In this document: piece by piece, positions 1 to 64,000 of the stretch
Numbering within the stretch: the stretch's first letter is position 1
Layout of the letters: the number at the start of each line of letters is the position of its first letter
NCBI RefSeq assembly: GCF_900113925.1
Contig: NZ_FORD01000012.1
Coordinates: 1-64,000, forward strand
DNA: 64,000 nucleotides
From: Nitrosomonas sp. Nm34
GTDB lineage: Bacteria > Pseudomonadota > Gammaproteobacteria > Burkholderiales > Nitrosomonadaceae
Direction: 5' to 3'
Made by a program: the position numbers and the translations under genes
The notes under the pieces: model-generated
What the model was told of the DNA's origin: nothing
Databases searched by the model: none
Seen by the model: the letters and a program-made list of their open reading frames with translations, nothing else

Positions 1-2
1 TC

Positions 3-305
3 CATGGCGTAAAAGACTGGCATGCACGAGGTCGAACCAATGTGATTGGCGCTCTGATCGGAAAGACGCTGCTGACCATAAGTCTGTTCATCGCCAGTAT
101 CAACGCTGACATTTTCTATGCGTGGATAACGCAGGACCTTTTGCCTAAACTTCTGCCATTGCCAATGCCGGGCATACACTTGAATACCTGCCGCCTTATT
201 CCCCGGACTTAAATGACATTGAACCCAAATGAGCTCAGGCCAAAGCCATCAGAAAAAAGGAAAGTTGTTCCATCAGCAGCTCTTTGCCGCTTATGAAATT
301 TAAAT
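3..305 (+). pseudogene. IS630-family transposase remnant (C-terminal part)
   Basis: Frame 3 reads a transposase-like stretch from base 3 to a stop at 210-212. A different frame from about 185 reads YLPPYSPDLNDIEPK, then a stop where the family normally has Trp (TGG changed to TGA), then AQAKAIRKK. This is the typical C-terminus of an IS630 DDE transposase. The gene is therefore broken by a frameshift or internal loss and a nonsense change, and its 5' part lies outside the window. Family assignment is by motif memory; the decay is read directly. Confidence 0.7.
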
Positions 306-355
306 CATTTTATATGAGATCTGCTATATTTGATCATAAGTAGTGTGAATCAAAA

Positions 356-2560
356 ATGCTGCTTGAAAATTTTTATGCTTTGGAACTAATCGGGCTCCTC
401 CCCATTCCATCAAATATGAAGATTCTTAAGCCTGGTCAGAATTGTTGGTGTGTCGAAACAGCAGACCGTATTGCCTTTCTGGTGGACGGTGCGGCCTACT
501 TTCGAGCATTCCGCGCCACAGCCTTGCGAGCGAAACGCTCGCTGTTAATACTCTCATGGGACATTTACAGTGATCTTCTGCTCGTCCGTAATGGAGAGGA
601 TGACGGTCAGCCTAAGACGTTAAGATTGCTGCTTGATTATCTTGCCGAGTCTGAGCCAGCATTCCAAGCCTACGTACTCGATTGGGACTTTATAGCGCTT
701 TATGGCATGGATCGTGAATGGCTGCCAGTTTACCAATTGGATTGGCGCACTCACCGACGAGTCCATTTCTGGCTTGACGACTGTCATCCTATCTGGGCCA
801 GCCACCACCAGAAAGTAGTAGTGGCAGATGATACCGTGGCGTTCTGCGGTGGTCTGGATCTGACTCGGGGGCGCTGGGATACATTCGAACATAAAGCTGA
901 TGACCTGCGGCGTGACGAAGGCAATGGTCCATCAGCTCCATACCATGATGTGCAGCTGATGGTAGCAGGTCCTGTCGCCCGCTCGCTTGGCAAGTTGGTG
1001 CGCGATCGCTGGCAACGGGCGTGTAGGGATACTATTCCTTCCCACCCGCCACGGTCAGTTGCAGAGCTATGGCCAGATGATGTGTCCGTGGATGTGGAGA
1101 ATGTGCGCGTGGCTATTGCTCGCACCGAGCCGGCTCATCAGGGCTGTACCGAGATTCGTGAGGTCGAACGCTTATACTTGGATGCAATTGCTGCGGCCCA
1201 GCGCTCTATTTATATCGAGAATCAGTACCTCACTTCCGCAGTTATCTGTGACGCCCTTGCCCGACGCCTCAAGGAGCCGGAAGGTCCTGAAGTAGTTATT
1301 GTGACAGGCAAATCTACGTGCGGTTGGCTGTCTCAAGTAACTATGGATGTACTACGGACCAAATTCGCGCACAAGCTGCAGCAAAGAGATCACCAAAAGC
1401 GTCTGCGTTTACTCTACCCAGAAGTCCCCGAGCTTGGTGACAACAACATCATCGTCCATTCCAAGATAATGGTAGTAGACGATATTTTTGTGCGTATCGG
1501 CTCCTCAAATTTAAATAATCGCTCAATGGGTATCGATACAGAGTGCGATCTTGCCTTCGAATCCGAAGGTCGCGAGGATATCTGCACCGCAATCGCTGGT
1601 TTCCGCAATCGGTTATTGGCGGAACACCTTGGTGTCGAACCCCAGCAGGTCGCCCAGACGACCGCGAACCTGGGCTCATTGACGCGAGCCATCGATGCAT
1701 TGTCCGGGAATAGTCATACACTGCGGCCTGTGCCTCTGCTTTTAGAAGTGCCTGAGGTAGTCGAGGAATTAGTGTCCGAGACAACGCTAGTGGATCCTGA
1801 TGAGCCAATTGATCCAGACCGGTTGGCCGAGCAATTTGTTTATGAAGAGGAGCGACCACCAGCGCGGCGACGCGTAATAGTATGGATAATCATATTATTG
1901 TTCCTGGCGGCATTGGCGGCAATGTGGCGCTGGACACCGTTATCGGAATACCTTGATTACGAAACGCTGCTCCTCGCCCTCGGAGCATTCGCCGAACTTC
2001 CCGCTTCCCCCCTGTTAGCAGTAGTTGGTGTGACAATCCTCGGGCTGATGATGTTTCCAATTACCCTGCTCATTATCGTAACTATCATGGCTTTTGGACC
2101 TTTTATCGGCTTCTTCTGTGCATTTGCTGGTGCACTTGGCTGCGCGCTAGCTGGTTATGGGGTCGGCGCTTACCTCGGTCGCAATGTGGTGTACCGAATT
2201 GGCAATGGCCGGTTAAATCGTATCAGCTTGCGGCTGGCGAAGCAAGGCATGCTGGCTGTCATATTCTTCCGCGTGGTGCCCATTGCCCCTTACACAATCA
2301 CTAATTTGGTGGCTGGCGCTTCTCACATCAAACTCAAAGATTTCTTTTGGGGCACTGTGATCGGTATGTGGCCCGGCATTGCTGCTATTACGCTTTTTAC
2401 CGATCGCATTCACACTATGCTGGTAGAGCCTAGTTGGAAAAGCGGTATCATGCTAGCGCTGGTTTTTGGTGGCATTGCTCTTATCGGCTACGGATTGGTC
2501 ACCTGGCTTAAGCGCCGTGTCGGCATGCAATCGATAACAGAAAAAGGACTGAACCGATAG
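356..2560 (+). CDS. Phospholipase D-like protein fused to a VTT (DedA/SNARE-associated) membrane domain
   Basis: The 734-residue protein has two HxKxxxxD phospholipase D motifs: H151/K153/D158 and H368/K370/D375, the second followed by GSSNLNNRS. These form one PLD active site, as in cardiolipin synthases. A transmembrane segment at about 507-523 leads to a membrane domain (about 540-710) of the VTT/DedA type. A role in phospholipid headgroup exchange or synthesis at the inner membrane is likely, but the substrate is not shown. The ATG at 356 has no clear ribosome site; Met21 (416) is an alternative start. The next gene begins 2 nt after the stop, so the two are co-transcribed. Confidence 0.85.
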   Translation: MLLENFYALELIGLLPIPSNMKILKPGQNCWCVETADRIAFLVDGAAYFRAFRATALRAKRSLLILSWDIYSDLLLVRNGEDDGQPKTLRLLLDYLAESEPAFQAYVLDWDFIALYGMDREWLPVYQLDWRTHRRVHFWLDDCHPIWASHHQKVVVADDTVAFCGGLDLTRGRWDTFEHKADDLRRDEGNGPSAPYHDVQLMVAGPVARSLGKLVRDRWQRACRDTIPSHPPRSVAELWPDDVSVDVENVRVAIARTEPAHQGCTEIREVERLYLDAIAAAQRSIYIENQYLTSAVICDALARRLKEPEGPEVVIVTGKSTCGWLSQVTMDVLRTKFAHKLQQRDHQKRLRLLYPEVPELGDNNIIVHSKIMVVDDIFVRIGSSNLNNRSMGIDTECDLAFESEGREDICTAIAGFRNRLLAEHLGVEPQQVAQTTANLGSLTRAIDALSGNSHTLRPVPLLLEVPEVVEELVSETTLVDPDEPIDPDRLAEQFVYEEERPPARRRVIVWIIILLFLAALAAMWRWTPLSEYLDYETLLLALGAFAELPASPLLAVVGVTILGLMMFPITLLIIVTIMAFGPFIGFFCAFAGALGCALAGYGVGAYLGRNVVYRIGNGRLNRISLRLAKQGMLAVIFFRVVPIAPYTITNLVAGASHIKLKDFFWGTVIGMWPGIAAITLFTDRIHTMLVEPSWKSGIMLALVFGGIALIGYGLVTWLKRRVGMQSITEKGLNR

Positions 2561-2562
2561 CC

Positions 2563-3258
2563 GTGATCATCGCTACCTATAACATCCACCGCTGCTACGG
2601 GAATGATGGCTGCTTCTCACCCGAGCGCATTCGTATAGTGTTAAGAGAACTAGATGCAGATATCATTGCACTTCAGGAAGTGGAGACACGCCAAGATAGT
2701 GGTCTCGATCTGCTTGAATTCTTCGCCGAAGATGCGTATCAGCCGATCGCTGGCCCCACCATGCTGAAACAGAATGCTCATTACGGTAATGCACTCCTCA
2801 GCCGATTACCAGTGGAGCAAGTCTTTAAGCATGACCTGTCTGTTCCAGGCCGGGAACCGCGCGGAGCCATCGATGTGCGCATTCGGGCAAAAAATACAAC
2901 GGCACGTTTGGTGACAACTCATTTCGGTTTGTCGGTTAGAGAGCGCCGCATTCAAGCACAGCGAGTGCTGGAGTTGATGGAACCACAAATTGAGCCAGTA
3001 GAGATCCTGCTCGGTGATCTCAACGAGTGGTTTCTCAGGAGACAGCTGCTTCACTGGTTCCACCGCGCGTTCGTCGAGACAACGTCACCGGCCACTTTCC
3101 CTGCCCGCTTCCCGCTGCTGGCACTTGATCGGCTCTGGGTTCGACCTAACTCAGTACTGCGCGAACTGCAACATTATCGCTCACCTATGGCGCAGGTGGC
3201 GTCCGACCATCTACCATTACGCGCTGAACTTGATCTGTCAGAAATTTATGCAGAATAG
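2563..3258 (+). CDS. Endonuclease/exonuclease/phosphatase (EEP) family protein
   Basis: The 231-residue protein carries the EEP fold signatures: TYNIHRC at the N-terminus, IIALQEVE (metal-binding Glu), LLGDLNEW in the middle and SDHLPL (catalytic Asp-His) near the C-terminus. It starts with GTG 2 nt after the PLD-VTT stop. In E. coli the cardiolipin synthase gene clsB lies beside ybhP, an EEP gene, so this pair probably reflects the same membrane-lipid partnership (inference). No signal peptide is seen. A nuclease role cannot be excluded, because the fold is shared by DNases and phospholipid or inositol phosphatases. Confidence 0.8.
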   Translation: MIIATYNIHRCYGNDGCFSPERIRIVLRELDADIIALQEVETRQDSGLDLLEFFAEDAYQPIAGPTMLKQNAHYGNALLSRLPVEQVFKHDLSVPGREPRGAIDVRIRAKNTTARLVTTHFGLSVRERRIQAQRVLELMEPQIEPVEILLGDLNEWFLRRQLLHWFHRAFVETTSPATFPARFPLLALDRLWVRPNSVLRELQHYRSPMAQVASDHLPLRAELDLSEIYAE

Positions 3259-3303
3259 GGAGCAGATCCTGAGGAGGTTCCCATAAATTTTTTTGCTTCC
3301 TTA

Positions 3304-3413
3304 TTCCATTTTCCATTTCATATCAAAAATGATGCGAAGGCGAGCCGCAGACAGTACCAATCATACAGCAAGGTGAAGCCGACAAAGTCAGTTTTGATTT
3401 GGAAATGGAATTA
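3304..3413 (-). repeat. 105-bp palindromic repeat, copy 1 (reverse orientation)
   Basis: Left end CCATTTCATATCAAAAATGA and right end TTTTGATTTGGAAATGG are imperfect inverted repeats around a core containing GGCGAGCCGCAGACAG and GGTGAAGCCGAC. It lies between the convergent EEP and porin genes. Eight further copies occur in the window. Confidence 0.85.
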
Positions 3414-3488
3414 ATTCAGGCAACCATAATCCCAAATTGGTTGTGACGACATACACTTATGCCGCTATTCCTTTTCAATTAAGTTGAA

Positions 3489-4814
3489 TCAGAAGGGCAT
3501 CGTTACATCCAAAGAAAACAGAAATTGATCCTTTCTGCCATCAAATGGCCGAAATGCGGTATCAATACCATCAGCTCTGTCATAGCGGATATTTGTTCGG
3601 AGCATGATGTTGCGGATCGGCTCCCAACTTCTTTTCCAGCGTTGCCCCGGTTTCCAGTTCATACCCACCGTAACCGCATAATAATTTGCGGGAGCGCTGA
3701 TGAAAGGAACATTGCCTGCATAGCTCACGCCTTTACTGTTCAACGCTGATAGTATGCGATAAGGTGAGAAAACACGCCAGCCATTGCGGTCATGGAAGCG
3801 CTCAGCACGAATGCCGATAGAAAGGTCACGAAAAAGATCATAAGTCAGGTGGGTGTTGATGCTATACCATGCTGCATTCTGAATGCCATCAGGCAAACTG
3901 ATGTTGCTGGCCCAGCCGTTAGTATGCTGCAGCACCATGTGCGTCTTGGGGGTGAGCCAATGTTGCAGCACGAGGCTGTACATCATCCAGGGCTCATCGA
4001 CAGCAGTTTGCCCATAAGTGCCGCCGAGTTGTGCTGAAGTCCTTTTGTCATCGCTGTCCCATATAATATTTGCCAGTCCCCCCCAGTTGTCCAGTTGCTT
4101 ATCAAAAACGCCATCCCAACCGCCAGTTGCACTACCTGTCGTTGTGCCGCCTTGGATAATCCAATTTTGATTAACGGTATAAGTACCTAGAAATCCTACA
4201 TGGGTGAAGGGCTCACCACTGTTAAGGATATAGGCTCGAGTGTAAAAAAAGTTATCCGGGGCGGGAACGGTTTCGTAGCCCAGCGGGGTGTAAAAATGCC
4301 CGGCCTTAATATTGAGACCATTACCAACCGGTATGTAAGCTTCTAGATAGGCTTGTGGAAGAGCAATGCCGTAAGTGCGGGTTGATTTACAGCACAAATT
4401 GAGATCCCAGTTACCTCTACTATCCGTCGGTTCGCCAGTATTCTCATCAAAGGCAGATATACCAAAAGCCTGAGTAAAGATCGCATCTGTTCCAAACAAA
4501 AAGTCGAAACGACCGCCAATATCCCATTTTGTACCTTCTGATTCGACATTGCGTTGCAAATATAAATAGAGTTGATTTAACTGAAATCGATTAGCACGGT
4601 CCGCAAAAGTCACCGTACCATTGAAGCCATCAGAGGGGTTGTTTGCATTATAGGTTGCACCGCTATTAATCCAACCACCGAATTCCAGTCCACTTTGGCT
4701 GAACAGATTAGATAGGCTATTAGCATGGGTAGAATTTAGAATCAAAAAAAACAATACTAAAATCCCTGTTGCCGCGAATATTACGTGATTAATGTGGCTG
4801 GATACATAATTCAT
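3489..4814 (-). CDS. Outer-membrane beta-barrel porin (BBP2/OmpL-like)
   Basis: From ATG 4814 the protein is about 441 residues. It has a hydrophobic signal segment (about 10-30) ending near STHAN, then the phrase LEFGGWINSG and alternating beta-strand sequence rich in aromatic residues, ending in VTMPF with a C-terminal Phe typical of outer-membrane barrels. This matches putative beta-barrel porin-2 proteins. The longer reading from 4883 adds a charged non-signal N-terminus. ATG 4814 follows AAGGA closely, so I chose it. It probably forms a diffusion channel; the substrate is unknown. Confidence 0.75.
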   Translation of the reverse strand: MNYVSSHINHVIFAATGILVLFFLILNSTHANSLSNLFSQSGLEFGGWINSGATYNANNPSDGFNGTVTFADRANRFQLNQLYLYLQRNVESEGTKWDIGGRFDFLFGTDAIFTQAFGISAFDENTGEPTDSRGNWDLNLCCKSTRTYGIALPQAYLEAYIPVGNGLNIKAGHFYTPLGYETVPAPDNFFYTRAYILNSGEPFTHVGFLGTYTVNQNWIIQGGTTTGSATGGWDGVFDKQLDNWGGLANIIWDSDDKRTSAQLGGTYGQTAVDEPWMMYSLVLQHWLTPKTHMVLQHTNGWASNISLPDGIQNAAWYSINTHLTYDLFRDLSIGIRAERFHDRNGWRVFSPYRILSALNSKGVSYAGNVPFISAPANYYAVTVGMNWKPGQRWKRSWEPIRNIMLRTNIRYDRADGIDTAFRPFDGRKDQFLFSLDVTMPF

Positions 4815-4999
4815 TTTTCCTTGTTTGTGCCTTTCATGGAAATTAGATCGATTTTGTCTCTGATAATATAAAAAAGAGAGCAATGATCATGAGGCATACA
4901 CAATATTCCAGTGAATTAAAAGTAAAAATGACGCTGGGCGGCTCAGCTTCTTTTAATTTGCTTATTCTCTAAAATTTAGATGGCTTTTCTAAATGATTA

Positions 5000-5419
5000 C
5001 TAATTTAACGGAGAGTCTGTCGCCTCTTCCCTTCTTAAACCGAACTCTTGTTTTTTCTGTTCTTGTGCCATTCTCCGGTGAAGAGCGGCTTCCTTCATAT
5101 TCTCTTTGATAGAATTCACATACATACGAATATTCGCTGTGGTATGCGACCGCACATCTTGTCCCCGTCGCCCATAATAGTAGGAATGACTATCATAATC
5201 TTCAAGCCGTTTCTTCTGATCTTGTAGCTTTGCTTTCATCTCATTGGCCGCTTCTTCGTAGTAGGTAGCCATGGCCTCATGATTACTAGGATCTATGGTA
5301 TGCAATTTATCACTATAAAGTTCGTTACTTTGAACACCCCCTATCGGGCTCATTTGCGCACAGCCAACTAAGAAGCCAAGCATTAGAATAATTATCAAAA
5401 AAGTTAATTTTTTCATCAT
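5000..5419 (-). CDS. Small lipoprotein
   Basis: A 139-residue protein with a lipoprotein signal: basic MMKK, a hydrophobic core and lipobox LVGC (Cys about residue 20). The mature part is hydrophilic and mainly helical, with many Lys, Glu and Gln (for example EEAANEMKAKLQDQKK), which suggests a coiled coil in the periplasm. GGAGGT lies about 8 nt upstream of the first ATG. I do not recognise a family beyond lipoprotein. Confidence 0.75.
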   Translation of the reverse strand: MMKKLTFLIIILMLGFLVGCAQMSPIGGVQSNELYSDKLHTIDPSNHEAMATYYEEAANEMKAKLQDQKKRLEDYDSHSYYYGRRGQDVRSHTTANIRMYVNSIKENMKEAALHRRMAQEQKKQEFGLRREEATDSPLN

Positions 5420-5873
5420 AATACCTCCATCAACTACTTTAATTTCACCCCCATTTCCTTATTTAAAAGCTGTTATCGAAAATATTGTGCCAGTATTTTA
5501 TTAAGAATAACCATATCAAGAATACGTTCTTTTGGGGATACAAACTATACTCAACTTGCTTGACTAACATGGTATTCTATTTAATATTAAAGAGATTTTC
5601 TCTTCTATTAGTCATAATAAGAGTATGGTTTTTAATACATTAACCCTATCTACCACATTTATATCTATCTTTAGAATATATAATACCTACATAAAAATAA
5701 AAAATAAGGGCTAAAAAAAGAAATTGATTGTCTCTTTTATGGATACAGTAAAAATGGCTATGTTGATGTGATAAGCTTTGATATAAGGATTTCTGAATTA
5801 AGGAGGCATCAGACAGAAATGCTTGTATTTGAATAGATGCTATCCTTTTATAGAGTTTGACTATAACGACTAC
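5420..5873. other. AT-rich intergenic stretch
   Basis: No convincing gene or structured element was seen, apart from the ribosome site and probable promoter region of the lipoprotein gene at its left end. Strong AT richness and short homopolymer runs are its main features. Confidence 0.5.
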
Positions 5874-6258
5874 ATGGCAAGATTAAGTAGAACCGTATGT
5901 GTAGGCCTACCGCGTTACATCACGCAGCGAGAAAATATTTTTTCTCCGATAACGGTCGAAGCGTTTATCCAAAGGAGTGCTGCAATACAGGCGGTATGAT
6001 ATTTTCGCGTATTGTCTGATGGCAAATCACAGCCGTTTTATTACTGTTCCGGAAAGGGACGAAAAGAAAAGAGTTGTAGAGATTTTAAATCGTTGCACAT
6101 GCATTATGCCTTAAGAATTAACTGGGTACGAAGATGGAAAGGCTCATAGTGGGAAGGGCGATTTTTCATTACCCTTAAGAGATGTTATTTATGCGCTGCC
6201 ATCGGCTATGTCGAGCAAGATGCAGAACGATAAAATGATCTTCAAAGCGAGATAATTT
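5874..6258 (+). pseudogene. Decayed REP-associated tyrosine transposase (RAYT, Y1_Tnp type)
   Basis: Translation from ATG 5874 begins MARLSRTVCVGLPRYITQRE, the typical N-terminus of RAYT proteins (usual form MARLxRxVxxGxPHHxTQRGN). Further along, WVRRWKGS, a stop, then WEGRFF and later IGYVEQDAER match the family blocks WRGYLWQGRF and RYVExNPVRA. In-frame stops and a missing HxH region show it is dead. RAYTs are known to mobilise short palindromic repeats, and this window contains such a repeat family. Confidence 0.6.
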
Positions 6259-6303
6259 CTAGTCGAGTATGCTAGCGCATTTGGAATTAAAGGAAGGTGC
6301 AAT

Positions 6304-6510
6304 ATGGAGTCAAAAGCCCGCCTGGGAAAACAATGGGATCAAGTTTCGTTTTGGTTAACATGCCTGGCGGGAGAGGATGATTCTGAGAAACTGGCATTAT
6401 TGTGGCGAAATATTGAAATAGGTTTATCTTGCTGCGCATTTTATTTGAGGATGGGAAGAGAGAGTAGGTGCATTGCTGCGTTACAGTTCTTTCGGGCGTC
6501 CAAAGGGTGA
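6304..6510 (+). CDS. Possible small protein of unknown function
   Basis: A 68-residue reading frame whose ATG is preceded by AAGGAAGG with a 6-nt spacer, which is a good ribosome site. The product has a mixed N-terminal half and two Cys in a hydrophobic stretch (LSCCAFYLRMG). No family is recognised. It sits in a graveyard of transposase fragments, so it may equally be chance. Confidence 0.3.
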   Translation: MESKARLGKQWDQVSFWLTCLAGEDDSEKLALLWRNIEIGLSCCAFYLRMGRESRCIAALQFFRASKG

Positions 6511-6803
6511 GGAAGAAGAGCAATAAAAGGTAGAGCTCTACTGTGCTGTTAGTCTTTATCGTGTCTGCGGCTCGACTTCTCGTTAGGTTTGATTGGGAAA
6601 CGGGATTAGCTCAAATGGATCAGCATCTTGTTGTGAGGCATGCTTGAACGTAAGTCAAGCAGCAAAAGGAATAGAAAGCATAAGCTAAAATACCAAAGGT
6701 AAAACCTGATCCTGTGTGGAAAATAGGCGGGTATTTGTAAAATAAGTGAGGTCGTAGTCATGACAGGCAACCTCATCAATGAGCCTAATTTAGCAAGACT
6801 ACA

Positions 6804-6836
6804 GTTCACGGCACGCTACTGGCCCGTGCCGTGAAC
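6804..6836 (-). terminator. Strong hairpin just after the MauG-like gene
   Basis: A perfect 12-bp stem, GTTCACGGCACG paired with CGTGCCGTGAAC, closes a 9-nt loop. It begins about 12 nt beyond the stop of the leftward MauG-like gene. The following U tract is poor, so it may act as a weak terminator or a 3' stabiliser. Confidence 0.55.
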
Positions 6837-6847
6837 ATTCAACTGTT

Positions 6848-8269
6848 TTATCTGTTACGAGCTGGCGTAAAAGGTTTCGGCTTCTTAGGGATCTCGGTAT
6901 CGCTAAACGTTTTCATATACGCCACGATGGCATCCTCTTCCTCTGAGGTTAACTCAAGATTGCCAAGAATCGGCCCCCCGCGAGTAGTATTTTCCGGATG
7001 TTCTGCTGCGGGCCAGCATTTATTCGCCAATGCCTTCTCTTCCGTATCTACCCCTAATTCGGGAGGACATACGGTGGCGCTCGTATTGTAGAAATTCACG
7101 ATGCCCTTGAGACTCTTGAAGAAACCATTATGAGCATATGCCTTCACGAAAGAGGGATTGGGACGGGTATCCACACCGCGCAGGGTCGGAGTCTTCCAAA
7201 ACCCACGGTGAGCCGGGTCGTTGGTAGTATCACTCAGGCCATCATCCGGGTTGGTGGGATTGAACTGTCCGATCGCGGGATTGGGCGGTGTGCCTATATT
7301 ATGGTAGCTGAAGTCGGTGTACAGTTGGTTGGGCTCCGCCCCATCTGACGGATTCGGGCCAAAAGGTGATCTGCCGCTATTATGACAAACCACGCAATTG
7401 GCTCCCTTACCGTTGGGGGCGGGGCCGCTAATTATGTTGCCGCCAATCTTCACCGTGTAAAACAGGTCATGACCCAGATTTTCCTGTTCAGTTAAACCGT
7501 CTAGAGGAAACTTTTTGTCAGGATCGTTTGCGAGCGCCTGGTCGCGCCTGGAGCTAAACGAATTGACTTTGCCGGAGTCTTGGAAGGCCGCAATTGCTAC
7601 CGCAATACGCTTGTAATTCACATCGACATGGGCATCGTCGCAAGTGATTGGAATAGTCCAGGCCTGCTCGAAAAGGGGGGCATACTGAGCCTTTTGAACA
7701 TGCCGGCAAACACCGGCTCTATCTGCCTTGTTCTGCTCGACAGGATTGACGAAGGGGCCTAACGCTTGGACAGCGGTTGGCCCGCGATATTGGCCGTAAG
7801 CAGTTTTTAGCCCAGCAGGATCGGCTGTTTCCGCAAAAACCTCATCGCCAATTTTGTTTGGGTCAGCAGTGCTTCCGTCGGGAATATCGCCTTTAGCGCG
7901 GCCGTCCCAGAAGGCGCCGCCGCGCACTCCGGATGGTGGGCCTATAACACCCTCCTCAAATAGCGGTGTGAAGCTTGCGTAGGCATTGCTGGGTGGCTTA
8001 CGATTTCCGATTGTATGCGGATTGGCACCGGTTATTGCCACTTGAGTAAGGTTGGTTTGGGAATGCGGTCCCGTCCAACCAGCCCTTGGGTCATGGCAGG
8101 TAACGCATGCCATGCGCGGTGGATTGGAGATTTTATCCCAGAACACTTGCTCACCCAACTGCCTTAGTGCGTCAAGATTAGCAGCATTCGCGCTGAAAGA
8201 GGAAAAGAATAACGGAAACGCCGCGGCTGATGCGACGATAAAAGAGTTTTGTTTTTTTTTAATAGTCAT
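6848..8269 (-). CDS. Di-haem cytochrome c peroxidase / MauG family protein
   Basis: The 473-residue precursor has a Sec signal peptide ending near SANAA and two c-type haem motifs: C55-VT-C58-H59 and C292-VV-C295-H296. Surrounding sequence (GAFWDGRAKGD, FWKTPTLRGVD, AYAHNGFFKSL) is typical of the CCP/MauG superfamily. It acts in the periplasm, either reducing peroxide with cytochrome electrons or oxidising a protein substrate as MauG does. No methylamine dehydrogenase genes are nearby, so the MauG reaction is not supported. It stands alone with its own 3' hairpin. Confidence 0.85.
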   Translation of the reverse strand: MTIKKKQNSFIVASAAAFPLFFSSFSANAANLDALRQLGEQVFWDKISNPPRMACVTCHDPRAGWTGPHSQTNLTQVAITGANPHTIGNRKPPSNAYASFTPLFEEGVIGPPSGVRGGAFWDGRAKGDIPDGSTADPNKIGDEVFAETADPAGLKTAYGQYRGPTAVQALGPFVNPVEQNKADRAGVCRHVQKAQYAPLFEQAWTIPITCDDAHVDVNYKRIAVAIAAFQDSGKVNSFSSRRDQALANDPDKKFPLDGLTEQENLGHDLFYTVKIGGNIISGPAPNGKGANCVVCHNSGRSPFGPNPSDGAEPNQLYTDFSYHNIGTPPNPAIGQFNPTNPDDGLSDTTNDPAHRGFWKTPTLRGVDTRPNPSFVKAYAHNGFFKSLKGIVNFYNTSATVCPPELGVDTEEKALANKCWPAAEHPENTTRGGPILGNLELTSEEEDAIVAYMKTFSDTEIPKKPKPFTPARNR

Positions 8270-8608
8270 AGTGGTTTTTTCTTGTCATTTTAATTTTCAA
8301 GCAAAAATAGAATAGACAGCAATATTTATACCAGAATATATAACCTTTATTAATCAATTTGTTGTATTGATATCTTGAGAAAAAAGGTGAGAATTTGTCG
8401 TTATTTATTAAGTAAATTTCGTGCGCAATATTCGGAAAATGAATAATGATCTGTTAATAGAAGAATTATGTATGTCAATAAATAGAGACACATTTTTATA
8501 TTGAATAGGTAACATTATCTTTTTAAAATATTTAATTTGTCGCTAAAGAATGAACACCGAATAAGCGTCATAAAATAGGGGTAGACCGCGAGTTAAGGAA
8601 GTATCTCA
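8270..8608. other. AT-rich intergenic stretch
   Basis: This is upstream of the MauG-like gene and presumably contains its promoter. I see no clear -35/-10 pair, gene or repeat. Confidence 0.4.
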
Positions 8609-8932
8609 AGACCACTTTGTTTAGAATTTCCAAATGCGCTTTATCATGGAGCATCGTATGAAGATCGCCGCCAAAATATTTATGAAGACGATGATGATCG
8701 GCTAAGGTATCTAAAAATCCTTGGAACGGTTGTTGGATATAAAAATGTCAATCATCACATGGTGCAAGGAATGCATTTATCAGAACAGGGCAGGGAACAG
8801 ATTACGGTTCTCGGTTATGAGAAACAACTGCTGAATTCTGGTTCTACCACTTTGTGCGTTCGGTCAGATCTGTTGTGCTCTGTCATTCATCTCAAAGTTA
8901 CTAATGCTTGTGTTACAAGCGTTTATTGCTAA
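8609..8932 (+). pseudogene. Second decayed RAYT / Y1 transposase N-terminal fragment
   Basis: One frame reads RPLCLEFPNALYHGASYEDR and then RQNIYEDDDDRLRYLKILGT. This closely follows the N-terminus of another RAYT subgroup (RPLRIEFPxALYHVTSRGDRR, then EDDxDRxxYLxxLG). The reading frame continues without recognisable transposase blocks to a stop near 8932 and has no start codon, so only the N-terminal part survives. It is distinct from the copy at 5874. Confidence 0.55.
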
Positions 8933-8958
8933 ATGCATTGCGTTACTCGTGATTTGCC

Positions 8959-9350
8959 TTATTTTAGTTCTTCCTGGTGCTCTGGTAACTTGTGCCTATG
9001 TGGAACAATGGTCGCGCTTCGCGTTGCCGCTACGGCAAGTCTGTGGGCTGGCTGATTATGTTGCCGTGGAATAGGATGCAGTGAAAAGCGCCCCAAGGAA
9101 GCAGCAAGCCTGCGTATCTCCGAAAGGCAACTGTCATTACGCTGTTCGCGCCACAGCTGGATCAGGCCGTAGTTATCGCAATAGACCCGTAGCTGTCGCT
9201 GATCGTATCTAAGCGCAGCCTTCATGATTACGACTACTGCAGTGAGCTCTGCATTAAAGCTATCCTTGGCGTCAATGGATTGACTGATGTTACTATACCT
9301 CCAGACTTAATGGCGAATCCCCTGCTGGGGTAGATGATGTGCATTTTCAT
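8959..9350 (-). pseudogene. RNase H-like domain, frameshifted
   Basis: The leftward frame contains NAELTAVVVIMKAAL, then LRVYCDNYGLIQLW and finally PRQHNQPAHRLAVAA. These match RNase HI blocks around the catalytic Glu (AEL), the second Asp (VYxDS) and the last motif (NxxADxLA), where Asp is here His. Upstream coding continues only in another frame (GFAIKSGG). The gene is thus frameshifted and has lost a catalytic residue. Base 9350 is the first ATG of the upstream frame. Confidence 0.45.
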
Positions 9351-9539
9351 CCTGTCGAGAGTCGTCCATTTCGCCTTAAATATCGCAGTAAATTATTAGG
9401 ATTCAACTGTCCGATCATGACATATGAGACAGAAAGTCATGCTTTCGTTATCCGGGTCCTCTAAGGAATTGCTGAAGTGCATCATACATTTAGGAGCGGC
9501 GCAATGCCTCAATCCCAAGGTATGCCCCAATTTAATCAG

Positions 9540-10049
9540 TCATTGCGTCGAAAGCCAATAGAGTACTTGTTGCGGCAGTTTGTCCCGATTGGCATGGGTG
9601 ACTTCCCACAGCAAGGCATCGGGACGACGTTTCACTTGTTCGATGAAGCCGCTACCCTTTTTGCTGATGGTTGCCACCAGCGGCTTACCGCAGTCAAACA
9701 GTTTTTCCATGGCCGCTATAAAACGTGCAGACAAGCACTCCATCTTGCCGATTTCGTCAACCAGATACAGATCGACATCCGCATCCGGCGCCAGTGCGGA
9801 GGCGACTGTTGCATCGATCCCAGCAATATCCACACCATACTTGCCTACCTGATGCACATGAGGAAAGTCGATATGGGCAATGGTTTGTTGCAGTCCACCG
9901 AAGGTTTTCAGCAGAAATCCGCAACGCTCTCTGCCCTTGCGTATCTCGTGAGTATAAAAGCCGCCAATGCGTTTGTTGCGCAACTGCTCGGCAACTTTGC
10001 CGATAATTGTGGTCTTGCCCACGCCCGGCATACCGGTAATTAGTAACAT
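9540..10049 (-). CDS. THEP1-type nucleoside-triphosphatase
   Basis: The 169-residue protein starts with Walker A GMPGVGKTT (residues 6-14) and has a Walker B-like LYLVDEIGKMEC near residue 95-106, both hallmarks of the THEP1 P-loop NTPase family. GGFYTHEIR and GRERCGFLL also fit. It should hydrolyse NTPs in the cytoplasm; the biological role is poorly known. Length matches the family. No clear ribosome site precedes ATG 10049. The long rightward reading frame over the same bases is an antisense shadow. Confidence 0.85.
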   Translation of the reverse strand: MLLITGMPGVGKTTIIGKVAEQLRNKRIGGFYTHEIRKGRERCGFLLKTFGGLQQTIAHIDFPHVHQVGKYGVDIAGIDATVASALAPDADVDLYLVDEIGKMECLSARFIAAMEKLFDCGKPLVATISKKGSGFIEQVKRRPDALLWEVTHANRDKLPQQVLYWLSTQ

Positions 10050-10287
10050 AAGGTTCTGGATAAAAGGTTGAATGAAGATGCCTCAATTTTACCGAACTAA
10101 ATCCAGACAAAAACCTTTGCTGGTTCATCAATTAAATGGATGGTTGCTCTGCGTTCTATCTCTTTCGACTTGGTAAATGGTTGCAAAGTTTAGCGCGTTA
10201 TATCAGTCAGTGCGTTCGAGTATGAAATCCTTTGCCTTATAGCATGTGCTGGCCTCGAATATAGTCAGTAGGTAGAATGGCTCTGGC

Positions 10288-10393
10288 TTATTCTATTTCT
10301 CAATCAAAACTGACATTATCGGCTTCACTTTGCCATATTGTTGATACTGTCTGCAGCTTGCCTTGGCGTTATTTTTGATTGAGAAATGGAATC
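10288..10393 (+). repeat. 105-bp palindromic repeat, copy 2
   Basis: It begins TTATTCTATTTCTCAATCAA, has the core TCGGCTTCACTTTGCC and CTGTCTGCAGCTTGCC, and ends TTTTGATTGAGAAATGGAAT. Here both ends carry the same CTCAAT/ATTGAG variant, so the inverted repeat has stayed complementary. Confidence 0.85.
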
Positions 10394-10493
10394 AGGAAGA
10401 GAGAAAAAACCGAATCGCGGCTTCTGGGTAAAACATTTTTTTGCTAAATCAATGCCTACCGTTATAATCTCACTATAGAAAGCTCCTATTGTA

Positions 10494-10597
10494 AATTCCA
10501 TTTCTCAATCAAACCTGACTTGGTCGGCTTCACCTTGCCGTATGATTGGTATTGTCTGCGGCTCGCCTTCAGGTCATTTTTGACTTGGAAATGCAAT
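10494..10597 (+). repeat. 105-bp palindromic repeat, copy 3
   Basis: It begins AATTCCATTTCTCAATCAAA, has the core GTCGGCTTCACCTTGCCGTA and TGTCTGCGGCTCGCC, and ends TTTTTGACTTGGAAATGCAAT. It is in the same orientation as copy 2, about 100 bp away, between THEP1 and cysJ. Confidence 0.85.
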
Positions 10598-10795
10598 GAG
10601 GAGTCACTGCATAATTTCTCTAGCACTTTCATGCTGTTGAGAGTAGTGTCCATACCATTATTTCATTTCTAAGGCGGCACTAAATGCAGACAGCATTTCA
10701 TAAAAAGGAATCTTATTGGAGCAAAGAATGAGCAATGGCTATTGTAATTTGTCATTTCCTCGAGTGGAAATGATATGTAAATACGATATATACCC

Positions 10796-12253
10796 ATGCT
10801 AACCGAACAGCAAAAAGCTTTGTGGGAACAATTGCGGCATACGCTAAGCCGGGATCAAGCGATCTGGTTTGCAGGCTATGTGCAAGGGATAGTGCAGCCC
10901 GAGGGTATGGCTACTACTGCCACTGTCACTGCGCAAAAGAAGCTACGCGTGTTTTTTGCCACTGAAACCGGTAATTCCAAGATGATCGCGCAGCAACTAG
11001 CCAAGCAGGCCAAAGAGCATGGCTGGAACGCCTCGCCCCAGTCGGTGAAGAAAATTAAGCAAGCCGAAGAATTGCAAGGTGATGAGCCCATTATCTTTGT
11101 CACTGCGACCCATGGCGAAGGTGAGCCGCCGGAGACGGCGCTGGCTTTTTTTGAGATGCTCGAGCAGTCAGAGGCGTCGCTTAAGGGCGTGAAATACGCC
11201 GTGCTTGGGCTCGGCGACAGCAGCTATCCCCAATACAACCAAGCCGTCCGTGACCTGGATGCCTATATGGAAAAGCTGGGGGCGGAACGCATTTATGCAC
11301 GCGGTGAACTGGATGTGGATTTCGCCAGCCATTATCCGCAATGGATAGCAGGGGTATTGTCGGCGCTACCTTCTACGCAACCCGCCAGCATGCCAGCTAC
11401 TGTAGAAACAGCGGCACCTTCAGGCAAAGGATATTCCCGTCTGGAACCGGTAGTAGGGCTTGTGAGGGAAATTATCGACCTCAACGACCGCGGTTCTGCC
11501 AAAGCAACCTATCATATTGAAATCGAGTATGATGAGTCGCTGGCTTACGTGCCCGGCGATGTGGCGGGCATTATTCTGCCTCATTTCGCTGAGGGAGTGG
11601 ACCACCTCACGCCACGCCTTTATTCCATTGCTTCGTCACCTTTAGCGCATGCCGGCAACATTCATCTGACGGTGGCGCTGGCGTGGCATCAGGGTGAGAA
11701 CGGCGAGATTGGCTACGGGCTGTGTTCGCGCTATTTAGCCGATTTAAAAGTGGGTGATGAAGTGAAATTTTTTATTCAGCGGAACAGTCTGTTCAAACTG
11801 CCGGAGGATGAACGGGACATTATCATGATCGGTCCAGGTACAGGCATCGCACCGTTTCGCAGCTTTGTCTGGGAACGGGCAGAGCGGGGGGCGAGCGGGC
11901 GCAACTGGCTGTTCTTCGGCGAGCAGCATCAGCACTGCGATTTTCTCTATCAGGCTGAGTGGGTCGATTTCGTGGAAACCGGCGTGCTGCACAAAATCGA
12001 TCTTGCTTTCTCCCGTGATCAGGAGCATAAAATTTATGTCCAGCATCGCCTGAAAGAAAACGCGAGTGAACTGCTGGAATGGATAAACGGTGGTGCGGTG
12101 ATTTATGTCTGTGGCGCAAAAGACCCCATGAGCAGGGATGTGGAGCAAGCTCTGCTGGAAATTTTCGCTACTGAAAAGGGTGGCCACGAAGCTGCCCAAG
12201 CCTTTCTCGATCAATTGCATGACGATAACCGGTATGTGAAGGATGTTTATTGA
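10796..12253 (+). CDS. cysJ: Sulfite reductase flavoprotein subunit, lacking the connecting domain
   Basis: The 485-residue protein has the CysJ N-terminal region, a flavodoxin domain (TETGNSKMIA, about 56-65; LGLGDSSYPQYNQ) binding FMN, and an FAD/NADPH reductase domain (RLYSIASSP, GPGTGIAPFRSF, IYVCGAKDPM) ending in the typical YVKDVY. It would pass NADPH electrons to CysI for assimilatory sulfite reduction. E. coli CysJ is about 599 residues. Here VPGDVAGI is followed after about 15 residues by LTPRLYS, so roughly 110 residues of the helical connecting domain are missing without loss of frame. cysI follows closely. Confidence 0.85.
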   Translation: MLTEQQKALWEQLRHTLSRDQAIWFAGYVQGIVQPEGMATTATVTAQKKLRVFFATETGNSKMIAQQLAKQAKEHGWNASPQSVKKIKQAEELQGDEPIIFVTATHGEGEPPETALAFFEMLEQSEASLKGVKYAVLGLGDSSYPQYNQAVRDLDAYMEKLGAERIYARGELDVDFASHYPQWIAGVLSALPSTQPASMPATVETAAPSGKGYSRLEPVVGLVREIIDLNDRGSAKATYHIEIEYDESLAYVPGDVAGIILPHFAEGVDHLTPRLYSIASSPLAHAGNIHLTVALAWHQGENGEIGYGLCSRYLADLKVGDEVKFFIQRNSLFKLPEDERDIIMIGPGTGIAPFRSFVWERAERGASGRNWLFFGEQHQHCDFLYQAEWVDFVETGVLHKIDLAFSRDQEHKIYVQHRLKENASELLEWINGGAVIYVCGAKDPMSRDVEQALLEIFATEKGGHEAAQAFLDQLHDDNRYVKDVY

Positions 12254-12340
12254 TACAATGGGTACAATTGATACAGCCGTGATTCATAACTTTTGCGGCA
12301 CAGCGGCACAAATGACAAGCCATGGAAACGATTAGCGATT

Positions 12341-14017
12341 ATGACTGAACAAAACCTTTCACCTGTTGAACACCTCAAGACTCGCAGTCGAGGATTACGC
12401 GGTACGTTGGCTGAAGGATTGAAGAATCAGCTTACCGGACAGCTTTCGGCGGATGACCAGCAGCTCGTTAAGCATCACGGCATCTACCAGCAAGACGATC
12501 GCGATCGCCGCAGCGAACGCGAGACCAAAAAATTGGAACCGGCTTATTCCTTCATGATTCGCCTGCGCTTGCCAGGTGGTGATATCACACCGCAGCAATG
12601 GCTGGGGTTGCAACCGCTGCTGCATGAGAACACTACCGGTATCCTCAAAATTACTACGCGCCAGACTATTCAGGTGCATGGTGTCGTCAAGTCAAAGCTC
12701 AAGCCCACTTTACAATGGTTTAATAAATATGGGCTTGATACCATCGCCACGTGCGGTGATGTCAATCGCAACGTCATGGCCGGCTCGCACCCCGCCACTT
12801 CTGCATTCCACGAAGAAGTTCATGCGTTTGCAGTTAAAATCAGCGAATACCTGCGACCTAAAACCAAAGCGTATACAGAGGTCTGGCTGGATGGGGAGCG
12901 TCTGGATGAAAATGCTGAGTTAGAACCTGATCCGCTTTACCAGAATCGCTATCTGCCGCGCAAATTTAAAGTGGGTATCGCTATCCCGCCACATAACGAG
13001 ATTGATATTTTTACGCAGGATGTAGGCTTAATTGCCATTGAAGAAAATGGCCGCCTGGCAGGATTCAACGTGACCGTGGGCGGTGGGCTGGGTTGCACTC
13101 ATGGTAACCCGGCTACCTATCCGCGGCTGGCAGATATGCTGGGCTTCATCAAACCAGATCAAGTGTTGGATACGGTGTGGCAGATCGCAGCCGTGCAGCG
13201 CGACAACGGCAACCGCAACGATCGCAGACAAGCCCGTGTGAAATACACCATTGATCATATGGGGCTGGAAGCATTCAAAGCCGATCTGGAAAGCCGCTTG
13301 GGGTTTACACTGGCTGCGCCACGCAGCTTCGCCTTCAACAGCCGTGCCGACTATTATGGCTGGTTGCAAGACCATAAAAACCGCTGGCATTACACGCTGT
13401 TTATCGAAAACGGGCGTGTGGTGGACACACCCGAGTACCGCGCAAAATCAGCGCTGGATGCGATTGCAGCAAGCAACTTATGCAAATTCCGCTTGACCGG
13501 CAATCAAAACATCATGCTGCTGAATATAGCAGCAGAGGATAAGGCAGCGATAGATACGATTCTGGAATCACATGGCATCATTAGAACACAAGCTGCGCTT
13601 ATGCCCATTCGCACCCATGCCATTGCGTGCGTGGCATTGCCGACCTGCCCGCTGGCTCTGGCAGAAGGGCAACGCTATCTGCCCGAACTGCTTAGTAAGG
13701 TGGAGATGCTGCTGGAAAAATATGCGCTCACGCAGGATGAAATCAGCATTCGCATGACAGGTTGCCCGAATGGTTGTGGTCGCCCCTATGTAGCCGAGAT
13801 TGGACTGGTAGGGCGTTCAGTAGGGCATTATGATTTGCGGCTGGGCGGTGATCGCCTGGGCTATCGCCTCAATACCATTTACAAGGAAGGGCTAGACGAG
13901 TTCAGCATCTTGAGTGCACTCGATAGTCTATTGTCAGATTATGCCCGCGAACGCATAGAGAGCGAGACTTTAGGTGACTATTGTCAGCGGCAACTGTTCG
14001 CTAAGACAGTTAGATAA
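12341..14017 (+). CDS. cysI: Sulfite reductase hemoprotein subunit
   Basis: The 558-residue protein (from ATG 12341, MTEQN) carries the siroheme/4Fe4S cysteines in CVALPTC and GCPNGC, plus substrate-site sequence RQTIQVHGV and the GGGLGCTHGN block of the NADPH-dependent family. It reduces sulfite to sulfide in the cytoplasm with CysJ. The longer frame from 12293 adds a non-homologous N-terminus, so the internal ATG is preferred. It lies 87 nt after cysJ and is followed by a terminator, giving a two-gene cysJI unit. No cysH or cysG is adjacent. Confidence 0.9.
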   Translation: MTEQNLSPVEHLKTRSRGLRGTLAEGLKNQLTGQLSADDQQLVKHHGIYQQDDRDRRSERETKKLEPAYSFMIRLRLPGGDITPQQWLGLQPLLHENTTGILKITTRQTIQVHGVVKSKLKPTLQWFNKYGLDTIATCGDVNRNVMAGSHPATSAFHEEVHAFAVKISEYLRPKTKAYTEVWLDGERLDENAELEPDPLYQNRYLPRKFKVGIAIPPHNEIDIFTQDVGLIAIEENGRLAGFNVTVGGGLGCTHGNPATYPRLADMLGFIKPDQVLDTVWQIAAVQRDNGNRNDRRQARVKYTIDHMGLEAFKADLESRLGFTLAAPRSFAFNSRADYYGWLQDHKNRWHYTLFIENGRVVDTPEYRAKSALDAIAASNLCKFRLTGNQNIMLLNIAAEDKAAIDTILESHGIIRTQAALMPIRTHAIACVALPTCPLALAEGQRYLPELLSKVEMLLEKYALTQDEISIRMTGCPNGCGRPYVAEIGLVGRSVGHYDLRLGGDRLGYRLNTIYKEGLDEFSILSALDSLLSDYARERIESETLGDYCQRQLFAKTVR

Positions 14018-14025
14018 ATAAAGCG

Positions 14026-14049
14026 CCCCGCAACAAGCTGCGGGGTATT
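14026..14049 (+). terminator. Intrinsic terminator of cysJI
   Basis: Seven-base stem CCCCGCA/TGCGGGG with loop ACAAGC, followed by TATTT. It starts 9 nt after the cysI stop. Confidence 0.7.
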
Positions 14050-14223
14050 TAACTGTGCGCTTCAATCTGTTAGTTTTCCACTAGCTTTCATCCCCAGGGC
14101 AGGGGAGTAGACTCGTAGAGATTGAAAATTAGAACCAATACCCGGCTTAACGGGAATGATGCATCATTTAATGATATGTAGAAATTCTAAAAAATTTCAG
14201 CAATCGACCCAAACATAGCCTTT

Positions 14224-15567
14224 CTAATTTGACCTGAACATCTGGTTAAACGGCACGTCGAATCTGAGCGGAACCGCTACACTGACAAAATAATCAGGCG
14301 CGCTCTTGGTTAAACCAATACCTGCTATCGTTGAGAAAAATAACCGCCCGGCAAGAATGGAAGAAGCACCGAGTGTAAATATACTACTGATTGCATCGGA
14401 CCCCGGGATTGAGTTACCAAACAACTTGGTGTGATCTATAAAATTTTGTTGTAAGCCCAAACTTAATGAAGTTTGCGGACTAGCGGCAAGCGTGGCACCC
14501 AACGCTAAGCTATACACATCGCCTGGTTCGACATGATCTTTTTTAAAAGATGTCCTGTAACTCACTGTGCTCGTGAAAGCTAACGGATCCTGACGCTTAA
14601 GCGCTGTTACTGAAAAGATCAAATCATTAAAGCTAGTAGGCAAACCTTCAGCTGAAGTATTATTGCGTATTTGTTTGCTGGTATCTGTATCCCAGGTCAC
14701 TCGGCCAATGATATCCGGTAGCCAGCCGGTTTCTCGTAACAAAGTCTTGGCAAGACCGACACGAATATCGCCTAGCATATGAGTAGTATTTTCCGTTTCT
14801 TGATTAGCTACCACAGTAGACTGATTGATCACCCGGGTTGGTATACTAAGTTCTGCCTGAGTCTCGAAAGGCAGACCAAGTCTAAAGAAAACCCCTGCTT
14901 CGATATTATTTTGGCGACTTTGAATATTGGTAGCGGCAGCGATATTACCTGCTGGATCCCTGAGCAAGATAGGTTGCTCATTCTCCAAACGAGCATAATT
15001 CACGAAGGGTTGAATTTCTGCTTGACCAAATGGCAATAGTAATGCTCCTGTCTGAACCAATGTGCGTTCCAAGGCTCTCTCTGCTGCTTCCTCATCTACT
15101 TCGAAACCACCAGGACCTTTTTTGCTTTGTGCCACGGTAGCGGGTGGTATTTTTGTTGCAGCTTCATCAGCTTGAGTCTGGCGAACAGGCTGGTCGCTAG
15201 TAGCTTGAGTGGATGGTGCTGCAGGGGGTTGAGCAGCCAATGCAGACTGAGAGCTCTGCTGCTCTGTTCCTGCAGGTTGGTCGGTAGTCGCTTTGCTTGG
15301 TGGTACTGCAGCGGATTTAGCAGCGGTTGCAGATTCAGAGCTCTGCTGTCCTGCTCCCACGCGCTGTTCCAGTTGCTGAACACGCCGCTGGAGATCTGTA
15401 ATCACCTGATCGCGTTCCTGGAGTTTTATCATGAGTTGATTGACCAATGAGGCTTCCGTTGCCTCTTGCGCCCAGATACGACTGACCGGATTGACAAGAA
15501 AAAGACTGGCGCTCACTAATAAAACCCCTTTAATCCGACTTTTTTTCGATTTATGGATGCTTTTCAT
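14224..15567 (-). CDS. Outer-membrane beta-barrel with N-terminal coiled coil (FapF-like)
   Basis: From ATG 15567 (GGAAGA about 7 nt upstream) the protein is 447 residues. It has a signal peptide to about residue 34 (IWAQ), a heptad-like coiled coil at about 38-70 (LQERDQVITDLQRRVQQLEQ), then a Ser/Ala/Gln/Pro-rich linker made of two imperfect 29-residue repeats (both contain QQSS and DQP), and a C-terminal beta-barrel. This order is that of FapF, the outer-membrane pore of the Pseudomonas Fap amyloid system. A generic barrel transporter is the alternative. It lies downstream of a C39 peptidase and two small secreted proteins on the same strand. Confidence 0.6.
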   Translation of the reverse strand: MKSIHKSKKSRIKGVLLVSASLFLVNPVSRIWAQEATEASLVNQLMIKLQERDQVITDLQRRVQQLEQRVGAGQQSSESATAAKSAAVPPSKATTDQPAGTEQQSSQSALAAQPPAAPSTQATSDQPVRQTQADEAATKIPPATVAQSKKGPGGFEVDEEAAERALERTLVQTGALLLPFGQAEIQPFVNYARLENEQPILLRDPAGNIAAATNIQSRQNNIEAGVFFRLGLPFETQAELSIPTRVINQSTVVANQETENTTHMLGDIRVGLAKTLLRETGWLPDIIGRVTWDTDTSKQIRNNTSAEGLPTSFNDLIFSVTALKRQDPLAFTSTVSYRTSFKKDHVEPGDVYSLALGATLAASPQTSLSLGLQQNFIDHTKLFGNSIPGSDAISSIFTLGASSILAGRLFFSTIAGIGLTKSAPDYFVSVAVPLRFDVPFNQMFRSN

Positions 15568-15921
15568 TACTCGTCTTCCGGTTTTAAGCAAAAAAATCAC
15601 ACAAAGTTCAATACAGCTAAGCTCCAGATTTTTATCATACCAATATTTTTTTATCATATATATACAAATACCCATTACCGAGAAATTATTTTTGCTCGAG
15701 AGTGAATGCTTTCTGAGTAATGAGTATCTGTATAAAATAGAGTCTTGAAAAGCCAATACCTATCTACTCAACTAATCCTAATCCGGGCACATTCAAATCA
15801 ATAGATTATGTACGCAGAGCTTTAACAGTTTTGCCACTAAATCGATGTTAAAATTTGTTACTTTATGATAAATATAAATTTTACGCGCATCACTTCCCAA
15901 GACACTCGTAATGCTTGCAAT

Positions 15922-16557
15922 TTATCGTAACATAACAAACTCCTCTGCTCTTGGTTTAAGCAGATTAGACGTGGGAACACCATCAGTCCGGGCGACTACG
16001 AAACCGACTCTACCGATTTGCGGAAAATTTATCCATGCATTTTCGAATTGCTCGATCAACAACGTGCGGTTACCCCATGCTGGATCGGCAAGTAATACAC
16101 GATTGCCTTTTATTCCCCGAAAAATAACAAAATGGTTATATCCCAACAAATTGACAGGAACAATAATAGGCGCATTCTTTACTAAATCATCAAGCGTGAG
16201 CTTGCCATAGCCGATGCCCTCATAGCCACGTTTATCGGCATAGCGTTTTAAATCAAGTATGGAAAATCCCTGACGAATATTGACCAGTTGAGGATTCTTT
16301 ATGTATTCCTCCCGCGTCATCAGCATTTTCGCTACCTGTTTCTCGGTAACCATATCATCATGCTGAAAATTTAGCAAAGTCGTTAACGCAGCAGCGCCGC
16401 AGCTAAGATCCCATTTCTGCACAACTACATTTTCCCGGCGCATTTCAAAAAGAGATTTAACTGTTCTCGCATGCGCCAGATCCGCAATACTTATAGTCAG
16501 AGTAACAATACAGATTAATCTTAAGGCTACAGGATAAATGGATTGAAATAGTTGCAT
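15922..16557 (-). CDS. Secreted C39-family (double-glycine) peptidase, FapD-like
   Basis: From ATG 16557 (AGGAG at a 7-nt distance) the protein is 211 residues. A Sec signal peptide ends near ADLAHA, so the enzyme acts in the periplasm. The C39 catalytic set is present: Gln47 (oxyanion), Cys53 in WDLSCGAAAL, His132 in GYNHFVIFRG and Asp148 in LLADPAWG. C39 domains cleave leader peptides after Gly-Gly or Gly-Ala, usually as part of ABC exporters. This one is free-standing, as is FapD of the Fap system. Three proteins with a candidate motif are encoded next to it. Confidence 0.75.
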   Translation of the reverse strand: MQLFQSIYPVALRLICIVTLTISIADLAHARTVKSLFEMRRENVVVQKWDLSCGAAALTTLLNFQHDDMVTEKQVAKMLMTREEYIKNPQLVNIRQGFSILDLKRYADKRGYEGIGYGKLTLDDLVKNAPIIVPVNLLGYNHFVIFRGIKGNRVLLADPAWGNRTLLIEQFENAWINFPQIGRVGFVVARTDGVPTSNLLKPRAEEFVMLR

Positions 16558-16799
16558 CCGCATTTCTCCTCTTTTTATCAAGCTGTAATTTCTGGCAAAC
16601 GATCTGAATGTTATGTTCATGCTTTGTCTCACTGACGCTGGGTTTAAAGGGAACAGATAGCGCGCGGTAAATTAATGCCAGCAGAAGCGAGAGTTGCTCG
16701 CCCTATACTGTAATTTTTCCCGCCCACATGTTTGCTGTTATGTAATCTTTGCGTGTTATCAGCTTCAATATTGAGACTGCTGCAAGCTTTACTAGCTCA

Positions 16800-17231
16800 C
16801 TAATGGGGCGGAATGTCGATCGCAATAACCGTTATACGTTCAGTTGAGCTAGAAAATGTCGGAGTGCTTATATCATGTCCATTGCTATGTGCGATCACTT
16901 TGTCCCCCTGAGCAGCATACGCAGTCTGGACATCGGTATAGGAGCTCGAGCCGCAGCAGGCGAGAGCGTTCCCGGAACCTTTTCCTATCAGAACATTGCC
17001 TGGCGGTGTGCTCTTGATAAATGTCGAGGTGCTGGTAGAGGTATACGCATTGGGGCTGTCTGCTGCGGCAACGGCGCCAACTCCTACGGCCAAGTAGGAA
17101 CCCGCTGTGGCCGCATCCATCTGTGCGTCCGTCAGTCTCACCGGTTCCCCCGCCCATAGTGTTGCCGACTTTACCAGGGCAGTGAAAATCACGACATTAA
17201 GTACCGGACGTAAATGCAACGTTGTGCTCAT
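16800..17231 (-). CDS. Small secreted protein A with double-glycine-like motif
   Basis: A 143-residue protein with GGAGGGAA upstream of ATG 17231. It has a signal peptide cleaved near LWA/GEP, then RLTDAQMDAATAG (residues 32-44), the motif shared with the proteins at 17460 and 18198. The mature part is low in charge and rich in Ser, Thr, Ala, Gly and Val (TSTSTSTF, IGKGSG) and contains ACCGSS. I infer a substrate of the neighbouring C39 peptidase, perhaps a fibre subunit or signal peptide. The C-terminus is IDIPPH. Confidence 0.65.
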   Translation of the reverse strand: MSTTLHLRPVLNVVIFTALVKSATLWAGEPVRLTDAQMDAATAGSYLAVGVGAVAAADSPNAYTSTSTSTFIKSTPPGNVLIGKGSGNALACCGSSSYTDVQTAYAAQGDKVIAHSNGHDISTPTFSSSTERITVIAIDIPPH

Positions 17232-17459
17232 AATTTCTTCCCTCCATAATTCTGTTAGAGTGTTTCAGAATGTTTTGCGTTAGTAATAATTCCTAACAGG
17301 TAAGTGCGAACATGCTCGTGACAGCAGTTCCTTGTCTGAAATCACGCCGCAAAAAGAACTTAACGATTCCTTTGACGCTACCAGGAGTTCTTTGCCTCTA
17401 AGTTTAACGGGTGTGAGCTCTGGCAGCAGACCTAAATTAATGCATATTTTGGATTGGGT

Positions 17460-17747
17460 CTAATGTGGTGTAGGAGGAACAGCCACCACACTGGTAGATG
17501 TACTGTCCGCACCACAACAGGAGACCGATATCACGATTCCCTCAGCGGGGGTTTTCGAAAAACTGGTAGAATGACTTGATCCGATGCCGGATGCGTCGAT
17601 GTTAACCGTTACGCTGCCGCCGCTAATGTTATCCATCTGTGCTTCTGTCAGTTTCATAGATTCTGACTGCTTAGTAACTGTTGGTTCTGCTTGAGCGATG
17701 GAAGCCATCGCAGTAAAGGCTAAACATAAAAGAAAGGCTGTTCTCAT
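17460..17747 (-). CDS. Small secreted protein B with double-glycine motif
   Basis: From ATG 17747 (AGGAG about 8 nt upstream) the protein is 95 residues. A signal peptide ends at AQA/EP, followed by KLTEAQMDNISGG (residues 32-44), a near-classical double-glycine sequence. The rest is Ser/Thr/Val-rich with SVSCCGADS, resembling protein A, and ends PPTPH against IPPH in A. The two are paralogues on one strand, 229 nt apart, leading into the C39 peptidase gene. An upstream extension to 17834 lacks signal-peptide logic and was dropped. Confidence 0.65.
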   Translation of the reverse strand: MRTAFLLCLAFTAMASIAQAEPTVTKQSESMKLTEAQMDNISGGSVTVNIDASGIGSSHSTSFSKTPAEGIVISVSCCGADSTSTSVVAVPPTPH

Positions 17748-18197
17748 CAATCTTCTCCTAAAAATGTTAAATAAAGTATGTAACACCATTTCTGCCTCTA
17801 CCTTGCGCCCGGTGTTTTCCCCAGTTTGCTGCAAGTATTAGATGAAGCTAGAATTCATAAATTTAATACATTGGCTTTATTCTGAGGATTCTATTTTAGT
17901 TGTATATGAACTACTACTTTTGATGGAGCAGGCATCAATGACGAGGCAATGTCACTGAAGAGTTAGTCAGAATACGTGTCTCAAGTGGCATGCAAGAAGT
18001 ATTACCCTATTCATAGTACTCCTATTGGCATATCGATATTCACCTTAAGTTGATTAAACGATTTACGGATTGGCGAGATCAGGCGAGAGAATCATACTTT
18101 GTCTCATCCGGCTACATTAAAACTCGCGGGAATGCTCGAGCAAATGGCCGGTCTCGAGGTAAGTGCCCGTCAATCATATTTACATTAGGAGAACATC
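17748..18197. other. Divergent intergenic region between small secreted proteins B and C
   Basis: It should contain promoters for both directions. I see no confident sigma-70 or sigma-54 site by eye. Ribosome sites mark both edges. Confidence 0.4.
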
Positions 18198-18587
18198 ATG
18201 AACTTTAAAATGAAAATGACTTCTTTACTTGCTAGTGTAGCTTTACTTGCTGGTGCAGGTATTGCCAATGCACAGGAACCTCTGCGCTTGAGCGAAACCT
18301 CTATGGATAACATCACGGCTGGTACCTTTAATTATCCTACGTTCACCTCGAATGTATCCAAAGATTGGAATCTCTCTGATTATAGTTACATTGGCGCAAA
18401 AACTAATATTATTAGTGATCCGTATATCAAAGATATGACAGCACATGCAGAGGCTCAGGCAGGCTGTCAGGCGGGTACTACCTGCCTGGCTACAGGCGGC
18501 GCTATAACCCAAACGGGAGATTACTATCACCCAACACTATCCATTAGCACAAGCACCTCCTCTTCTTCCGGATACCCTCACTACTAA
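18198..18587 (+). CDS. Small secreted protein C with double-glycine-like motif
   Basis: A 129-residue protein with TAGGAGAA upstream of its ATG. A signal peptide ends at ANA/QEP, then RLSETSMDNITAG (residues 30-42) aligns with the motif in proteins A and B. The mature region is neutral, rich in Thr, Ser, Tyr and Ala, with paired Cys (GCQAGTTC) and a Ser/Thr run near the C-terminus (STSTSSSSG). It is divergent from the other four genes and followed by its own terminator, so it may be separately expressed. Confidence 0.65.
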   Translation: MNFKMKMTSLLASVALLAGAGIANAQEPLRLSETSMDNITAGTFNYPTFTSNVSKDWNLSDYSYIGAKTNIISDPYIKDMTAHAEAQAGCQAGTTCLATGGAITQTGDYYHPTLSISTSTSSSSGYPHY

Positions 18588-18675
18588 TATTTGGGGATGG
18601 AATCAATTTGCCTTTCACCGCAGAACGACTATTGCTGAAGTAGCTGTGGCTTAAGGCAAGCTGAGTAGGTTGTTA

Positions 18676-18705
18676 AGCCTCATGTCATTGGCATGGGGCT
18701 ATTTT
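18676..18705 (+). terminator. Intrinsic terminator of small secreted protein C
   Basis: Nine-base stem AGCCTCATG/CATGGGGCT (one G-U pair) with a 7-nt loop, followed by ATTTT, about 90 nt past the stop of the gene at 18198. Confidence 0.65.
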
Positions 18706-19706
18706 CATACTGCCAGTTACAGGGTAAAAATAGGTTCAGCGGATATGAGGTTGCAGTTCTGAGTGGATGGCAGCAGTAAGGATTGACTCAACCTCATGTT
18801 CTTACAATGGGTCAAGGAAGGAGCAGGTGGCCTGCGAGCTACCGCCTGCAGGATGAGTACAAAACCGGATAACTGGATTTTAAAGTAACTGCAGGAACGA
18901 TGGGGTAGTAACCTTAAGCTGGACTAGCTGGGACTCAAAAAGCTAAAATCTGCGTAGCTTATTCTCGAGGAAAAGCTGACTATGAAATTGCTTACCGAAT
19001 GATATAAAGCGAAATTGCTTGACGTGCTTTCCTGCTAAGAAAAAATGATTATTTTATTATCAGCCTCTTGCTGGATGCTTGCTACGCCAAGTGACATGTC
19101 CAGCTTTCTGAATTCCCGCCACATCAAGATCTTCGATTGTGCCGAAGTATTTGCTGACCCTTGATGTAAACGTATACGCCCATGCGCATATGGGGGACTG
19201 ATGCGTAGGATATATCTAAGAATCACGTCAGCAGATTACACATTCGCAGAAAAGACTTGATTACCAGAGTGAATAGTATAAGACGGCCACAGCATTCGGT
19301 GATGTTAATCTTATGGCTTGACTAGGGCACTGCTAAGCAAGGGCTGCTCTGGCCGGATTTGGTCGCTAGGGTAATATAAATAGTGAAGCTGGTGGAAGCA
19401 ACAGTAGTAGCCCGCTTGGCAGCGGCTTCTAAGATCTGCAGAAATCGCTGATTTTGACTAAACCCCAAAACCCCCTCAGATTTATTGGTTGAGTGGGCTA
19501 CGGAACGAATTTTACTAGGAATGGACTAGGTGCTCGAAATATTGAGCTTCAGGGCCTTATCTATAATCAGCTGCGGAAAATCCCTTGGCCTTAACGCTAG
19601 GAATGGTTTGATGAATGCAGCGCCGGCTCGATATGCGCTTTGATGTTTCCTCTTTCTTGCTCTCTCACTAATTCCAGCCCTTCCGCAAACTAACCATAAC
19701 AGATAT
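18706..19706. other. Long gene-poor stretch
   Basis: Only short frames with poor ribosome sites occur (for example 19035-19226 leftward). Many stops in all frames suggest decayed sequence, but no transposase motif could be recognised. Confidence 0.4.
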
Positions 19707-20405
19707 TCAATGTTCCATGCTGCTTATTTGAGAAGCAAGAAAAGCTGCATGAGTACGATTGGTTGCCTTAAGCTTTGCCATAATCTCTCTCACATGAACC
19801 TTCACGGTACACTCTTGCATTCCGAGCTCATAAGCAATAAATTTATTTGACTTACCTTGCCGCATAAGCTCGAACACCTCCAATTGTCGCGATGTAAAGG
19901 TCCGCAAGACTGCTGGATCAACCTTGCCACCGTTCGGGCGCTCCTCTGCGATGGGCTTTGTGGCTTTTTCGATTATCTCCAAAAGAGCCTTAGATGGAAT
20001 AATCGAGCCACCTGAGATGACAAGTCGAAGTGAGTGGATTATCTTGGCCGGGTTGAAGGTCGATGAGATGTAGCCGCGGACTCCGATTTGAATAGCATCC
20101 AGAATATCAGCAAGCTCATCGCGATCAGAAAGAAGTACTAAAGGCGAGTCGGGATGCTTGTGTTTCAGCTGTTGAATTCCGTTAGAAATATGATGCTCGC
20201 TGACGCGGACTGCACCAAGATTAATGAGGATCATTTCTATTTTATAGGGAGGTTCCAGATAATCGGCCACGAACTCATCGATTCCCGGATAAGATAAGAT
20301 AACAAAATCATCTGAAAGTGTTGTTAGCAGATGTGAGATGGACATCCGCGTCAACGGCCGTGAATCAATCAGTGCTACTCCGATCTTATTTGTCTTTTCA
20401 CACAT
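19707..20405 (-). CDS. LuxR/NarL-type response regulator with degenerate receiver
   Basis: From ATG 20405 the protein is 232 residues. The N-terminal half has the receiver fold, but the phospho-acceptor position reads ILINLG (Asn62 where Asp is usual), the acidic pocket is reduced to one Asp (ALIDSRP) and the conserved Lys is replaced in GYISS. The C-terminal helix-turn-helix is a good LuxR domain (TSRQLEVFELMRQGKSN, then ECTVKVHVREIMAKL). It probably binds DNA without classical phosphorylation, as CsgD-type regulators of surface fibres do. It may control the 14.2-18.6 kb locus (inference from proximity). Confidence 0.75.
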   Translation of the reverse strand: MCEKTNKIGVALIDSRPLTRMSISHLLTTLSDDFVILSYPGIDEFVADYLEPPYKIEMILINLGAVRVSEHHISNGIQQLKHKHPDSPLVLLSDRDELADILDAIQIGVRGYISSTFNPAKIIHSLRLVISGGSIIPSKALLEIIEKATKPIAEERPNGGKVDPAVLRTFTSRQLEVFELMRQGKSNKFIAYELGMQECTVKVHVREIMAKLKATNRTHAAFLASQISSMEH

Positions 20406-20961
20406 AATGCTTATCTCTAATAAAATAAGCACTCTTTAATACCAACAGTAATTTATCGGCTAAGTATTGCTCAGTGTTATTTATCTCATAATTAATATTA
20501 TTCTCTTGGCTATGAGTATTTACCATTTTTTTCTCTCCTCTCCCACACTCACTATTGATTATATGAGGTCCAATATTAATCTCAGGTCGAGCTGAAATTG
20601 TTCATGCTATTAGAAAATACTGAATGAAAATTTTTTACTTTAATTATTTCAGTACACATTCTCGATGCTTAGCAACTGCTGTTCTTGAGTTACCTCGGCC
20701 GTAAAAGCCATATGTAATTTCTAGTTGACATCACTATTTCTTGATGGCAATATTTATTGCAAAGAGCAGTAGAAATAGCGTAGTAAAATTAGAAAAAAAT
20801 GGTAACAAGAGACCCTTCGGGCCTGTTCCCTTTTCTTCATCAAGACTCACTGTAATTTTAATCTCACTACACTCAGGTCATCCTTATTATTTAGAAGACT
20901 TCATGCATCATACCAAGGTACACGAAATATTCTGATTAAAATCAATCGAGTTTAATAATTA

Positions 20962-20993
20962 AAATTCTAAGGAAGTGAAATTCTAAGGAAGTG
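20962..20993. repeat. Perfect 16-bp tandem duplication
   Basis: AAATTCTAAGGAAGTG is repeated twice head to tail with no gap. Confidence 0.9.
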
Positions 20994-21006
20994 CAAAGTG
21001 AGTGCG

Positions 21007-21033
21007 CAATAATGCAATTGCATACAATTTAAT
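21007..21033. repeat. CAATAATRCAATTGCATACAATTT element, first occurrence
   Basis: CAATAATGCAATTGCATACAATTT is nearly identical to the sequence at 36515-36540 upstream of a GH114 gene. A looser relative lies at 41641-41661. It contains the palindrome TGCAATTGCA. Confidence 0.6.
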
Positions 21034-21589
21034 ATAAATTTCAGCTAGAGCTAGAGCCATGAATCACTAGTTTGTTAATTCCAACTGAGCTGCTCGGCTT
21101 TCGAAATCAAGGGGAGCGAAACTTTGTATTCATCATCACAATAGAGCAATAACTCTCCCTTAATATCGTATCGCGCGCTTTTATGAAATTTGAAATAAGA
21201 GATAGCAGCTTGGGATAGTGTGGGTTAATAAAGCGAATGGTGGTTCGGACCGAATTCAATACAACTATGATTTGCCATAATCTGGCAGCATATTTCATAT
21301 TGCGACGGATTATCTTATCGGCTTGCACATTCCGTACGTCTAATAGGATCGATTAAGTCAAGCGCTATTCAGTCTATGAATCGGCAAGATAAATGGCGTT
21401 TAGATAGATCCAATAACAACCGCGGGTTCAATATCAAACCAAGCAGGAATGCCCGTTTTTACTTTTCAAGCATTGCTCCTAAATCAAATTAAGGTTTCTG
21501 CTTATTATAATTTTATCTAAAAAAGAATAATTTTTGATTCAAACAGGTGGAATTTGAAGTTACTAACATAATGTGAATTGCGAGCTGAA

Positions 21590-22530
21590 AAGGAGCAGTT
21601 CACCAATAATGTTAAAGTATTACGGAAGACATCATCCAATCTCAATCAACCAAAGTCATGAATGAGCCGGCAGGCCCGAGTCATAACGATTGATCTCTAT
21701 GTTTTAAGGATTATCAGAGAAAGCTTTGGCTTTATAGTCAAAGAGTGAGCCATTACGCGGATTCAAGCTTTAGTGACGAAAAAGTAACCGTACTCTGCCT
21801 GTTCGGTGTGGTAGGCAAGCATAGAGCGGATCAATGGTATTGATGAGCATACGGATCGTCATTAACGCGCTTGGTTTGCCTGACTTCCGAGTGATGGGAA
21901 TTATATTCAGTGCCGGAACCGGCTAGTCGATATGCTTGCACCCTTGTAGTGCTGATTCAGCAGGAGCGCGAGCCAGGGCAAGCCTGGCCTAATCAATTCA
22001 TTGCCGGTAGTCCCGTGGCCAGGCAAAGCCATTGGTTTAACACGTGTGTAGCGAAACAGTTGGCGAATTCAGGTAACTGCTCAACCAAGAAGTTGTACTA
22101 TCATGGTGTGCAGAGCTCACATATGAGGGCCGTCAATCAGACTCATTACCTCTCCCTGCATACATCGGCGTGAGTAGCGTCGCAGTCACGATGGTAAGAT
22201 ATTTGATCAGATTCGGCTATAATTGCACGACAGTGAACTGTGTGGCGATAGAGCTTGTTAATGACGCGGCGCGGAGAGGTCAGACAAGCCCGTAATCCGA
22301 CCGTCTAAACATTGGCTAAAAATATAGAGGGCAGCACTATCTGGAAATACAGGATAAATCGTTGCTGTAGCGGTCTCGCGCGTTCGACAACCGGTTGAAG
22401 CGATTTGCCTTGATTGAAGAAAAGATAGGCCTTGGAATATACCCAGAAAGAAAGTTTGTTCTTATAAGGGAGTTGTGGTACATGCATTCGGAAAGCTGGC
22501 TGTGGCTTTGTTTTTTTCTGGAATTTTTAC
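21590..22530 (+). pseudogene. Decayed DDE transposase of an IS4/IS982-like element
   Basis: Scattered frames give blocks in the correct order: FSDEKVTVLCLFGVV near 21770, SPVARQSHWFNTCVAKQLAN then STKKLYYHGV near 22000-22105, HDGKIFDQIR near 22190, and AVSRVRQPVEAI with VVVHAFGKLAVALFF near 22370-22520. These correspond to a roughly 300-residue DDE transposase that contains STKKLYYYGV. Several frameshifts and stops separate the blocks. The exact IS family is uncertain. The ends were not resolved. Confidence 0.6.
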
Positions 22531-22599
22531 GAGTTAGCTCTTAATGCACATGCCAGTTAAACTATCTCTTTTAGCTGGGGTACCCAAATAGATTGGACC

Positions 22600-22690
22600 A
22601 ATCACTTAATTTCGCCGGTTTTTCCTTGTCTTATTTTTCAGACTGCCTACGGTTCGCCTTTCTGCCATATCTGATTTGGAAACGGAATTA
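22600..22690 (+). repeat. 105-bp palindromic repeat, copy 4 (degenerate)
   Basis: The core CCGGTTTTTCCTTG and CTGCCTACGGTTCGCC and the right end TGATTTGGAAACGGAATTA are recognisable. The left inverted repeat is largely lost. It ends about 25 nt before the start of the N-formylglutamate amidohydrolase gene. Confidence 0.6.
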
Positions 22691-22715
22691 TTAAAAGACA
22701 AGCTGAGAAGAAAAA

Positions 22716-23423
22716 TTGGCCTTAACAACTCATTTTGTCATTAGCTGCGAACATGGTGGTAACCGTATCCCGACTCAGTACCGCCATCTATTTCATGGAT
22801 TTGAGGTTTTATTGTATAGTCATCGGGGCTATGATCGTGGGGCATTGCGCATGGCAAGAGATCTGGCTCAGTTATTGCACGCTTCCTTGTTTGTATCGAC
22901 TACTAGTCGTTTGCTGATCGATCTTAACCGCTCTATTGGCCATCCGCAATTATTCTCCGATGCGACCAAAAATACATCGACTACTATTCGGCGAGAGATT
23001 CTGGTACGCTATTATCTGCCTTATCGTAATCAGGTCGAGCAAACTATTGCTGAAGTAATAAATAGGAAAAACCGCCAAGTCATTCATATTTCTTCACATA
23101 GTTTTACGCCTGTGCTTGATGGAGAGGTACGTCACGCTGATATCGGTCTTCTTTATGATCCATCGAGACTGGGAGAACGTAATTTATGCTATCGTTGGCA
23201 GGCATGCCTCAAAGCAAAAGGACCCGATTTAACCATTCGGCGTAATTATCCGTATGCTGGTAAAGCGGATGGCTTAACGACTTACTTGCGTCGTCAATTT
23301 CCAGAGGAGGCGTATTGGGGAATCGAGTTGGAAATCAACCAGAAACATGTTGCTAATGGTAGACAGCACTGGCAGGCGCTGCGTCATTTAGTGCTGCAAA
23401 CTCTCCATGATGTGGTGGGATGA
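22716..23423 (+). CDS. N-formylglutamate amidohydrolase family protein
   Basis: The 235-residue protein has ISCEHGGNRIP, SHRGYDRGA, TSRLLIDLNRS and HISSHSFTPV, the blocks of the N-formylglutamate amidohydrolase fold with its metal-binding His and Glu. It would hydrolyse N-formylglutamate or a related N-acyl amino acid. No histidine-degradation genes are adjacent, so the true substrate is uncertain. The start is TTG with a weak AGAAG ribosome site, directly after a degenerate repeat copy that may hold its promoter. Confidence 0.8.
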   Translation: MALTTHFVISCEHGGNRIPTQYRHLFHGFEVLLYSHRGYDRGALRMARDLAQLLHASLFVSTTSRLLIDLNRSIGHPQLFSDATKNTSTTIRREILVRYYLPYRNQVEQTIAEVINRKNRQVIHISSHSFTPVLDGEVRHADIGLLYDPSRLGERNLCYRWQACLKAKGPDLTIRRNYPYAGKADGLTTYLRRQFPEEAYWGIELEINQKHVANGRQHWQALRHLVLQTLHDVVG

Positions 23424-23441
23424 AGCATTGATGACTATGTT

Positions 23442-23547
23442 TTATCCATTTCTAAATCAAAACTGACATTGTCGGCTTCACCTTGCCGTATGATTGAGAT
23501 TGTCTGCGGTTCGCCTTCGCGTCATTTTTGATTTGGAAATAGAATAA
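23442..23547 (+). repeat. 105-bp palindromic repeat, copy 5
   Basis: It begins TTATCCATTTCTAAATCAAA, has the core TCGGCTTCACCTTGCCGTAT and TGTCTGCGGTTCGCC, and ends TTTTTGATTTGGAAATAGAAT. It sits 18 nt after the stop of the preceding gene and 96 nt before relA. Confidence 0.9.
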
Positions 23548-23643
23548 GGTCGTCCTGGCGTATGGCCAAATGGTGGACAACATGATGGCGCTTTTTAGAA
23601 GCGCTCAAAATAACCTCCCGCTCGAAGGATCCATAAGCGTTCT

Positions 23644-25875
23644 ATGGTTTTAACACGTAGCCTATCTCTTCCCTCCGCTGCAGACTATACCGATACCGAA
23701 GCCTGGCTGGATAAGCTGGCCACGCAATTTGCGCCAGCTGATATCACGCTGTTGCGCCGGGCTTGCGCGATGGCTGCTCCATTATATGAAGGGCAAGCCA
23801 CGCTGAACGGTACGCCATTATTGCAGCATGCGATAGGCGCAGCCTCTATTCTTATTGAGATGCGCATGGATGCCGAAACCGCCGCGGCTACGCTGTTGCA
23901 CGCCGTGCCGGATTATGTGGAGGATTGGTATGCGCAAATAGAAAACCCATTCGGCACGAATATCGCCAAGCTGGTGGAAGGGATCTCGCGTATGGAACAG
24001 ATCCGCCAATTCAGCGAAATTGAGCAACTTGACACATCAGATAACAAAGTCGGCCAGGCTAGGCAGATCGAAAGTCTGCGTCAGATGCTGCTCGCGATGG
24101 TGCAAGATATCCGTGTTGTGCTGATCAAGCTGGCTGAACGCATGCAGACCATGCGTTATCTTGCCGGTGCCAGCAGTGAATTACAGCAGCGTATCGCTTA
24201 TGAGACGCGTGGTATTTTCGCACCGCTTGCCAATCGGCTGGGTGTGTGGCAGATCAAATGGGAATTGGAAGATCTTGCTCTGCGCTATTTAGAGCCGCAG
24301 CTATATAAAGAAATTGCCCGCCTACTCGACGAGCGGCGCGTGGATCGCGAGCAGTACATCGATGAAGTAATTGCCCAGCTCAGGCAGGAGCTGTTACAGG
24401 CCGGCATCAAGGGTGAAGTCAGTGGGCGACCCAAACATATCCATAGTATTATCAATAAGATGCGGCGGAAGAATCTGAAGTTCAGCGAGCTCTACGACAT
24501 ACGCGCAGTACGTATCCTGGTGAACGACATTAAGGACTGCTATGCTGCGCTGGGTCTGGTGCATCACCTGTGGCAGCCAATTCCCGGCGAGTTTGACGAC
24601 TATATCGCGCGTCCCAAGAGCAACGGCTACCGCTCACTGCATACTGCGGTGATCGGTCCACGCGGCCTGGCGCTCGAGGTGCAGATTCGTACTCATGATA
24701 TGCACTACAACTCCGAGTTGGGCGTAGCCGCACACTGGCGCTACAAGGAGGGCGGCAAGTCGAATAGCAAATTCGATGAGAAAATTGCCTGGCTACGTCA
24801 GATTCTGGCGTGGAAAGAGGAAGTGAGCGACGGGGGCGAGCTGCTTGAGCAATTTAAAAGCGAGCTTTTTCAAGATAAGGTATTCGTGCTGACACCGCAA
24901 GGTAAGGTGATCGATCTCCCCAAGGGTTCGACGCCGATCGATTTTGCTTACACGCTGCATACTGACCTTGGCCACCGCACACGCGGTGCCAAAGTGGACA
25001 GCAGAATCGTCCCGCTCAATACGCGCCTACAGAATGGACAGCGTGTGGAAATCCTCACTTCCAAGTCAGGCACACCCAGCCGTGACTGGCTTAACCCGGC
25101 GCTTGGCTATCTGCAAAGCCCGCGTGCCCGTGCCAAAGTTCGCTATTGGTTCAAGCATCAGAACTTCGAGGAGAATGTGGCCATCGGCCGCGCCAAACTG
25201 GAACGGGAACTGCATAGGGCAGGTGCCGGCAGTATGAATCAGGAAAAACTGGCGCAGAAGCTGCATTACAACCATCTTGAGGATTTGCTTGCTGCTATTG
25301 GCCGTGGAGATGTCAGTGAACACCAGATTGCTCTTACCATTCAAGAGGCTGCATTGTCCAAGCCTGCGGAATCACTCCCGGTTTTGGCTGCCAGGCACAT
25401 CTCTGCATCCAAGGTGCCGTCAGGCATTGTGGTCGAAGGCGTCGGCAACCTGCTCATCAATCTGGCCAGGTGCTGCCAACCCTTGCCGCCGGATGACATC
25501 GTCGGCTATATGACGCGGGATCGCGGAATGAGCATTCATCGTCAAACCTGTCCTTTTATCATGCGTTTGCCAGAAGACCGGCATGCGCGCTTACTGCACG
25601 CGCACTGGGGGGGTAACGCAAATCTTGCTACCAGCGTTGATATTGAAGTAGAAGCCCATGACCGCCAGGGCTTGCTGCGCGATATCAGCGATCTGTTCGT
25701 GCGCGAAAAGGTGAACGCTACCAAAGTTAACGCCACTAAAGCTAATACTCTCGGCCATGGCAATATAGCAAAGATGCAATTTTCACTTGAGATCGTCAAT
25801 CTGAACCAGCTGCAACGCCTGCTCGCACTGATTCGACAGCTGCCCGACGTGATGATAGCGCGGCGGCGGGAGTAG
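23644..25875 (+). CDS. relA: GTP pyrophosphokinase, (p)ppGpp synthetase
   Basis: The 743-residue protein has the long Rel layout: an N-terminal HD-like domain, synthetase (FSELYDIRAVRILV; EFDDYIARPKSNGYRSLHT with the ExDD signature of RelA at about 316), TGS (VFVLTPQGKVIDLPKGSTP), a zinc-finger-like region (ARCCQPLPPDDIVGY) and a C-terminal ACT domain. The hydrolase HD motif reads LLHAVPD (H86-A87), so pppGpp hydrolysis is probably lost. It makes the alarmone during amino-acid starvation at the ribosome. In the ACT domain VNATKVNATKAN holds a five-residue tandem duplication. Confidence 0.92.
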   Translation: MVLTRSLSLPSAADYTDTEAWLDKLATQFAPADITLLRRACAMAAPLYEGQATLNGTPLLQHAIGAASILIEMRMDAETAAATLLHAVPDYVEDWYAQIENPFGTNIAKLVEGISRMEQIRQFSEIEQLDTSDNKVGQARQIESLRQMLLAMVQDIRVVLIKLAERMQTMRYLAGASSELQQRIAYETRGIFAPLANRLGVWQIKWELEDLALRYLEPQLYKEIARLLDERRVDREQYIDEVIAQLRQELLQAGIKGEVSGRPKHIHSIINKMRRKNLKFSELYDIRAVRILVNDIKDCYAALGLVHHLWQPIPGEFDDYIARPKSNGYRSLHTAVIGPRGLALEVQIRTHDMHYNSELGVAAHWRYKEGGKSNSKFDEKIAWLRQILAWKEEVSDGGELLEQFKSELFQDKVFVLTPQGKVIDLPKGSTPIDFAYTLHTDLGHRTRGAKVDSRIVPLNTRLQNGQRVEILTSKSGTPSRDWLNPALGYLQSPRARAKVRYWFKHQNFEENVAIGRAKLERELHRAGAGSMNQEKLAQKLHYNHLEDLLAAIGRGDVSEHQIALTIQEAALSKPAESLPVLAARHISASKVPSGIVVEGVGNLLINLARCCQPLPPDDIVGYMTRDRGMSIHRQTCPFIMRLPEDRHARLLHAHWGGNANLATSVDIEVEAHDRQGLLRDISDLFVREKVNATKVNATKANTLGHGNIAKMQFSLEIVNLNQLQRLLALIRQLPDVMIARRRE

Positions 25876-26235
25876 GACATGTATTCTGCAGAGCATTTGC
25901 AGTATAGCCCACCTGATGTAGCGCTGAATAATAGCGCGTAGGGCGTATTTTCTTAATGCGCCGCATGTGTCTTGGAAAGCCTGCAAATTTCAAACTTGTC
26001 ATATATTTAAATCGATTCTGGAGTCCTTGCTCTCTCTATTTCTGAGCTTCCTCGCAGAGTATCTCAGTGTATTTTTGGTCTAAAAAGTAACAATACCTCT
26101 CGTTGTTAACATTTTTAATGCTCAATAAAAGAAACTTTTAATCGCTCAGTAGCGAGTTTGACTAAATATCCGGCTTTACGTATAGTTAAAAGATATCGGT
26201 TTTTTATTATAAATGTCTGAATATAAACATAAATT

Positions 26236-27543
26236 ATGACAATTAAGCAGCGCGTGCAGCATTTACTGGATTTTATCGACAACAGCCCGAGCCCTTGGCA
26301 TGTAGTTGCCTCGATCGAAACGGAGATCAAGGCATTTCAGTTTGTCCGGCTTGACGAAACTGCCAAATGGTCATTACAAGCGGGCGGCCGCTATTATGTG
26401 GTGCGTGACGATTCTTCGATCGTCTTGTTCGTGCTGGGACGCAAAACACCTGCCGACGTGGGTTTCAAGATTATCGGAGCACATACCGATTCGCCGGGGT
26501 TACGGATTAGACCGAATGTTGCTCCAGCAAGCGATGGACTCGCGCGGCTCGGTGTCGAAATCTATGGCGGACCCATCCTCGCAACTTTTGCCGATCGGGA
26601 CTTGAGTTTGGCCGGGCGGGTCAGCTATACCGATGAGAAGGGGCGTCTCGCACGTAAGCTGGTGCGCTTTCAGCAGCCGTTATTGCGCTTGCCAAATTTG
26701 GCGATACATATGAACCGGGGTGTCAATGAAGATGGCCTAAAGCTCCATAAACAAAACGAATTGCCGCTGTTATTTGCACAATTGACCAGTGACCAGCTGC
26801 CGCAGCCTTATTTTATGACGTTGCTGGCACAGGCGACAGGCATCAGTGCATCCCAAGTATTAACATGGGATTTGGCGGTGTACGATACCCAAAAAGGCAC
26901 GTTCTGGGGCGCAAATCAGGAATTTTACGCTAATAGCCAGATCGATAACCTGGCTTCCTGCCATGCCGGACTGCAAGCTTTGCTGGATGATGCCGTGCTG
27001 AGTCATGCCGAGAGCACGTTGGTCTGCGCCTTTTTCGATCATGAAGAAATCGGCAGTGAAAGCCATGTGGGTGCTGCCGGCAGCTTTTTAGCTGATGTAT
27101 TGCAGCGGATCAGCATCGCTACATCTTCGGATTGTGAGGATAAGGCACGTGCGCTGGCTCAGAGCTTTTTGATCAGTGCGGATATGGCGCACGCCTTCCA
27201 CCCCAACTTCCCCTCGGCCTATGATGCGGATCATAAAGTGTTCGTCAATAAAGGTCCGGTGATCAAATCCAATGCGAACCGCCGCTACAGCTCCGAAAGT
27301 ATCTCCATTGCACGCTTCATCCAGTGGTGTGAGGAAGCGGGTATTCCCTACCAACGCTACTCGCACCGTTCAGATTTACCCTGTGGCAGCACGATCGGGC
27401 CGATGACCTCGGCAAAGCTCGGCATACGTAGTATAGATGTAGGTTGTCCGATGTGGGCGATGCATAGCATTCGCGAAAGCGCTGGCGTGCAGGATCATGA
27501 ATCTATGATCAGAGTACTGAAACAGTTTTTTATTGATGATTAA
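26236..27543 (+). CDS. apeB: M18 family aminopeptidase
   Basis: The 435-residue protein matches the M18 aspartyl/aminopeptidase family in length and motifs: GAHTDSPGLRI (metal His/Asp), QIDNLASCHA (bridging Asp), FDHEEIGSES (catalytic Glu pair), SADMAHAFHPNF and the C-terminal GCPMWAMHSIRES (metal His). It is a cytoplasmic zinc peptidase removing N-terminal residues. It has no obvious ribosome site and stands alone. Confidence 0.9.
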   Translation: MTIKQRVQHLLDFIDNSPSPWHVVASIETEIKAFQFVRLDETAKWSLQAGGRYYVVRDDSSIVLFVLGRKTPADVGFKIIGAHTDSPGLRIRPNVAPASDGLARLGVEIYGGPILATFADRDLSLAGRVSYTDEKGRLARKLVRFQQPLLRLPNLAIHMNRGVNEDGLKLHKQNELPLLFAQLTSDQLPQPYFMTLLAQATGISASQVLTWDLAVYDTQKGTFWGANQEFYANSQIDNLASCHAGLQALLDDAVLSHAESTLVCAFFDHEEIGSESHVGAAGSFLADVLQRISIATSSDCEDKARALAQSFLISADMAHAFHPNFPSAYDADHKVFVNKGPVIKSNANRRYSSESISIARFIQWCEEAGIPYQRYSHRSDLPCGSTIGPMTSAKLGIRSIDVGCPMWAMHSIRESAGVQDHESMIRVLKQFFIDD

Positions 27544-27679
27544 GTGAGCGCCAAAAGCAGCTCTCATTTATTCCTACGTATTTGCACGTATTTTCTTAAC
27601 CAGTTTATCTCGATAAACTATTGAAGTATTAGGGTTCAATAAAAGACGTTTATTTTTCTGATACGCTGTGGGCCATACC

Positions 27680-27775
27680 TGAAATTTGTAGCTATCAGTT
27701 TGGTCGATATTTTTAAGCCGTATGTCGTTATTGTCGGTGGCGGTGTGAGTGAAGGCTACTATAATCAGCTGTCAT
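27680..27775 (+). pseudogene. Possible fragment of a ROK-family sugar kinase
   Basis: One frame reads SLVDIFKPYVVIVGGGVSEG and soon stops. ROK kinases have a block of the form NLVNIFxPExIVIGGGVS near the C-terminus. No other part of the protein was found, so this is either a short relic or coincidence. Confidence 0.3.
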
Positions 27776-27917
27776 GCTAAGGTCGGACATCTGGCACAGG
27801 CTTTAAGGTGTCGCTGCTTGACGTCAGAATATCAAAACTGGAATAGGTATTGACGTGAGCATGATCTGTGTGGTCATGTTAGCCTGAATTGCCACCAAAC
27901 TTCCACAAGGAGGTCAT

Positions 27918-29909
27918 GTGAACTCTCTAGATGAACTTTGCATCAATACGCTGCGTTTTCTCGCGGTCGATGCCGTTGAGCGCGCGCATTCAGGTCACCC
28001 TGGGCTTCCGTTAGATGCAGCACCCATGGCTTACGTTCTGTGGACACGCTTTCTGCGGCATAACCCAAGAAATCCTTCATGGTTAAACCGTGATCGCTTC
28101 GTATTGTCGGCCGGGCATGGCTGCGCATTACTCTATGCGTTGTTGCATATGACTGGATACGATCTCTCGCTCGATGATCTGAAGCGTTTCAGGCAGTGGG
28201 AATCGAAGACGCCGGGACACCCGGAATATGGTAAGACGCCAGGCGTCGAGGCGACAACAGGTCCGCTAGGGCAAGGATTTGCCATGGGAGTAGGCATGGC
28301 TCTCGCAGAACGACATTTGAGCAGTTGTTTCAATCGCCCGGGCTTTTCACTGGTCGACCACTATACTTATGCCATTGTATCGGATGGCGACCTGATGGAG
28401 GGGATTTCCTCCGAAGCGGCTTCGCTGGCAGGTACCTTAGGTCTGGGCAAACTGGTTTACCTGTACGACAACAATCATATTTCTATTGAGGGTGACACCG
28501 ATCTGGCCTTTACTGAGAGTGTTCAGCACCGCTTCGAGGCATATGGCTGGCATGTGCTGCCAGTTGCTAATGGCAACGATATTGATGCCATCGAACACGC
28601 GATCCAAATCGCCCGCAGCGAATTGTCTCGGCCTTCACTGCTGTTGATTCGAACCCATATCGGTTATGGGAGCCCCAAGCAAGATACCGCCAGTGCTCAC
28701 GGCGAGCCGCTTGGTGAAGAAGCATTGAAGGAAACAAAGAAAAAACTTGGATGGCCCTTGGAGCCGGAATTCTATATTCCTGAAGAAGTACAAGCGCATT
28801 TTCAGGTAGCCCTAACGAAGGGCACTCACTGGGAGAAGGAGTGGAACGAGATGTTCGACGCTTATCAAAAAGAACATCCGGATCTGGCGGCCACCTTGCG
28901 GCGCTTGCTGCATCACGAGCTTCCAGGTGGCTGGGATGATAATCTTCCTTTGTTTTCGACTAAAGACGGCCAAATGGCTACGCGAGACGCTTCCGGCAAG
29001 GTGATGAATGCCCTTGCGGAAAAGTTACCGGTATTGATCGGGGGTTCGGCGGATCTCAGCCCCTCCACGAAGACCACGCTAATGGGTTATAGCGACTTTG
29101 GCTTTGATCAGTTCTGCGGTCGCAATATCCACTTCGGCGTTCGCGAGCATGCAATGGGTGCGATCGTCAATGGCATGGCGCTTCATGGCGCAATCCTGCC
29201 GTATGGTGCGACGTTTTTGATTTTCTCTGATTATATGCGTCCGCCCATACGTTTGGCTGCGCTGATGCAGACGCATTCCCTTTTCATTTTTACGCATGAC
29301 AGTATAGGCCTTGGTGAGGATGGTCCTACGCATCAACCCGTCGAGCAGTTAGCCAGTCTTCGCGCCATTCCGGGTCTCGTCGTTATGCGTCCGGCTGATG
29401 CCAACGAGACGCGTGTATGCTGGCAAATTGCCGTATCTCATCACGGTCCTGTGGCACTGGTACTAAGCCGTCAAAAGCTGCCTGTTCTTGATCCAAGCCG
29501 CCATCCTATTGTAGCTGGTGTGCCACATGGCGCTTACATTCTTGCGGAAGCACAGGCAGACCGGCCGGATTTGATCCTGATTGGAACAGGCTCTGAAGTT
29601 TCTCTCCTCTTACAAGCGCGTGAAAGGTTGATTAAAAAGAATGTGCAATCACGTGTGGTTTCGATGCCATCCTGGGAGTTGTTTGATGCACAACAGCGTG
29701 ACTATCGAGAAAGAATCCTGCTGCCCGGAATACCTAGGCTTGCAGTGGAAGCGGCTGCACCTCTTGGCTGGCGCAAATATGTCGGTGATGCCGGCGACAT
29801 CATCTGTATGAATCGATTTGGCGCTTCGGCTCCAGGCGAAACTGTGATGCACGAGCTCGGGTTCAATGTGGAAAATGTGGTTACACGCGCGATGGCATTA
29901 TTGTCGTGA
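27918..29909 (+). CDS. tkt: Transketolase
   Basis: The 663-residue protein begins with GTG behind a perfect AAGGAGGT (spacer 4 nt). It has the thiamine diphosphate site GDGDLMEG-like block ([14 protein letters not shown]), [43 protein letters not shown] and [11 protein letters not shown]. It transfers two-carbon ketol units in the pentose phosphate pathway and, in an autotrophic nitrifier, in the Calvin cycle. It is monocistronic here, with no other Calvin-cycle gene adjacent. Confidence 0.95.
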
Positions 29910-30056
29910 CCTCAAACATTCTCCTGGATATACTCATTTAATTGCCCAAAAGCTACGGCTGTACCACAAAGGGTGCGTATTAAGGACGCGTACCAAGGGT
30001 GCGTGTAAACTGCGCTCACTTTTCGAGATCGAAGACTGTGTTGCTACCTGCCTATG

Positions 30057-30162
30057 TCATCCTATGTCTGAATTAACCCTGACGCGAAGGTGAGCCACAG
30101 ACAGTATCAATCATACGGCAAGAAAAGTCGGAAAAGCCAAGGTTGATTTAGAAATGGAATAA
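30057..30162 (-). repeat. 105-bp palindromic repeat, copy 6 (reverse orientation)
   Basis: The core CTGACGCGAAGGTGAGCCAC with AGACAGTATCAATCATACGG and the right end GGTTGATTTAGAAATGGAATAA are clear. The left inverted repeat (TCTGAATTAACCCTGAC) has drifted. Confidence 0.8.
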
Positions 30163-30318
30163 CTTCCAGTGCGTGATGATGATCTACAAATGATGTGCTA
30201 GAGTATGCTGTGAACTGCAAGGTGGTAATGTAGAGGTGCTCTATGCAGCTTTGAAAAAATTGACCTGCTTTCTGATGTGGCAGTTTATAGTCGATTGTTC
30301 TTCTTGGGGGATTGAGAA

Positions 30319-30669
30319 ATGATCAAGTTAAAGCGAGTATATGATGTAGCAGACACTACTGATGGGCTTCGCTTTCTCGTGGAGCGCTTGTGGCCACGTG
30401 GTATCAAGAAAACCGACTTGAAAATGGATGAATGGCTGAAGGATATTGGACCCAGCCAAGAACTCCGCCGATGGTTTGCTCACGATCCGAAGAAATGGGA
30501 TGATTTTCGTAAACGATACTTCGCTGAATTAGATTCTAGGTCAGAAATATGGGAACCTCTTGTTACCGCTGCTCAGCATGGAACAGTCACCTTGATCTAC
30601 AGTTCGCGCGAGCCCGCTTACAATAATGCTGTTGCACTGAAGGAGTATCTCGAAGAAAAGATAAAATGA
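30319..30669 (+). CDS. DUF488 family protein
   Basis: The 116-residue protein has the DUF488 core: VERLWPRGIKK, WFAHDPKKWDDFRKRY and TLIYSSREPAYNNA. These small cytoplasmic proteins are widespread and uncharacterised. GGGGGA lies upstream of the ATG. It lies 156 nt after a repeat copy and is not linked to a clear operon. Confidence 0.85.
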   Translation: MIKLKRVYDVADTTDGLRFLVERLWPRGIKKTDLKMDEWLKDIGPSQELRRWFAHDPKKWDDFRKRYFAELDSRSEIWEPLVTAAQHGTVTLIYSSREPAYNNAVALKEYLEEKIK

Positions 30670-30966
30670 AGATTTTATGCGGTATGCTGATAACAGTATC
30701 GCTTAAACAAATCGATAGAAAAGGCACGCATTTAATTGCTTATCATGATTTTGTCTTTCAATCTGACAATTCTAATTATCATTAATTGGCATTATTATCG
30801 CTGAGAGGCATTGTGTCATGAGTGTTATAAGCACTTCACAATGTGGTTGGATGAAGTATGATGTGGTTATAGCGCATCTCTTCTCTATTACTGAGTTGAA
30901 TTAGATACGAAGAAGATATCATTCGGCAACGGTAGTCGTGTGTGCAGGGGGGATCCCGTTATCATT

Positions 30967-30993
30967 CCCAGCGCTGAAAGTATCAGCGCTGGG
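30967..30993. other. Perfect 11-bp hairpin
   Basis: CCCAGCGCTGA and TCAGCGCTGGG are perfectly complementary around the loop AAGTA. There is no U tract after it, so it is not a normal intrinsic terminator. It lies about 300 nt beyond the DUF488 gene, with no gene in between. Confidence 0.6.
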
Positions 30994-31084
30994 CGGCAAG
31001 ATATTTCTAAGTTATATAGCGCTGACCAGCGACACACAAATTCTGGTGAATGAACCGTTAGAAAAGCGGTTGTGAGGGTGCCTG

Positions 31085-31182
31085 TTTATGGTGCAGCGAT
31101 TCGGGCCGGCTTCACCTTGCCGTATTATCTGTACTATCTGCAGGTTCGCCTTCGCGTCATTTTTGATTTAGAAATCGAATAA
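31085..31182 (+). repeat. 105-bp palindromic repeat, copy 7
   Basis: The core GCCGGCTTCACCTTGCCGTA and the right end TTTTTGATTTAGAAATCGAAT are clear. The left end is eroded. It directly abuts a DnaK-like fragment. Confidence 0.75.
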
Positions 31183-31188
31183 TACCCC

Positions 31189-31335
31189 ATACTGGTGAAT
31201 AAAATGGAAATGTTTACCGCGGCGGCTGATATGCAGACTAGTGTCACTATGCACGTCTTTCAGGCAGATTGCCCGATGGCATTGAATAAAGTGATAGGTG
31301 CCGAATATCAGGGGAAACAATTAGATTTTAAATGA
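31189..31335 (+). pseudogene. Short fragment resembling the DnaK substrate-binding domain
   Basis: One open frame of 48 codons reads MEMFTAAADMQTSVTMHVFQ, then ADCPMALNKVIG and a stop. DnaK proteins have a block of the form EVFTTAADxQTxVxIHVLQGER followed by MAxDNKSLG. The match covers only about 35 residues and there is no start codon context, so this is a relic. It begins 6 bp after a repeat copy. Confidence 0.5.
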
Positions 31336-31469
31336 TCGATACAACTATCGGTAGAGAGCATTCGCGCAGTGAAATAATATGCTATTCATTTATAATTCTG
31401 TTGTCATGCCTTATTCAGGCTGATCTAATTGGGATGGCATTATTTTTAATCTAATTCCTTTATAAAACA

Positions 31470-33875
31470 ATGGCAACTATTCTTCCTCTGGAACCGCAAC
31501 GGTTATATTTATCCTGTGACCTCGATCAGTTCACATTTCAGACTACGGCAGAGGTAACCGATCTGACGGAAATTATTGGTCAGGCTCGTGCAATGGATGC
31601 AGTGCGCTTTGGCTCTGGCATTCGCCGCGAAGGATACAATCTTTTTGTGCTGGGCCCATCCGGGATGGGCAAGCATAGCTTAGTCCAGCAATTACTTGAA
31701 TCAAAAGCAAGCAAGGAGCCTGAACCGCCAGATTGGTGCTATCTGAATAACTTTGCCCAACCACACAAGCCCAGAGTACTTAAGCTTCCTTCCGGCAGAG
31801 GAGAGGAACTGCGGCAACACATGGAGCGATTGGTGGATTATTTACGCAGCGCCATCCCGGCGCAGTTTGAGAGCGAAGAATACCGCAACAGGGTGAGCGC
31901 AATTCAGCAAGAATTTAATGAACTGCAGGAACGGGAGATAAGAGAATTAGGAGAAGAAGCTGAGAAGAAAGAGATCGTTTTGCTACGTACACCAGAAGGA
32001 TTTGCGCTGGCGCCGAGCCGTAATCGGGAAGTGATTCCGCCAGAAGAATACGACAAGCTGCCTCAGGAGGAAAAAGATCGGATAGAAGCCGCCATTATTG
32101 AATTGCAAGCGCATCTGGAAAAAATTCTAAGCCATCTGCCCCAGCGTCGTCGCGAGCGTAGTGAACGCATCAAGCAGCTAAATCGCGATATCATGCTCTC
32201 TATCGTCGAGCATATGATTAACGAGTTGCGCGCGATCTATACAGATTTACCTGACGTGCTCGACTTTCTGGATGAGGTGCAGCAGGATATGGTAATGCAT
32301 GTGGATGATTTCCGCAAACCCGAAGAATCCGTCAACATTTCCGGCATGACGGTGATCACTCACCAGACATTTAATAATTATCAGGTCAATGTGCTCGCCT
32401 CCAATCATAAAAAACCTGGTGCGCCGATCATCAGTGAGGATAATCCGACCTATAGCAATTTGCTTGGGCGAGTGGAGCATGTCTCCCAGTTTGGTGCGCT
32501 GGTGACCAATTTTACGCTGATTAAACCGGGAGCATTGCATCGTGCTAATGGAGGCTATTTGTTGCTGGATGTACGCAAAGTGCTGATGCAGCCATTTGCC
32601 TGGGAAGGGTTAAAACGGGCGTTACAGTCGCGCAAAATTCATATTGAATCACTGGGACAGTTATACAGCCTCGTCAGCACCGTATCGCTCGAGCCAGAGC
32701 CGGTTCCATTGGACGTGAAAGTTGTTTTATTTGGTGATCGTTTATTCTATTACTTGTTACAGCGATACGATCCTGAGTTCAAGGAGCTGTTCAAGGTAGC
32801 AGCCGATTTCGAAGAGACGATCGAACGGAATGCCGAATCCCATATGCTTTACGCACAATTGATTTCTACGCTGACGCGCAAAGAGAAGTTATTGCCTTAC
32901 GATCGCTATGCAGTCGCCAGAGTGATCGAACATAGTGCTCGCCTAGTGGGCGATTCGGAGAAGCTCTCCATGCATATGCGCAGCATTGTCGATTTATTGC
33001 ATGAGGCAGATTATTGGGCGCGTGAAGCAGGCCATGAGGTGGTGCAGTCCAATGATGTTCAGCAGGCCATTGATTCCCAGATTCACCGTCAGGATAGGGT
33101 GAGAGACCGGCTATACGAGGCAATTCTGCGTGAGACTTTGATGATCGATACCCAAGGGACGGTGACAGGACAGGTCAATGGTCTTTCGGTGATCGAGCTG
33201 GGCGGATTTGCCTTTGCACAGCCGACCAGAATCACCGCCACGACCCGATTTGGCAAAGGGGATTTGATCAATATCGAGCGTGAAGTTAAGCTCTCAGGGG
33301 CGATTCACTCTAAAGGCGTGTTGATTCTTTCTTCCTTTCTTGCTGCACGTTATGCAAAAAATCAACCACTGGCGCTGTCCGCCAGCCTCGCGTTTGAACA
33401 ATCTTATGGCATGGTGGAGGGGGATAGCGCTTCATTAGCCGAATTGTGCGCATTGCTTTCCAATTTGGCGAATATCCCGATCGATCAATCGTTGGCGATA
33501 ACCGGTTCAGTTAATCAGCTCGGTCAAGCACAAGCAATTGGCGCCGTCAACGAAAAAATTGAAGGATTTTTTGATATCTGTGCTGCACGTGGCTTAACTG
33601 GCAAACAGGGTGTATTAATTCCCGCTGCCAATGTCCAGCACTTGATGTTGCGTCAGAATGTGATCGAGGCCGCAACCGCGGGTAAATTTCATATCTATGA
33701 CGTAGAAAATGTCGACCAAGCCATTACACTGCTGACTGGCGTATCAGCAGGCGAAGCTGATGCTAACGGAATCTATCCTCAAGGCAGTATTAATCACCAG
33801 GTAGCAGCACGACTCGCAGAACTTACCGCGATCGGTAAGTCGTATGTGCAGGTGCAACAGCAGGGTAAAAATTAG
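31470..33875 (+). CDS. Lon-like ATP-dependent protease (AAA_32/LonB-type)
   Basis: The 801-residue protein has Walker A GPSGMGKHS (about 62-70), a long charged helical insert (about 125-240, rich in Glu and Arg), an AAA core and a C-terminal Lon protease domain. The catalytic dyad is Ser653 in GDSAS and Lys696 in AVNEKIEG. It belongs to the bacterial Lon-related proteins that lack the Lon N-terminal substrate domain. It should degrade or unfold proteins in the cytoplasm. No ribosome site is evident. The hypothetical gene at 33962 follows after 86 nt. Confidence 0.88.
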   Translation: MATILPLEPQRLYLSCDLDQFTFQTTAEVTDLTEIIGQARAMDAVRFGSGIRREGYNLFVLGPSGMGKHSLVQQLLESKASKEPEPPDWCYLNNFAQPHKPRVLKLPSGRGEELRQHMERLVDYLRSAIPAQFESEEYRNRVSAIQQEFNELQEREIRELGEEAEKKEIVLLRTPEGFALAPSRNREVIPPEEYDKLPQEEKDRIEAAIIELQAHLEKILSHLPQRRRERSERIKQLNRDIMLSIVEHMINELRAIYTDLPDVLDFLDEVQQDMVMHVDDFRKPEESVNISGMTVITHQTFNNYQVNVLASNHKKPGAPIISEDNPTYSNLLGRVEHVSQFGALVTNFTLIKPGALHRANGGYLLLDVRKVLMQPFAWEGLKRALQSRKIHIESLGQLYSLVSTVSLEPEPVPLDVKVVLFGDRLFYYLLQRYDPEFKELFKVAADFEETIERNAESHMLYAQLISTLTRKEKLLPYDRYAVARVIEHSARLVGDSEKLSMHMRSIVDLLHEADYWAREAGHEVVQSNDVQQAIDSQIHRQDRVRDRLYEAILRETLMIDTQGTVTGQVNGLSVIELGGFAFAQPTRITATTRFGKGDLINIEREVKLSGAIHSKGVLILSSFLAARYAKNQPLALSASLAFEQSYGMVEGDSASLAELCALLSNLANIPIDQSLAITGSVNQLGQAQAIGAVNEKIEGFFDICAARGLTGKQGVLIPAANVQHLMLRQNVIEAATAGKFHIYDVENVDQAITLLTGVSAGEADANGIYPQGSINHQVAARLAELTAIGKSYVQVQQQGKN

Positions 33876-33961
33876 AAAAGATCAACTTGATTTCGATTGC
33901 TTTATTAAATTGGAATGTTTAGTTTCTGATACTTTTCAGGCACTCAAGATCCAGGATTTCT

Positions 33962-35158
33962 ATGTTTCCAATTGAGTGCTCTTGCTGCGGTTATGCTGTA
34001 TCTATCGAAAATATCAGCCAGGATCAGAAATCCGACAAGACTCGCGGTTTTTGTCCACATTGTAAAAAATGGTTTCCTATTTTGCTCCCATCAATTCGCA
34101 AGAAATTGATTTATCTGGATCAGTGGTTTTTTTCGGCTGTGTGTATTGAAGCTGATAAGCCCGAGTCTCAACATGCACTGCGTCTTTTTTCTAAGCTTCA
34201 AAAATTAAAAAAACAACAGAAGATTTTTGTAGTTACTTCTGAGATTCATAGTCGCGAAACATCTGCTATCCCTGAGAAATATGTTGAAAATAGAGAAAAA
34301 CTCTGGCAATTACAGAATGATCTGGCTAATGGATTCATTTCACATAATTCAGAAGAAGTATTTGTCGCTCAGTGGAGAAGAATACTTACCAGTCAGGCGA
34401 GCCACGATTCTTTTCCTACTGCCGACATCGGGCTTGTGAATCCTCATCAATTAGAGATAGGCGTGAGGATTCAGCTTACAAACCACTGGCGATTAAAGTT
34501 ACATCGGGATAATGCACGTCCACCTGACATAGTTAATCAAGAGATTCGAGCAGTCTTACAAAGACAATTGGAGAATATGTCAAATTGTAGAGATGTTTTC
34601 GAATGCTTGAGTTATGTTCGCGCCCATTGGAGCAAGGATATTCGACAAGGGATTGCATCGTGGCGGCAGCAGCGTAACCTACATCTTCTGATGGAGCATA
34701 TCGTCAATCAGCTAGAAGCAGGGCGAATTCCTGCTATCCCTGCACGGGAAAAACTTGCACCATTTTATCGAATTGTTCACGAAGTAGTTCAGGGGCTGGA
34801 TGAGGAATCCACACTTAAGCGATGGTTGGAATTATTAGAAAACAATTCGGCCAACAACTTGTGCGCCTATATCAGGATTAGGAGTGCTCTCGAAGCAGCG
34901 TTGCTTTGGAAATGTCACATAAGCGGAGTTCTCATCAATAATCAAAGAAAATTCCATGCTAAATATGGCCTTTCTCGTCAAAATGATATCGATCATATTT
35001 CAACATTTGTTCCCTACGTTGATGCTTTAATTACCGACGAAGATACGCATAATTTTTGTAAACTTGAAGTGGTCGCTAATGAACTGAAGCAATTCCCATG
35101 TAAAATCTTTTCTATGGAAAATTACAGCGACTTCGATACATGGCTTGATAACTGCTAA
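33962..35158 (+). CDS. Zinc-ribbon protein with PIN-like nuclease features
   Basis: The 398-residue protein starts with a zinc-ribbon-like pattern (C6, C8, C9 and C31-PH-C34). Next comes KKLIYLDQWFFS, resembling the first PIN-domain strand (IYLDTNxF), then FVVTSEIHSRE with candidate acids E94 and E99, and late DIDHISTFVPYVDALITDED, like the third and fourth PIN acids. The middle is helical. I infer a metal-dependent RNase, but I do not recognise a named family. It has no small antitoxin-like partner adjacent. Base composition is more AT-rich than the Lon-like gene before it. Confidence 0.5.
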   Translation: MFPIECSCCGYAVSIENISQDQKSDKTRGFCPHCKKWFPILLPSIRKKLIYLDQWFFSAVCIEADKPESQHALRLFSKLQKLKKQQKIFVVTSEIHSRETSAIPEKYVENREKLWQLQNDLANGFISHNSEEVFVAQWRRILTSQASHDSFPTADIGLVNPHQLEIGVRIQLTNHWRLKLHRDNARPPDIVNQEIRAVLQRQLENMSNCRDVFECLSYVRAHWSKDIRQGIASWRQQRNLHLLMEHIVNQLEAGRIPAIPAREKLAPFYRIVHEVVQGLDEESTLKRWLELLENNSANNLCAYIRIRSALEAALLWKCHISGVLINNQRKFHAKYGLSRQNDIDHISTFVPYVDALITDEDTHNFCKLEVVANELKQFPCKIFSMENYSDFDTWLDNC

Positions 35159-35249
35159 CCAATCTCACAAGCTTAGAGCGTAACTGGTTTTTTTCCTTAT
35201 GTATGTAGCCATCTCTCCAAACTTGTGAGAAGTTATTCAGTATTCATCT

Positions 35250-36365
35250 TCAAAAACAACTAAATCGTTGACTATCATCTAAATCTTTTGACAGAATCAA
35301 GGTGCTGAATTGTGCACCCTTAGAAGAATCACAAAGCGCCTGACGCTCAACTGGATTATCTAAATAGCTTTGTTGATATTCTGCATTGAATACAGGTTTG
35401 CCGTTTGCAATAAAGCCGGTTAGCATATTACATTCATGGAACTCATGACATTGTTCATTAACACTAAAGTCAAAATAATTAATTAAATCAGGGGTTTGTT
35501 CCATATCATTTTTAAGCCCAACCGACAATCCTCTTTTATGTGCTTCATTGGCAATAAACTTATTAAATGCCAGCTGATCCCTGGCGCTTATATCAAAGCC
35601 GGAATTATTGGCATACGCATCCATATTATCTGGTTCCACGCCATCACACCCTTTTAGCAGAGCCAAGTTAAGACGTGAGATCATGATCTCCGCTACATTG
35701 TGTGAACGAATATCAAGCCACCGCTCATCCGGCTTATCGACTAAAGTATTGCCCAATTCAGCAGCTTTGAATTTATCTTTATCTTCTCTAGAATCTTCAA
35801 AGCTACCTGCCGAGAAATAACAGATGACCTTCTTGCCAGAAGCTTTGAGTGTATTAATCAAGGATGGGGAAGAATTAAATAGATCAATATCATAAAGTTT
35901 AACCGGGTGATTTGTATTGACTTCACCTTTCAGCTGCCATTGCCAGGTGGTTGCAACAGGAGGTTTGTACCAATCACCGGTAACAGGTGGTGCATCAGGA
36001 TCAAGTAAGGGTGCTTTAGAAAGAATAAATAATTCAATATTGGAGAAATCGCTGCTATTTGTATCATTATGTGCTTTTACCGCAACAATGAAAGCCGCGC
36101 CATCCCATAATTCGATTGAACCGGATGTGGTGTTACCCATGTCAACACTTTTAATGCTTTCGGGTCCGGTAAAAGGAAAAGGCGCATAAAATAACTGATA
36201 ACCACTGGCATTTGGAACTGAAGACCATGTAACGGATACCTTGGTGCCATCTTGCGTCACTAAAATAGCAGGTGGCTTTAGTTCATCCGCTAAGGCAAGG
36301 CTGCTATTAATTAATAGAAGAAAAAGCATCAATACGATTTGCATGACATTATTATTTGTGCGCAT
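35250..36365 (-). CDS. GH114-type glycosidase with N-terminal Fn3-like domain, copy 1
   Basis: The 371-residue secreted protein has a signal peptide (to about ALA, residue 26), an Fn3-like domain (about 30-115; VTWSSVPNASGYQLFY) and a GH114 TIM-barrel (LYDIDLFNSS, KVICYFSAGSFE, GCDGVEPDNMDAY, FSVNEQCHEF, FNAEY). The family includes endo-alpha-1,4-polygalactosaminidases that cut biofilm polysaccharides. Acidic residues in CDGVEPDN and the NEQC block fit the active site. A close paralogue lies at 40355. The enzyme could remodel an own or foreign galactosaminoglycan. Confidence 0.8.
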   Translation of the reverse strand: MRTNNNVMQIVLMLFLLLINSSLALADELKPPAILVTQDGTKVSVTWSSVPNASGYQLFYAPFPFTGPESIKSVDMGNTTSGSIELWDGAAFIVAVKAHNDTNSSDFSNIELFILSKAPLLDPDAPPVTGDWYKPPVATTWQWQLKGEVNTNHPVKLYDIDLFNSSPSLINTLKASGKKVICYFSAGSFEDSREDKDKFKAAELGNTLVDKPDERWLDIRSHNVAEIMISRLNLALLKGCDGVEPDNMDAYANNSGFDISARDQLAFNKFIANEAHKRGLSVGLKNDMEQTPDLINYFDFSVNEQCHEFHECNMLTGFIANGKPVFNAEYQQSYLDNPVERQALCDSSKGAQFSTLILSKDLDDSQRFSCF

Positions 36366-36514
36366 AGTCTAATTAAATGCAAGAGTAAATAAACAATAAA
36401 ATGATTGATTGGGATTCAATCTCATAAATGTCACTAAAGGCAAATCAGAAGCAATAAATCAAACTTGCCTAACTTTATTACGTAATTAATACTAAGAGAT
36501 AAAAAATAGGGAGA

Positions 36515-36540
36515 CAATAATACAATTGCATACAATTTTA
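36515..36540. repeat. CAATAATRCAATTGCATACAATTT element, second occurrence
   Basis: CAATAATACAATTGCATACA followed by ATTTTA repeats the sequence at 21007 with one difference in 24 bases. It lies about 150 nt upstream of the GH114 gene at 35250 and at the edge of an IS5-like remnant. Confidence 0.6.
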
Positions 36541-36557
36541 TTGCTCGATGATTGTCC

Positions 36558-37080
36558 CTATATGACTTCAGCACATTGTGGGGCTAAACAACTAGAAGCA
36601 TAGGTGTCACACAAAAGCTTCGGGCACAAAAATGGTGACAATAATCCGTAAAATTTCTGATGCTCACAAGAGCCTACAGCGGCGCCGCGATAGCCTGCGT
36701 CACCAAAGAAGGTGCTAATACGTGGAGTCTTTTCAACTGTTGCGTGCAGCACAGAATGAGCGACCTTGGCGTCATGAATATTCTGGTATAAATAACCACC
36801 TGGATCAGATGGCCTAACGTATGAACCATAATATGTGTTTTCTACCCATAGTTTCCTTACTCTCGTCAAAGCTACGGAAATCGCTGCATGACACAATCTT
36901 GAAATTTTATTAATCTATCGGTCTCAAACCAAGCGGTGAGTTCTTTGCCGTTTTTTTTGATGGATTTTATTAGCCTCGTACAAGGCAGCTTTTCACACCT
37001 CTCTTGAGTTGCAGTGCCAATAATAATCATAAACAATTTTTCACGCGGATAATCTTTTAGCTGCATATGCAATTTGGCCG
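36558..37080 (-). pseudogene. IS5-like transposase remnant
   Basis: Leftward frames contain NIHDAKVAHSVLHATV and ISTFFGDAGYRGAAVGS, matching the DDE block of IS5-type transposases (HDTKAAxxVL, then FGDAGYRGxxV). Upstream frames to about 37080 hold further fragments (TRLIKSIKKNGKELTAW) with stops between. The gene lacks an intact start and C-terminus. Confidence 0.55.
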
Positions 37081-37409
37081 GGTTTTACTGATATGGAGAA
37101 CCGCACCAACGATAGCATATGTGCTGTGGATCGGCTTTTTCACGCTTGTATCTTTGCGCTCAAAATGGTGGGCAACTAGCGTCATTCTTTGCATTCTTCG
37201 TTTAATAAATCACTTTGATATATCAGATTCATAAAATGGTTGTAAGCTATAACGCTAAATATTTGATAAATAATCTAATTATTTCAAGATCTCTACTAAG
37301 AATCGGCCGATACAGTTAGGGTCAAAGCAACGTTCTATTTATTCTGCTCCAACCCCAAATTCCCTGCATTAATAAGAGAGGAGAAGACTTCGCTCTCTAA
37401 TATGTGCTA

Positions 37410-38294
37410 TTAACCTTCTGCAGCGATAACGTTATCCCAGGTGGGCGGTTGGCCTACCAGCGTAATCGATATATGCTCGCCAAAGTTGACGATGAAAGTA
37501 TCAACCTCAATAGTGATATTGGTAATATGACTAGCGATCTCTCCACGAGTTAAGCCATACTCAGTGAAATCGAGCATATCGCCTTCCTGTCCATTATAGT
37601 TGTCAATTTTCCAGTGGCCCTTGTCATGGAAGACAAAATGGTCTGCGCCTTCTTCCCCATGGCAATTGTCCCCTGGGCGTGCGTCGACATGTTTATATTT
37701 ACCACCATGGTCATTGCCATCTTTATTATTGCCACCATGATCATTACCAGCTTGATTATTACTGCCCTGGTTATTGCTAGCCTGATGATTACTGCCCTGG
37801 TTATTACTAGCTTGGTTATTACCACCATGGTCATTGCCATCTTTATTATTGCCACCATGGTCATCGCTACCTTGGTTTTTGCCGTCATGGTCATTACTGC
37901 ATTGATCATTTCCACCATGGCCTTTGTCACTCTGGCTATTATCACTGTGGTCTTTACCGCCAGGCCCACCATTCATTCCACCGGCTTCATGGCTATCATG
38001 TTTATGGTCATCATGTTTATGGCTCTCATATTTATGGGTATCAGATCCTTTATCACTAGACCCACCATCTTTATGACCATCATTTTCATGGTGATCATTT
38101 CCTTGACGATCTTTTCCTTGACGATCATATCCTTCTCGATCGTACCCTTTCCGATCGTATCCTTCTCGATCATATCCTTCTTGATCATACCCTGGCCGAT
38201 CATATCCTTTTTGATCATACCCTGGTCGATCATATCCTTTTTGATCATATCCTTGTGCATCATATTCTTTTTGTTGTTCATTGCTAGCACTCAT
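37410..38294 (-). CDS. YDxxG pentapeptide-repeat protein with RTX-like C-terminus
   Basis: The 294-residue protein (AAGGAG upstream) has no signal peptide. Residues 11-60 are ten tandem YDxxG pentapeptides, with variants to residue 65. Residues 66-220 are extremely hydrophilic, built from Asn, Asp, Gly, His, Lys and Gln with repeated HGGNN, QGSNN and DGNDHGG units. The last 70 residues are an ordered domain (DHFVFHDKGHWKIDNY, GDMLDF) like the C-terminal region of RTX/serralysin proteins, which carries a type I secretion signal. I infer a secreted, metal- or calcium-binding disordered protein. The long open frame on the opposite strand is an artefact of the repeats. Confidence 0.7.
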   Translation of the reverse strand: MSASNEQQKEYDAQGYDQKGYDRPGYDQKGYDRPGYDQEGYDREGYDRKGYDREGYDRQGKDRQGNDHHENDGHKDGGSSDKGSDTHKYESHKHDDHKHDSHEAGGMNGGPGGKDHSDNSQSDKGHGGNDQCSNDHDGKNQGSDDHGGNNKDGNDHGGNNQASNNQGSNHQASNNQGSNNQAGNDHGGNNKDGNDHGGKYKHVDARPGDNCHGEEGADHFVFHDKGHWKIDNYNGQEGDMLDFTEYGLTRGEIASHITNITIEVDTFIVNFGEHISITLVGQPPTWDNVIAAEG

Positions 38295-38789
38295 AATTAT
38301 CTCCTTTTAATGAGTGGAATTCATAAAACCAGAGAGTCCATAGAAAGTAAAATTACAACCTGGCTCTCAACAATACCTACCCAGCAAACCCATGTTTTGA
38401 CAGTCCAGCTAAATTTATAGTGAAGCCATGGAAATAGAGGCAATCCTAATGAATAGTCGGTATCTTTAAACCTTGCGTGCCGAATAGATCAATTAAAATA
38501 AAGCGGACTGAACCCAGCCCTAGAACAAAGATATTCACCGAGCTAGCAAATCAATAATTCAGCTTTATTTGTGATTATGTTATGATGAGGACAAAGACAT
38601 ATCAATAATGCAAAAGCATGCATTTATGACATATTAGTTATTACCTTATGGTTATGTTTTGATCATCCTGCTTGAGACGGTTAACCTGTTTGACTAAAAA
38701 ATAGGTGATGGTTTTGTTTCATTGTTAACTATAATAAAAAAGAAAGATGATACTGAGAGGGCTGAGGGGGAGAATCAAATGTCCCGGTT
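38295..38789. other. AT-rich intergenic stretch
   Basis: It holds the upstream region of the YDxxG-repeat gene. No gene was recognised. Confidence 0.4.
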
Positions 38790-39990
38790 TTTCAGGGAAT
38801 TTTTTAGTTTGAGTCAGGCTGAATTAACTGATTTCTTCAATTGACATTAATATGATGCCATTTTAAATTCAGCCGATTGTGTACTTCCGATTAACTTCAA
38901 TAACCAGCGGTTATTGAACCAGCCAACCCATTCCATAGCAGTAAATTTCACTTTATGAATATGGTGCTACATACCTCATGCTGGATTGGCTTATAATTTA
39001 TATCATCCGTTTGTCGTTTCAAACAGCGCATTGACATAATTATCGCTAACGCTGCTAACTGAAGAATCAATATTGGCTTTTGTTAAAAGTTCGGTATAAC
39101 GGATCGACAATCATTTAGTGCTATGATTGCTATAGTGGATTAACCCACTGAGGTTTCTCCCTGACTCCACCATACTCTGCTTTAATACCTTGAATAGTGA
39201 GCTTATATGTCATGGCTGTTGACTGTCCAGCAGACCCATAAATCCATAAATTGCGCAAAAACTTCTAGAAGAAAAGCTACCTAAAAAAATCTTGATCACC
39301 TTGTCAAAAGAAGTGATGTTTTCCGCACATATTTCGTTGGGGCGCTTCGCTACAAATTGGTGGCTATCCTTGTTTGTTGGGCTCGAGCCAGCCGTCTGCC
39401 ATCATCACCTGGCATTTTTTATCACGTCTGATGTTTTGTATTCCATTCTTCTTCATCAGTCGCTTGACTGTACAACAGGCATCTTGGATACGTTTGATTA
39501 TTAATCATCCCTATACTTGGTTGGCGCCATACACTTTGAATTTGATTCTTTATAATTTGTGTATCTCGCTTAAGTGCTTTAGTGTGATCGAGTAGCTGGT
39601 CAGGTTCTCGTTCTCTGCTTCATGCTTATAGCAACTCGACAGGGCAATCTGAGTTTGCCTGCAGATCGGGTCGACCTTGTATTGCTTCTTGTGCTGATCG
39701 ATAAATATAACCATAGCTTCGGTCGGCAGTCGAGCTTTGCCTGAGTAAAATATGCTGTGTCTCGTTCAATATCTCATTGACTGCTTTAGCTCTTATACTA
39801 TTTTCCCGCTCCAACTGTTTGTGTGGCTCACAATCTGAGGCTGGCAGGCCTATTCTGATGTTCTGATCAGTCTCTAATTGTTACACTTGTTCGCGCAACG
39901 CCTCAGCAGTACAACCATTCATAAATGTTATCGATTCCAGTCCTTCCCATGGCAACTCATGCTTCTCTCAGTGTTCATACAGCAACCGGA
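38790..39990 (-). pseudogene. Decayed IS3-family insertion sequence (orfA and orfB remnants)
   Basis: Read leftward, blocks occur in order: GLESITFMNGCTAEALREQV near 39930 and LERENSIRAKAVNEIL near 39800 (orfA); FIDQHKKQYKVDPICRQTQI near 39690, YGANQV and CTVKRLMKKNGIQ near 39460 (orfB start); SIRYTELLTKANIDSSVSSV near 39080; and VNALFETTNG, MEWVGWFNNRWLL near 38900 (orfB end). This is a full-length IS3-type order of about 1.2 kb with many stops and frameshifts. The order and decay are read directly; the family is from motif memory. Confidence 0.75.
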
Positions 39991-40354
39991 TATTCTATTT
40001 ACGAAACTTCGCGAATATCTTATTTTGTTGATTACTCTATCTTCTCAAGAAATAGAATCTCGCGTTAAATACGGCTTATTTTGCCAAAATAGTATGGATC
40101 GTAATTAAATATTTATTTGCTATGTCGATTATTATTATTAATCGACGAAGAGATGAGGTCATTGAAGAATTGAAGCAATATTCATGAAAGTTCTTTTCCA
40201 CGGGGAACCATATTAAGCTTAAGACATAGCCCTAAATGGCATCTATTATCACAGCTTAGGGTACCTCTTACTTTTTGCATGGCTTATATAATTTCAGCGG
40301 ATCTAATCCGGTGGCGCGTTGTATCAAGCGTCAGGCGGTACTGAGTGGCTATTT
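39991..40354. other. Intergenic stretch after the IS3 remnant
   Basis: No gene or structured element was recognised. Confidence 0.35.
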
Positions 40355-41500
40355 TCAAAAACAGCTAAATCGCTGACTATCATCTAAATCTCTTGACAGA
40401 ATCAAGGTGCTGAATTGTACTCCCTTAGAAGTATCACAAAGCGCTTGGCGCGCAGCCGGGTTGTCAATATAACTTTGCAGATATTCTGCATTTAACACAG
40501 GCTTGCCGTTAATAATAAAGTGGGTCAGCGAATCACACTCGTTTAACTCATGACATCGCTCATTAATACTAAAGTCGAAAAAATCGATTAATTCAGGAAT
40601 TTGTTCCATATTATTTTTAAGCGCAACCGACAATTCCCTTTTATGGGCTTCATTGGCAATAAACTTATTAAATGCCAGCTGATCCCTGGCGCTTAAATCA
40701 AAGCCGGAATTATTTGCGTAGACATTCACATTATCCGGTTCCACGCCATCACAGCCTTTTAGCAGAGCCAAATTTAGCCGTGAGATCATGATCTCTGCTA
40801 CATTTTGTGAACGAATATCAAGCCATCGTTCCTCTGGCCAATCAATCAAAGTATTACCTAATTCCTCAGGCTTAAATTTATCCTTATCTTCTCTATAATT
40901 TTCATAAGTGCCTGCTGAGAAATAACAGATGACCTTCTTGCCAGAAGCTTTGAGTGTGTTAATCAAGGATGGAGAAGAATTAAATAAATCAATATCATAA
41001 AGCTGAGCTGGATAACTTGTATTGATTTCATTGATCTCATTGATTCCATCATCTTCTATTGCTTTTTTCAACTGCCATTGCCAAGTTATAGCTACAGGCG
41101 GTTTGTACCAATTACCGGTAACCGGTGATGCTTCAGGATCAAGTAACGGCGCTTTAGAAAGTATAAATAGTTCAATGTTGGAGTAATCGCTACTACCCGC
41201 ATCATTAAGTGCTTTTACCGCAACAATAAAGGCAGCCCCATCCCATAACTCAATTGAGCCAGATGTGACGTTGCCCATGGCAACATTTTTGATGCTTTCT
41301 GATCCGGTAAAAGGAAAAGGTGTATAAAATAACTGATAACTGCTGGCATTTAAAACTGGAGACCAAGTAATGGATATCTTCGTGCGGTCTTGCGACAATA
41401 CAATAAGTGGTGGCTTTGGTGGTTCTGCTAAAGCAAGACTACTTTCCAATAGAAGAAAAAGTGTCAGCATGAGTAGTATGACAATATTATTTATCCACAT
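40355..41500 (-). CDS. GH114-type glycosidase with N-terminal Fn3-like domain, copy 2
   Basis: This 381-residue protein is a close paralogue of the gene at 35250 over its whole length: signal peptide, Fn3-like domain (ITWSPVLNASSYQLFY), GH114 barrel (KVICYFSAGTYE, GCDGVEPDNVNVY, FSINERCHEL, LNAEY) and the same C-terminus (DDSQRFSCF). It carries a short acidic insert (IEDDGINEINEINTS) between the domains. Both copies probably have the same secreted polysaccharide-cleaving role with diverged specificity. Upstream sequences of the two genes also show partial similarity, so the duplication included the promoter region. Confidence 0.8.
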   Translation of the reverse strand: MWINNIVILLMLTLFLLLESSLALAEPPKPPLIVLSQDRTKISITWSPVLNASSYQLFYTPFPFTGSESIKNVAMGNVTSGSIELWDGAAFIVAVKALNDAGSSDYSNIELFILSKAPLLDPEASPVTGNWYKPPVAITWQWQLKKAIEDDGINEINEINTSYPAQLYDIDLFNSSPSLINTLKASGKKVICYFSAGTYENYREDKDKFKPEELGNTLIDWPEERWLDIRSQNVAEIMISRLNLALLKGCDGVEPDNVNVYANNSGFDLSARDQLAFNKFIANEAHKRELSVALKNNMEQIPELIDFFDFSINERCHELNECDSLTHFIINGKPVLNAEYLQSYIDNPAARQALCDTSKGVQFSTLILSRDLDDSQRFSCF

Positions 41501-42118
41501 ACTTTAAATTGAATGCAAATGATTGTATCAGAGTCTATTTTGTTAACTACCTATTAATTAAGAAATATCGAAGGAAAAAATCAAATTAGTTAGATTTTAT
41601 GACAAAATCAATATTAGGGAGTAGATAATAAACCCGCAAGAATGCAAATGCATACATCTTATCCCTCGTTAAGTGGCGCATCGCAAAAATCTTCTTATAT
41701 AATTTAGTTGCCGCGCTATAGAGTCGGCTTAGAGCGTATCTTCTCTTTATCCTTTATCCAAATACAGCAATAAGTGCTGTATCGGAAACCTTGAAGATTA
41801 AATTTTCAGACAAGATGTCATATAACTTGGTAAGTAGATGAGAGGAAGATTGTCTTTGCATTTACGCAGATAAATGTTATGCAAAAACTCAACTGGGTGA
41901 TAGTAATTCTAATTTTTAATAGAAAAAGTAACTATAAAATTACATAATAAACTGTAAATAAATAGTTTTATGTGAAAAATTATTTACTTTTTTATTTGGA
42001 ATAGGAATAAGTAGGCTGAGCGATAAACCACATAATGCACCATCATGAATTGACCTCTATGTAAACAGATCCCTGGAAATTTAGGAAGCGAAAAAAAGGG
42101 GTTTTTCCAACTTGGGAG
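41501..42118. other. Gene-free stretch between GH114 copy 2 and nitrosocyanin
   Basis: It holds the upstream region of GH114 copy 2, including a degenerate GCAAATGCATACATCTTA at 41644-41661. No gene was recognised. Confidence 0.4.
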
Positions 42119-42150
42119 CAAAAATATGGCCAGATTAAATCCGGCCATAT
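42119..42150 (-). terminator. Intrinsic terminator of the nitrosocyanin gene
   Basis: Perfect stem ATATGGCC/GGCCATAT with an 11-nt loop, followed on the minus strand by TTTTT. It lies about 60 nt past the nitrosocyanin stop. Confidence 0.8.
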
Positions 42151-42208
42151 AATCACGGTAAAGATTGGTTAGAGTCTGCTAAAATTTTGCAGATTCCAAC
42201 TTAACTCA

Positions 42209-42655
42209 TTATTCCAGAACGTTTAAAGTACCTGGCAAATGGATGTTTTTTGGATGGAGCTGGCACCAAATAGGGAAGGCGCCGGCTTTATCTGCTACGA
42301 AAGAGATTGTTTTGCTTTCTCCTGCTTTGACTACCTCTTTAATGTCATAAGCGTCAATGGAAAATCCTTCACTGATAGGAGATTTGTTTTCTATGGTAAT
42401 CTTTACTTTGGTGCCTTTATGGACAGCCAGCGTTTCAGGTTCATTGAGAACATTAAAAGCACGAACGTTTTTAACGGTCACGCCTTCGATATTGAGCTCA
42501 GGAATATTGGTGTCAAAAGCATTAACAATGACCTTGAAGTGTTGTTCTTCTTTGTGTTGGTGGTGTTCTGCTTTTTTATCTTCTGCTTGAGCAGTGCCTG
42601 TCAACAGCAACCCAAGTACAAAACTCGCACATAATGCTTTGGTTGTTTTTATCAT
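42209..42655 (-). CDS. ncyA: Nitrosocyanin, red copper protein
   Basis: The 148-residue precursor has a signal peptide ending TAQA/ED, then a His-rich extension (residues 25-38, EHHQHKEEQ) and the cupredoxin domain. The copper ligands of Nitrosomonas europaea nitrosocyanin are conserved: Glu96 in KSPISEGFS, Cys131 and His134 in WCQLH, His139 in NIHLPG. The core sequence is close to the N. europaea protein. It is a periplasmic mononuclear red copper protein linked to ammonia oxidation; its exact function is unsettled. GGAGGGAA precedes the ATG, and a strong terminator follows, so it is monocistronic and probably well expressed. The His-rich extension is absent from the N. europaea mature protein as I recall it. 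Confidence 0.95.
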
Positions 42656-42864
42656 TACTTCCCTCCATTAAGATTAACATTTTATTGAAATTGCACTCAC
42701 CAGTACGGTGAGTATCTTAACTGCTTGCATCTTAGCCAGCAGAACAAATGCTCATGGATATGCGCAGATCATCCAAGGCGATTACCTGTAGTTTTAGCAT
42801 TGAATTATGTTTATGCTTTTCTGAGGACTTGCGTTCTTTTCTTAGTACCTAGCAACGTTGCGTT

Positions 42865-42893
42865 ACTTTAGATGGGATAATCAAGGTTGTCAA
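42865..42893 (-). promoter_or_regulatory. Candidate sigma-70 promoter for nitrosocyanin
   Basis: On the minus strand a perfect TTGACA (42893-42888) is separated by 17 nt from TAAAGT (42870-42865). It would give a leader of about 205 nt before the ncyA ATG. Confidence 0.4.
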
Positions 42894-43130
42894 TATTATT
42901 GAGAATTTGAGAAAGGAGGACGCAATAAAAGGGGACAATCCTCAGGCTGTGCCAATCTTGCTCGTTCGTGCAAAAAATCGAAATTGTAAAAAAACTATTG
43001 CGATGATTCTTTAACAATTTGTCTTGTCATGCAATGTACTTCTGATGGAATCTGAATTTATAGTGGCTTATTAATGATTGTTGCGGTTGTGAGCAGAAAG
43101 GTGAGCACCGCCTGTGCATCGTTGCTCAGA

Positions 43131-43370
43131 TTATTGTTCATTCCATTGATCGTTCAAAGAACGTTTCACGTTATAGAAGTGAAGGGGAATAATTGTGGTG
43201 TCGCGTTGCTTTTCTTTTTGATCGGTACTAATGACTACAATTGATAATAATTGGTCATCCGATGAAAACGCGTATGTCGTAACATCGGGCTGAGGGTTTT
43301 CTTGTTTGAGGTTAATTAACTCAGCTACTAAGTTGGATTTAAGACATTTGTTATTGTCGATGGTAATCAT
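43131..43370 (-). CDS. Small conserved-looking protein of unknown function
   Basis: A 79-residue acidic protein whose ATG has AAGGA 8 nt upstream. Composition is balanced (ELINLKQENPQPDVTTYAFS, then LLSIVVIST), suggesting a folded cytoplasmic protein without signal or membrane segment. No family is recognised. It lies upstream of the nitrosocyanin gene on the same strand, 475 nt away. Confidence 0.5.
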   Translation of the reverse strand: MITIDNNKCLKSNLVAELINLKQENPQPDVTTYAFSSDDQLLSIVVISTDQKEKQRDTTIIPLHFYNVKRSLNDQWNEQ

Positions 43371-44099
43371 GATGTTTTCCTTGTTAATTTAAGGTATTAC
43401 ACAAACTATAAAAAAGTAAGCGCAACAACAGATGCCATATTTGAATTACAAACCAGCCTAGGGAAAGACGTCCCCATGTAGACCTTAGCCCTTATTAATA
43501 ACATATTTGGAATACAAGTTAGAAATGAGAAGTTAGGAAACCATTCACATCTTAACCAACATTCTTAATAGTTATTGATTACCTCTAAAAATTCACTTAT
43601 GCAAATTAAATAAAGGACTGAATAAGTTCACTGAATATTCCTTCTTCGGTCTGGTCACCATAATCTACCGGGAAATGGGGAATGATTAAATACGTGTGAA
43701 CACGTATGGATGAGTCCAGCAAAATGCTTGATCGGGTCAAGTATTTCATGACAGCCTACTTAAGGGCGTTTTTTAGGGCTACTACTTAACTACTTGCATC
43801 ATACTGGGTTTCGTGCGTCCTATTTCAATATCTACGTCAACAAAGAGCTTATAGCCGACCGTGACGATCTATGAAAACATAATGTGCAGGAACTCATGCT
43901 GCTTTGACTTGATTAAGCAGCGTGCAAGAGATCACATATGCATGGATTAGATCTGGAACCAGGTTGGGAAGCAAATGGAAAAAAATAAGAACGCTAAACT
44001 AAAGCTTGAATCCAAAAGGATAATAAGTGATTTTTCTGTGGGCACGCTTTGTTACCAGTAGATTATTATTTTTTAGCCAAAGAAGCAGGAAGGTGAACC
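43371..44099. other. Intergenic stretch before the DksA-like gene
   Basis: No gene was recognised. It contains a perfect palindrome at 43690 (listed separately) and sequence with many stops that may be decayed. Confidence 0.4.
43690..43707. promoter_or_regulatory. 18-bp perfect palindrome, possible operator
   Basis: ATACGTGT-GA-ACACGTAT is a perfect inverted repeat with a 2-nt centre, the geometry of a dimeric regulator site. No gene start is closer than about 320 nt. Confidence 0.3.
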
Positions 44100-44498
44100 A
44101 TGACGCAATTGACCAGAAAAGAAATCGAATCGATTGAAAATAAATTACACGAACGCCAGCAGGATTTACTCGAAGAAGTTCGTGATGAATTGGACGAGCG
44201 CGAAAACCAATCCTTTGCTGCTATGATGGGGAATGATCCTGGTGATAACTGTGATTTCTCGCTCGCTGATCTACTGGCTGATCTGAACATTGTGCGTGTA
44301 TATCGCCAAATCAACGAATTACGCGAGATCGAAAGAAAACTGGCGCAGATTAAAAAAGGCAGTGCGAATGAATGTATTAATTGTGGTAAGGAAATCGGCT
44401 TACAACGTTTGCTGGCTTATCCGATAGCCATGCGGTGTGTGAGCTGCCAGGAGAGGCACGAACAGATGTATGTGCATGAGGGGCATCCAAGCCTCTAA
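44100..44498 (+). CDS. DksA/TraR family zinc-finger protein
   Basis: The 132-residue protein has a helical N-terminal hairpin (about 1-85, with acidic DNCDFSLADLLADL) and a C-terminal C4 zinc finger, CINCG and CVSCQ (residues about 92-115). This is the layout of DksA/TraR proteins that act in the secondary channel of RNA polymerase, alone or with ppGpp. It is shorter than E. coli DksA (151). AGGAAGGTGA lies upstream of the ATG. The kinase gene at 44523 begins 24 nt later, so the two are likely co-transcribed. Confidence 0.85.
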   Translation: MTQLTRKEIESIENKLHERQQDLLEEVRDELDERENQSFAAMMGNDPGDNCDFSLADLLADLNIVRVYRQINELREIERKLAQIKKGSANECINCGKEIGLQRLLAYPIAMRCVSCQERHEQMYVHEGHPSL

Positions 44499-44522
44499 AG
44501 AAGATATAAATAGCAACAAACC

Positions 44523-46124
44523 ATGAAAGAAGAGGCTGCACAAAATCAGTTGATTGAAGCGCTGCTTGATCCGGCGTGTTATCCTCACCCCGTCGGGCGC
44601 ATTCAGCATGTGGAGACGCATATTTCCCATGTGCTACTAACCGGTGATTTTGTTTACAAGCTAAAGAAACCGCTGAATCTCGGCTTTCTTGACTTCAGCA
44701 CGCTGGACAAGCGTCGCTTCTATTGTGAAGAAGAGTTGCGACTCAATCGCCGGTTGGCGCCGGATATTTATCTTGAAGTCGTTACTTTTAACGGGGAAAT
44801 AGCAGCACCTTGCCTCAATGGCCCAGGTCCTGTGCTGGATTATGCTATCAAAATGGATCAGTTTGATCCGGATACAACTCTGGATCGACTCGACCATCTG
44901 GCGCAATTATCGGTGCAGCATGTCGATACCATTGCCAGTACCGTGGCAGATTTTCATTTACATACCCCATATGCCCTGATGGATTCGCCATGGGGTACGG
45001 CAGAGACGGTCTGGGATTCGGTTGCCCATAACTTCGAGCACATTAGTAACCAAGCTGGGGAGAAGCCAGAAGGGGTTCAATGGCTAGAGGCGATTCATCA
45101 ATGGAGTGTTGCTGAGCATAATAAACTCTTGTCTGATTTTGAGCTACGCCGTGTACAAGGCTATGTGCGAGAATGCCATGGTGATCTGCATCTTGGAAAC
45201 ATGGCTTGGAAAGCGGGCAAGTTATTGATTTTTGATTGTATCGAGTTTAATCCAGCTTTGCGCTGGATTGATGTGATGTCAGAAGTCGCCTTTTGCTATA
45301 TGGATTTGCTGTTTCGGAATCATCATGATTTGGCTTCCCGTTTTCTCAATCGCTACCTGGAACGTACGGGCGATTATGCCGGTATCAAGCTTTTGCGCTA
45401 CTACGCGGTTTATCGTGCGATGGTGCGCGCTAAAGTAGCCTTTATCCGTGCAACTCAGTCAGGATTGTCTGTGGAAATGGCGGAATACGAAAGACAGCAG
45501 GGATGGGATCATCTCCAATTAGCTGAAAGGCTTACCCGGGGGTTAAAACCTGTTCTGATGATTACGCATGGCTTATCCGGTTCGGGGAAGACCGTATTTA
45601 GCCAGAGTCTCATTATGAGTTTTGAAATGATCAGCCTGCGTTCCGATATCGAACGCAAACGTTTGGCCGGACTGGAGGCGCTGGCTAAAAGCGGTTCATC
45701 TGTTGAAAGTGGCATTTATAGCCGGGAATTTTCTAGGCGCACTTATGATTTTTTGGCAGAGTTTGCCGAAACGCTGCTTGAGGCGGGCTGGCATGTACTG
45801 GTAGATGCTACCTTCATTGCGCGTTGGCAACGTGAGTTATTTCAGCAGATGGCGATGCGTTGCGGAGCAGGATTTTATATCCTGGATTTTCCGGTGCCGG
45901 AAACATTGCTCAGGCAGCGGATTCAAGCCCGTAACGTAACAGGTAAGGATGCTTCCGAGGCCGATATTTCTGTTCTGGAGCTTCAATTGAAAACTCATGA
46001 AGCGCTGACTCATGCTGAAGCACATATGGTAATAGAAGCCACAACTGTTGAATCTGTGGCGGCAAAGCTGAAGGCTGCTGTCACATTACATAATTCACTA
46101 CTTCTATTTCCAAATCAGAACTGA
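44523..46124 (+). CDS. Bifunctional aminoglycoside-phosphotransferase-like / AAA P-loop kinase
   Basis: The 533-residue protein joins an APH-like domain (about 20-330; ECHGDLHLGNMAW catalytic loop and LLIFDCIEFN metal site) to a P-loop kinase domain (about 335-520; Walker A GLSGSGKTV near residue 350, VDATFIARWQR). Such two-domain proteins are common, are often annotated from COG2187 and COG0645, and lack a known substrate. The final codons (LFPNQN and the stop) lie inside a 105-bp repeat copy, so the C-terminus has been replaced or extended by it. Confidence 0.82.
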   Translation: MKEEAAQNQLIEALLDPACYPHPVGRIQHVETHISHVLLTGDFVYKLKKPLNLGFLDFSTLDKRRFYCEEELRLNRRLAPDIYLEVVTFNGEIAAPCLNGPGPVLDYAIKMDQFDPDTTLDRLDHLAQLSVQHVDTIASTVADFHLHTPYALMDSPWGTAETVWDSVAHNFEHISNQAGEKPEGVQWLEAIHQWSVAEHNKLLSDFELRRVQGYVRECHGDLHLGNMAWKAGKLLIFDCIEFNPALRWIDVMSEVAFCYMDLLFRNHHDLASRFLNRYLERTGDYAGIKLLRYYAVYRAMVRAKVAFIRATQSGLSVEMAEYERQQGWDHLQLAERLTRGLKPVLMITHGLSGSGKTVFSQSLIMSFEMISLRSDIERKRLAGLEALAKSGSSVESGIYSREFSRRTYDFLAEFAETLLEAGWHVLVDATFIARWQRELFQQMAMRCGAGFYILDFPVPETLLRQRIQARNVTGKDASEADISVLELQLKTHEALTHAEAHMVIEATTVESVAAKLKAAVTLHNSLLLFPNQN

Positions 46125-46206
46125 CGCAACGGCGAGCCGCAGACAGTATAAATAATACGGCAAGATGAAGCCGACAAAGCCAATTTTGATTGGGAAATGA
46201 AATTAT
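46099..46206 (-). repeat. 105-bp palindromic repeat, copy 8 (reverse orientation)
   Basis: Left end CTATTTCCAAATCAGAACTG, core GACGCAACGGCGAGCCGCAG and GATGAAGCCGACAAAG, right end TTTTGATTGGGAAATGAAATTA. It overlaps the last 26 bases of the preceding kinase gene. Confidence 0.9.
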
Positions 46207-46409
46207 TCGTAATAAGGTGAAACTGATTCAAGAGCCTATATTCTAATAATTTTGCCTATACCTAAAGTTTCTTGTGGCCATAAAACAATGCAGAAAGATC
46301 TATGTGATGCCAGGAAACAGCTTTTATGTTTTAGTGTTTGCTTTTTTGTCCTCAAGATGCTCTGTTTGCTGATGGTATACAAAATAATTCTGGAGCAAAT
46401 TCATTAAAT

Positions 46410-48896
46410 ATGAATCATCAGAAAAATATGACTAAACTACAAAAACCACTTGTCATTATAACTGGGGCTTCCGGAAATATAGGAGGTTCACTCTGTGATG
46501 CATTGAGAAAAAATTACTATGTGATTGGGCTTGATATCAATCCGTGTGATAAAGCAGATATCAGTATTGATTGCAATCTGACCTCGGAAAATTCCGTCAA
46601 ATCAGCTTTTAATGAGATACGCGCCCAGTATGGACAAAAAATTGCTGCCGTAATCCATTTAATCGCCTATTTCGATTTTACCGGGCAACCTAATCCTCTT
46701 TATCAAAGTGTCACCATTGAAGGTACCCAGCGTTTACTTACCATACTGCAAAACTTTGAAGTTGACCGATTCATCTTTTCTAGCACGATGTTGGTTCACG
46801 AACCAACTGTACCAGGACAAAAAATCAATGAGGGTATGCCGCTTAAGCCCCGCTGGGCTTATCCACAATCCAAGGTTGAAGCAGAAAAAGTCATCAAGCA
46901 GCAACATAATAAGATTCCTTACACCATTTTACGGTTGGCTGGTGTATATGATAACGATAGAGCGGTACCGACATTATCTCACCAGATAGCCAGAATTTAT
47001 GAACGCGACTTTAGAAGCCATCTTTATTCGGGCGATCTGATGGCCGGCCAGGCTCTTCTTCATAAAGAAGACATGGTAGAGCTATTCAAACGTGTAGTAG
47101 ACCGCCGCAAGAAATTACCGCACACCAACATTATGCTGGCTGGTGAGGATGAGGTGATGAGTTATCAGGAATTGCAAAATCGGATTGGTTATCTGATTTT
47201 TGGCAAGAAGGAATGGCAAACGGTAGATATTCCGGAATTTATTGCCAAGTCCGGTGTATGGCTTGAGGAACAGGCTGAGCCGATTGTTCCAGATACCATT
47301 GATCAGGGCAAAAAACCTTTTATCAAACCATTTATGATCGACCTGGCTTCTGATCATTACGATATCGATATCAGTCGGGCACGAAAATTACTGGATTGGC
47401 AACCGAAGCATAGGATCTATGATGGATTAAAAAATCTCATTGCTAGCCTGAAGAAAGATCCTGTTGCCTGGTACAAAAGAAACGGTGTTTTATTACCAGA
47501 CTGGGTACGAACAGCGCAAGAGAAAGATCTCAACGCAGACCAGATCAGACACAAACATGAAACAGAGTACTTTCGACAACATCACGAAAACCTTTGGGCG
47601 CATTTCCTCAATCTAGGTCTGGCTTTCTGGCTCATGACCGCTCCCTTTATCCTGGCATATGAATCGCAAGCTATGGTTTGGAGCAATGTTATTTCCGGTG
47701 TGGTACTGCTTATTTTATCGTTCATGTCCTTGTCGTGGCGTTTTGGTTTTGCTCGCTGGCTTTGTGGCGCAGTAGGCCTCTGGTTATTGAGTGCGCCCTT
47801 GATTTTCTGGGCACCAACCGCGGCTGCCTATCTCAACGACACGATTGTCGGTATGCTGGTTATGGGCTTTGCCGTTTTAACTCGACCTGTGCCCGGTGTT
47901 TCAGCCGTTGCTGCTCAAACCGGACCGACGATACCGCCAGGTTGGTCGTACTCCCCTTCTAGCTGGTTTCAGCGTTTGCCCATTATCATACTGGCGTTTA
48001 TTGGCTTCTTTATTTCCCGCTATTTGTGTGCTTACCAGCTTGGCCATATCGATGGTGTATGGGAGCCATTTTTTGCAGGTTCACCGCAAGATCCGCGTAA
48101 TGGAACTGAAGAAATAATCACTTCATCCATTTCAAAAGCTTGGCCAGTGCCCGATGCTGGCTTGGGAGCCATGACTTATGCATTAGAAATCCTGACCGGC
48201 ATGATAGGCTCGGCAAGGCGTTGGCGGACTATGCCATGGCTGGTGATATTATTTGGCATTATGATCGTGCCATTGGGTATTGTTTCCGTTTTTTTTATTA
48301 TCATTCAACCGATCTTGATCGGAACATGGTGCACGTTATGCTTGATTGCTGCAGTGGCAATGCTGATACAAATTCCTTATTCTATTGATGAATTGGTCGC
48401 GACGGGACAATTTCTATCCCGTAGAAAAAAACAGGGACGTTCCCTGATACACGTTTTTTTCCAAGGGGATACGGATGAAGGAAGACGGGAAGTAATTGAA
48501 GAAAATTTTGCACAAAGACCCTCAAAAATTTTCAAGGAAATATTAGAGGGCGGCGTGACTTTGCCCTGGAATTTAGTAATGTGCCTACCCATTGGAATCT
48601 GGCTGATGTTTACACGTATTACGCTCGATGCTGGAACAAGTATGGCCAATGCAGATCATTTAATTGGCTCACTTGTGTTGACCGTGGCGATTACTGCTCT
48701 GGCTGAATCGGGTCGTGCTATTCGATTTTTTCTCATACCACTTGGTTTAGCTTTATTAGTGGCGCCTTTCTTTTATGACACAAGTATTGGGTCACTCATT
48801 TCCAGCATATTTTGCGGCATACTTTTAATTATATTCAGTTTGCCACGCGGTCCCGTACACAGCCGTTATGGAACTTGGGATCGATTTATTGTTTGA
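46410..48896 (+). CDS. SDR epimerase-like / SPW repeat / VKOR / SPW fusion protein
   Basis: From ATG 46410 the protein is 828 residues. Residues 10-360 form an NAD-dependent epimerase-type SDR domain (TGASGNIGG, Y151xxxK155). After a linker come SPW-type membrane helices (about 398-500; WLMTAPFIL, WLLSAPLIFW), a vitamin K epoxide reductase-like domain (about 525-670; GTWC641TLC644L) and a final SPW-type segment ending GTWDRFIV. VKOR proteins re-oxidise periplasmic disulfide catalysts through a quinone. The SDR domain may give it another redox or sugar substrate. The TTG frame start at 46338 is unlikely; Met at 46428 is an alternative. Confidence 0.75.
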   Translation: MNHQKNMTKLQKPLVIITGASGNIGGSLCDALRKNYYVIGLDINPCDKADISIDCNLTSENSVKSAFNEIRAQYGQKIAAVIHLIAYFDFTGQPNPLYQSVTIEGTQRLLTILQNFEVDRFIFSSTMLVHEPTVPGQKINEGMPLKPRWAYPQSKVEAEKVIKQQHNKIPYTILRLAGVYDNDRAVPTLSHQIARIYERDFRSHLYSGDLMAGQALLHKEDMVELFKRVVDRRKKLPHTNIMLAGEDEVMSYQELQNRIGYLIFGKKEWQTVDIPEFIAKSGVWLEEQAEPIVPDTIDQGKKPFIKPFMIDLASDHYDIDISRARKLLDWQPKHRIYDGLKNLIASLKKDPVAWYKRNGVLLPDWVRTAQEKDLNADQIRHKHETEYFRQHHENLWAHFLNLGLAFWLMTAPFILAYESQAMVWSNVISGVVLLILSFMSLSWRFGFARWLCGAVGLWLLSAPLIFWAPTAAAYLNDTIVGMLVMGFAVLTRPVPGVSAVAAQTGPTIPPGWSYSPSSWFQRLPIIILAFIGFFISRYLCAYQLGHIDGVWEPFFAGSPQDPRNGTEEIITSSISKAWPVPDAGLGAMTYALEILTGMIGSARRWRTMPWLVILFGIMIVPLGIVSVFFIIIQPILIGTWCTLCLIAAVAMLIQIPYSIDELVATGQFLSRRKKQGRSLIHVFFQGDTDEGRREVIEENFAQRPSKIFKEILEGGVTLPWNLVMCLPIGIWLMFTRITLDAGTSMANADHLIGSLVLTVAITALAESGRAIRFFLIPLGLALLVAPFFYDTSIGSLISSIFCGILLIIFSLPRGPVHSRYGTWDRFIV

Positions 48897-48978
48897 ATCA
48901 TGCCAGTAACATGTGTCGGTGTAAAATCACTTGCTCCTGATAAAATTTTTGAGGTTTATGCGGCCTTAGCAAAAGTTT

Positions 48979-49908
48979 ATGAAAACATCAGTATTTTGGC
49001 AAACAAAACAGATAGTTGAAGGCTTGAAGTTTTTGTGTGAGATGTCCACTAGCGTACTCATAAACAGCAGAAGAGATGAAAAGCCAAAAGTGCGATACTC
49101 AACACCAGGGCATTTGTCGCCAAATTATGCTAGGCCGATCTGCTTATTCTGCAGTTTTGACGAAAAGAGCGTCATCCGGAAGAATGTATATTATTATCTT
49201 AGCAAGCTTAAGCTAGCGGGGTTCGATATCATTTTCATCAGCTCAAGCGAGATGATCTCGGATACAGATCTAAGGGAATGCTCGAAACTTTGTATAAGAA
49301 TAATTATACGGGAGAACAGGGGTTATGATTTTTATGGTTGGAAAATAGGATTGCAGGAATACCCTCAATATCATTTGCACAGTGCACTACTTCTAGCAAA
49401 TGATAGCGTTCTAGGGCCATTTTTCAGTATTAAAAATTTAATTGCAAGATTGGAAAATAATAGTGCTGATATTATAGGAATGACAGATTCTCTACATTTT
49501 CATCCCCATCTACAATCATACTTCCTCTATTGTAAAAAGACTGTCATAAATTCAGAGGAATTCGCCCAATTTTTTAGTAAAATTGAAGTATTAGAATTTA
49601 AGATGGCGATAATAAGAAAATATGAAGTCGGCTTTTCTCAATCATTTGGTCGTCGTTTTAAACTATCAGCTCTTTATAGCTTAGAAGGTATCTTAAATCA
49701 CATCCACTACGATAATAGACCAAAGTATTGGATAGATGCGACTACCTGCTTATGGAAGCCTCTCCTCACTGAATTTAACTTTCCTTTTCTCAAAAAAAAG
49801 CTTTTAATAAAAAGAGGGATAAATATCGAGGAAGTTTCAGAGATACTTGCGAGAAGTGGTTCAAATTATACTGTCGATATGCTGGCGGAGTATATCGTGT
49901 CTACTTGA
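48979..49908 (+). CDS. Rhamnan synthesis protein F-like (RgpF family) polysaccharide protein
   Basis: The 309-residue protein has the RgpF-family pattern RENRGYDFYGWKIGL, followed by LLLANDSVLGPFF, which are typical of proteins acting in rhamnose-containing polysaccharide synthesis. It is probably a cytoplasmic glycosyltransferase. It is AT-rich compared with neighbours and opens the surface-polysaccharide cluster. Transfer from outside is possible but unproven. Confidence 0.7.
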   Translation: MKTSVFWQTKQIVEGLKFLCEMSTSVLINSRRDEKPKVRYSTPGHLSPNYARPICLFCSFDEKSVIRKNVYYYLSKLKLAGFDIIFISSSEMISDTDLRECSKLCIRIIIRENRGYDFYGWKIGLQEYPQYHLHSALLLANDSVLGPFFSIKNLIARLENNSADIIGMTDSLHFHPHLQSYFLYCKKTVINSEEFAQFFSKIEVLEFKMAIIRKYEVGFSQSFGRRFKLSALYSLEGILNHIHYDNRPKYWIDATTCLWKPLLTEFNFPFLKKKLLIKRGINIEEVSEILARSGSNYTVDMLAEYIVST

Positions 49909-50074
49909 TTCTATAGTTTAATAAACGTAAACGCATCAAATTAAACTTCTAGTTTTTGTAGTCTACCCTGTTAAATTCAATCTCTGGATTCGGGATTATT
50001 CCCCTCGCGATAAGGTGCCTTTAATTGCCGTTTATCAAAATGATTTTGATATATCCAACGGAGTCTGCTTATCC

Positions 50075-51028
50075 TTAAATCAAGGCTTCACCGGTCAATC
50101 TTTCTAAGATGCGTAATGGAGAGCATGATGAATCATTCATCGCATCTGCCGGTAGATAGAATGTTTGGTCGAGACTGTGCTGTCCTCCCATCGCGCCATG
50201 CAGTACCAAATCGGTAAGAGCGATCCAGCTTGATCCAGCTGGGAATTCCATGATCTTGCGCGGTGCTGTTTGCTGATACTCTTTGTCACGGATACCAAGA
50301 GAGCGTAACGTGGCTATGTACTGGTCATATTTGGTTTTTGTTCCGTCAATCATACCAAGGTGAGCAAGTATAGAGGAAACCCAACTTGGTTTACTGATGC
50401 GTACAGCGGGCAGGAAACGGCGCACGAAGGGTTCGAATGGTTCACCGAGCTGCCAAATACGCGGTTGATTGGCAGGATTGATGTTGGTGAAGATGCGCAG
50501 CATACTGCGTCCTTGAGTGGGATATCCATAGCTTGAGTCGATGTGTAATGATTGGGTGCTGCTGCGAGATATCGGCCGATAAGTGGTTCGTTTACGGTCT
50601 AGCGCTAATTTGTAGCTAGGAAACAACTGCGTGATCACATTCTCGCCCCACTTGCTATAACGTGACAGGATTACCTCAAGGTCAGGACGCGCTGTATCTT
50701 TGACTTGGGCTCGCATCATTTTCCCTTTTACGTGTACGTAATGATATTTCTTGATGCGGCCATGTGCTGGATCGAAAATGATTGTTGGCCGGCCATCCTC
50801 GACATCGGGCACTCGTGTCAATATATTCGATGTATTCGAGATCAATTCTTGCTCTCGCTCAGATAACTCGAATCCGCTTCGGGGCAAGTAGATAACTCCT
50901 CCCGCTTCCAATATTTCGATGGCTTTGCTCCGTACCTCAGGCATTGATAGATCGGTTCCCGGCCGAATTGTCAGCATTCTCACAATTTCAGTTTCTTCGA
51001 CTAGGGAAATATGTTCCTTACTTACCAT
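50075..51028 (-). CDS. kdoO: Kdo 3-hydroxylase
   Basis: From ATG 51028 (AAGGA about 6 nt upstream; an earlier ATG at 51046 lacks one) the protein is 317 residues. It has the Fe(II)/2-oxoglutarate dioxygenase HxD in SLHIDSSYGYP and the Kdo-hydroxylase blocks GGVIYLPRSGFEL, GRIKKYHYVHVKGKM and SWIALTDLVLHGAMGGQ. KdoO hydroxylates Kdo in lipid A-core to Ko. It is the only leftward gene inside the polysaccharide cluster until 61.8 kb, consistent with separate expression. Confidence 0.82.
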   Translation of the reverse strand: MVSKEHISLVEETEIVRMLTIRPGTDLSMPEVRSKAIEILEAGGVIYLPRSGFELSEREQELISNTSNILTRVPDVEDGRPTIIFDPAHGRIKKYHYVHVKGKMMRAQVKDTARPDLEVILSRYSKWGENVITQLFPSYKLALDRKRTTYRPISRSSTQSLHIDSSYGYPTQGRSMLRIFTNINPANQPRIWQLGEPFEPFVRRFLPAVRISKPSWVSSILAHLGMIDGTKTKYDQYIATLRSLGIRDKEYQQTAPRKIMEFPAGSSWIALTDLVLHGAMGGQHSLDQTFYLPADAMNDSSCSPLRILERLTGEALI

Positions 51029-51303
51029 AACAGTTCCTTGATTCATCTAGAAATATAAACAAGCTGCAAGCCAAGTAAATATCACCACATTGCCATCTTT
51101 TTGTCCAGATAAATTGTTTTGATTTCAATTCCGTGCCATGTAGTAACATGTTAGTGTTGGGTCTGTTGAAGAAGCCATTTGCTACCATGATTTATTAACC
51201 CCTGGTTCCTTAGTTGAGCAGGATACAAAAAAATTAAGATCTTCGCTCAGCCCAGGGTTAATCTAATTTCAGCATTTTGAATGAATACTTTAGAAAATAT
51301 TGA

Positions 51304-52593
51304 ATGAAAGCGCTTTTCTTTCTTCGCCATTACAATGATATTGATCATATTACCCCGGTCATTTCCAAATGGGTTGAATCCGGTCATACTTGTGACGTCA
51401 TTCTGATAGGCCATCCGAAATTTCGGGATGATTATCGCATTCAGTATTTAGCCAGTCTGGCGGCTGTGCGCGTTGCTCATATACGAGAGCTGTTGCCAGC
51501 ACTCATCTATGCTGTATGGCGAATGCAAACGCTGTTATTGAGCCATAGTTTAAGACGCTCGTTTATAGGACCCTTTGCTGTTGCCTTGTGTAGAATTTTT
51601 GATGATGAGCGACGAGCAAACACTTGGAGAAGTACTGCTCATCAACTGTTAAGATATGGTTTTGTAAATCTGGATAAGGGGGTGGTGGTATTTGACTGGA
51701 TTACCAAAAATTCGCCAGTATGTCTGGAGTGGGTTGAAACAGTCGTCTCCATGGCCCACACCATGGGCTTAGGCACAGTATCGCTCCCTCACGGAGATAG
51801 TCCACATGCTAATCAATTGATACGGCATGGAGAATGGAATCTTCAGCCGAATACGCTCTATTCCGCTGGGCGAATATTTGACAAGCTTGTCGTGCCGAAT
51901 GAATTATGTGCTAAACGCTTCTATCCCTTCATGACTGATCATTCATTAGCAATACTGGGCTCGCCGCGCTATTGCGATGAATGGCTCGCTAAATTGAAGG
52001 AGTTGCTACCTTCTGCACCACTGACAGGTTCCAGCAACCAGCTCAAAATAGTGATGTTCTTGAGAAAGGATGATTTCACCATTTTTTGGGAAGAAGTCGG
52101 GGAGGTTATTCGAATGATGGCTGCTTTCCCAGAAATTGTATTGGTGATCAAACCTCATACTCGTGGTGGCTGGAAACAATCTTTGACTAAAGATGCTTCC
52201 CTGCACCATTTGCCAAATGTGAGCATCGCTGGAGACTCCATTCACTCGGTTCACTTGATGAATTGGGCGGATGTCATTATCGATCTCGCAACTTCGGTAG
52301 TGTTTGAAGCGATCAAGGCAAAAAAACCAGTATTGGCAGCCGATTACCTGCATGCGGGCCGTTCTGCAGTCGCTGAGTTTATGCCGGAAACAGAGCTGCG
52401 ATGCCGTGATGACGTCTATCAAAAAATAAATGAATTTCTTTCTAATGGTTGCAGCTCTTTCTATGTCGAGAAGCATCGACAGCACTTTATCAAGGAAATG
52501 ATTGATGGTCATGATGTCGAGGTATTGCCGCGTTATGTAAGTTTGCTGGAGACGCAAGCACAAATACGTCTGATAAGGAAAGATAAAGCGTAA
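51304..52593 (+). CDS. Glycosyltransferase-like surface carbohydrate protein
   Basis: The 429-residue protein has a two-Rossmann (GT-B-like) layout: an N-terminal ALFFLRHYNDIDH start, central GTVSLPHGDSPH, then IVMFLRKDDFTIFW, LVIKPHTRGG and NWADVIIDLATSVVFEAI. The last blocks resemble capsule/CDP-glycerol-type transferases, where PH and the loop with Ser bind the nucleotide. No membrane segments. The acceptor is unknown. It lies between kdoO and a GT2 gene. Confidence 0.6.
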   Translation: MKALFFLRHYNDIDHITPVISKWVESGHTCDVILIGHPKFRDDYRIQYLASLAAVRVAHIRELLPALIYAVWRMQTLLLSHSLRRSFIGPFAVALCRIFDDERRANTWRSTAHQLLRYGFVNLDKGVVVFDWITKNSPVCLEWVETVVSMAHTMGLGTVSLPHGDSPHANQLIRHGEWNLQPNTLYSAGRIFDKLVVPNELCAKRFYPFMTDHSLAILGSPRYCDEWLAKLKELLPSAPLTGSSNQLKIVMFLRKDDFTIFWEEVGEVIRMMAAFPEIVLVIKPHTRGGWKQSLTKDASLHHLPNVSIAGDSIHSVHLMNWADVIIDLATSVVFEAIKAKKPVLAADYLHAGRSAVAEFMPETELRCRDDVYQKINEFLSNGCSSFYVEKHRQHFIKEMIDGHDVEVLPRYVSLLETQAQIRLIRKDKA

Positions 52594-52747
52594 TAATAAT
52601 TTGAAGCGATCTCGATCTGATCTTAGAATTAGCTAATTGGAAGAACTAGCGATCCCTGGCGCGGTCTTTCAGAGTGAATGGATAGCCCGAGCACAAAAAT
52701 GGAGGAGGTATGCATTGTTTGGTTGCTTGCAATTTGAGTAAGTTATC

Positions 52748-53821
52748 ATGAGTAGACCGATGGCGTCTTCCGACACATCAATTGATGTCGTGATTCCTGT
52801 CTACAATGCACCTGATTTGACTCGGCGCTGCATCGATTCTGTCGTGGCCTGTCTTGGCAATTCCATCAGGCGTATTTTAATTCAGGATGATGCTTCCACC
52901 AGTGAGACACGGCAGATGCTAGATAACTTGCCGTACGATTGCGTGGATGTCTATCATGCAAAAAATAATCAGGGCTTTGGTTTATCAGTGAATGAAGCAG
53001 TTAATCGATCTGATGCTTTCTATGTATTAATTCTTAATTCAGATACTGAAATAAGCCATGATTTCCTGCCATTGCTATGTGCAGCATTAGCGGCTGATGC
53101 TAAGTTAGCAGCTATCATTCCAGCGGGCAACAGTTATGCCAAATTTAATCTGGATCAATATTTACTGCAAGAAGGTGGCTATATTGCAACCTATTATCTT
53201 CGAGGACATGCCATTATGATTCGTCGTGATGTTTTTCAGGAAATGGGGGGCTTCGATCCTGTATTTGGGCGCGGTTATTATGAAGATATTGATCTTGGCC
53301 GTCGGCTTGATCTTCGTGGTTGGCGCTTTGGTGTGCATCCCGACGCTCATATTTACCATAAAGTGGGCGGCTCTTTTGGCCGTGGACGAGCCTTCCAGAA
53401 ACTCATAAAGCGTAATCGCACTATATATCTTTCACGCTACCCCAAAGCGCGGCAGAATATACTTCTGCTCTCGGGAGATTGTTCATTGGAAGACTTTCCT
53501 TCGTCGGCTCTTGATGCAATTGAGAATGTATTCCATCAAGGGGGTTATGTACATTGGCTTATCCCGACACTATCTCCCACATTGCTTTGCTTGCAGATGT
53601 ATAGTCAGCCCTTATGCTTAAGTACGTTAATCAGTGTAGTTCTTCGTGGTTGGTGGCGGGTAGACAGACGTATTACAGGAATTTGGATGATGCCTGGCAT
53701 TCCACTTTTGTTGCGCGTCTTACTGGCATCTTGGGGCCGTGCATTTGGATTGGAAATAAAAGAGCTACCGTTTAAAGAAAAGACAATACAAGATTGTTCA
53801 GTCAGATTACTTTCCAAGTAA
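52748..53821 (+). CDS. GT2-family glycosyltransferase
   Basis: The 357-residue protein has a GT-A fold: DVVIPVYNAPDLTRRCIDSV at the N-terminus, ILIQDDASTSETR, the metal-binding LILNSDTEIS and GGFDPVFGRGYYEDIDLGRRL (acceptor-side ED motif). It transfers a sugar from a nucleotide donor onto a lipid-linked or LPS acceptor at the inner membrane face. The C-terminal 110 residues are hydrophobic and may bind the membrane. Confidence 0.85.
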   Translation: MSRPMASSDTSIDVVIPVYNAPDLTRRCIDSVVACLGNSIRRILIQDDASTSETRQMLDNLPYDCVDVYHAKNNQGFGLSVNEAVNRSDAFYVLILNSDTEISHDFLPLLCAALAADAKLAAIIPAGNSYAKFNLDQYLLQEGGYIATYYLRGHAIMIRRDVFQEMGGFDPVFGRGYYEDIDLGRRLDLRGWRFGVHPDAHIYHKVGGSFGRGRAFQKLIKRNRTIYLSRYPKARQNILLLSGDCSLEDFPSSALDAIENVFHQGGYVHWLIPTLSPTLLCLQMYSQPLCLSTLISVVLRGWWRVDRRITGIWMMPGIPLLLRVLLASWGRAFGLEIKELPFKEKTIQDCSVRLLSK

Positions 53822-54587
53822 TTTGCCCATATCATGGAATAAAAGAAAGAGTAGATAAACAGTTCATTTATCGAGGCTTCTTGTTGATCGTTGTATCTCT
53901 GATATCACCTTATTTATAGCTAATTCCTATTTGCGTTATAAAACGAATCAGTGAAATAAAAAACTGTTAATTCTCATAAATTAATCTATTTTATCTACTC
54001 ATATAAAGCTTATACCTACGTATTTATACGTATTCACATATGCGTTGTTTTAAGATAATTTGTAAATGAGCTATAGAGTAAAAAAACAGAGGAAAAGTGT
54101 GTCCTCTTAGATAGTAGTAAAATAAGAAAGTAAATACACTCCCTTATGCAACCTATACAGCTTGATCATGAGCAGCATTTTATGCCGTGCTTAGGAGAGT
54201 ATCAGCAAATTAGCATCTTAACGTTATGACGAAAATTCTCACGAGATTTTCACAATTCAAAGATTACACTTTTTCAGTCAACCAGATTGGTATCGGGAAC
54301 GTTTTCCATATAATGAATATTTTGCGTATTAAGGCATTTATTTTTATAAGATAGCTAATCCATTTTTATAGATTAACCCACATTCATTTTTTTATGGCGT
54401 AGAAGGAAAGTGTATCTATTTATGAGACAAGTACATAGAATAACTATTTTGCATATTTGTGATTTAAAAAGCGGGATGAATTAGAGAAGGAAATCGCGTT
54501 CTCTAGAGCAGGAACAAGTAAGTGTTGTAGCAAGAGCTAGCTCAAGTCATCATATATCTGTTTAATGCGAATGGAGAAAAAACTGCA
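53822..54587. other. AT-rich gene-free stretch
   Basis: No gene is seen in 766 bp. It contains TACGTATTTATACGTA at 54016-54031. It probably includes the promoter for the ATP-grasp/PLD/NeuB unit, but none could be picked with confidence. Confidence 0.45.
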
Positions 54588-55919
54588 ATGGAAAAATTGG
54601 ATTTAGGCATAGACAGGATCACGCGTGATCTGAGTGGTGCGTTCTTGATCTTGCCCAGGCTATCCGATGATGATACGGCAGCTACTTTAATCCATCGATA
54701 CTTTCAGCGTGAAGTCTGGGATGAAATCAGAATGGTTGATCGCCTGATAATGTATGCAGCGCTTCCATTAGTGCCATTCGTGATCATTTTGCTGACAATA
54801 GTCTTCACCACACTTAATGGACGCTTTATCAAAAAGCGAACAGGTAAGGGAATAATCAGGCAAATTTACGAGCAAATCAGGCTTGCTACCCGATATGCAA
54901 TCCTATCTCCCTGGTACTACATTTTTGAACTGCACGATGAGGATAAGAGAGAACACGCAGGTGAATATCTTAATCGCTTTGAAATAAAAGCAGGTATTTA
55001 TAAGTTATTACGTAAATACAATGGTGGTCTCCCCATTCCCGTTGAGCGTACTACAGCGTATATCAAGGATAAAGCATGTCTTAAGGCTCGCTGTAATGAT
55101 AAAGGTATTGCAACCACACCTATCTTTTGGATCTTTGAGAAAAGACAAATCAGAAAAATAGATTGGCAGGATGAAAAACTGCCCGAAATTGACCTTTTCG
55201 TAAAACCGTTAGCCGGACAGGGTGGAGGAGGTACTTCGCGCTGGGATTATCTCGGTTCGGGGCAATACCGAGGTGGCGATGGAAAGGTCGCGACGGGAGA
55301 GCAATTAATTGAGTACTTACGAACAGCCTCAGAGCACAAGACTTATCTGGTGCAACCACGGCTCATAAACCACAGGGAAATCACTGATCTTGCCAATGGC
55401 ACGCTGGCCACTATTCGTGTGATGAGCTGCCGTAATGAGTCAGATAACTACGAGGTGACCGATGCGGTTTTTCGTATGGCGCGAAACAGCAAAACTGTCG
55501 TCGACAATTACCATGCCGGTGGCATTGCAGCCAATGTCGACATTCAGACGGGTGAACTAGGCAGAGGCACTCGCGGAGCCTGGGGAACAGTTGCAGATGG
55601 ATGGTACGATCGGCATCCGGAAACCAATGTGCCCATCCTGCATCGCAAGCTTCCGTGCTGGCCTGAATTGATCCGTTTTGTGCAGGATGCTCATGGTTGT
55701 CTTTTTTCTGATCAGGTGGTAATCGGCTGGGATGTTGCTATACTCGACACCGGTCCTTGCTTAATCGAGGCGAATAAAGCGCCTGATTTAGATATCATTC
55801 AACGTACGAGGAATGGACCTGTTGGCAATGAGCGACTTGGTAAGTTGTTGGCATTTAATTTGAGACGAACAATCGAAGCTAAATATGCTCCCCTGGAGGT
55901 AAATTCATTATGCAAATGA
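54588..55919 (+). CDS. Sugar-transfer-associated ATP-grasp protein
   Basis: The 443-residue protein has a membrane segment at about 55-75 and a C-terminal ATP-grasp domain (about 160-430): LFVKPLAGQGGGGTSRWDY (nucleotide-binding loop), HREITDLANGTLATIRV, GWDVAILDTGPCLIEANKAPD (metal-binding Glu and Asn). It resembles the ATP-grasp proteins found in sugar-polymer clusters, which may attach amino acids or similar acids to sugars. The PLD-like gene overlaps its end by 10 nt, with GGAGGT for that gene inside this one. Confidence 0.8.
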   Translation: MEKLDLGIDRITRDLSGAFLILPRLSDDDTAATLIHRYFQREVWDEIRMVDRLIMYAALPLVPFVIILLTIVFTTLNGRFIKKRTGKGIIRQIYEQIRLATRYAILSPWYYIFELHDEDKREHAGEYLNRFEIKAGIYKLLRKYNGGLPIPVERTTAYIKDKACLKARCNDKGIATTPIFWIFEKRQIRKIDWQDEKLPEIDLFVKPLAGQGGGGTSRWDYLGSGQYRGGDGKVATGEQLIEYLRTASEHKTYLVQPRLINHREITDLANGTLATIRVMSCRNESDNYEVTDAVFRMARNSKTVVDNYHAGGIAANVDIQTGELGRGTRGAWGTVADGWYDRHPETNVPILHRKLPCWPELIRFVQDAHGCLFSDQVVIGWDVAILDTGPCLIEANKAPDLDIIQRTRNGPVGNERLGKLLAFNLRRTIEAKYAPLEVNSLCK

Positions 55920-57001
55920 ACTCAGCTTACGAGGTTTATTTTGGTGGGCCTGATCGCTCATCAGGTTATCTACGGGATCTGCTGGCACAGCAGATTGCTG
56001 CTGTGCCAGCAGGAGGCTCTATCGATTGGGTAACTTATTATTTTCGTGATTTAGAGCTTGCCAGAGCGCTCATCCAGGCTCAAAACCGAGGCGTCAAAGT
56101 GACTGTTTGTCTAGCAGGCAAGCCACGTGTTTCCGATGCTAATGATGACGTGATTGCCCTGCTTTCCGCACCAGAAGGTCTAGGTGATAAGTTTCGCACT
56201 GTCACGCTTACCGGGATACCTTCCCCGCCAAGAAGAGCATGGAGACCTCAGTTACATGAAAAGCTGTACTGCTTTTCGCATCCGAAACCCGTCGCGTTCA
56301 TCGGTTCTTTTAATCCATCCGGAAACCAATTGGAAGAAAGATCGGATATTATTCGAGAGATTGGTGACCAGGATCAGGGTCATAATACGTTGGTTGGGTG
56401 CTATGATCCGCTGCTCATTGAGAAACTGGTAAAGCATGCCCGACAGTTACATCAAAAATCACCAGGATTATTTTATCGATTTTCTGCAAATGCAAATCAC
56501 ACCATCAAAGGGACTGATACGACTATTTATTTTCTACCCAGCATGCGTCCCCATCCCGTCATGCAATTCTTGAATGAAATAGGCAAAGATGCGCGTATTC
56601 GTATTGCAGCCTCACATATCAGAGCAAAGCGGGCTGTTGATGTGATCGTGGGGCTGACTAAGCGAGGAGCAATAGTGGAAATCATTGCAGAGCAAACGCT
56701 TAGACGTGTTACTCCGAACGTAGAGCAGCGATTGCTCTCAGCGGGAATTCGATTCAAGCGAAATGGTGATAATTTACCCATGCATCTTAAGTTCATACTA
56801 GTTGAAGCCGGTGATCAGAAGTGGTCGATTTTTGGTAGTTTTAATTGGACGAAGCCTTCTTTCTGGTTGAATCATGAAATTATTGCTATTTCCAGCAATT
56901 CGCATATTTTTAATGCTTTTTCCGATCGATGGAGTATATTGGCAAATGAAAAAGCCATTACACCTATCACGCCCGAGCGGTTTGGTTTAATTCCTGTTTA
57001 A
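55910..57001 (+). CDS. Phospholipase D-like protein with altered HKD motifs
   Basis: The 363-residue protein has two PLD-type repeats. The first reads HEKLYCFS followed by GSFNPSGN, the second HLKFILVE followed by GSFNWTKPS. In each the His and Lys are present but the Asp of HxKxxxxD is Ser and Glu. It may still act as a transferase or nuclease, as many PLD relatives tolerate this. It is translationally coupled to the ATP-grasp gene and therefore likely modifies the same surface polymer or lipid. No signal peptide. Confidence 0.75.
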   Translation: MQMNSAYEVYFGGPDRSSGYLRDLLAQQIAAVPAGGSIDWVTYYFRDLELARALIQAQNRGVKVTVCLAGKPRVSDANDDVIALLSAPEGLGDKFRTVTLTGIPSPPRRAWRPQLHEKLYCFSHPKPVAFIGSFNPSGNQLEERSDIIREIGDQDQGHNTLVGCYDPLLIEKLVKHARQLHQKSPGLFYRFSANANHTIKGTDTTIYFLPSMRPHPVMQFLNEIGKDARIRIAASHIRAKRAVDVIVGLTKRGAIVEIIAEQTLRRVTPNVEQRLLSAGIRFKRNGDNLPMHLKFILVEAGDQKWSIFGSFNWTKPSFWLNHEIIAISSNSHIFNAFSDRWSILANEKAITPITPERFGLIPV

Positions 57002-57027
57002 TGGTTGTAAGTTAGGTGCTATATCAT

Positions 57028-58428
57028 ATGAAAACTCGAGCTTCACCGCTAATTATTCCTGTTGAAAGCCAAGTTCGTGAGTTAGATGCGAAAATTCTTT
57101 TATCCTGTATTGCAGCTGAGCGTGGTTTTCCAGTCATCATGGGTTCCAGAGCGTATGCTCATTTCCAGGTAGCCTCCGTTCCTCGGGGAATTTATTTGGC
57201 GAAAAGTATGCGAAGCCTGAGTAGTTCAATGTTTAAGATATTGCGCCAACTGGGTCATGAGATTGTGGCGTGGGAAGAAGAGGCGCTGGTTCATCCACCT
57301 GCTGAGACATATTTTTCTCTGCGCTTGTCTCCTAAGACTATCAAAAATGTGTCGCATGTATTTGCCTGGGGTCAGGAAAATGTTGATCTGCTTCGACAAT
57401 ATCCTGCACTGCCTGAGAATATGCCCATCCATATTACCGGAAATCCGCGTGGTGATATGCTGCGGCCAGAAATTCGTCCTTACTTTGCCCCAGAAGTTGA
57501 AAAGCTGCGTAGTCTTTATGGAGATTTCATTCTTATTAACACCAATTTCAGTGATGTAAACCCCTATATTCCCAGCGTGGGCTTATTTCTGCCAACAAAA
57601 GCTCCTTCGCAGCCAATCCGTTTAGGGCAGTCTGGTATTGGCATGAGCAAGGAGTTTGCTGAAGGTCTGCAAGCGCATAAACTGTCAGTTCTGGAGGATT
57701 TCAAACAACTTATTCCCATGCTCGAGCAGGCATTTCCTGAGTTAACTATCATTGTTCGACCTCATCCTAGTGAAAGTTATCAAATTTATCACCAAATTGC
57801 TGCGAAATGTCCGCGAGTAGTCATAACCAATCAAGGCAATGTCATTCCCTGGTTACTCGCTGCAAAAGCGATGGTACACAATGGCTGCACGACCGGGCTG
57901 GAGGCTTATATGCTCGATGTTCCTGCGATCTCTTACCTGGCAACGCTTAATCAATATTACGACTATGACTTTCAAGGTTTGCCTACTAAACTCAGTTACC
58001 AATGTTTCAATTTTGAGGAACTGGCTGATATTTTGTCTCAGATTCTTAAGGGTGAAATAGGGGCAGCGGATGGCCAGGAGCGGCAAGATCTCATTGATTA
58101 TTTCCTGGCAGCGCAAGAAGGGCCATTAGCTTGTGAGCGGATTGTAGATGTTTTGGAAGCCAGTGGTTACAGTAAAGGACAACCCCCGGCCAAACCACTC
58201 AGTACCTATCTTCAAGGATGGCTATTCACCAAGCTAAAAGCTGGCTTGACGAATCTCTATATGCGTCGCCCAGGTCCCAATCGGCTGGCCTACCATAATC
58301 ACCGTTTTCCTGGAATTTCAGTAAAAGAAATTGAACAAAAAATTGCGCATTTTGGTAATTTATTAAAGCGCTTTGACAAGATTAAAGTTGCGCCATATGC
58401 TAAGCATGTATTCAGGATCAGCGCATAA
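57028..58428 (+). CDS. Surface carbohydrate biosynthesis protein (GT-B-like)
   Basis: From ATG 57028 the protein is 466 residues. It has FAWGQENVDLLRQYP, ITGNPRGDMLRPE, TIIVRPHPSESYQIY and AKAMVHNGCTTGLEAYML. The RPHPSE and GCTTGLEA blocks resemble the donor-binding site of capsule-type transferases. Proteins of this type appear in sialic-acid-like clusters. It lies directly before neuB, 26 nt from its ATG. The GTG at 57016 is a less likely start. Confidence 0.65.
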   Translation: MKTRASPLIIPVESQVRELDAKILLSCIAAERGFPVIMGSRAYAHFQVASVPRGIYLAKSMRSLSSSMFKILRQLGHEIVAWEEEALVHPPAETYFSLRLSPKTIKNVSHVFAWGQENVDLLRQYPALPENMPIHITGNPRGDMLRPEIRPYFAPEVEKLRSLYGDFILINTNFSDVNPYIPSVGLFLPTKAPSQPIRLGQSGIGMSKEFAEGLQAHKLSVLEDFKQLIPMLEQAFPELTIIVRPHPSESYQIYHQIAAKCPRVVITNQGNVIPWLLAAKAMVHNGCTTGLEAYMLDVPAISYLATLNQYYDYDFQGLPTKLSYQCFNFEELADILSQILKGEIGAADGQERQDLIDYFLAAQEGPLACERIVDVLEASGYSKGQPPAKPLSTYLQGWLFTKLKAGLTNLYMRRPGPNRLAYHNHRFPGISVKEIEQKIAHFGNLLKRFDKIKVAPYAKHVFRISA

Positions 58429-58454
58429 GTTTCTTACTTTACTGATTGATATCT

Positions 58455-59333
58455 ATGAAAACACCCAGAGTTGTTGCTGAAATAGGCTGTAATCATAAAG
58501 GTGACATTGAGATTGCACGTGAGATGATAAAAGTCGCCGCGAGCTTTGCTCAATGCAATTTCGTCAAGTTCCAGAAACGTTCGAATAAGGAGCTGCTTAC
58601 ACCTGAGGAGTACCATGCACCTCATCCCAATCCACAGAATAGCTATGGGGAAACTTATGGAGCACACCGTGAATTTCTGGAATTTAATGTTGAGCAACAT
58701 CAACAGTTAAAAGAGTGGTGCGAAGAGTATGGTATCGGTTATTCAACTTCAGTCTGGGATCTTACTTCGGCAAAGGAAATTGCAGATATCAATCCAGAAT
58801 TCATTAAGATACCCTCAGCGTGCAATCTCAATTTTACTATGCTGGAATTCCTTGCTCGTAACTATAGCGGTGATATTCATATTTCCGCGGGGATGACAAC
58901 TCCTCCGGAGCTAGAACAGATTGTGAATTTGATGGAAGCACATGATGCCGCTCATCGGGTTGTGTTATATGCTTGTACCTCAGGTTATCCCGTGCCTTTT
59001 GAGCAGGTTTGCTTGCTGGAGTTACGAACTATAGAGGAACGGTTTGGCTCTCGCGTTAAGGAAATTGGGTTTTCTGGACATCATCTCGGAATAGCCATTG
59101 ATTCTGCAGCCGTGGCATTGGGCGCATCCTGGATTGAACGGCATTTTACTCTGGATCGGACTTGGAAGGGGACTGATCATGCCGCCTCATTGGAGCCAGA
59201 TGGGTTACGCAAGCTGGTACGCGATGTGCGTGCTGTATCTAACGCTTTGACATTTAAAGATACCCCTATACTGGAAATTGAGTTACCGCAGCGTAATAAG
59301 CTCAAACGTTTGCAAGGCGTTCATTTCAACTGA
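58455..59333 (+). CDS. neuB: N-acetylneuraminate synthase-like protein (NeuB family), no SAF domain
   Basis: From ATG 58455 the protein is 292 residues. It has VAEIGCNHKGDIEIA, VKFQKRSNKELLTPE, IKIPSACNLNF, HISAGMTT and GFSGHHLGIAIDSAA, which define the TIM-barrel of sialic/legionaminic acid synthases (condensing phosphoenolpyruvate with a hexosamine). Usual NeuB proteins are about 345 residues with a C-terminal SAF (antifreeze-like) domain, which is missing here. The stop overlaps the next ATG (TGATG), so it is coupled with the cytidylyltransferase. The exact nonulosonate is unknown. Confidence 0.82.
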   Translation: MKTPRVVAEIGCNHKGDIEIAREMIKVAASFAQCNFVKFQKRSNKELLTPEEYHAPHPNPQNSYGETYGAHREFLEFNVEQHQQLKEWCEEYGIGYSTSVWDLTSAKEIADINPEFIKIPSACNLNFTMLEFLARNYSGDIHISAGMTTPPELEQIVNLMEAHDAAHRVVLYACTSGYPVPFEQVCLLELRTIEERFGSRVKEIGFSGHHLGIAIDSAAVALGASWIERHFTLDRTWKGTDHAASLEPDGLRKLVRDVRAVSNALTFKDTPILEIELPQRNKLKRLQGVHFN

Positions 59334-60511
59334 TGCGCTGGGTTGCTTTTATGCCTCTGCGTGCGAATTCGAAATCGATTCCTGATAAGAATATCCGCTT
59401 CATCGCAGGTCGGCCTCTATTCGCCTGGAGTCTGGAACAAGCGATTACTTCACAGTGTTTTGATGAGATTTACGTTGCTACCGATTCACCAAGAATACGA
59501 AAGAGAGTACTGGAAGAATTTCCTTCTGCTGTTAAAGTGCTGGATCGTTCGGCTGAAACGTGCACAGACACAGCGAGTACGGAAAGCGCTATGCTCGAGT
59601 TTCACCAGAAAATATCATTTGATGTGGTTAGTCTGATCCAGGCTACTTCACCGCTTACCCGTGCAGGTGATTTTCGTATGGCTAAGCATAAATTTGTTAC
59701 TGACAATCTGGATTCTCTGCTAACTGCCGTGTCATCGAAACGTTTTTTCTGGACCCAATCAGCGATACCTATTAACTATGATCCGGCTAATCGCCCAAGA
59801 CGGCAAGATTTTGAAGGATGTCTCATGGAAAATGGGGCTTTCTACTTCACACGAGCAAAATTGCTGAAAGAAACGGCCAGCCGTTTGGGCGGGCGTATCG
59901 GTATTCATCAGATGGCTGCTGAAACTGCAATTGAGATTGATGATGAAGTCGACTGGATGGTGGTGGAGCAACTTCTGCTAAGGCAAAAATTAAAATCCAC
60001 CCTCGGTGCTTCACAGATTAAAGCGTTTATCCTTGATGTGGACGGCACACTGACTGATGGTGGTATGTATTATGGATCGGATGGTGAGGCATTCAAGAAG
60101 TTTAATACCCGCGATGCACATGGTTTGCAATTGCTACGTGAAAACGGCATCAAGGTTTGTGTCATGAGCTCCGAAGCTAGCCCTGCTGTTGCCGCGAGAA
60201 TGAAGAAACTGAATATTGATGAATACTATCCAGGAATAAAAAATAAATTTGAAGTGCTTCAGAGTAAAGCTAAGCTCTGGCGGATATCTTTACAAGATAT
60301 CGCCTATATGGGGGACGATCTTTGTGATTTAGACTGCATAAGCAGGGTAGGCACTGCTATGTGTCCAGCAGACGCTGTTCCAGAAATTATACAGCGGGCT
60401 CATTACATTTGTACCCGCCCGGCTGGACATGGTGCTGTGCGTGAAGCATGCGATCTGATCCTTGGAATCAATCTGGGAATGACCATGACTTCTCCAAAAA
60501 ATCATTCTTAA
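59333..60511 (+). CDS. neuA: Acylneuraminate cytidylyltransferase fused to a KdsC-like HAD phosphatase
   Basis: The 392-residue protein has an N-terminal NeuA domain (about 1-225; LRANSKSIPDKNIR nucleotide loop, IQATSPLTR, ENGAFYFTR) and a C-terminal HAD domain (about 230-390; D235-V-D237-GTLTDGGMYY, MSSEAS, GDDLCDLDCI). It should activate a sialic-acid-like sugar as CMP-sugar and dephosphorylate the 9-phosphate or a related precursor. Vertebrate CMP-sialate synthase has a similar extra HAD domain. Coupled to neuB by the TGATG overlap. Confidence 0.85.
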   Translation: MRWVAFMPLRANSKSIPDKNIRFIAGRPLFAWSLEQAITSQCFDEIYVATDSPRIRKRVLEEFPSAVKVLDRSAETCTDTASTESAMLEFHQKISFDVVSLIQATSPLTRAGDFRMAKHKFVTDNLDSLLTAVSSKRFFWTQSAIPINYDPANRPRRQDFEGCLMENGAFYFTRAKLLKETASRLGGRIGIHQMAAETAIEIDDEVDWMVVEQLLLRQKLKSTLGASQIKAFILDVDGTLTDGGMYYGSDGEAFKKFNTRDAHGLQLLRENGIKVCVMSSEASPAVAARMKKLNIDEYYPGIKNKFEVLQSKAKLWRISLQDIAYMGDDLCDLDCISRVGTAMCPADAVPEIIQRAHYICTRPAGHGAVREACDLILGINLGMTMTSPKNHS

Positions 60512-60575
60512 AGCGGTAGTGGGTGTATTTCGTGTATTTCGCAGATCATCTCAAGATTAAGTATAAAAATTACTG

Positions 60576-61817
60576 ATGCAAAATAAACTAGTCAGTTCAG
60601 CCAATCTGATACAGACTTCTTATGCATGGCAACACATATTGACAAAAGCCATGTTACTTTTTTTTGGTATTGCTCTGTGGAGCAAGTGGTTGAGTCTGCC
60701 TGCCGGTATCATTTTGACTGTACTCTGGATTTTAGATGGGGGGTTTAGCCGGCTGAGGGGAATAATCAAAGATCCCTTCGTAATGGCAATACTCATTTTG
60801 TCTGGTGTGGTTGCACTCGGAACACTCTGGGGCGATTATCCTGAGTTTGGATATATAAAGTGGAGAAGATATTTTGCTTTCTTGATCTTTATTCCTTTTT
60901 TATCTTTGTTGAATAAAGAGCGCTTGCCTTGGGCAATCGGGGGATTGCTCACTGGTTATTTCGGTGTTTTACTGATGGGGTTTTATCAATGGGCGATTGT
61001 TGGCGTACAAGGAATTCCTCCTCTCAATATTAGCTATTTAAATTTTTCATTAATGCTCGGGATTGGAGTCATGCTGACGATCTACCTGGCAAGCATAAAT
61101 AGCGATAAAAAATTAAAGTCAGCACTCTGGTTTTTTGGAGGCTTCTTGTTGTTTCTTCAATTCAATCAGGATGCACGTGGGCCTCTCCTGGCAACCCTGG
61201 TGTCGACGGGTTTATTAATTCTTCTACTCTATAAAACAAACATCAGAATATTGGCTGGTATTGCATCATCATTAATGGCTGTGGTTCTTATATTTGCATT
61301 CAATAGCGCCAGCTTTCAGGGGAGGCTGATTCAAATCCTTGACGGTGTAAAGCTATACCAGCAAGGAAAATATGGCACGAGCCTAGGCTATCGTCTTGCC
61401 ATCTGGGATGTAGGTTTGCACGGTATTATGCAAAAACCATTAACTGGGTATGGTACAGGAAAAGCAGGAAGTTATTTCGAAGATACGATAACCACCTATA
61501 AAGATGGTCGTTATAAGAATCTACTTGAATATCATAAAACAACTAACTATCACAATGATTGGATTGAAATTGGCATGCATGTCGGAGTGCTTGGTATTTT
61601 CGCGTTAGCCTTTCTTCTAAAAAGCTGGTTTCAAACGCTACGCGCTTACCAGCTTCCTATCTTGGGAGTTACCCTGGTCAGTTTTGTTTTCTTATCAGGC
61701 CTAACGGACACCTTTATTCTCTATAGCAAAATTCCTACTTTACTACTTGCCATTACCGCTATTGCCATCAGCTGGCAAAAAGTAACAGGAACAATTGAAC
61801 TTGAGAGCTGCCACTAG
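60576..61817 (+). CDS. O-antigen ligase / polymerase family membrane protein
   Basis: The 413-residue protein has about ten membrane helices and a large periplasmic loop (about 255-335) with YGTSLGYRLAIWDVG and YHNDWIEIGMHVG. These are the Wzy_C/WaaL signature region, including the conserved His near HNDWIE. It joins O-antigen or another polymer to lipid A-core, or polymerises repeat units, in the inner membrane. It follows neuA by 64 nt. Confidence 0.85.
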   Translation: MQNKLVSSANLIQTSYAWQHILTKAMLLFFGIALWSKWLSLPAGIILTVLWILDGGFSRLRGIIKDPFVMAILILSGVVALGTLWGDYPEFGYIKWRRYFAFLIFIPFLSLLNKERLPWAIGGLLTGYFGVLLMGFYQWAIVGVQGIPPLNISYLNFSLMLGIGVMLTIYLASINSDKKLKSALWFFGGFLLFLQFNQDARGPLLATLVSTGLLILLLYKTNIRILAGIASSLMAVVLIFAFNSASFQGRLIQILDGVKLYQQGKYGTSLGYRLAIWDVGLHGIMQKPLTGYGTGKAGSYFEDTITTYKDGRYKNLLEYHKTTNYHNDWIEIGMHVGVLGIFALAFLLKSWFQTLRAYQLPILGVTLVSFVFLSGLTDTFILYSKIPTLLLAITAIAISWQKVTGTIELESCH

Positions 61818-61833
61818 GTTAATCTGGCTATCA

Positions 61834-63798
61834 TCAATGACCCCGATATCCTCGGGCAATTCTATAATATACCCACCGCAACGGTTTATTCTCACGCATG
61901 ATTAATTGACTCTGTATGGGGCCAGGTTGATCAAGCATGTAAGTAATATCGTTACCCCAGCGGCCCTGCTCAAGATGGTTTTTCTCTATACCAACCAGTA
62001 TGATCGGCCGCATGGTTGGCGGTTCCGATGGATACCAGAATTGATACATAGCGCCGCTGTCACCAAACATATTACGTGAGCGAATATCCATAGGTTCTTT
62101 TCGATTGTAGAAAGACAGTGAGCTCGCAATCGGCCATTTGCTCATGCCTACGACAAGCGGCTTTTGTCCAGTTTGTTGCTGTATATTTTGAACGACTTTT
62201 TCAATTTCAATAGTTGTTTCACGCCAGAAATAACGTTTCATGAAATCCGGATAGGGAATACCTGGAAATCCCAGTACGACATAGTGCAGTATCAATGCAT
62301 AGGCAATCATGGAAATTGCGATAGTCGGGTTCCATGCTGCCTGCAGACGGCTTGCGATATTGCCTAAATGATGGGTCTGTCCCATCATCCATGCTATCGT
62401 TGGCAATACCGCTAACCATAGCGGAGCAGTCCAGTGAAAACGCATTGAATCGAACATACTGAGAACAAAAAATACCGCAAGTGGCGTTCCAGTGAAAACC
62501 CGCAAAAACAAACGACACCTTTGTGCAGATTGATCACTATCTTGATTGCCACCTGTTATGAGCGCCCATGCTGCAGCAAGGAATCCAGTAGGTGTGAGCA
62601 GCACTAAAATGTTAAGGAATAGAAGATGTGCTGAGAATTGATCATCACCCGCACCTTCTAATCGTCGTCCTTGAAACAGGAATGAAGCCCAGTTATGTTC
62701 GGCATTCCAGATAATGACCGGAGTAAATAATAATAAGGCAAGCAGGGCAGCAAGATAGGGATGAGCACGTCGCATCCAGTGACGCGCGATGGGATCCAGG
62801 ATAACAAACAATAAAGCTGCCATACCCAATAAGCCAATGGTATATTTTGAGAGAAGGCCGAGGCCGAATGTGATTCCCATACCCAGCCAGGCAGAACTGC
62901 GGCCGGCTATCAGCGCGCGCTCCATGTAATAGAGTGTGGCGGCCCAGGCTGCGATCAAGGGCGCATCTGCTGTCATCAACATGCCGGTTGCAAAGCTAAA
63001 GGGTAAGATGGCCAGTAATAACAGCGTGCGCAACCCCGTCTGTTTGTCATAAAGGTTGCATGCTAATGCATATAGATAACCCATTGTTATCAGACTGCAC
63101 ATGAATGCACTGATGCGGACCCCTAACTCATTATCACCAAAGATTGAGGTGCCAAGCCAGATCAGCCATGCAACCATGGGTGGGTGATCAAAGAAACTCA
63201 GGTCCATATGCTGAGCATATACCCAGTAGTATGCTTCGTCTGGAATGAGCTGCGCTTGAACTAAATAGATCAAGCGCAGCAGGATAGCAAACACGATGAT
63301 CCCAATCGTGGCCTCACGCCAGCCTATAGCTGGAGAAGGCAGCTGCTGCAGAAGCGGAAATATATAAAATACGAGCCCCATATAACTCATCGCAGCGGTT
63401 ATAACGATAACCGGAAAAATGGCCAGTGTGAGTGGTATATGCCAGACGTTAAGGAGCAAGGTTAGTAAGCCGCCGCGCATCAGCAAAACCAGGATACTGA
63501 CTATCGAGTAGCGACTGAATAGCTGCCATCGCAGGGAGTTTAGGTCAATTGATTGAGGCAAGTATTTGGAAAAGAATGAGTAATTTATCGCACCAGCTAT
63601 GAGAAAGCTTGTGATATGCGCTAATGAAAGACCAGCCTCACTATGCATTAGCAATAGGAAAGAACCTGCATCCACTGCCGCAGCAAGTAATCCGATAAAA
63701 CAAAGGCGCCAGCTTATGTTGCCCGGGAGTACATTGTTAGGATACATTATTAAATGTTGTAGATAAGGCCACCTGAGAAATTTTGCTAAAGATACCAT
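61834..63798 (-). CDS. GtrA-like domain fused to an ArnT/GT39-type glycosyltransferase
   Basis: From ATG 63798 the protein is 654 residues (TTG 63882 would add 28). The N-terminal 150 residues are a GtrA-type four-helix membrane domain (AAAVDAGSFLLLM, ITAAMSYMGLVFY). The rest is a PMT/ArnT-like membrane enzyme with IPDEAYYWVYAQHMDLSFFD and HPPMVAWLIW in the catalytic loop, then a hydrophobic bundle and a C-terminal periplasmic domain. It would move a sugar from an undecaprenyl carrier onto a lipid or protein at the periplasmic face. Convergent with the O-antigen ligase (17 nt apart). Confidence 0.78.
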   Translation of the reverse strand: MVSLAKFLRWPYLQHLIMYPNNVLPGNISWRLCFIGLLAAAVDAGSFLLLMHSEAGLSLAHITSFLIAGAINYSFFSKYLPQSIDLNSLRWQLFSRYSIVSILVLLMRGGLLTLLLNVWHIPLTLAIFPVIVITAAMSYMGLVFYIFPLLQQLPSPAIGWREATIGIIVFAILLRLIYLVQAQLIPDEAYYWVYAQHMDLSFFDHPPMVAWLIWLGTSIFGDNELGVRISAFMCSLITMGYLYALACNLYDKQTGLRTLLLLAILPFSFATGMLMTADAPLIAAWAATLYYMERALIAGRSSAWLGMGITFGLGLLSKYTIGLLGMAALLFVILDPIARHWMRRAHPYLAALLALLLFTPVIIWNAEHNWASFLFQGRRLEGAGDDQFSAHLLFLNILVLLTPTGFLAAAWALITGGNQDSDQSAQRCRLFLRVFTGTPLAVFFVLSMFDSMRFHWTAPLWLAVLPTIAWMMGQTHHLGNIASRLQAAWNPTIAISMIAYALILHYVVLGFPGIPYPDFMKRYFWRETTIEIEKVVQNIQQQTGQKPLVVGMSKWPIASSLSFYNRKEPMDIRSRNMFGDSGAMYQFWYPSEPPTMRPIILVGIEKNHLEQGRWGNDITYMLDQPGPIQSQLIMRENKPLRWVYYRIARGYRGH

Positions 63799-63898
63799 TT
63801 GGAATTCGATCAGTTTATGTTTGTGGATAGGATTGATATGCAGCTTATCTCTGTTTTTAACTGACGGGAAGCTATTTTCCAAAATTGTGAATAGGGTC

Positions 63899-64000
63899 TT
63901 ATTTTATTTCCAAATCAAAATTGACGCGAAGGCGAGCCGCAGACAATATCAATCATACGGCAAGGTGAAGCCAACAAAGTCAATTTTGATTTGGAAATGG
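63899..64000 (-). repeat. 105-bp palindromic repeat, copy 9 (cut by window end)
   Basis: TTATTTTATTTCCAAATCAA, then ATTGACGCGAAGGCGAGCCG, AATCATACGGCAAGGTGAAG and TTTTGATTTGGAAATGG. This is the best-preserved copy, with ends complementary over about 22 bases. Confidence 0.92.

Follow-up and report, generated by a model that had tools for sequence, protein, structure and literature searches.

We propose that a five-gene locus of Nitrosomonas sp. Nm34 encodes a secretion system dedicated to small proteins, which would leave the cell in two steps and carry two N-terminal tags in series; we infer cleavage and secretion, and give this reading a probability of about 0.75. The locus (Table 1) lies in the 64,000-nucleotide stretch of DNA that was analyzed, here called the window. 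A first-pass annotation had described three small exported proteins, the third divergent, beside a C39 peptidase and an outer-membrane barrel, and all five genes were found at those positions and strands. Its interpretation, namely Sec signal cleavage followed by C39 cleavage and passage through the barrel, is supported, with the export steps inferred. The present analysis adds the canonical leader register, the nap island and FilB-type systems as further known relatives, and a regulator in some of the loci.

Table 1. Features of the secretion locus, in window coordinates
Feature	Position	Strand	Basis or remark
Outer-membrane barrel, FapF fold (predicted)	14224..15567	-	Signal peptide, profile match, predicted fold
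Imperfect tandem repeat, barrel linker	15186..15357	-	2 x 85 nt, 76% identical
C39 peptidase (free-standing, signal peptide present)	15922..16557	-	Pfam PF03412; 211 aa
Small substrate 1 (candidate), 143 aa, CC pair	16800..17231	-	Leader profile match
Leader 12-mer LTDAQMDAATAG, substrate 1; predicted cleavage after G44	17100..17135	-	
Small substrate 2 (candidate), 95 aa, CC pair	17460..17747	-	Leader profile match
Leader 12-mer LTEAQMDNISGG, substrate 2	17616..17651	-	
Small substrate 3 (candidate), 129 aa, divergent	18198..18587	+	Leader profile match
Leader 12-mer LSETSMDNITAG, substrate 3	18288..18323	+	
LuxR-type regulator	19707..20432	-	GerE, weak Response_reg, homologues in relatives' loci

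A purine-rich stretch lies 5′ of each of the five genes (barrel, C39 and the three small proteins). The gaps between them measure 228 to 450 bp and one gene is divergent, so the locus is no tight operon. No ABC transporter was recognized in it. Scans for promoters (10 found versus 13.5 in shuffled sequence) and terminators (6 versus 5.4) were uninformative, no Rfam match fell within positions 13000 to 22800, and the short repeats common to the intergenic stretches examined yielded no convincing regulator site.

The peptidase is, as had been described, a free-standing C39 domain of the Sec-exported type, with a signal peptide and a match to Pfam PF03412 (1.1e-14). Its catalytic positions, Q47, C53, H142 and D158, were invariant in 20 of 20 aligned sequences, and its nearest solved relative by profile was the double-glycine-motif protease domain 6mpz (1.6e-8). 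FapD and FapF had been named as the nearest known pair. Rather than unrelated families, the best NCBIfam profiles of the C39 were FilB (3.4e-30; 105.3 bits versus a cut-off of 475) and then FapD (1.2e-24; 86.9 bits versus 330), both below cut-off; the barrel matched FapF weakly (NF058560; 2e-7; 30.2 bits versus 700), and FilC was absent from its NCBIfam matches up to an E value of 1. On these scores, plain membership in either the Fap or the Fil family was rejected. In a 24-row tree, which left out five collected ABC-transporter C39 domains and contained no FilB above its cut-off, window-type C39s formed their own side of a branch (support 97/86). Plasmid and phage searches returned distant C39 matches only (81 and 2 records, all below 60% identity). 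Acinetobacter was among the C39 search matches listed.

The barrel resembles FapF weakly by sequence and clearly by predicted fold. A fold search with its AlphaFold2 model (mean pLDDT, 75.1) gave FapF in each of the first 18 PDB matches, the best with an E value of 1.1e-17 and a target TM of 0.78, and its profile against PDB sequences likewise returned FapF (3.5e-19). A signal peptide is followed by a coiled-coil-like helix (residues 38 to 80), a low-confidence linker, a plug-like helix (residues 159 to 172) and about 12 long strands; the repeat linker of the first-pass annotation is present. The barrel alignment comprised 17 of the 20 loci described below, window included, with L045 and L054 (partial) and L053 (without a barrel) left out.

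All three small proteins carry a Sec signal peptide and, behind it, L[TS]xx[QES][ML]Dx[VIA][TS][AG]G, a motif that aligns in register with the double-glycine leader read by cytoplasmic C39 domains. PMC6959990 gives that leader as L(-12)xxxE(-8)L(-7)xxxxG(-2)G(-1), with residues -10 to -4 helical. Among 48 proteins found with a search pattern that left only positions -8 and -4 free, we counted L at -12 in 47, Q or E at -8 in 40, M or L at -7 in 48, V or I at -4 in 46, A at -2 in 45 (leaders ending in AG instead of GG, a point against the two-step reading) and G at -1 in 48. The consensus L-12, E-8, L-7, G-2 and G-1 is recovered, Q outnumbering E at -8 and A outnumbering G at -2. The only helix in the model of substrate 1 (residues 35 to 41) falls at these helical positions of the leader, at moderate local confidence (block means, 64 and 76). 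A leader profile that contained the window's three small proteins, built from 28 N-termini picked for variety from at least 48, gave three strong matches in the window's own genome, all at the locus, with E values of 1.4e-14 to 4.0e-12 against 0.14 to 0.65 for the four that followed. Five triplet-shuffled versions of 20 loci contained 0 ORFs with both motif and signal, so the small-protein cluster is more than chance. A weak NCBIfam match of substrate 2 to pheromone VP1 over its leader (8.4e-4; 19.5 bits versus a cut-off of 85) and its weak Pfam matches (E > 0.05) were taken as leader likeness or noise.

Past the leader, the cargos within one locus have little in common (on average 26% alike over 56 pairs). 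Two adjoining genes of L042 encode identical signals and leaders with mature parts 35% alike, and substrates compared between L043 and L044 gave dN/dS values of 0.18 to 0.53. The leader is the constant part of the system and the cargo the variable part. Mature parts are rich in Ser, Thr, Ala and Gly, with a mean net charge of -1.1 across 48 (6 of them at +3 or more), and no internal repeats were found in the window's small proteins. The mature part of substrate 1 is Ser/Thr-rich and predicted to form six beta strands; this model had no relative in the PDB at an E value of 0.001 (best, 0.019). Composition and this one model suggest, tentatively and at somewhat under an even chance, that the cargos serve at the cell surface or in the biofilm matrix as beta-structured proteins rich in Ser, Thr, Ala and Gly, which is the role we favor; antagonism and signaling are the alternatives.

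A scan with the C39 alone as the query yielded 19 more loci, which by name belong to alpha-, beta- and gammaproteobacteria. In 18 of the 19 the barrel adjoins the C39, two of these being partial at contig ends. With the window included, 17 of the 20 loci held at least one signal-plus-motif ORF: 46 such ORFs lay within 3.5 kb of the C39 (125,882 bp), and 2 lay beyond (142,846 bp), both 3.6 to 5.0 kb away. In L049, six genes bear the motif. Neither L054, where a glycosyltransferase gene lies upstream and the contig ends inside the barrel, nor L055, whose contig begins inside the C39, showed a substrate; that of L058 was found only without the signal filter. The genome surveys are not independent evidence, because pattern and profile were derived from substrates next to C39 genes, those of the window among them, and the number of candidates scored per genome was small. 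Within that scope, small proteins occurred in 4 of 369 genomes of the class sample, the same four that had the best of 40 barrel matches; the first-pass annotation had expected them to travel with peptidase and barrel, and the loci of the three other substrate-positive genomes contain C39, barrel and substrates. One leader-bearing gene of a surveyed genome (G196) lies about 2.1 Mb from its C39. In the phylum sample (398 genomes), a match over the motif appeared in the window's own genome only; two further matches covered model positions 2-27 and 2-30 alone, where the profile describes the signal peptide, and are left out of the substrate count.

The LuxR-type protein (GerE, 1.4e-17; weak Response_reg, 2e-5) probably regulates the locus. 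Close homologues (1e-21 to 1e-52) occur in 6 of the 19 relatives' loci, and the other 13 stretches are without one; weaker LuxR matches in L044 (1.4e-7) and L057 (6.9e-6) were not counted as locus regulators. By our reading of a seven-sequence alignment, its receiver-like domain lacks an Asp in the segment (LINLG) that normally holds the acceptor. The first-pass annotation did not list this gene.

In the proposed mechanism, expression would be controlled by the LuxR-type regulator, probably without phosphorylation. A small protein would cross the inner membrane by Sec and lose its signal peptide, as its sequence suggests, which would expose the short double-glycine leader at the new N terminus. 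The periplasmic C39 may then bind the leader via positions -12, -8, -7 and -4 and cut after AG or GG, as suggested by the agreement with the leader consensus, the intact catalytic set and the co-occurrence of the genes. Mature cargo would exit via the barrel of predicted FapF fold, which is probably gated by its plug helix and its coiled coil in the periplasm, by analogy with FapF.

Several other readings were weighed against two-step secretion. The locus could be a diverged functional-amyloid operon whose small proteins are fiber subunits, leader removal starting polymerization at the surface. The FapF fold, the FapD/FilB-related peptidase and the Ser/Thr/Ala/Gly-rich, beta-predicted cargo are consistent with this, as are Fap/Fil-like C39/barrel operons, which occur within the genus and also beside a window-type locus in L041. 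We nevertheless regard it as unlikely, given that the C39 and barrel score far under the family cut-offs, the C39 forms a separate branch in the tree and cargos of the same locus are so dissimilar past the leader. Moreover, the window contains no exported ORF of the size of FapB or FapC (196 ± 14 and 377 ± 143 aa in PMC3792158), and the first-pass statement that FapB/FapC-like amyloid repeats are missing held, neither such a protein nor repeats inside the small proteins being present. No NCBIfam Fap subunit matched the scanned proteins, in a collection that may hold no FapB/FapC models.

Another rival is an island for bacteriocins or autolysis peptides, like nap of the gonococcus, in which C39 and a FapF-like channel export toxic or self-lysing peptides. 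Such an island would share the gene pair and several small double-glycine proteins (as outlined in PMC11798529), and leader/cargo cassettes are also a feature of bacteriocins. It appears improbable, since Nap peptides are characterized there as cationic and alpha-helical, whereas mature parts here are on average slightly negative and the modeled cargo is beta; nor was an immunity or holin gene recognized by eye among the window ORFs, six proteins of which were covered by profile scans. The C39 might instead be a mere chaperone or gate for the barrel, with the motif a docking rather than a cleavage site, much as inactive C39-like domains act as substrate chaperones in some type I systems (PMC5557850). 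The invariance of the four catalytic positions argues against this, as does the dependence of FapC secretion on the FapD cysteine reported in the same source, and we rate it improbable. The divergent substrate 3 and the wide gaps would suit a chance neighborhood of unrelated genes, but recurrent linkage and genome-level co-occurrence reduce that likelihood to a negligible one.

Two-step secretion by tag, peptidase and pore may extend further. In 8 of 8 canonical fap loci, the presumed FapE has a leader-like stretch behind its signal peptide (LKDxE[LM]AxLRG[RK] in seven, VPEHELAEMRGR in the eighth) that, by sequence, fits the leader register, as we assigned it, with G at -2 and R or K at -1. 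This bears on the substrate of FapD, whose target the report of the FapF structure (PMC5557850) calls unclear while noting Fap proteins to be without canonical C39 sequences. Candidate graspetide precursors with a window-type leader are paired with an ATP-grasp gene in two relatives (L049 and L051) and in G196; this ATP-grasp subfamily had no match in the window's genome at 1e-30, and no graspetide cluster is assigned there. We give even odds to a general, ABC-free "Sec plus double-glycine" proteobacterial route, in which a transferable N-terminal double tag would send unrelated small proteins past a C39 in the periplasm and out through a pore of FapF fold. Some genomes would use it for candidate graspetides as well, peptides modified by ATP-grasp proteins, and Fap-type systems would be specialized branches whose FapE-like accessory proteins keep the tag. 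If so, FapE would be the FapD substrate, with the cut placed after G-[RK]. The periplasmic C39 class is described in PMC5557850 as yet to be characterized; here, in 48 proteins of a related system, the Sec signal is followed immediately by a canonical leader, which allows a recognition rule for this class to be put forward and put to the test, FapE included. The system would also represent a compact module for export, made up of tag, peptidase and pore, whose cargo is interchangeable and which nitrifiers, methanotrophs and others share, and related sets elsewhere may reveal what these poorly understood peptidases recognize.

The open-access PMC literature returned no description of this system, and five exact leader strings and ALGEEGG were absent from it. 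Compared with Fap of Pseudomonas (gene order fapABCDEF; PMC3792158), the locus shares a C39 with a Sec signal and a barrel of predicted FapF fold that includes a coiled coil and a plug; it differs in having several interchangeable small substrates, no FapB/FapC-like protein and a separate C39 branch. Among NCBIfam profiles, the window C39 comes closest to FilB, which NCBIfam places with FilC in a "putative pilus system." Operons that we label Fap/Fil-like, though they score below all cut-offs, occur in this genus too (L022, for example); they also combine a C39, a barrel and small exported proteins with leader-like stretches (..DEEL..LRGGF and ..EELDxATGREG), but they have an exported Asn/Thr-rich protein of 339 to 508 aa in front, and their C39 and barrel (FapD, 136; FilB, 124; FapF, 148; FilC, 65 bits) go with the other C39 branch. 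The nap island of Neisseria (NapP, NapF and NapABC; compared by its description in PMC11798529) likewise joins a C39, a FapF homologue and several small double-glycine proteins, whereas its cationic helical cargo, autolysis and phase-variable regulator set it apart from the window locus. Finally, PCAT-type export of class II bacteriocins and microcins shares the double-glycine leader consensus and the C39 catalytic set; here, in contrast, the C39 stands alone with a signal peptide, not fused to an ABC transporter, and the leader sits behind a Sec signal.

The five genes for substrates, C39 peptidase and barrel (Table), separated by intergenic gaps of 228 to 450 bp, encode a new form of C39/FapF-type hybrid secretion machinery that does not reach the cut-offs set for the curated Fap and Fil models. 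The first-pass annotation had described a Fap-like secretion locus with two-step export; its gene coordinates are the same as those found here, and its account was correct in substance. Close homologues of the LuxR-type regulator (1e-21 to 1e-52) were found in 6 of 19 relatives' loci, and no Asp was seen in the usual acceptor segment in an alignment of seven regulators. Elsewhere in the window, a repeat protein (294 aa; 37410-38294) lies between two similar exported proteins (35250-36365 and 40355-41500).

Table. Features of the secretion locus and of the ATP-grasp gene pairs.
Feature	Sequence	Coordinates	Strand	Remark
Substrate 2	window	17460-17747	minus	first in transcription order
Substrate 1	window	16800-17231	minus	second in transcription order
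C39 peptidase	window	15922-16557	minus	third in transcription order; Pfam PF03412
Barrel	window	14224-15567	minus	last in transcription order
Substrate 3	window	18198-18587	plus	divergent
LuxR-type regulator	window	19707-20432	minus	
Leader-bearing protein + RimK-like ATP-grasp gene	L049	6395-7798		
Leader-bearing protein + RimK-like ATP-grasp gene	L051	2457-3772		
Leader-bearing protein + RimK-like ATP-grasp gene	L117	4682-6164		

The peptidase matches its Pfam family at 1.1e-14 and, among NCBIfam models, FilB at 3.4e-30 and FapD, the relative proposed earlier, at 1.2e-24, both far below the model cut-offs. Its Gln47, Cys53, His142 and Asp158 are invariant in 20 of 20 aligned sequences and are the counterparts of Q15, C21, H99 and D115 of PCAT1 (excerpts from PMC6959990), PCATs being ABC transporters with a fused C39 domain. 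A maximum-likelihood tree was built from 53 C39 sequences, with no FilB above cut-off among them. One of its branches (97/86) set all 24 rows of the new type apart from 8 FapD above cut-off, 9 C39 that did not reach it and 12 rows that we label Fap/Fil-like after the genus's other C39 operon type, of which one locus (L022) was scanned. The branch of the remaining 23 new-type rows, with the distant L120 excluded, reached only 88/57, and several branches were long, L120 and L129 above all. The suggested kinship of the barrel with FapF is weak in sequence (NCBIfam, 2e-7) and is borne out by profile and predicted fold: searched against PDB sequences at E 0.01, a 17-sequence barrel profile retrieved FapF as the sole family (3.5e-19), and the 18 top-ranked PDB neighbours of the AlphaFold2 model were without exception FapF (best E 1.1e-17, target TM 0.78), followed by a COG4313 channel. 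In this model (mean pLDDT 75.1), residues 38-80 form a long helix and residues 159-172 a plug-like one, alongside a low-confidence linker and some 12 long strands.

In each small protein of the window, a motif of 12 residues comes after the signal peptide (LTDAQMDAATAG, LTEAQMDNISGG and LSETSMDNITAG). A profile of 28 N-termini, searched against the 3.8-Mb source genome, recovered these three substrates, with the next matches at E 0.14 to 0.65. Counting back from the predicted cut, 48 motif proteins from 17 of 20 loci have L at -12 (47/48), Q or E at -8 (40/48), M or L at -7 (48/48), V or I at -4 (46/48) and A at -2 (45/48); of these positions, the search pattern left only -8 and -4 free. Judged by sequence, the motif is the PCAT-substrate leader consensus in register, L(-12)xxxE(-8)L(-7)xxxxG(-2)G(-1), which has a helix over -10 to -4 (excerpts from PMC6959990). 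The sole helix in the model of substrate 1 spans residues 35-41 (-10 to -4) at moderate confidence; its mature part is modelled as six strands, with block means of 88-97 for residues 51-140, and no PDB relative of the model was found at E 0.001.

Across 56 within-locus substrate pairs, mean identity was 26% in the mature part and 57% in the leader, the latter inflated by the search pattern. Two neighbouring genes in L042 share identical signal and leader, with mature parts just 35% alike, whereas one pair in L047 showed the opposite pattern (mature 85%, leader 75%). Ten substrates with a CC pair, including both CC substrates of the window, align around it, the set having been chosen for CC. 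The mature cargo has a mean net charge of -1.1 (18/48 at -3 or below, 6/48 at +3 or above) and contains 13.7% Ala, 12.7% Ser, 11.7% Thr and 10.4% Gly. Because it is not basic and is rich in these residues, a surface or matrix role is weakly favoured over that of a cationic membrane-active peptide. Glyco_transf_41 (O-GlcNAc-transferase-like) TPR proteins are encoded near C39 loci (L048 3854-6139; L054 236-2320; L027 1033-3342), and glycosylation of Ser/Thr-rich cargo is possible.

Two peptide patterns derived from the C39 alignment, run once against genome contigs, yielded 19 relatives' loci, most of them from MAGs. As recorded, their labels span Methylobacter and other Methylococcales, Crenothrix, a Thiotrichales MAG, a Nitrococcus MAG, Granulosicoccaceae, Burkholderiaceae, Nitrosomonas NMNS01 and the alphaproteobacterial Defluviicoccus, Geminicoccaceae, Minwuiaceae, Rhodospirillales and Qipengyuania; C39 is near-identical in L049 (labelled Nitrococcus) and L051 (labelled Alphaproteobacteria). 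The neighbourhood of motif, C39 and barrel recurs. A barrel adjoins C39 in 18 of 19 relatives (two partial at contig ends); in the exception, L053, the contig ends. Within 3.5 kb of C39, window included, 125,882 bp held 46 motif-plus-signal ORFs, versus 2 (at 3.6 and 5.0 kb) in the 142,846 bp beyond and none in five triplet shuffles. At least one such ORF was present in 17 of 20 loci. None was found in L054 (flanked upstream by a glycosyltransferase gene and downstream by the end of the contig), L055 (contig starting within C39) or L058, where a motif ORF appears once the signal filter is dropped. Between two Methylobacter loci, dN/dS was 0.13 for C39, 0.16 for the barrel and 0.18-0.53 for four substrates, as expected for real genes under constraint. 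One Methylobacter MAG carries Fap/Fil-like and new-type C39 systems side by side (L041 6206-12467).

Of 36 further genomes from the genus, only G010 had a close C39 match (67%), and 8 had C39 matches at 1e-25 to 1e-27 from the Fap/Fil-like operon type. In G010 a barrel (51%) follows C39; substrates are not visible because that contig breaks off within the C39 gene. After the barrel of this relative lies a 180-aa exported protein with an SIDSLRGD stretch (L021 10565-11107), possibly cargo without a canonical leader. A class sample of 369 genomes gave barrel relatives at 1e-10 in 40 and substrate-profile matches at 1e-4 in 4, namely the source genome, G196, G307 and G232; the four best barrels belong to these genomes too. 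The first-pass annotation had named small proteins without peptidase and barrel as the contrary observation; the loci of G196, G307 and G232 each contain C39, barrel and substrates. The fifth barrel belongs to G214, whose diverged version (L120 88-5517) has a more distant C39. Leader-like motifs there extend to larger proteins, including one of 601 aa, so the size of the cargo may vary. Of 398 genomes in a phylum sample, 36 had a barrel relative, and the source genome alone matched the substrate profile over the motif. The survey supports linkage of C39, barrel and substrates without measuring its strength, since the proteins of the window are part of the profile and no more than 20 candidates per genome were scored.

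Beyond the observed gene content, motif, predicted folds and linkage, likeness to FapD, FapF and PCAT1 leads us to infer a mechanism. The small proteins would leave the cytoplasm by Sec export, be cleaved in the periplasm after AG/GG and exit via the barrel, and the regulator would control the locus. FapD itself carries a Sec signal and needs its cysteine (excerpts from PMC5557850). The locus is a natural model for finding what periplasmic C39 peptidases cut.

A RimK-like ATP-grasp gene comes after the gene of a leader-bearing protein in L049, L051 and G196 (Table); this protein has VTTMALGEEGG and a short tail at its C-terminus. Against the ATP-grasp protein of L051, the other two show 89 and 51% identity; the best peptide-maturase model is TIGR04187 (2e-21, under cut-off). 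Among 312 class genomes the subfamily occurs in G196 only (1e-30), about 2.1 Mb from the C39/barrel locus. These genes are candidate graspetide pairs that may use Sec plus a double-glycine tag; excerpts from PMC8939145 do not mention a Sec route for precursors.

Compared with known systems, the Fap/Fil-like L022 scores 136 (FapD) and 124 bits (FilB) for C39 and 148 (FapF) and 65 bits (FilC) for its barrel, all under cut-off. FapD exceeded the curated cut-off in 8 of 15 genomes searched, the eight belonging to one family and including near-copies. At one locus only (L141 6562-6999), a presumed FapA holds LSDGDFASVASG, a stretch that also comes near the leader register. Presumed FapE proteins, chosen by position next to FapD (six loci) or by a pattern from those six (L126, L127), carry behind the signal peptide LKDxE[LM]AxLRG[RK] in 7 of 8 FapD loci (L121-L128) and VPEHELAEMRGR in the other. 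With R/K at -1, a register of our own choosing, this stretch would place a hydrophobic residue at -12, E at -8, L/M at -7, L/M at -4 and G at -2. The double-glycine-like leader is a candidate FapD site, a reading in line with a published indication of full N-terminal processing for FapE alone (excerpts from PMC5557850).
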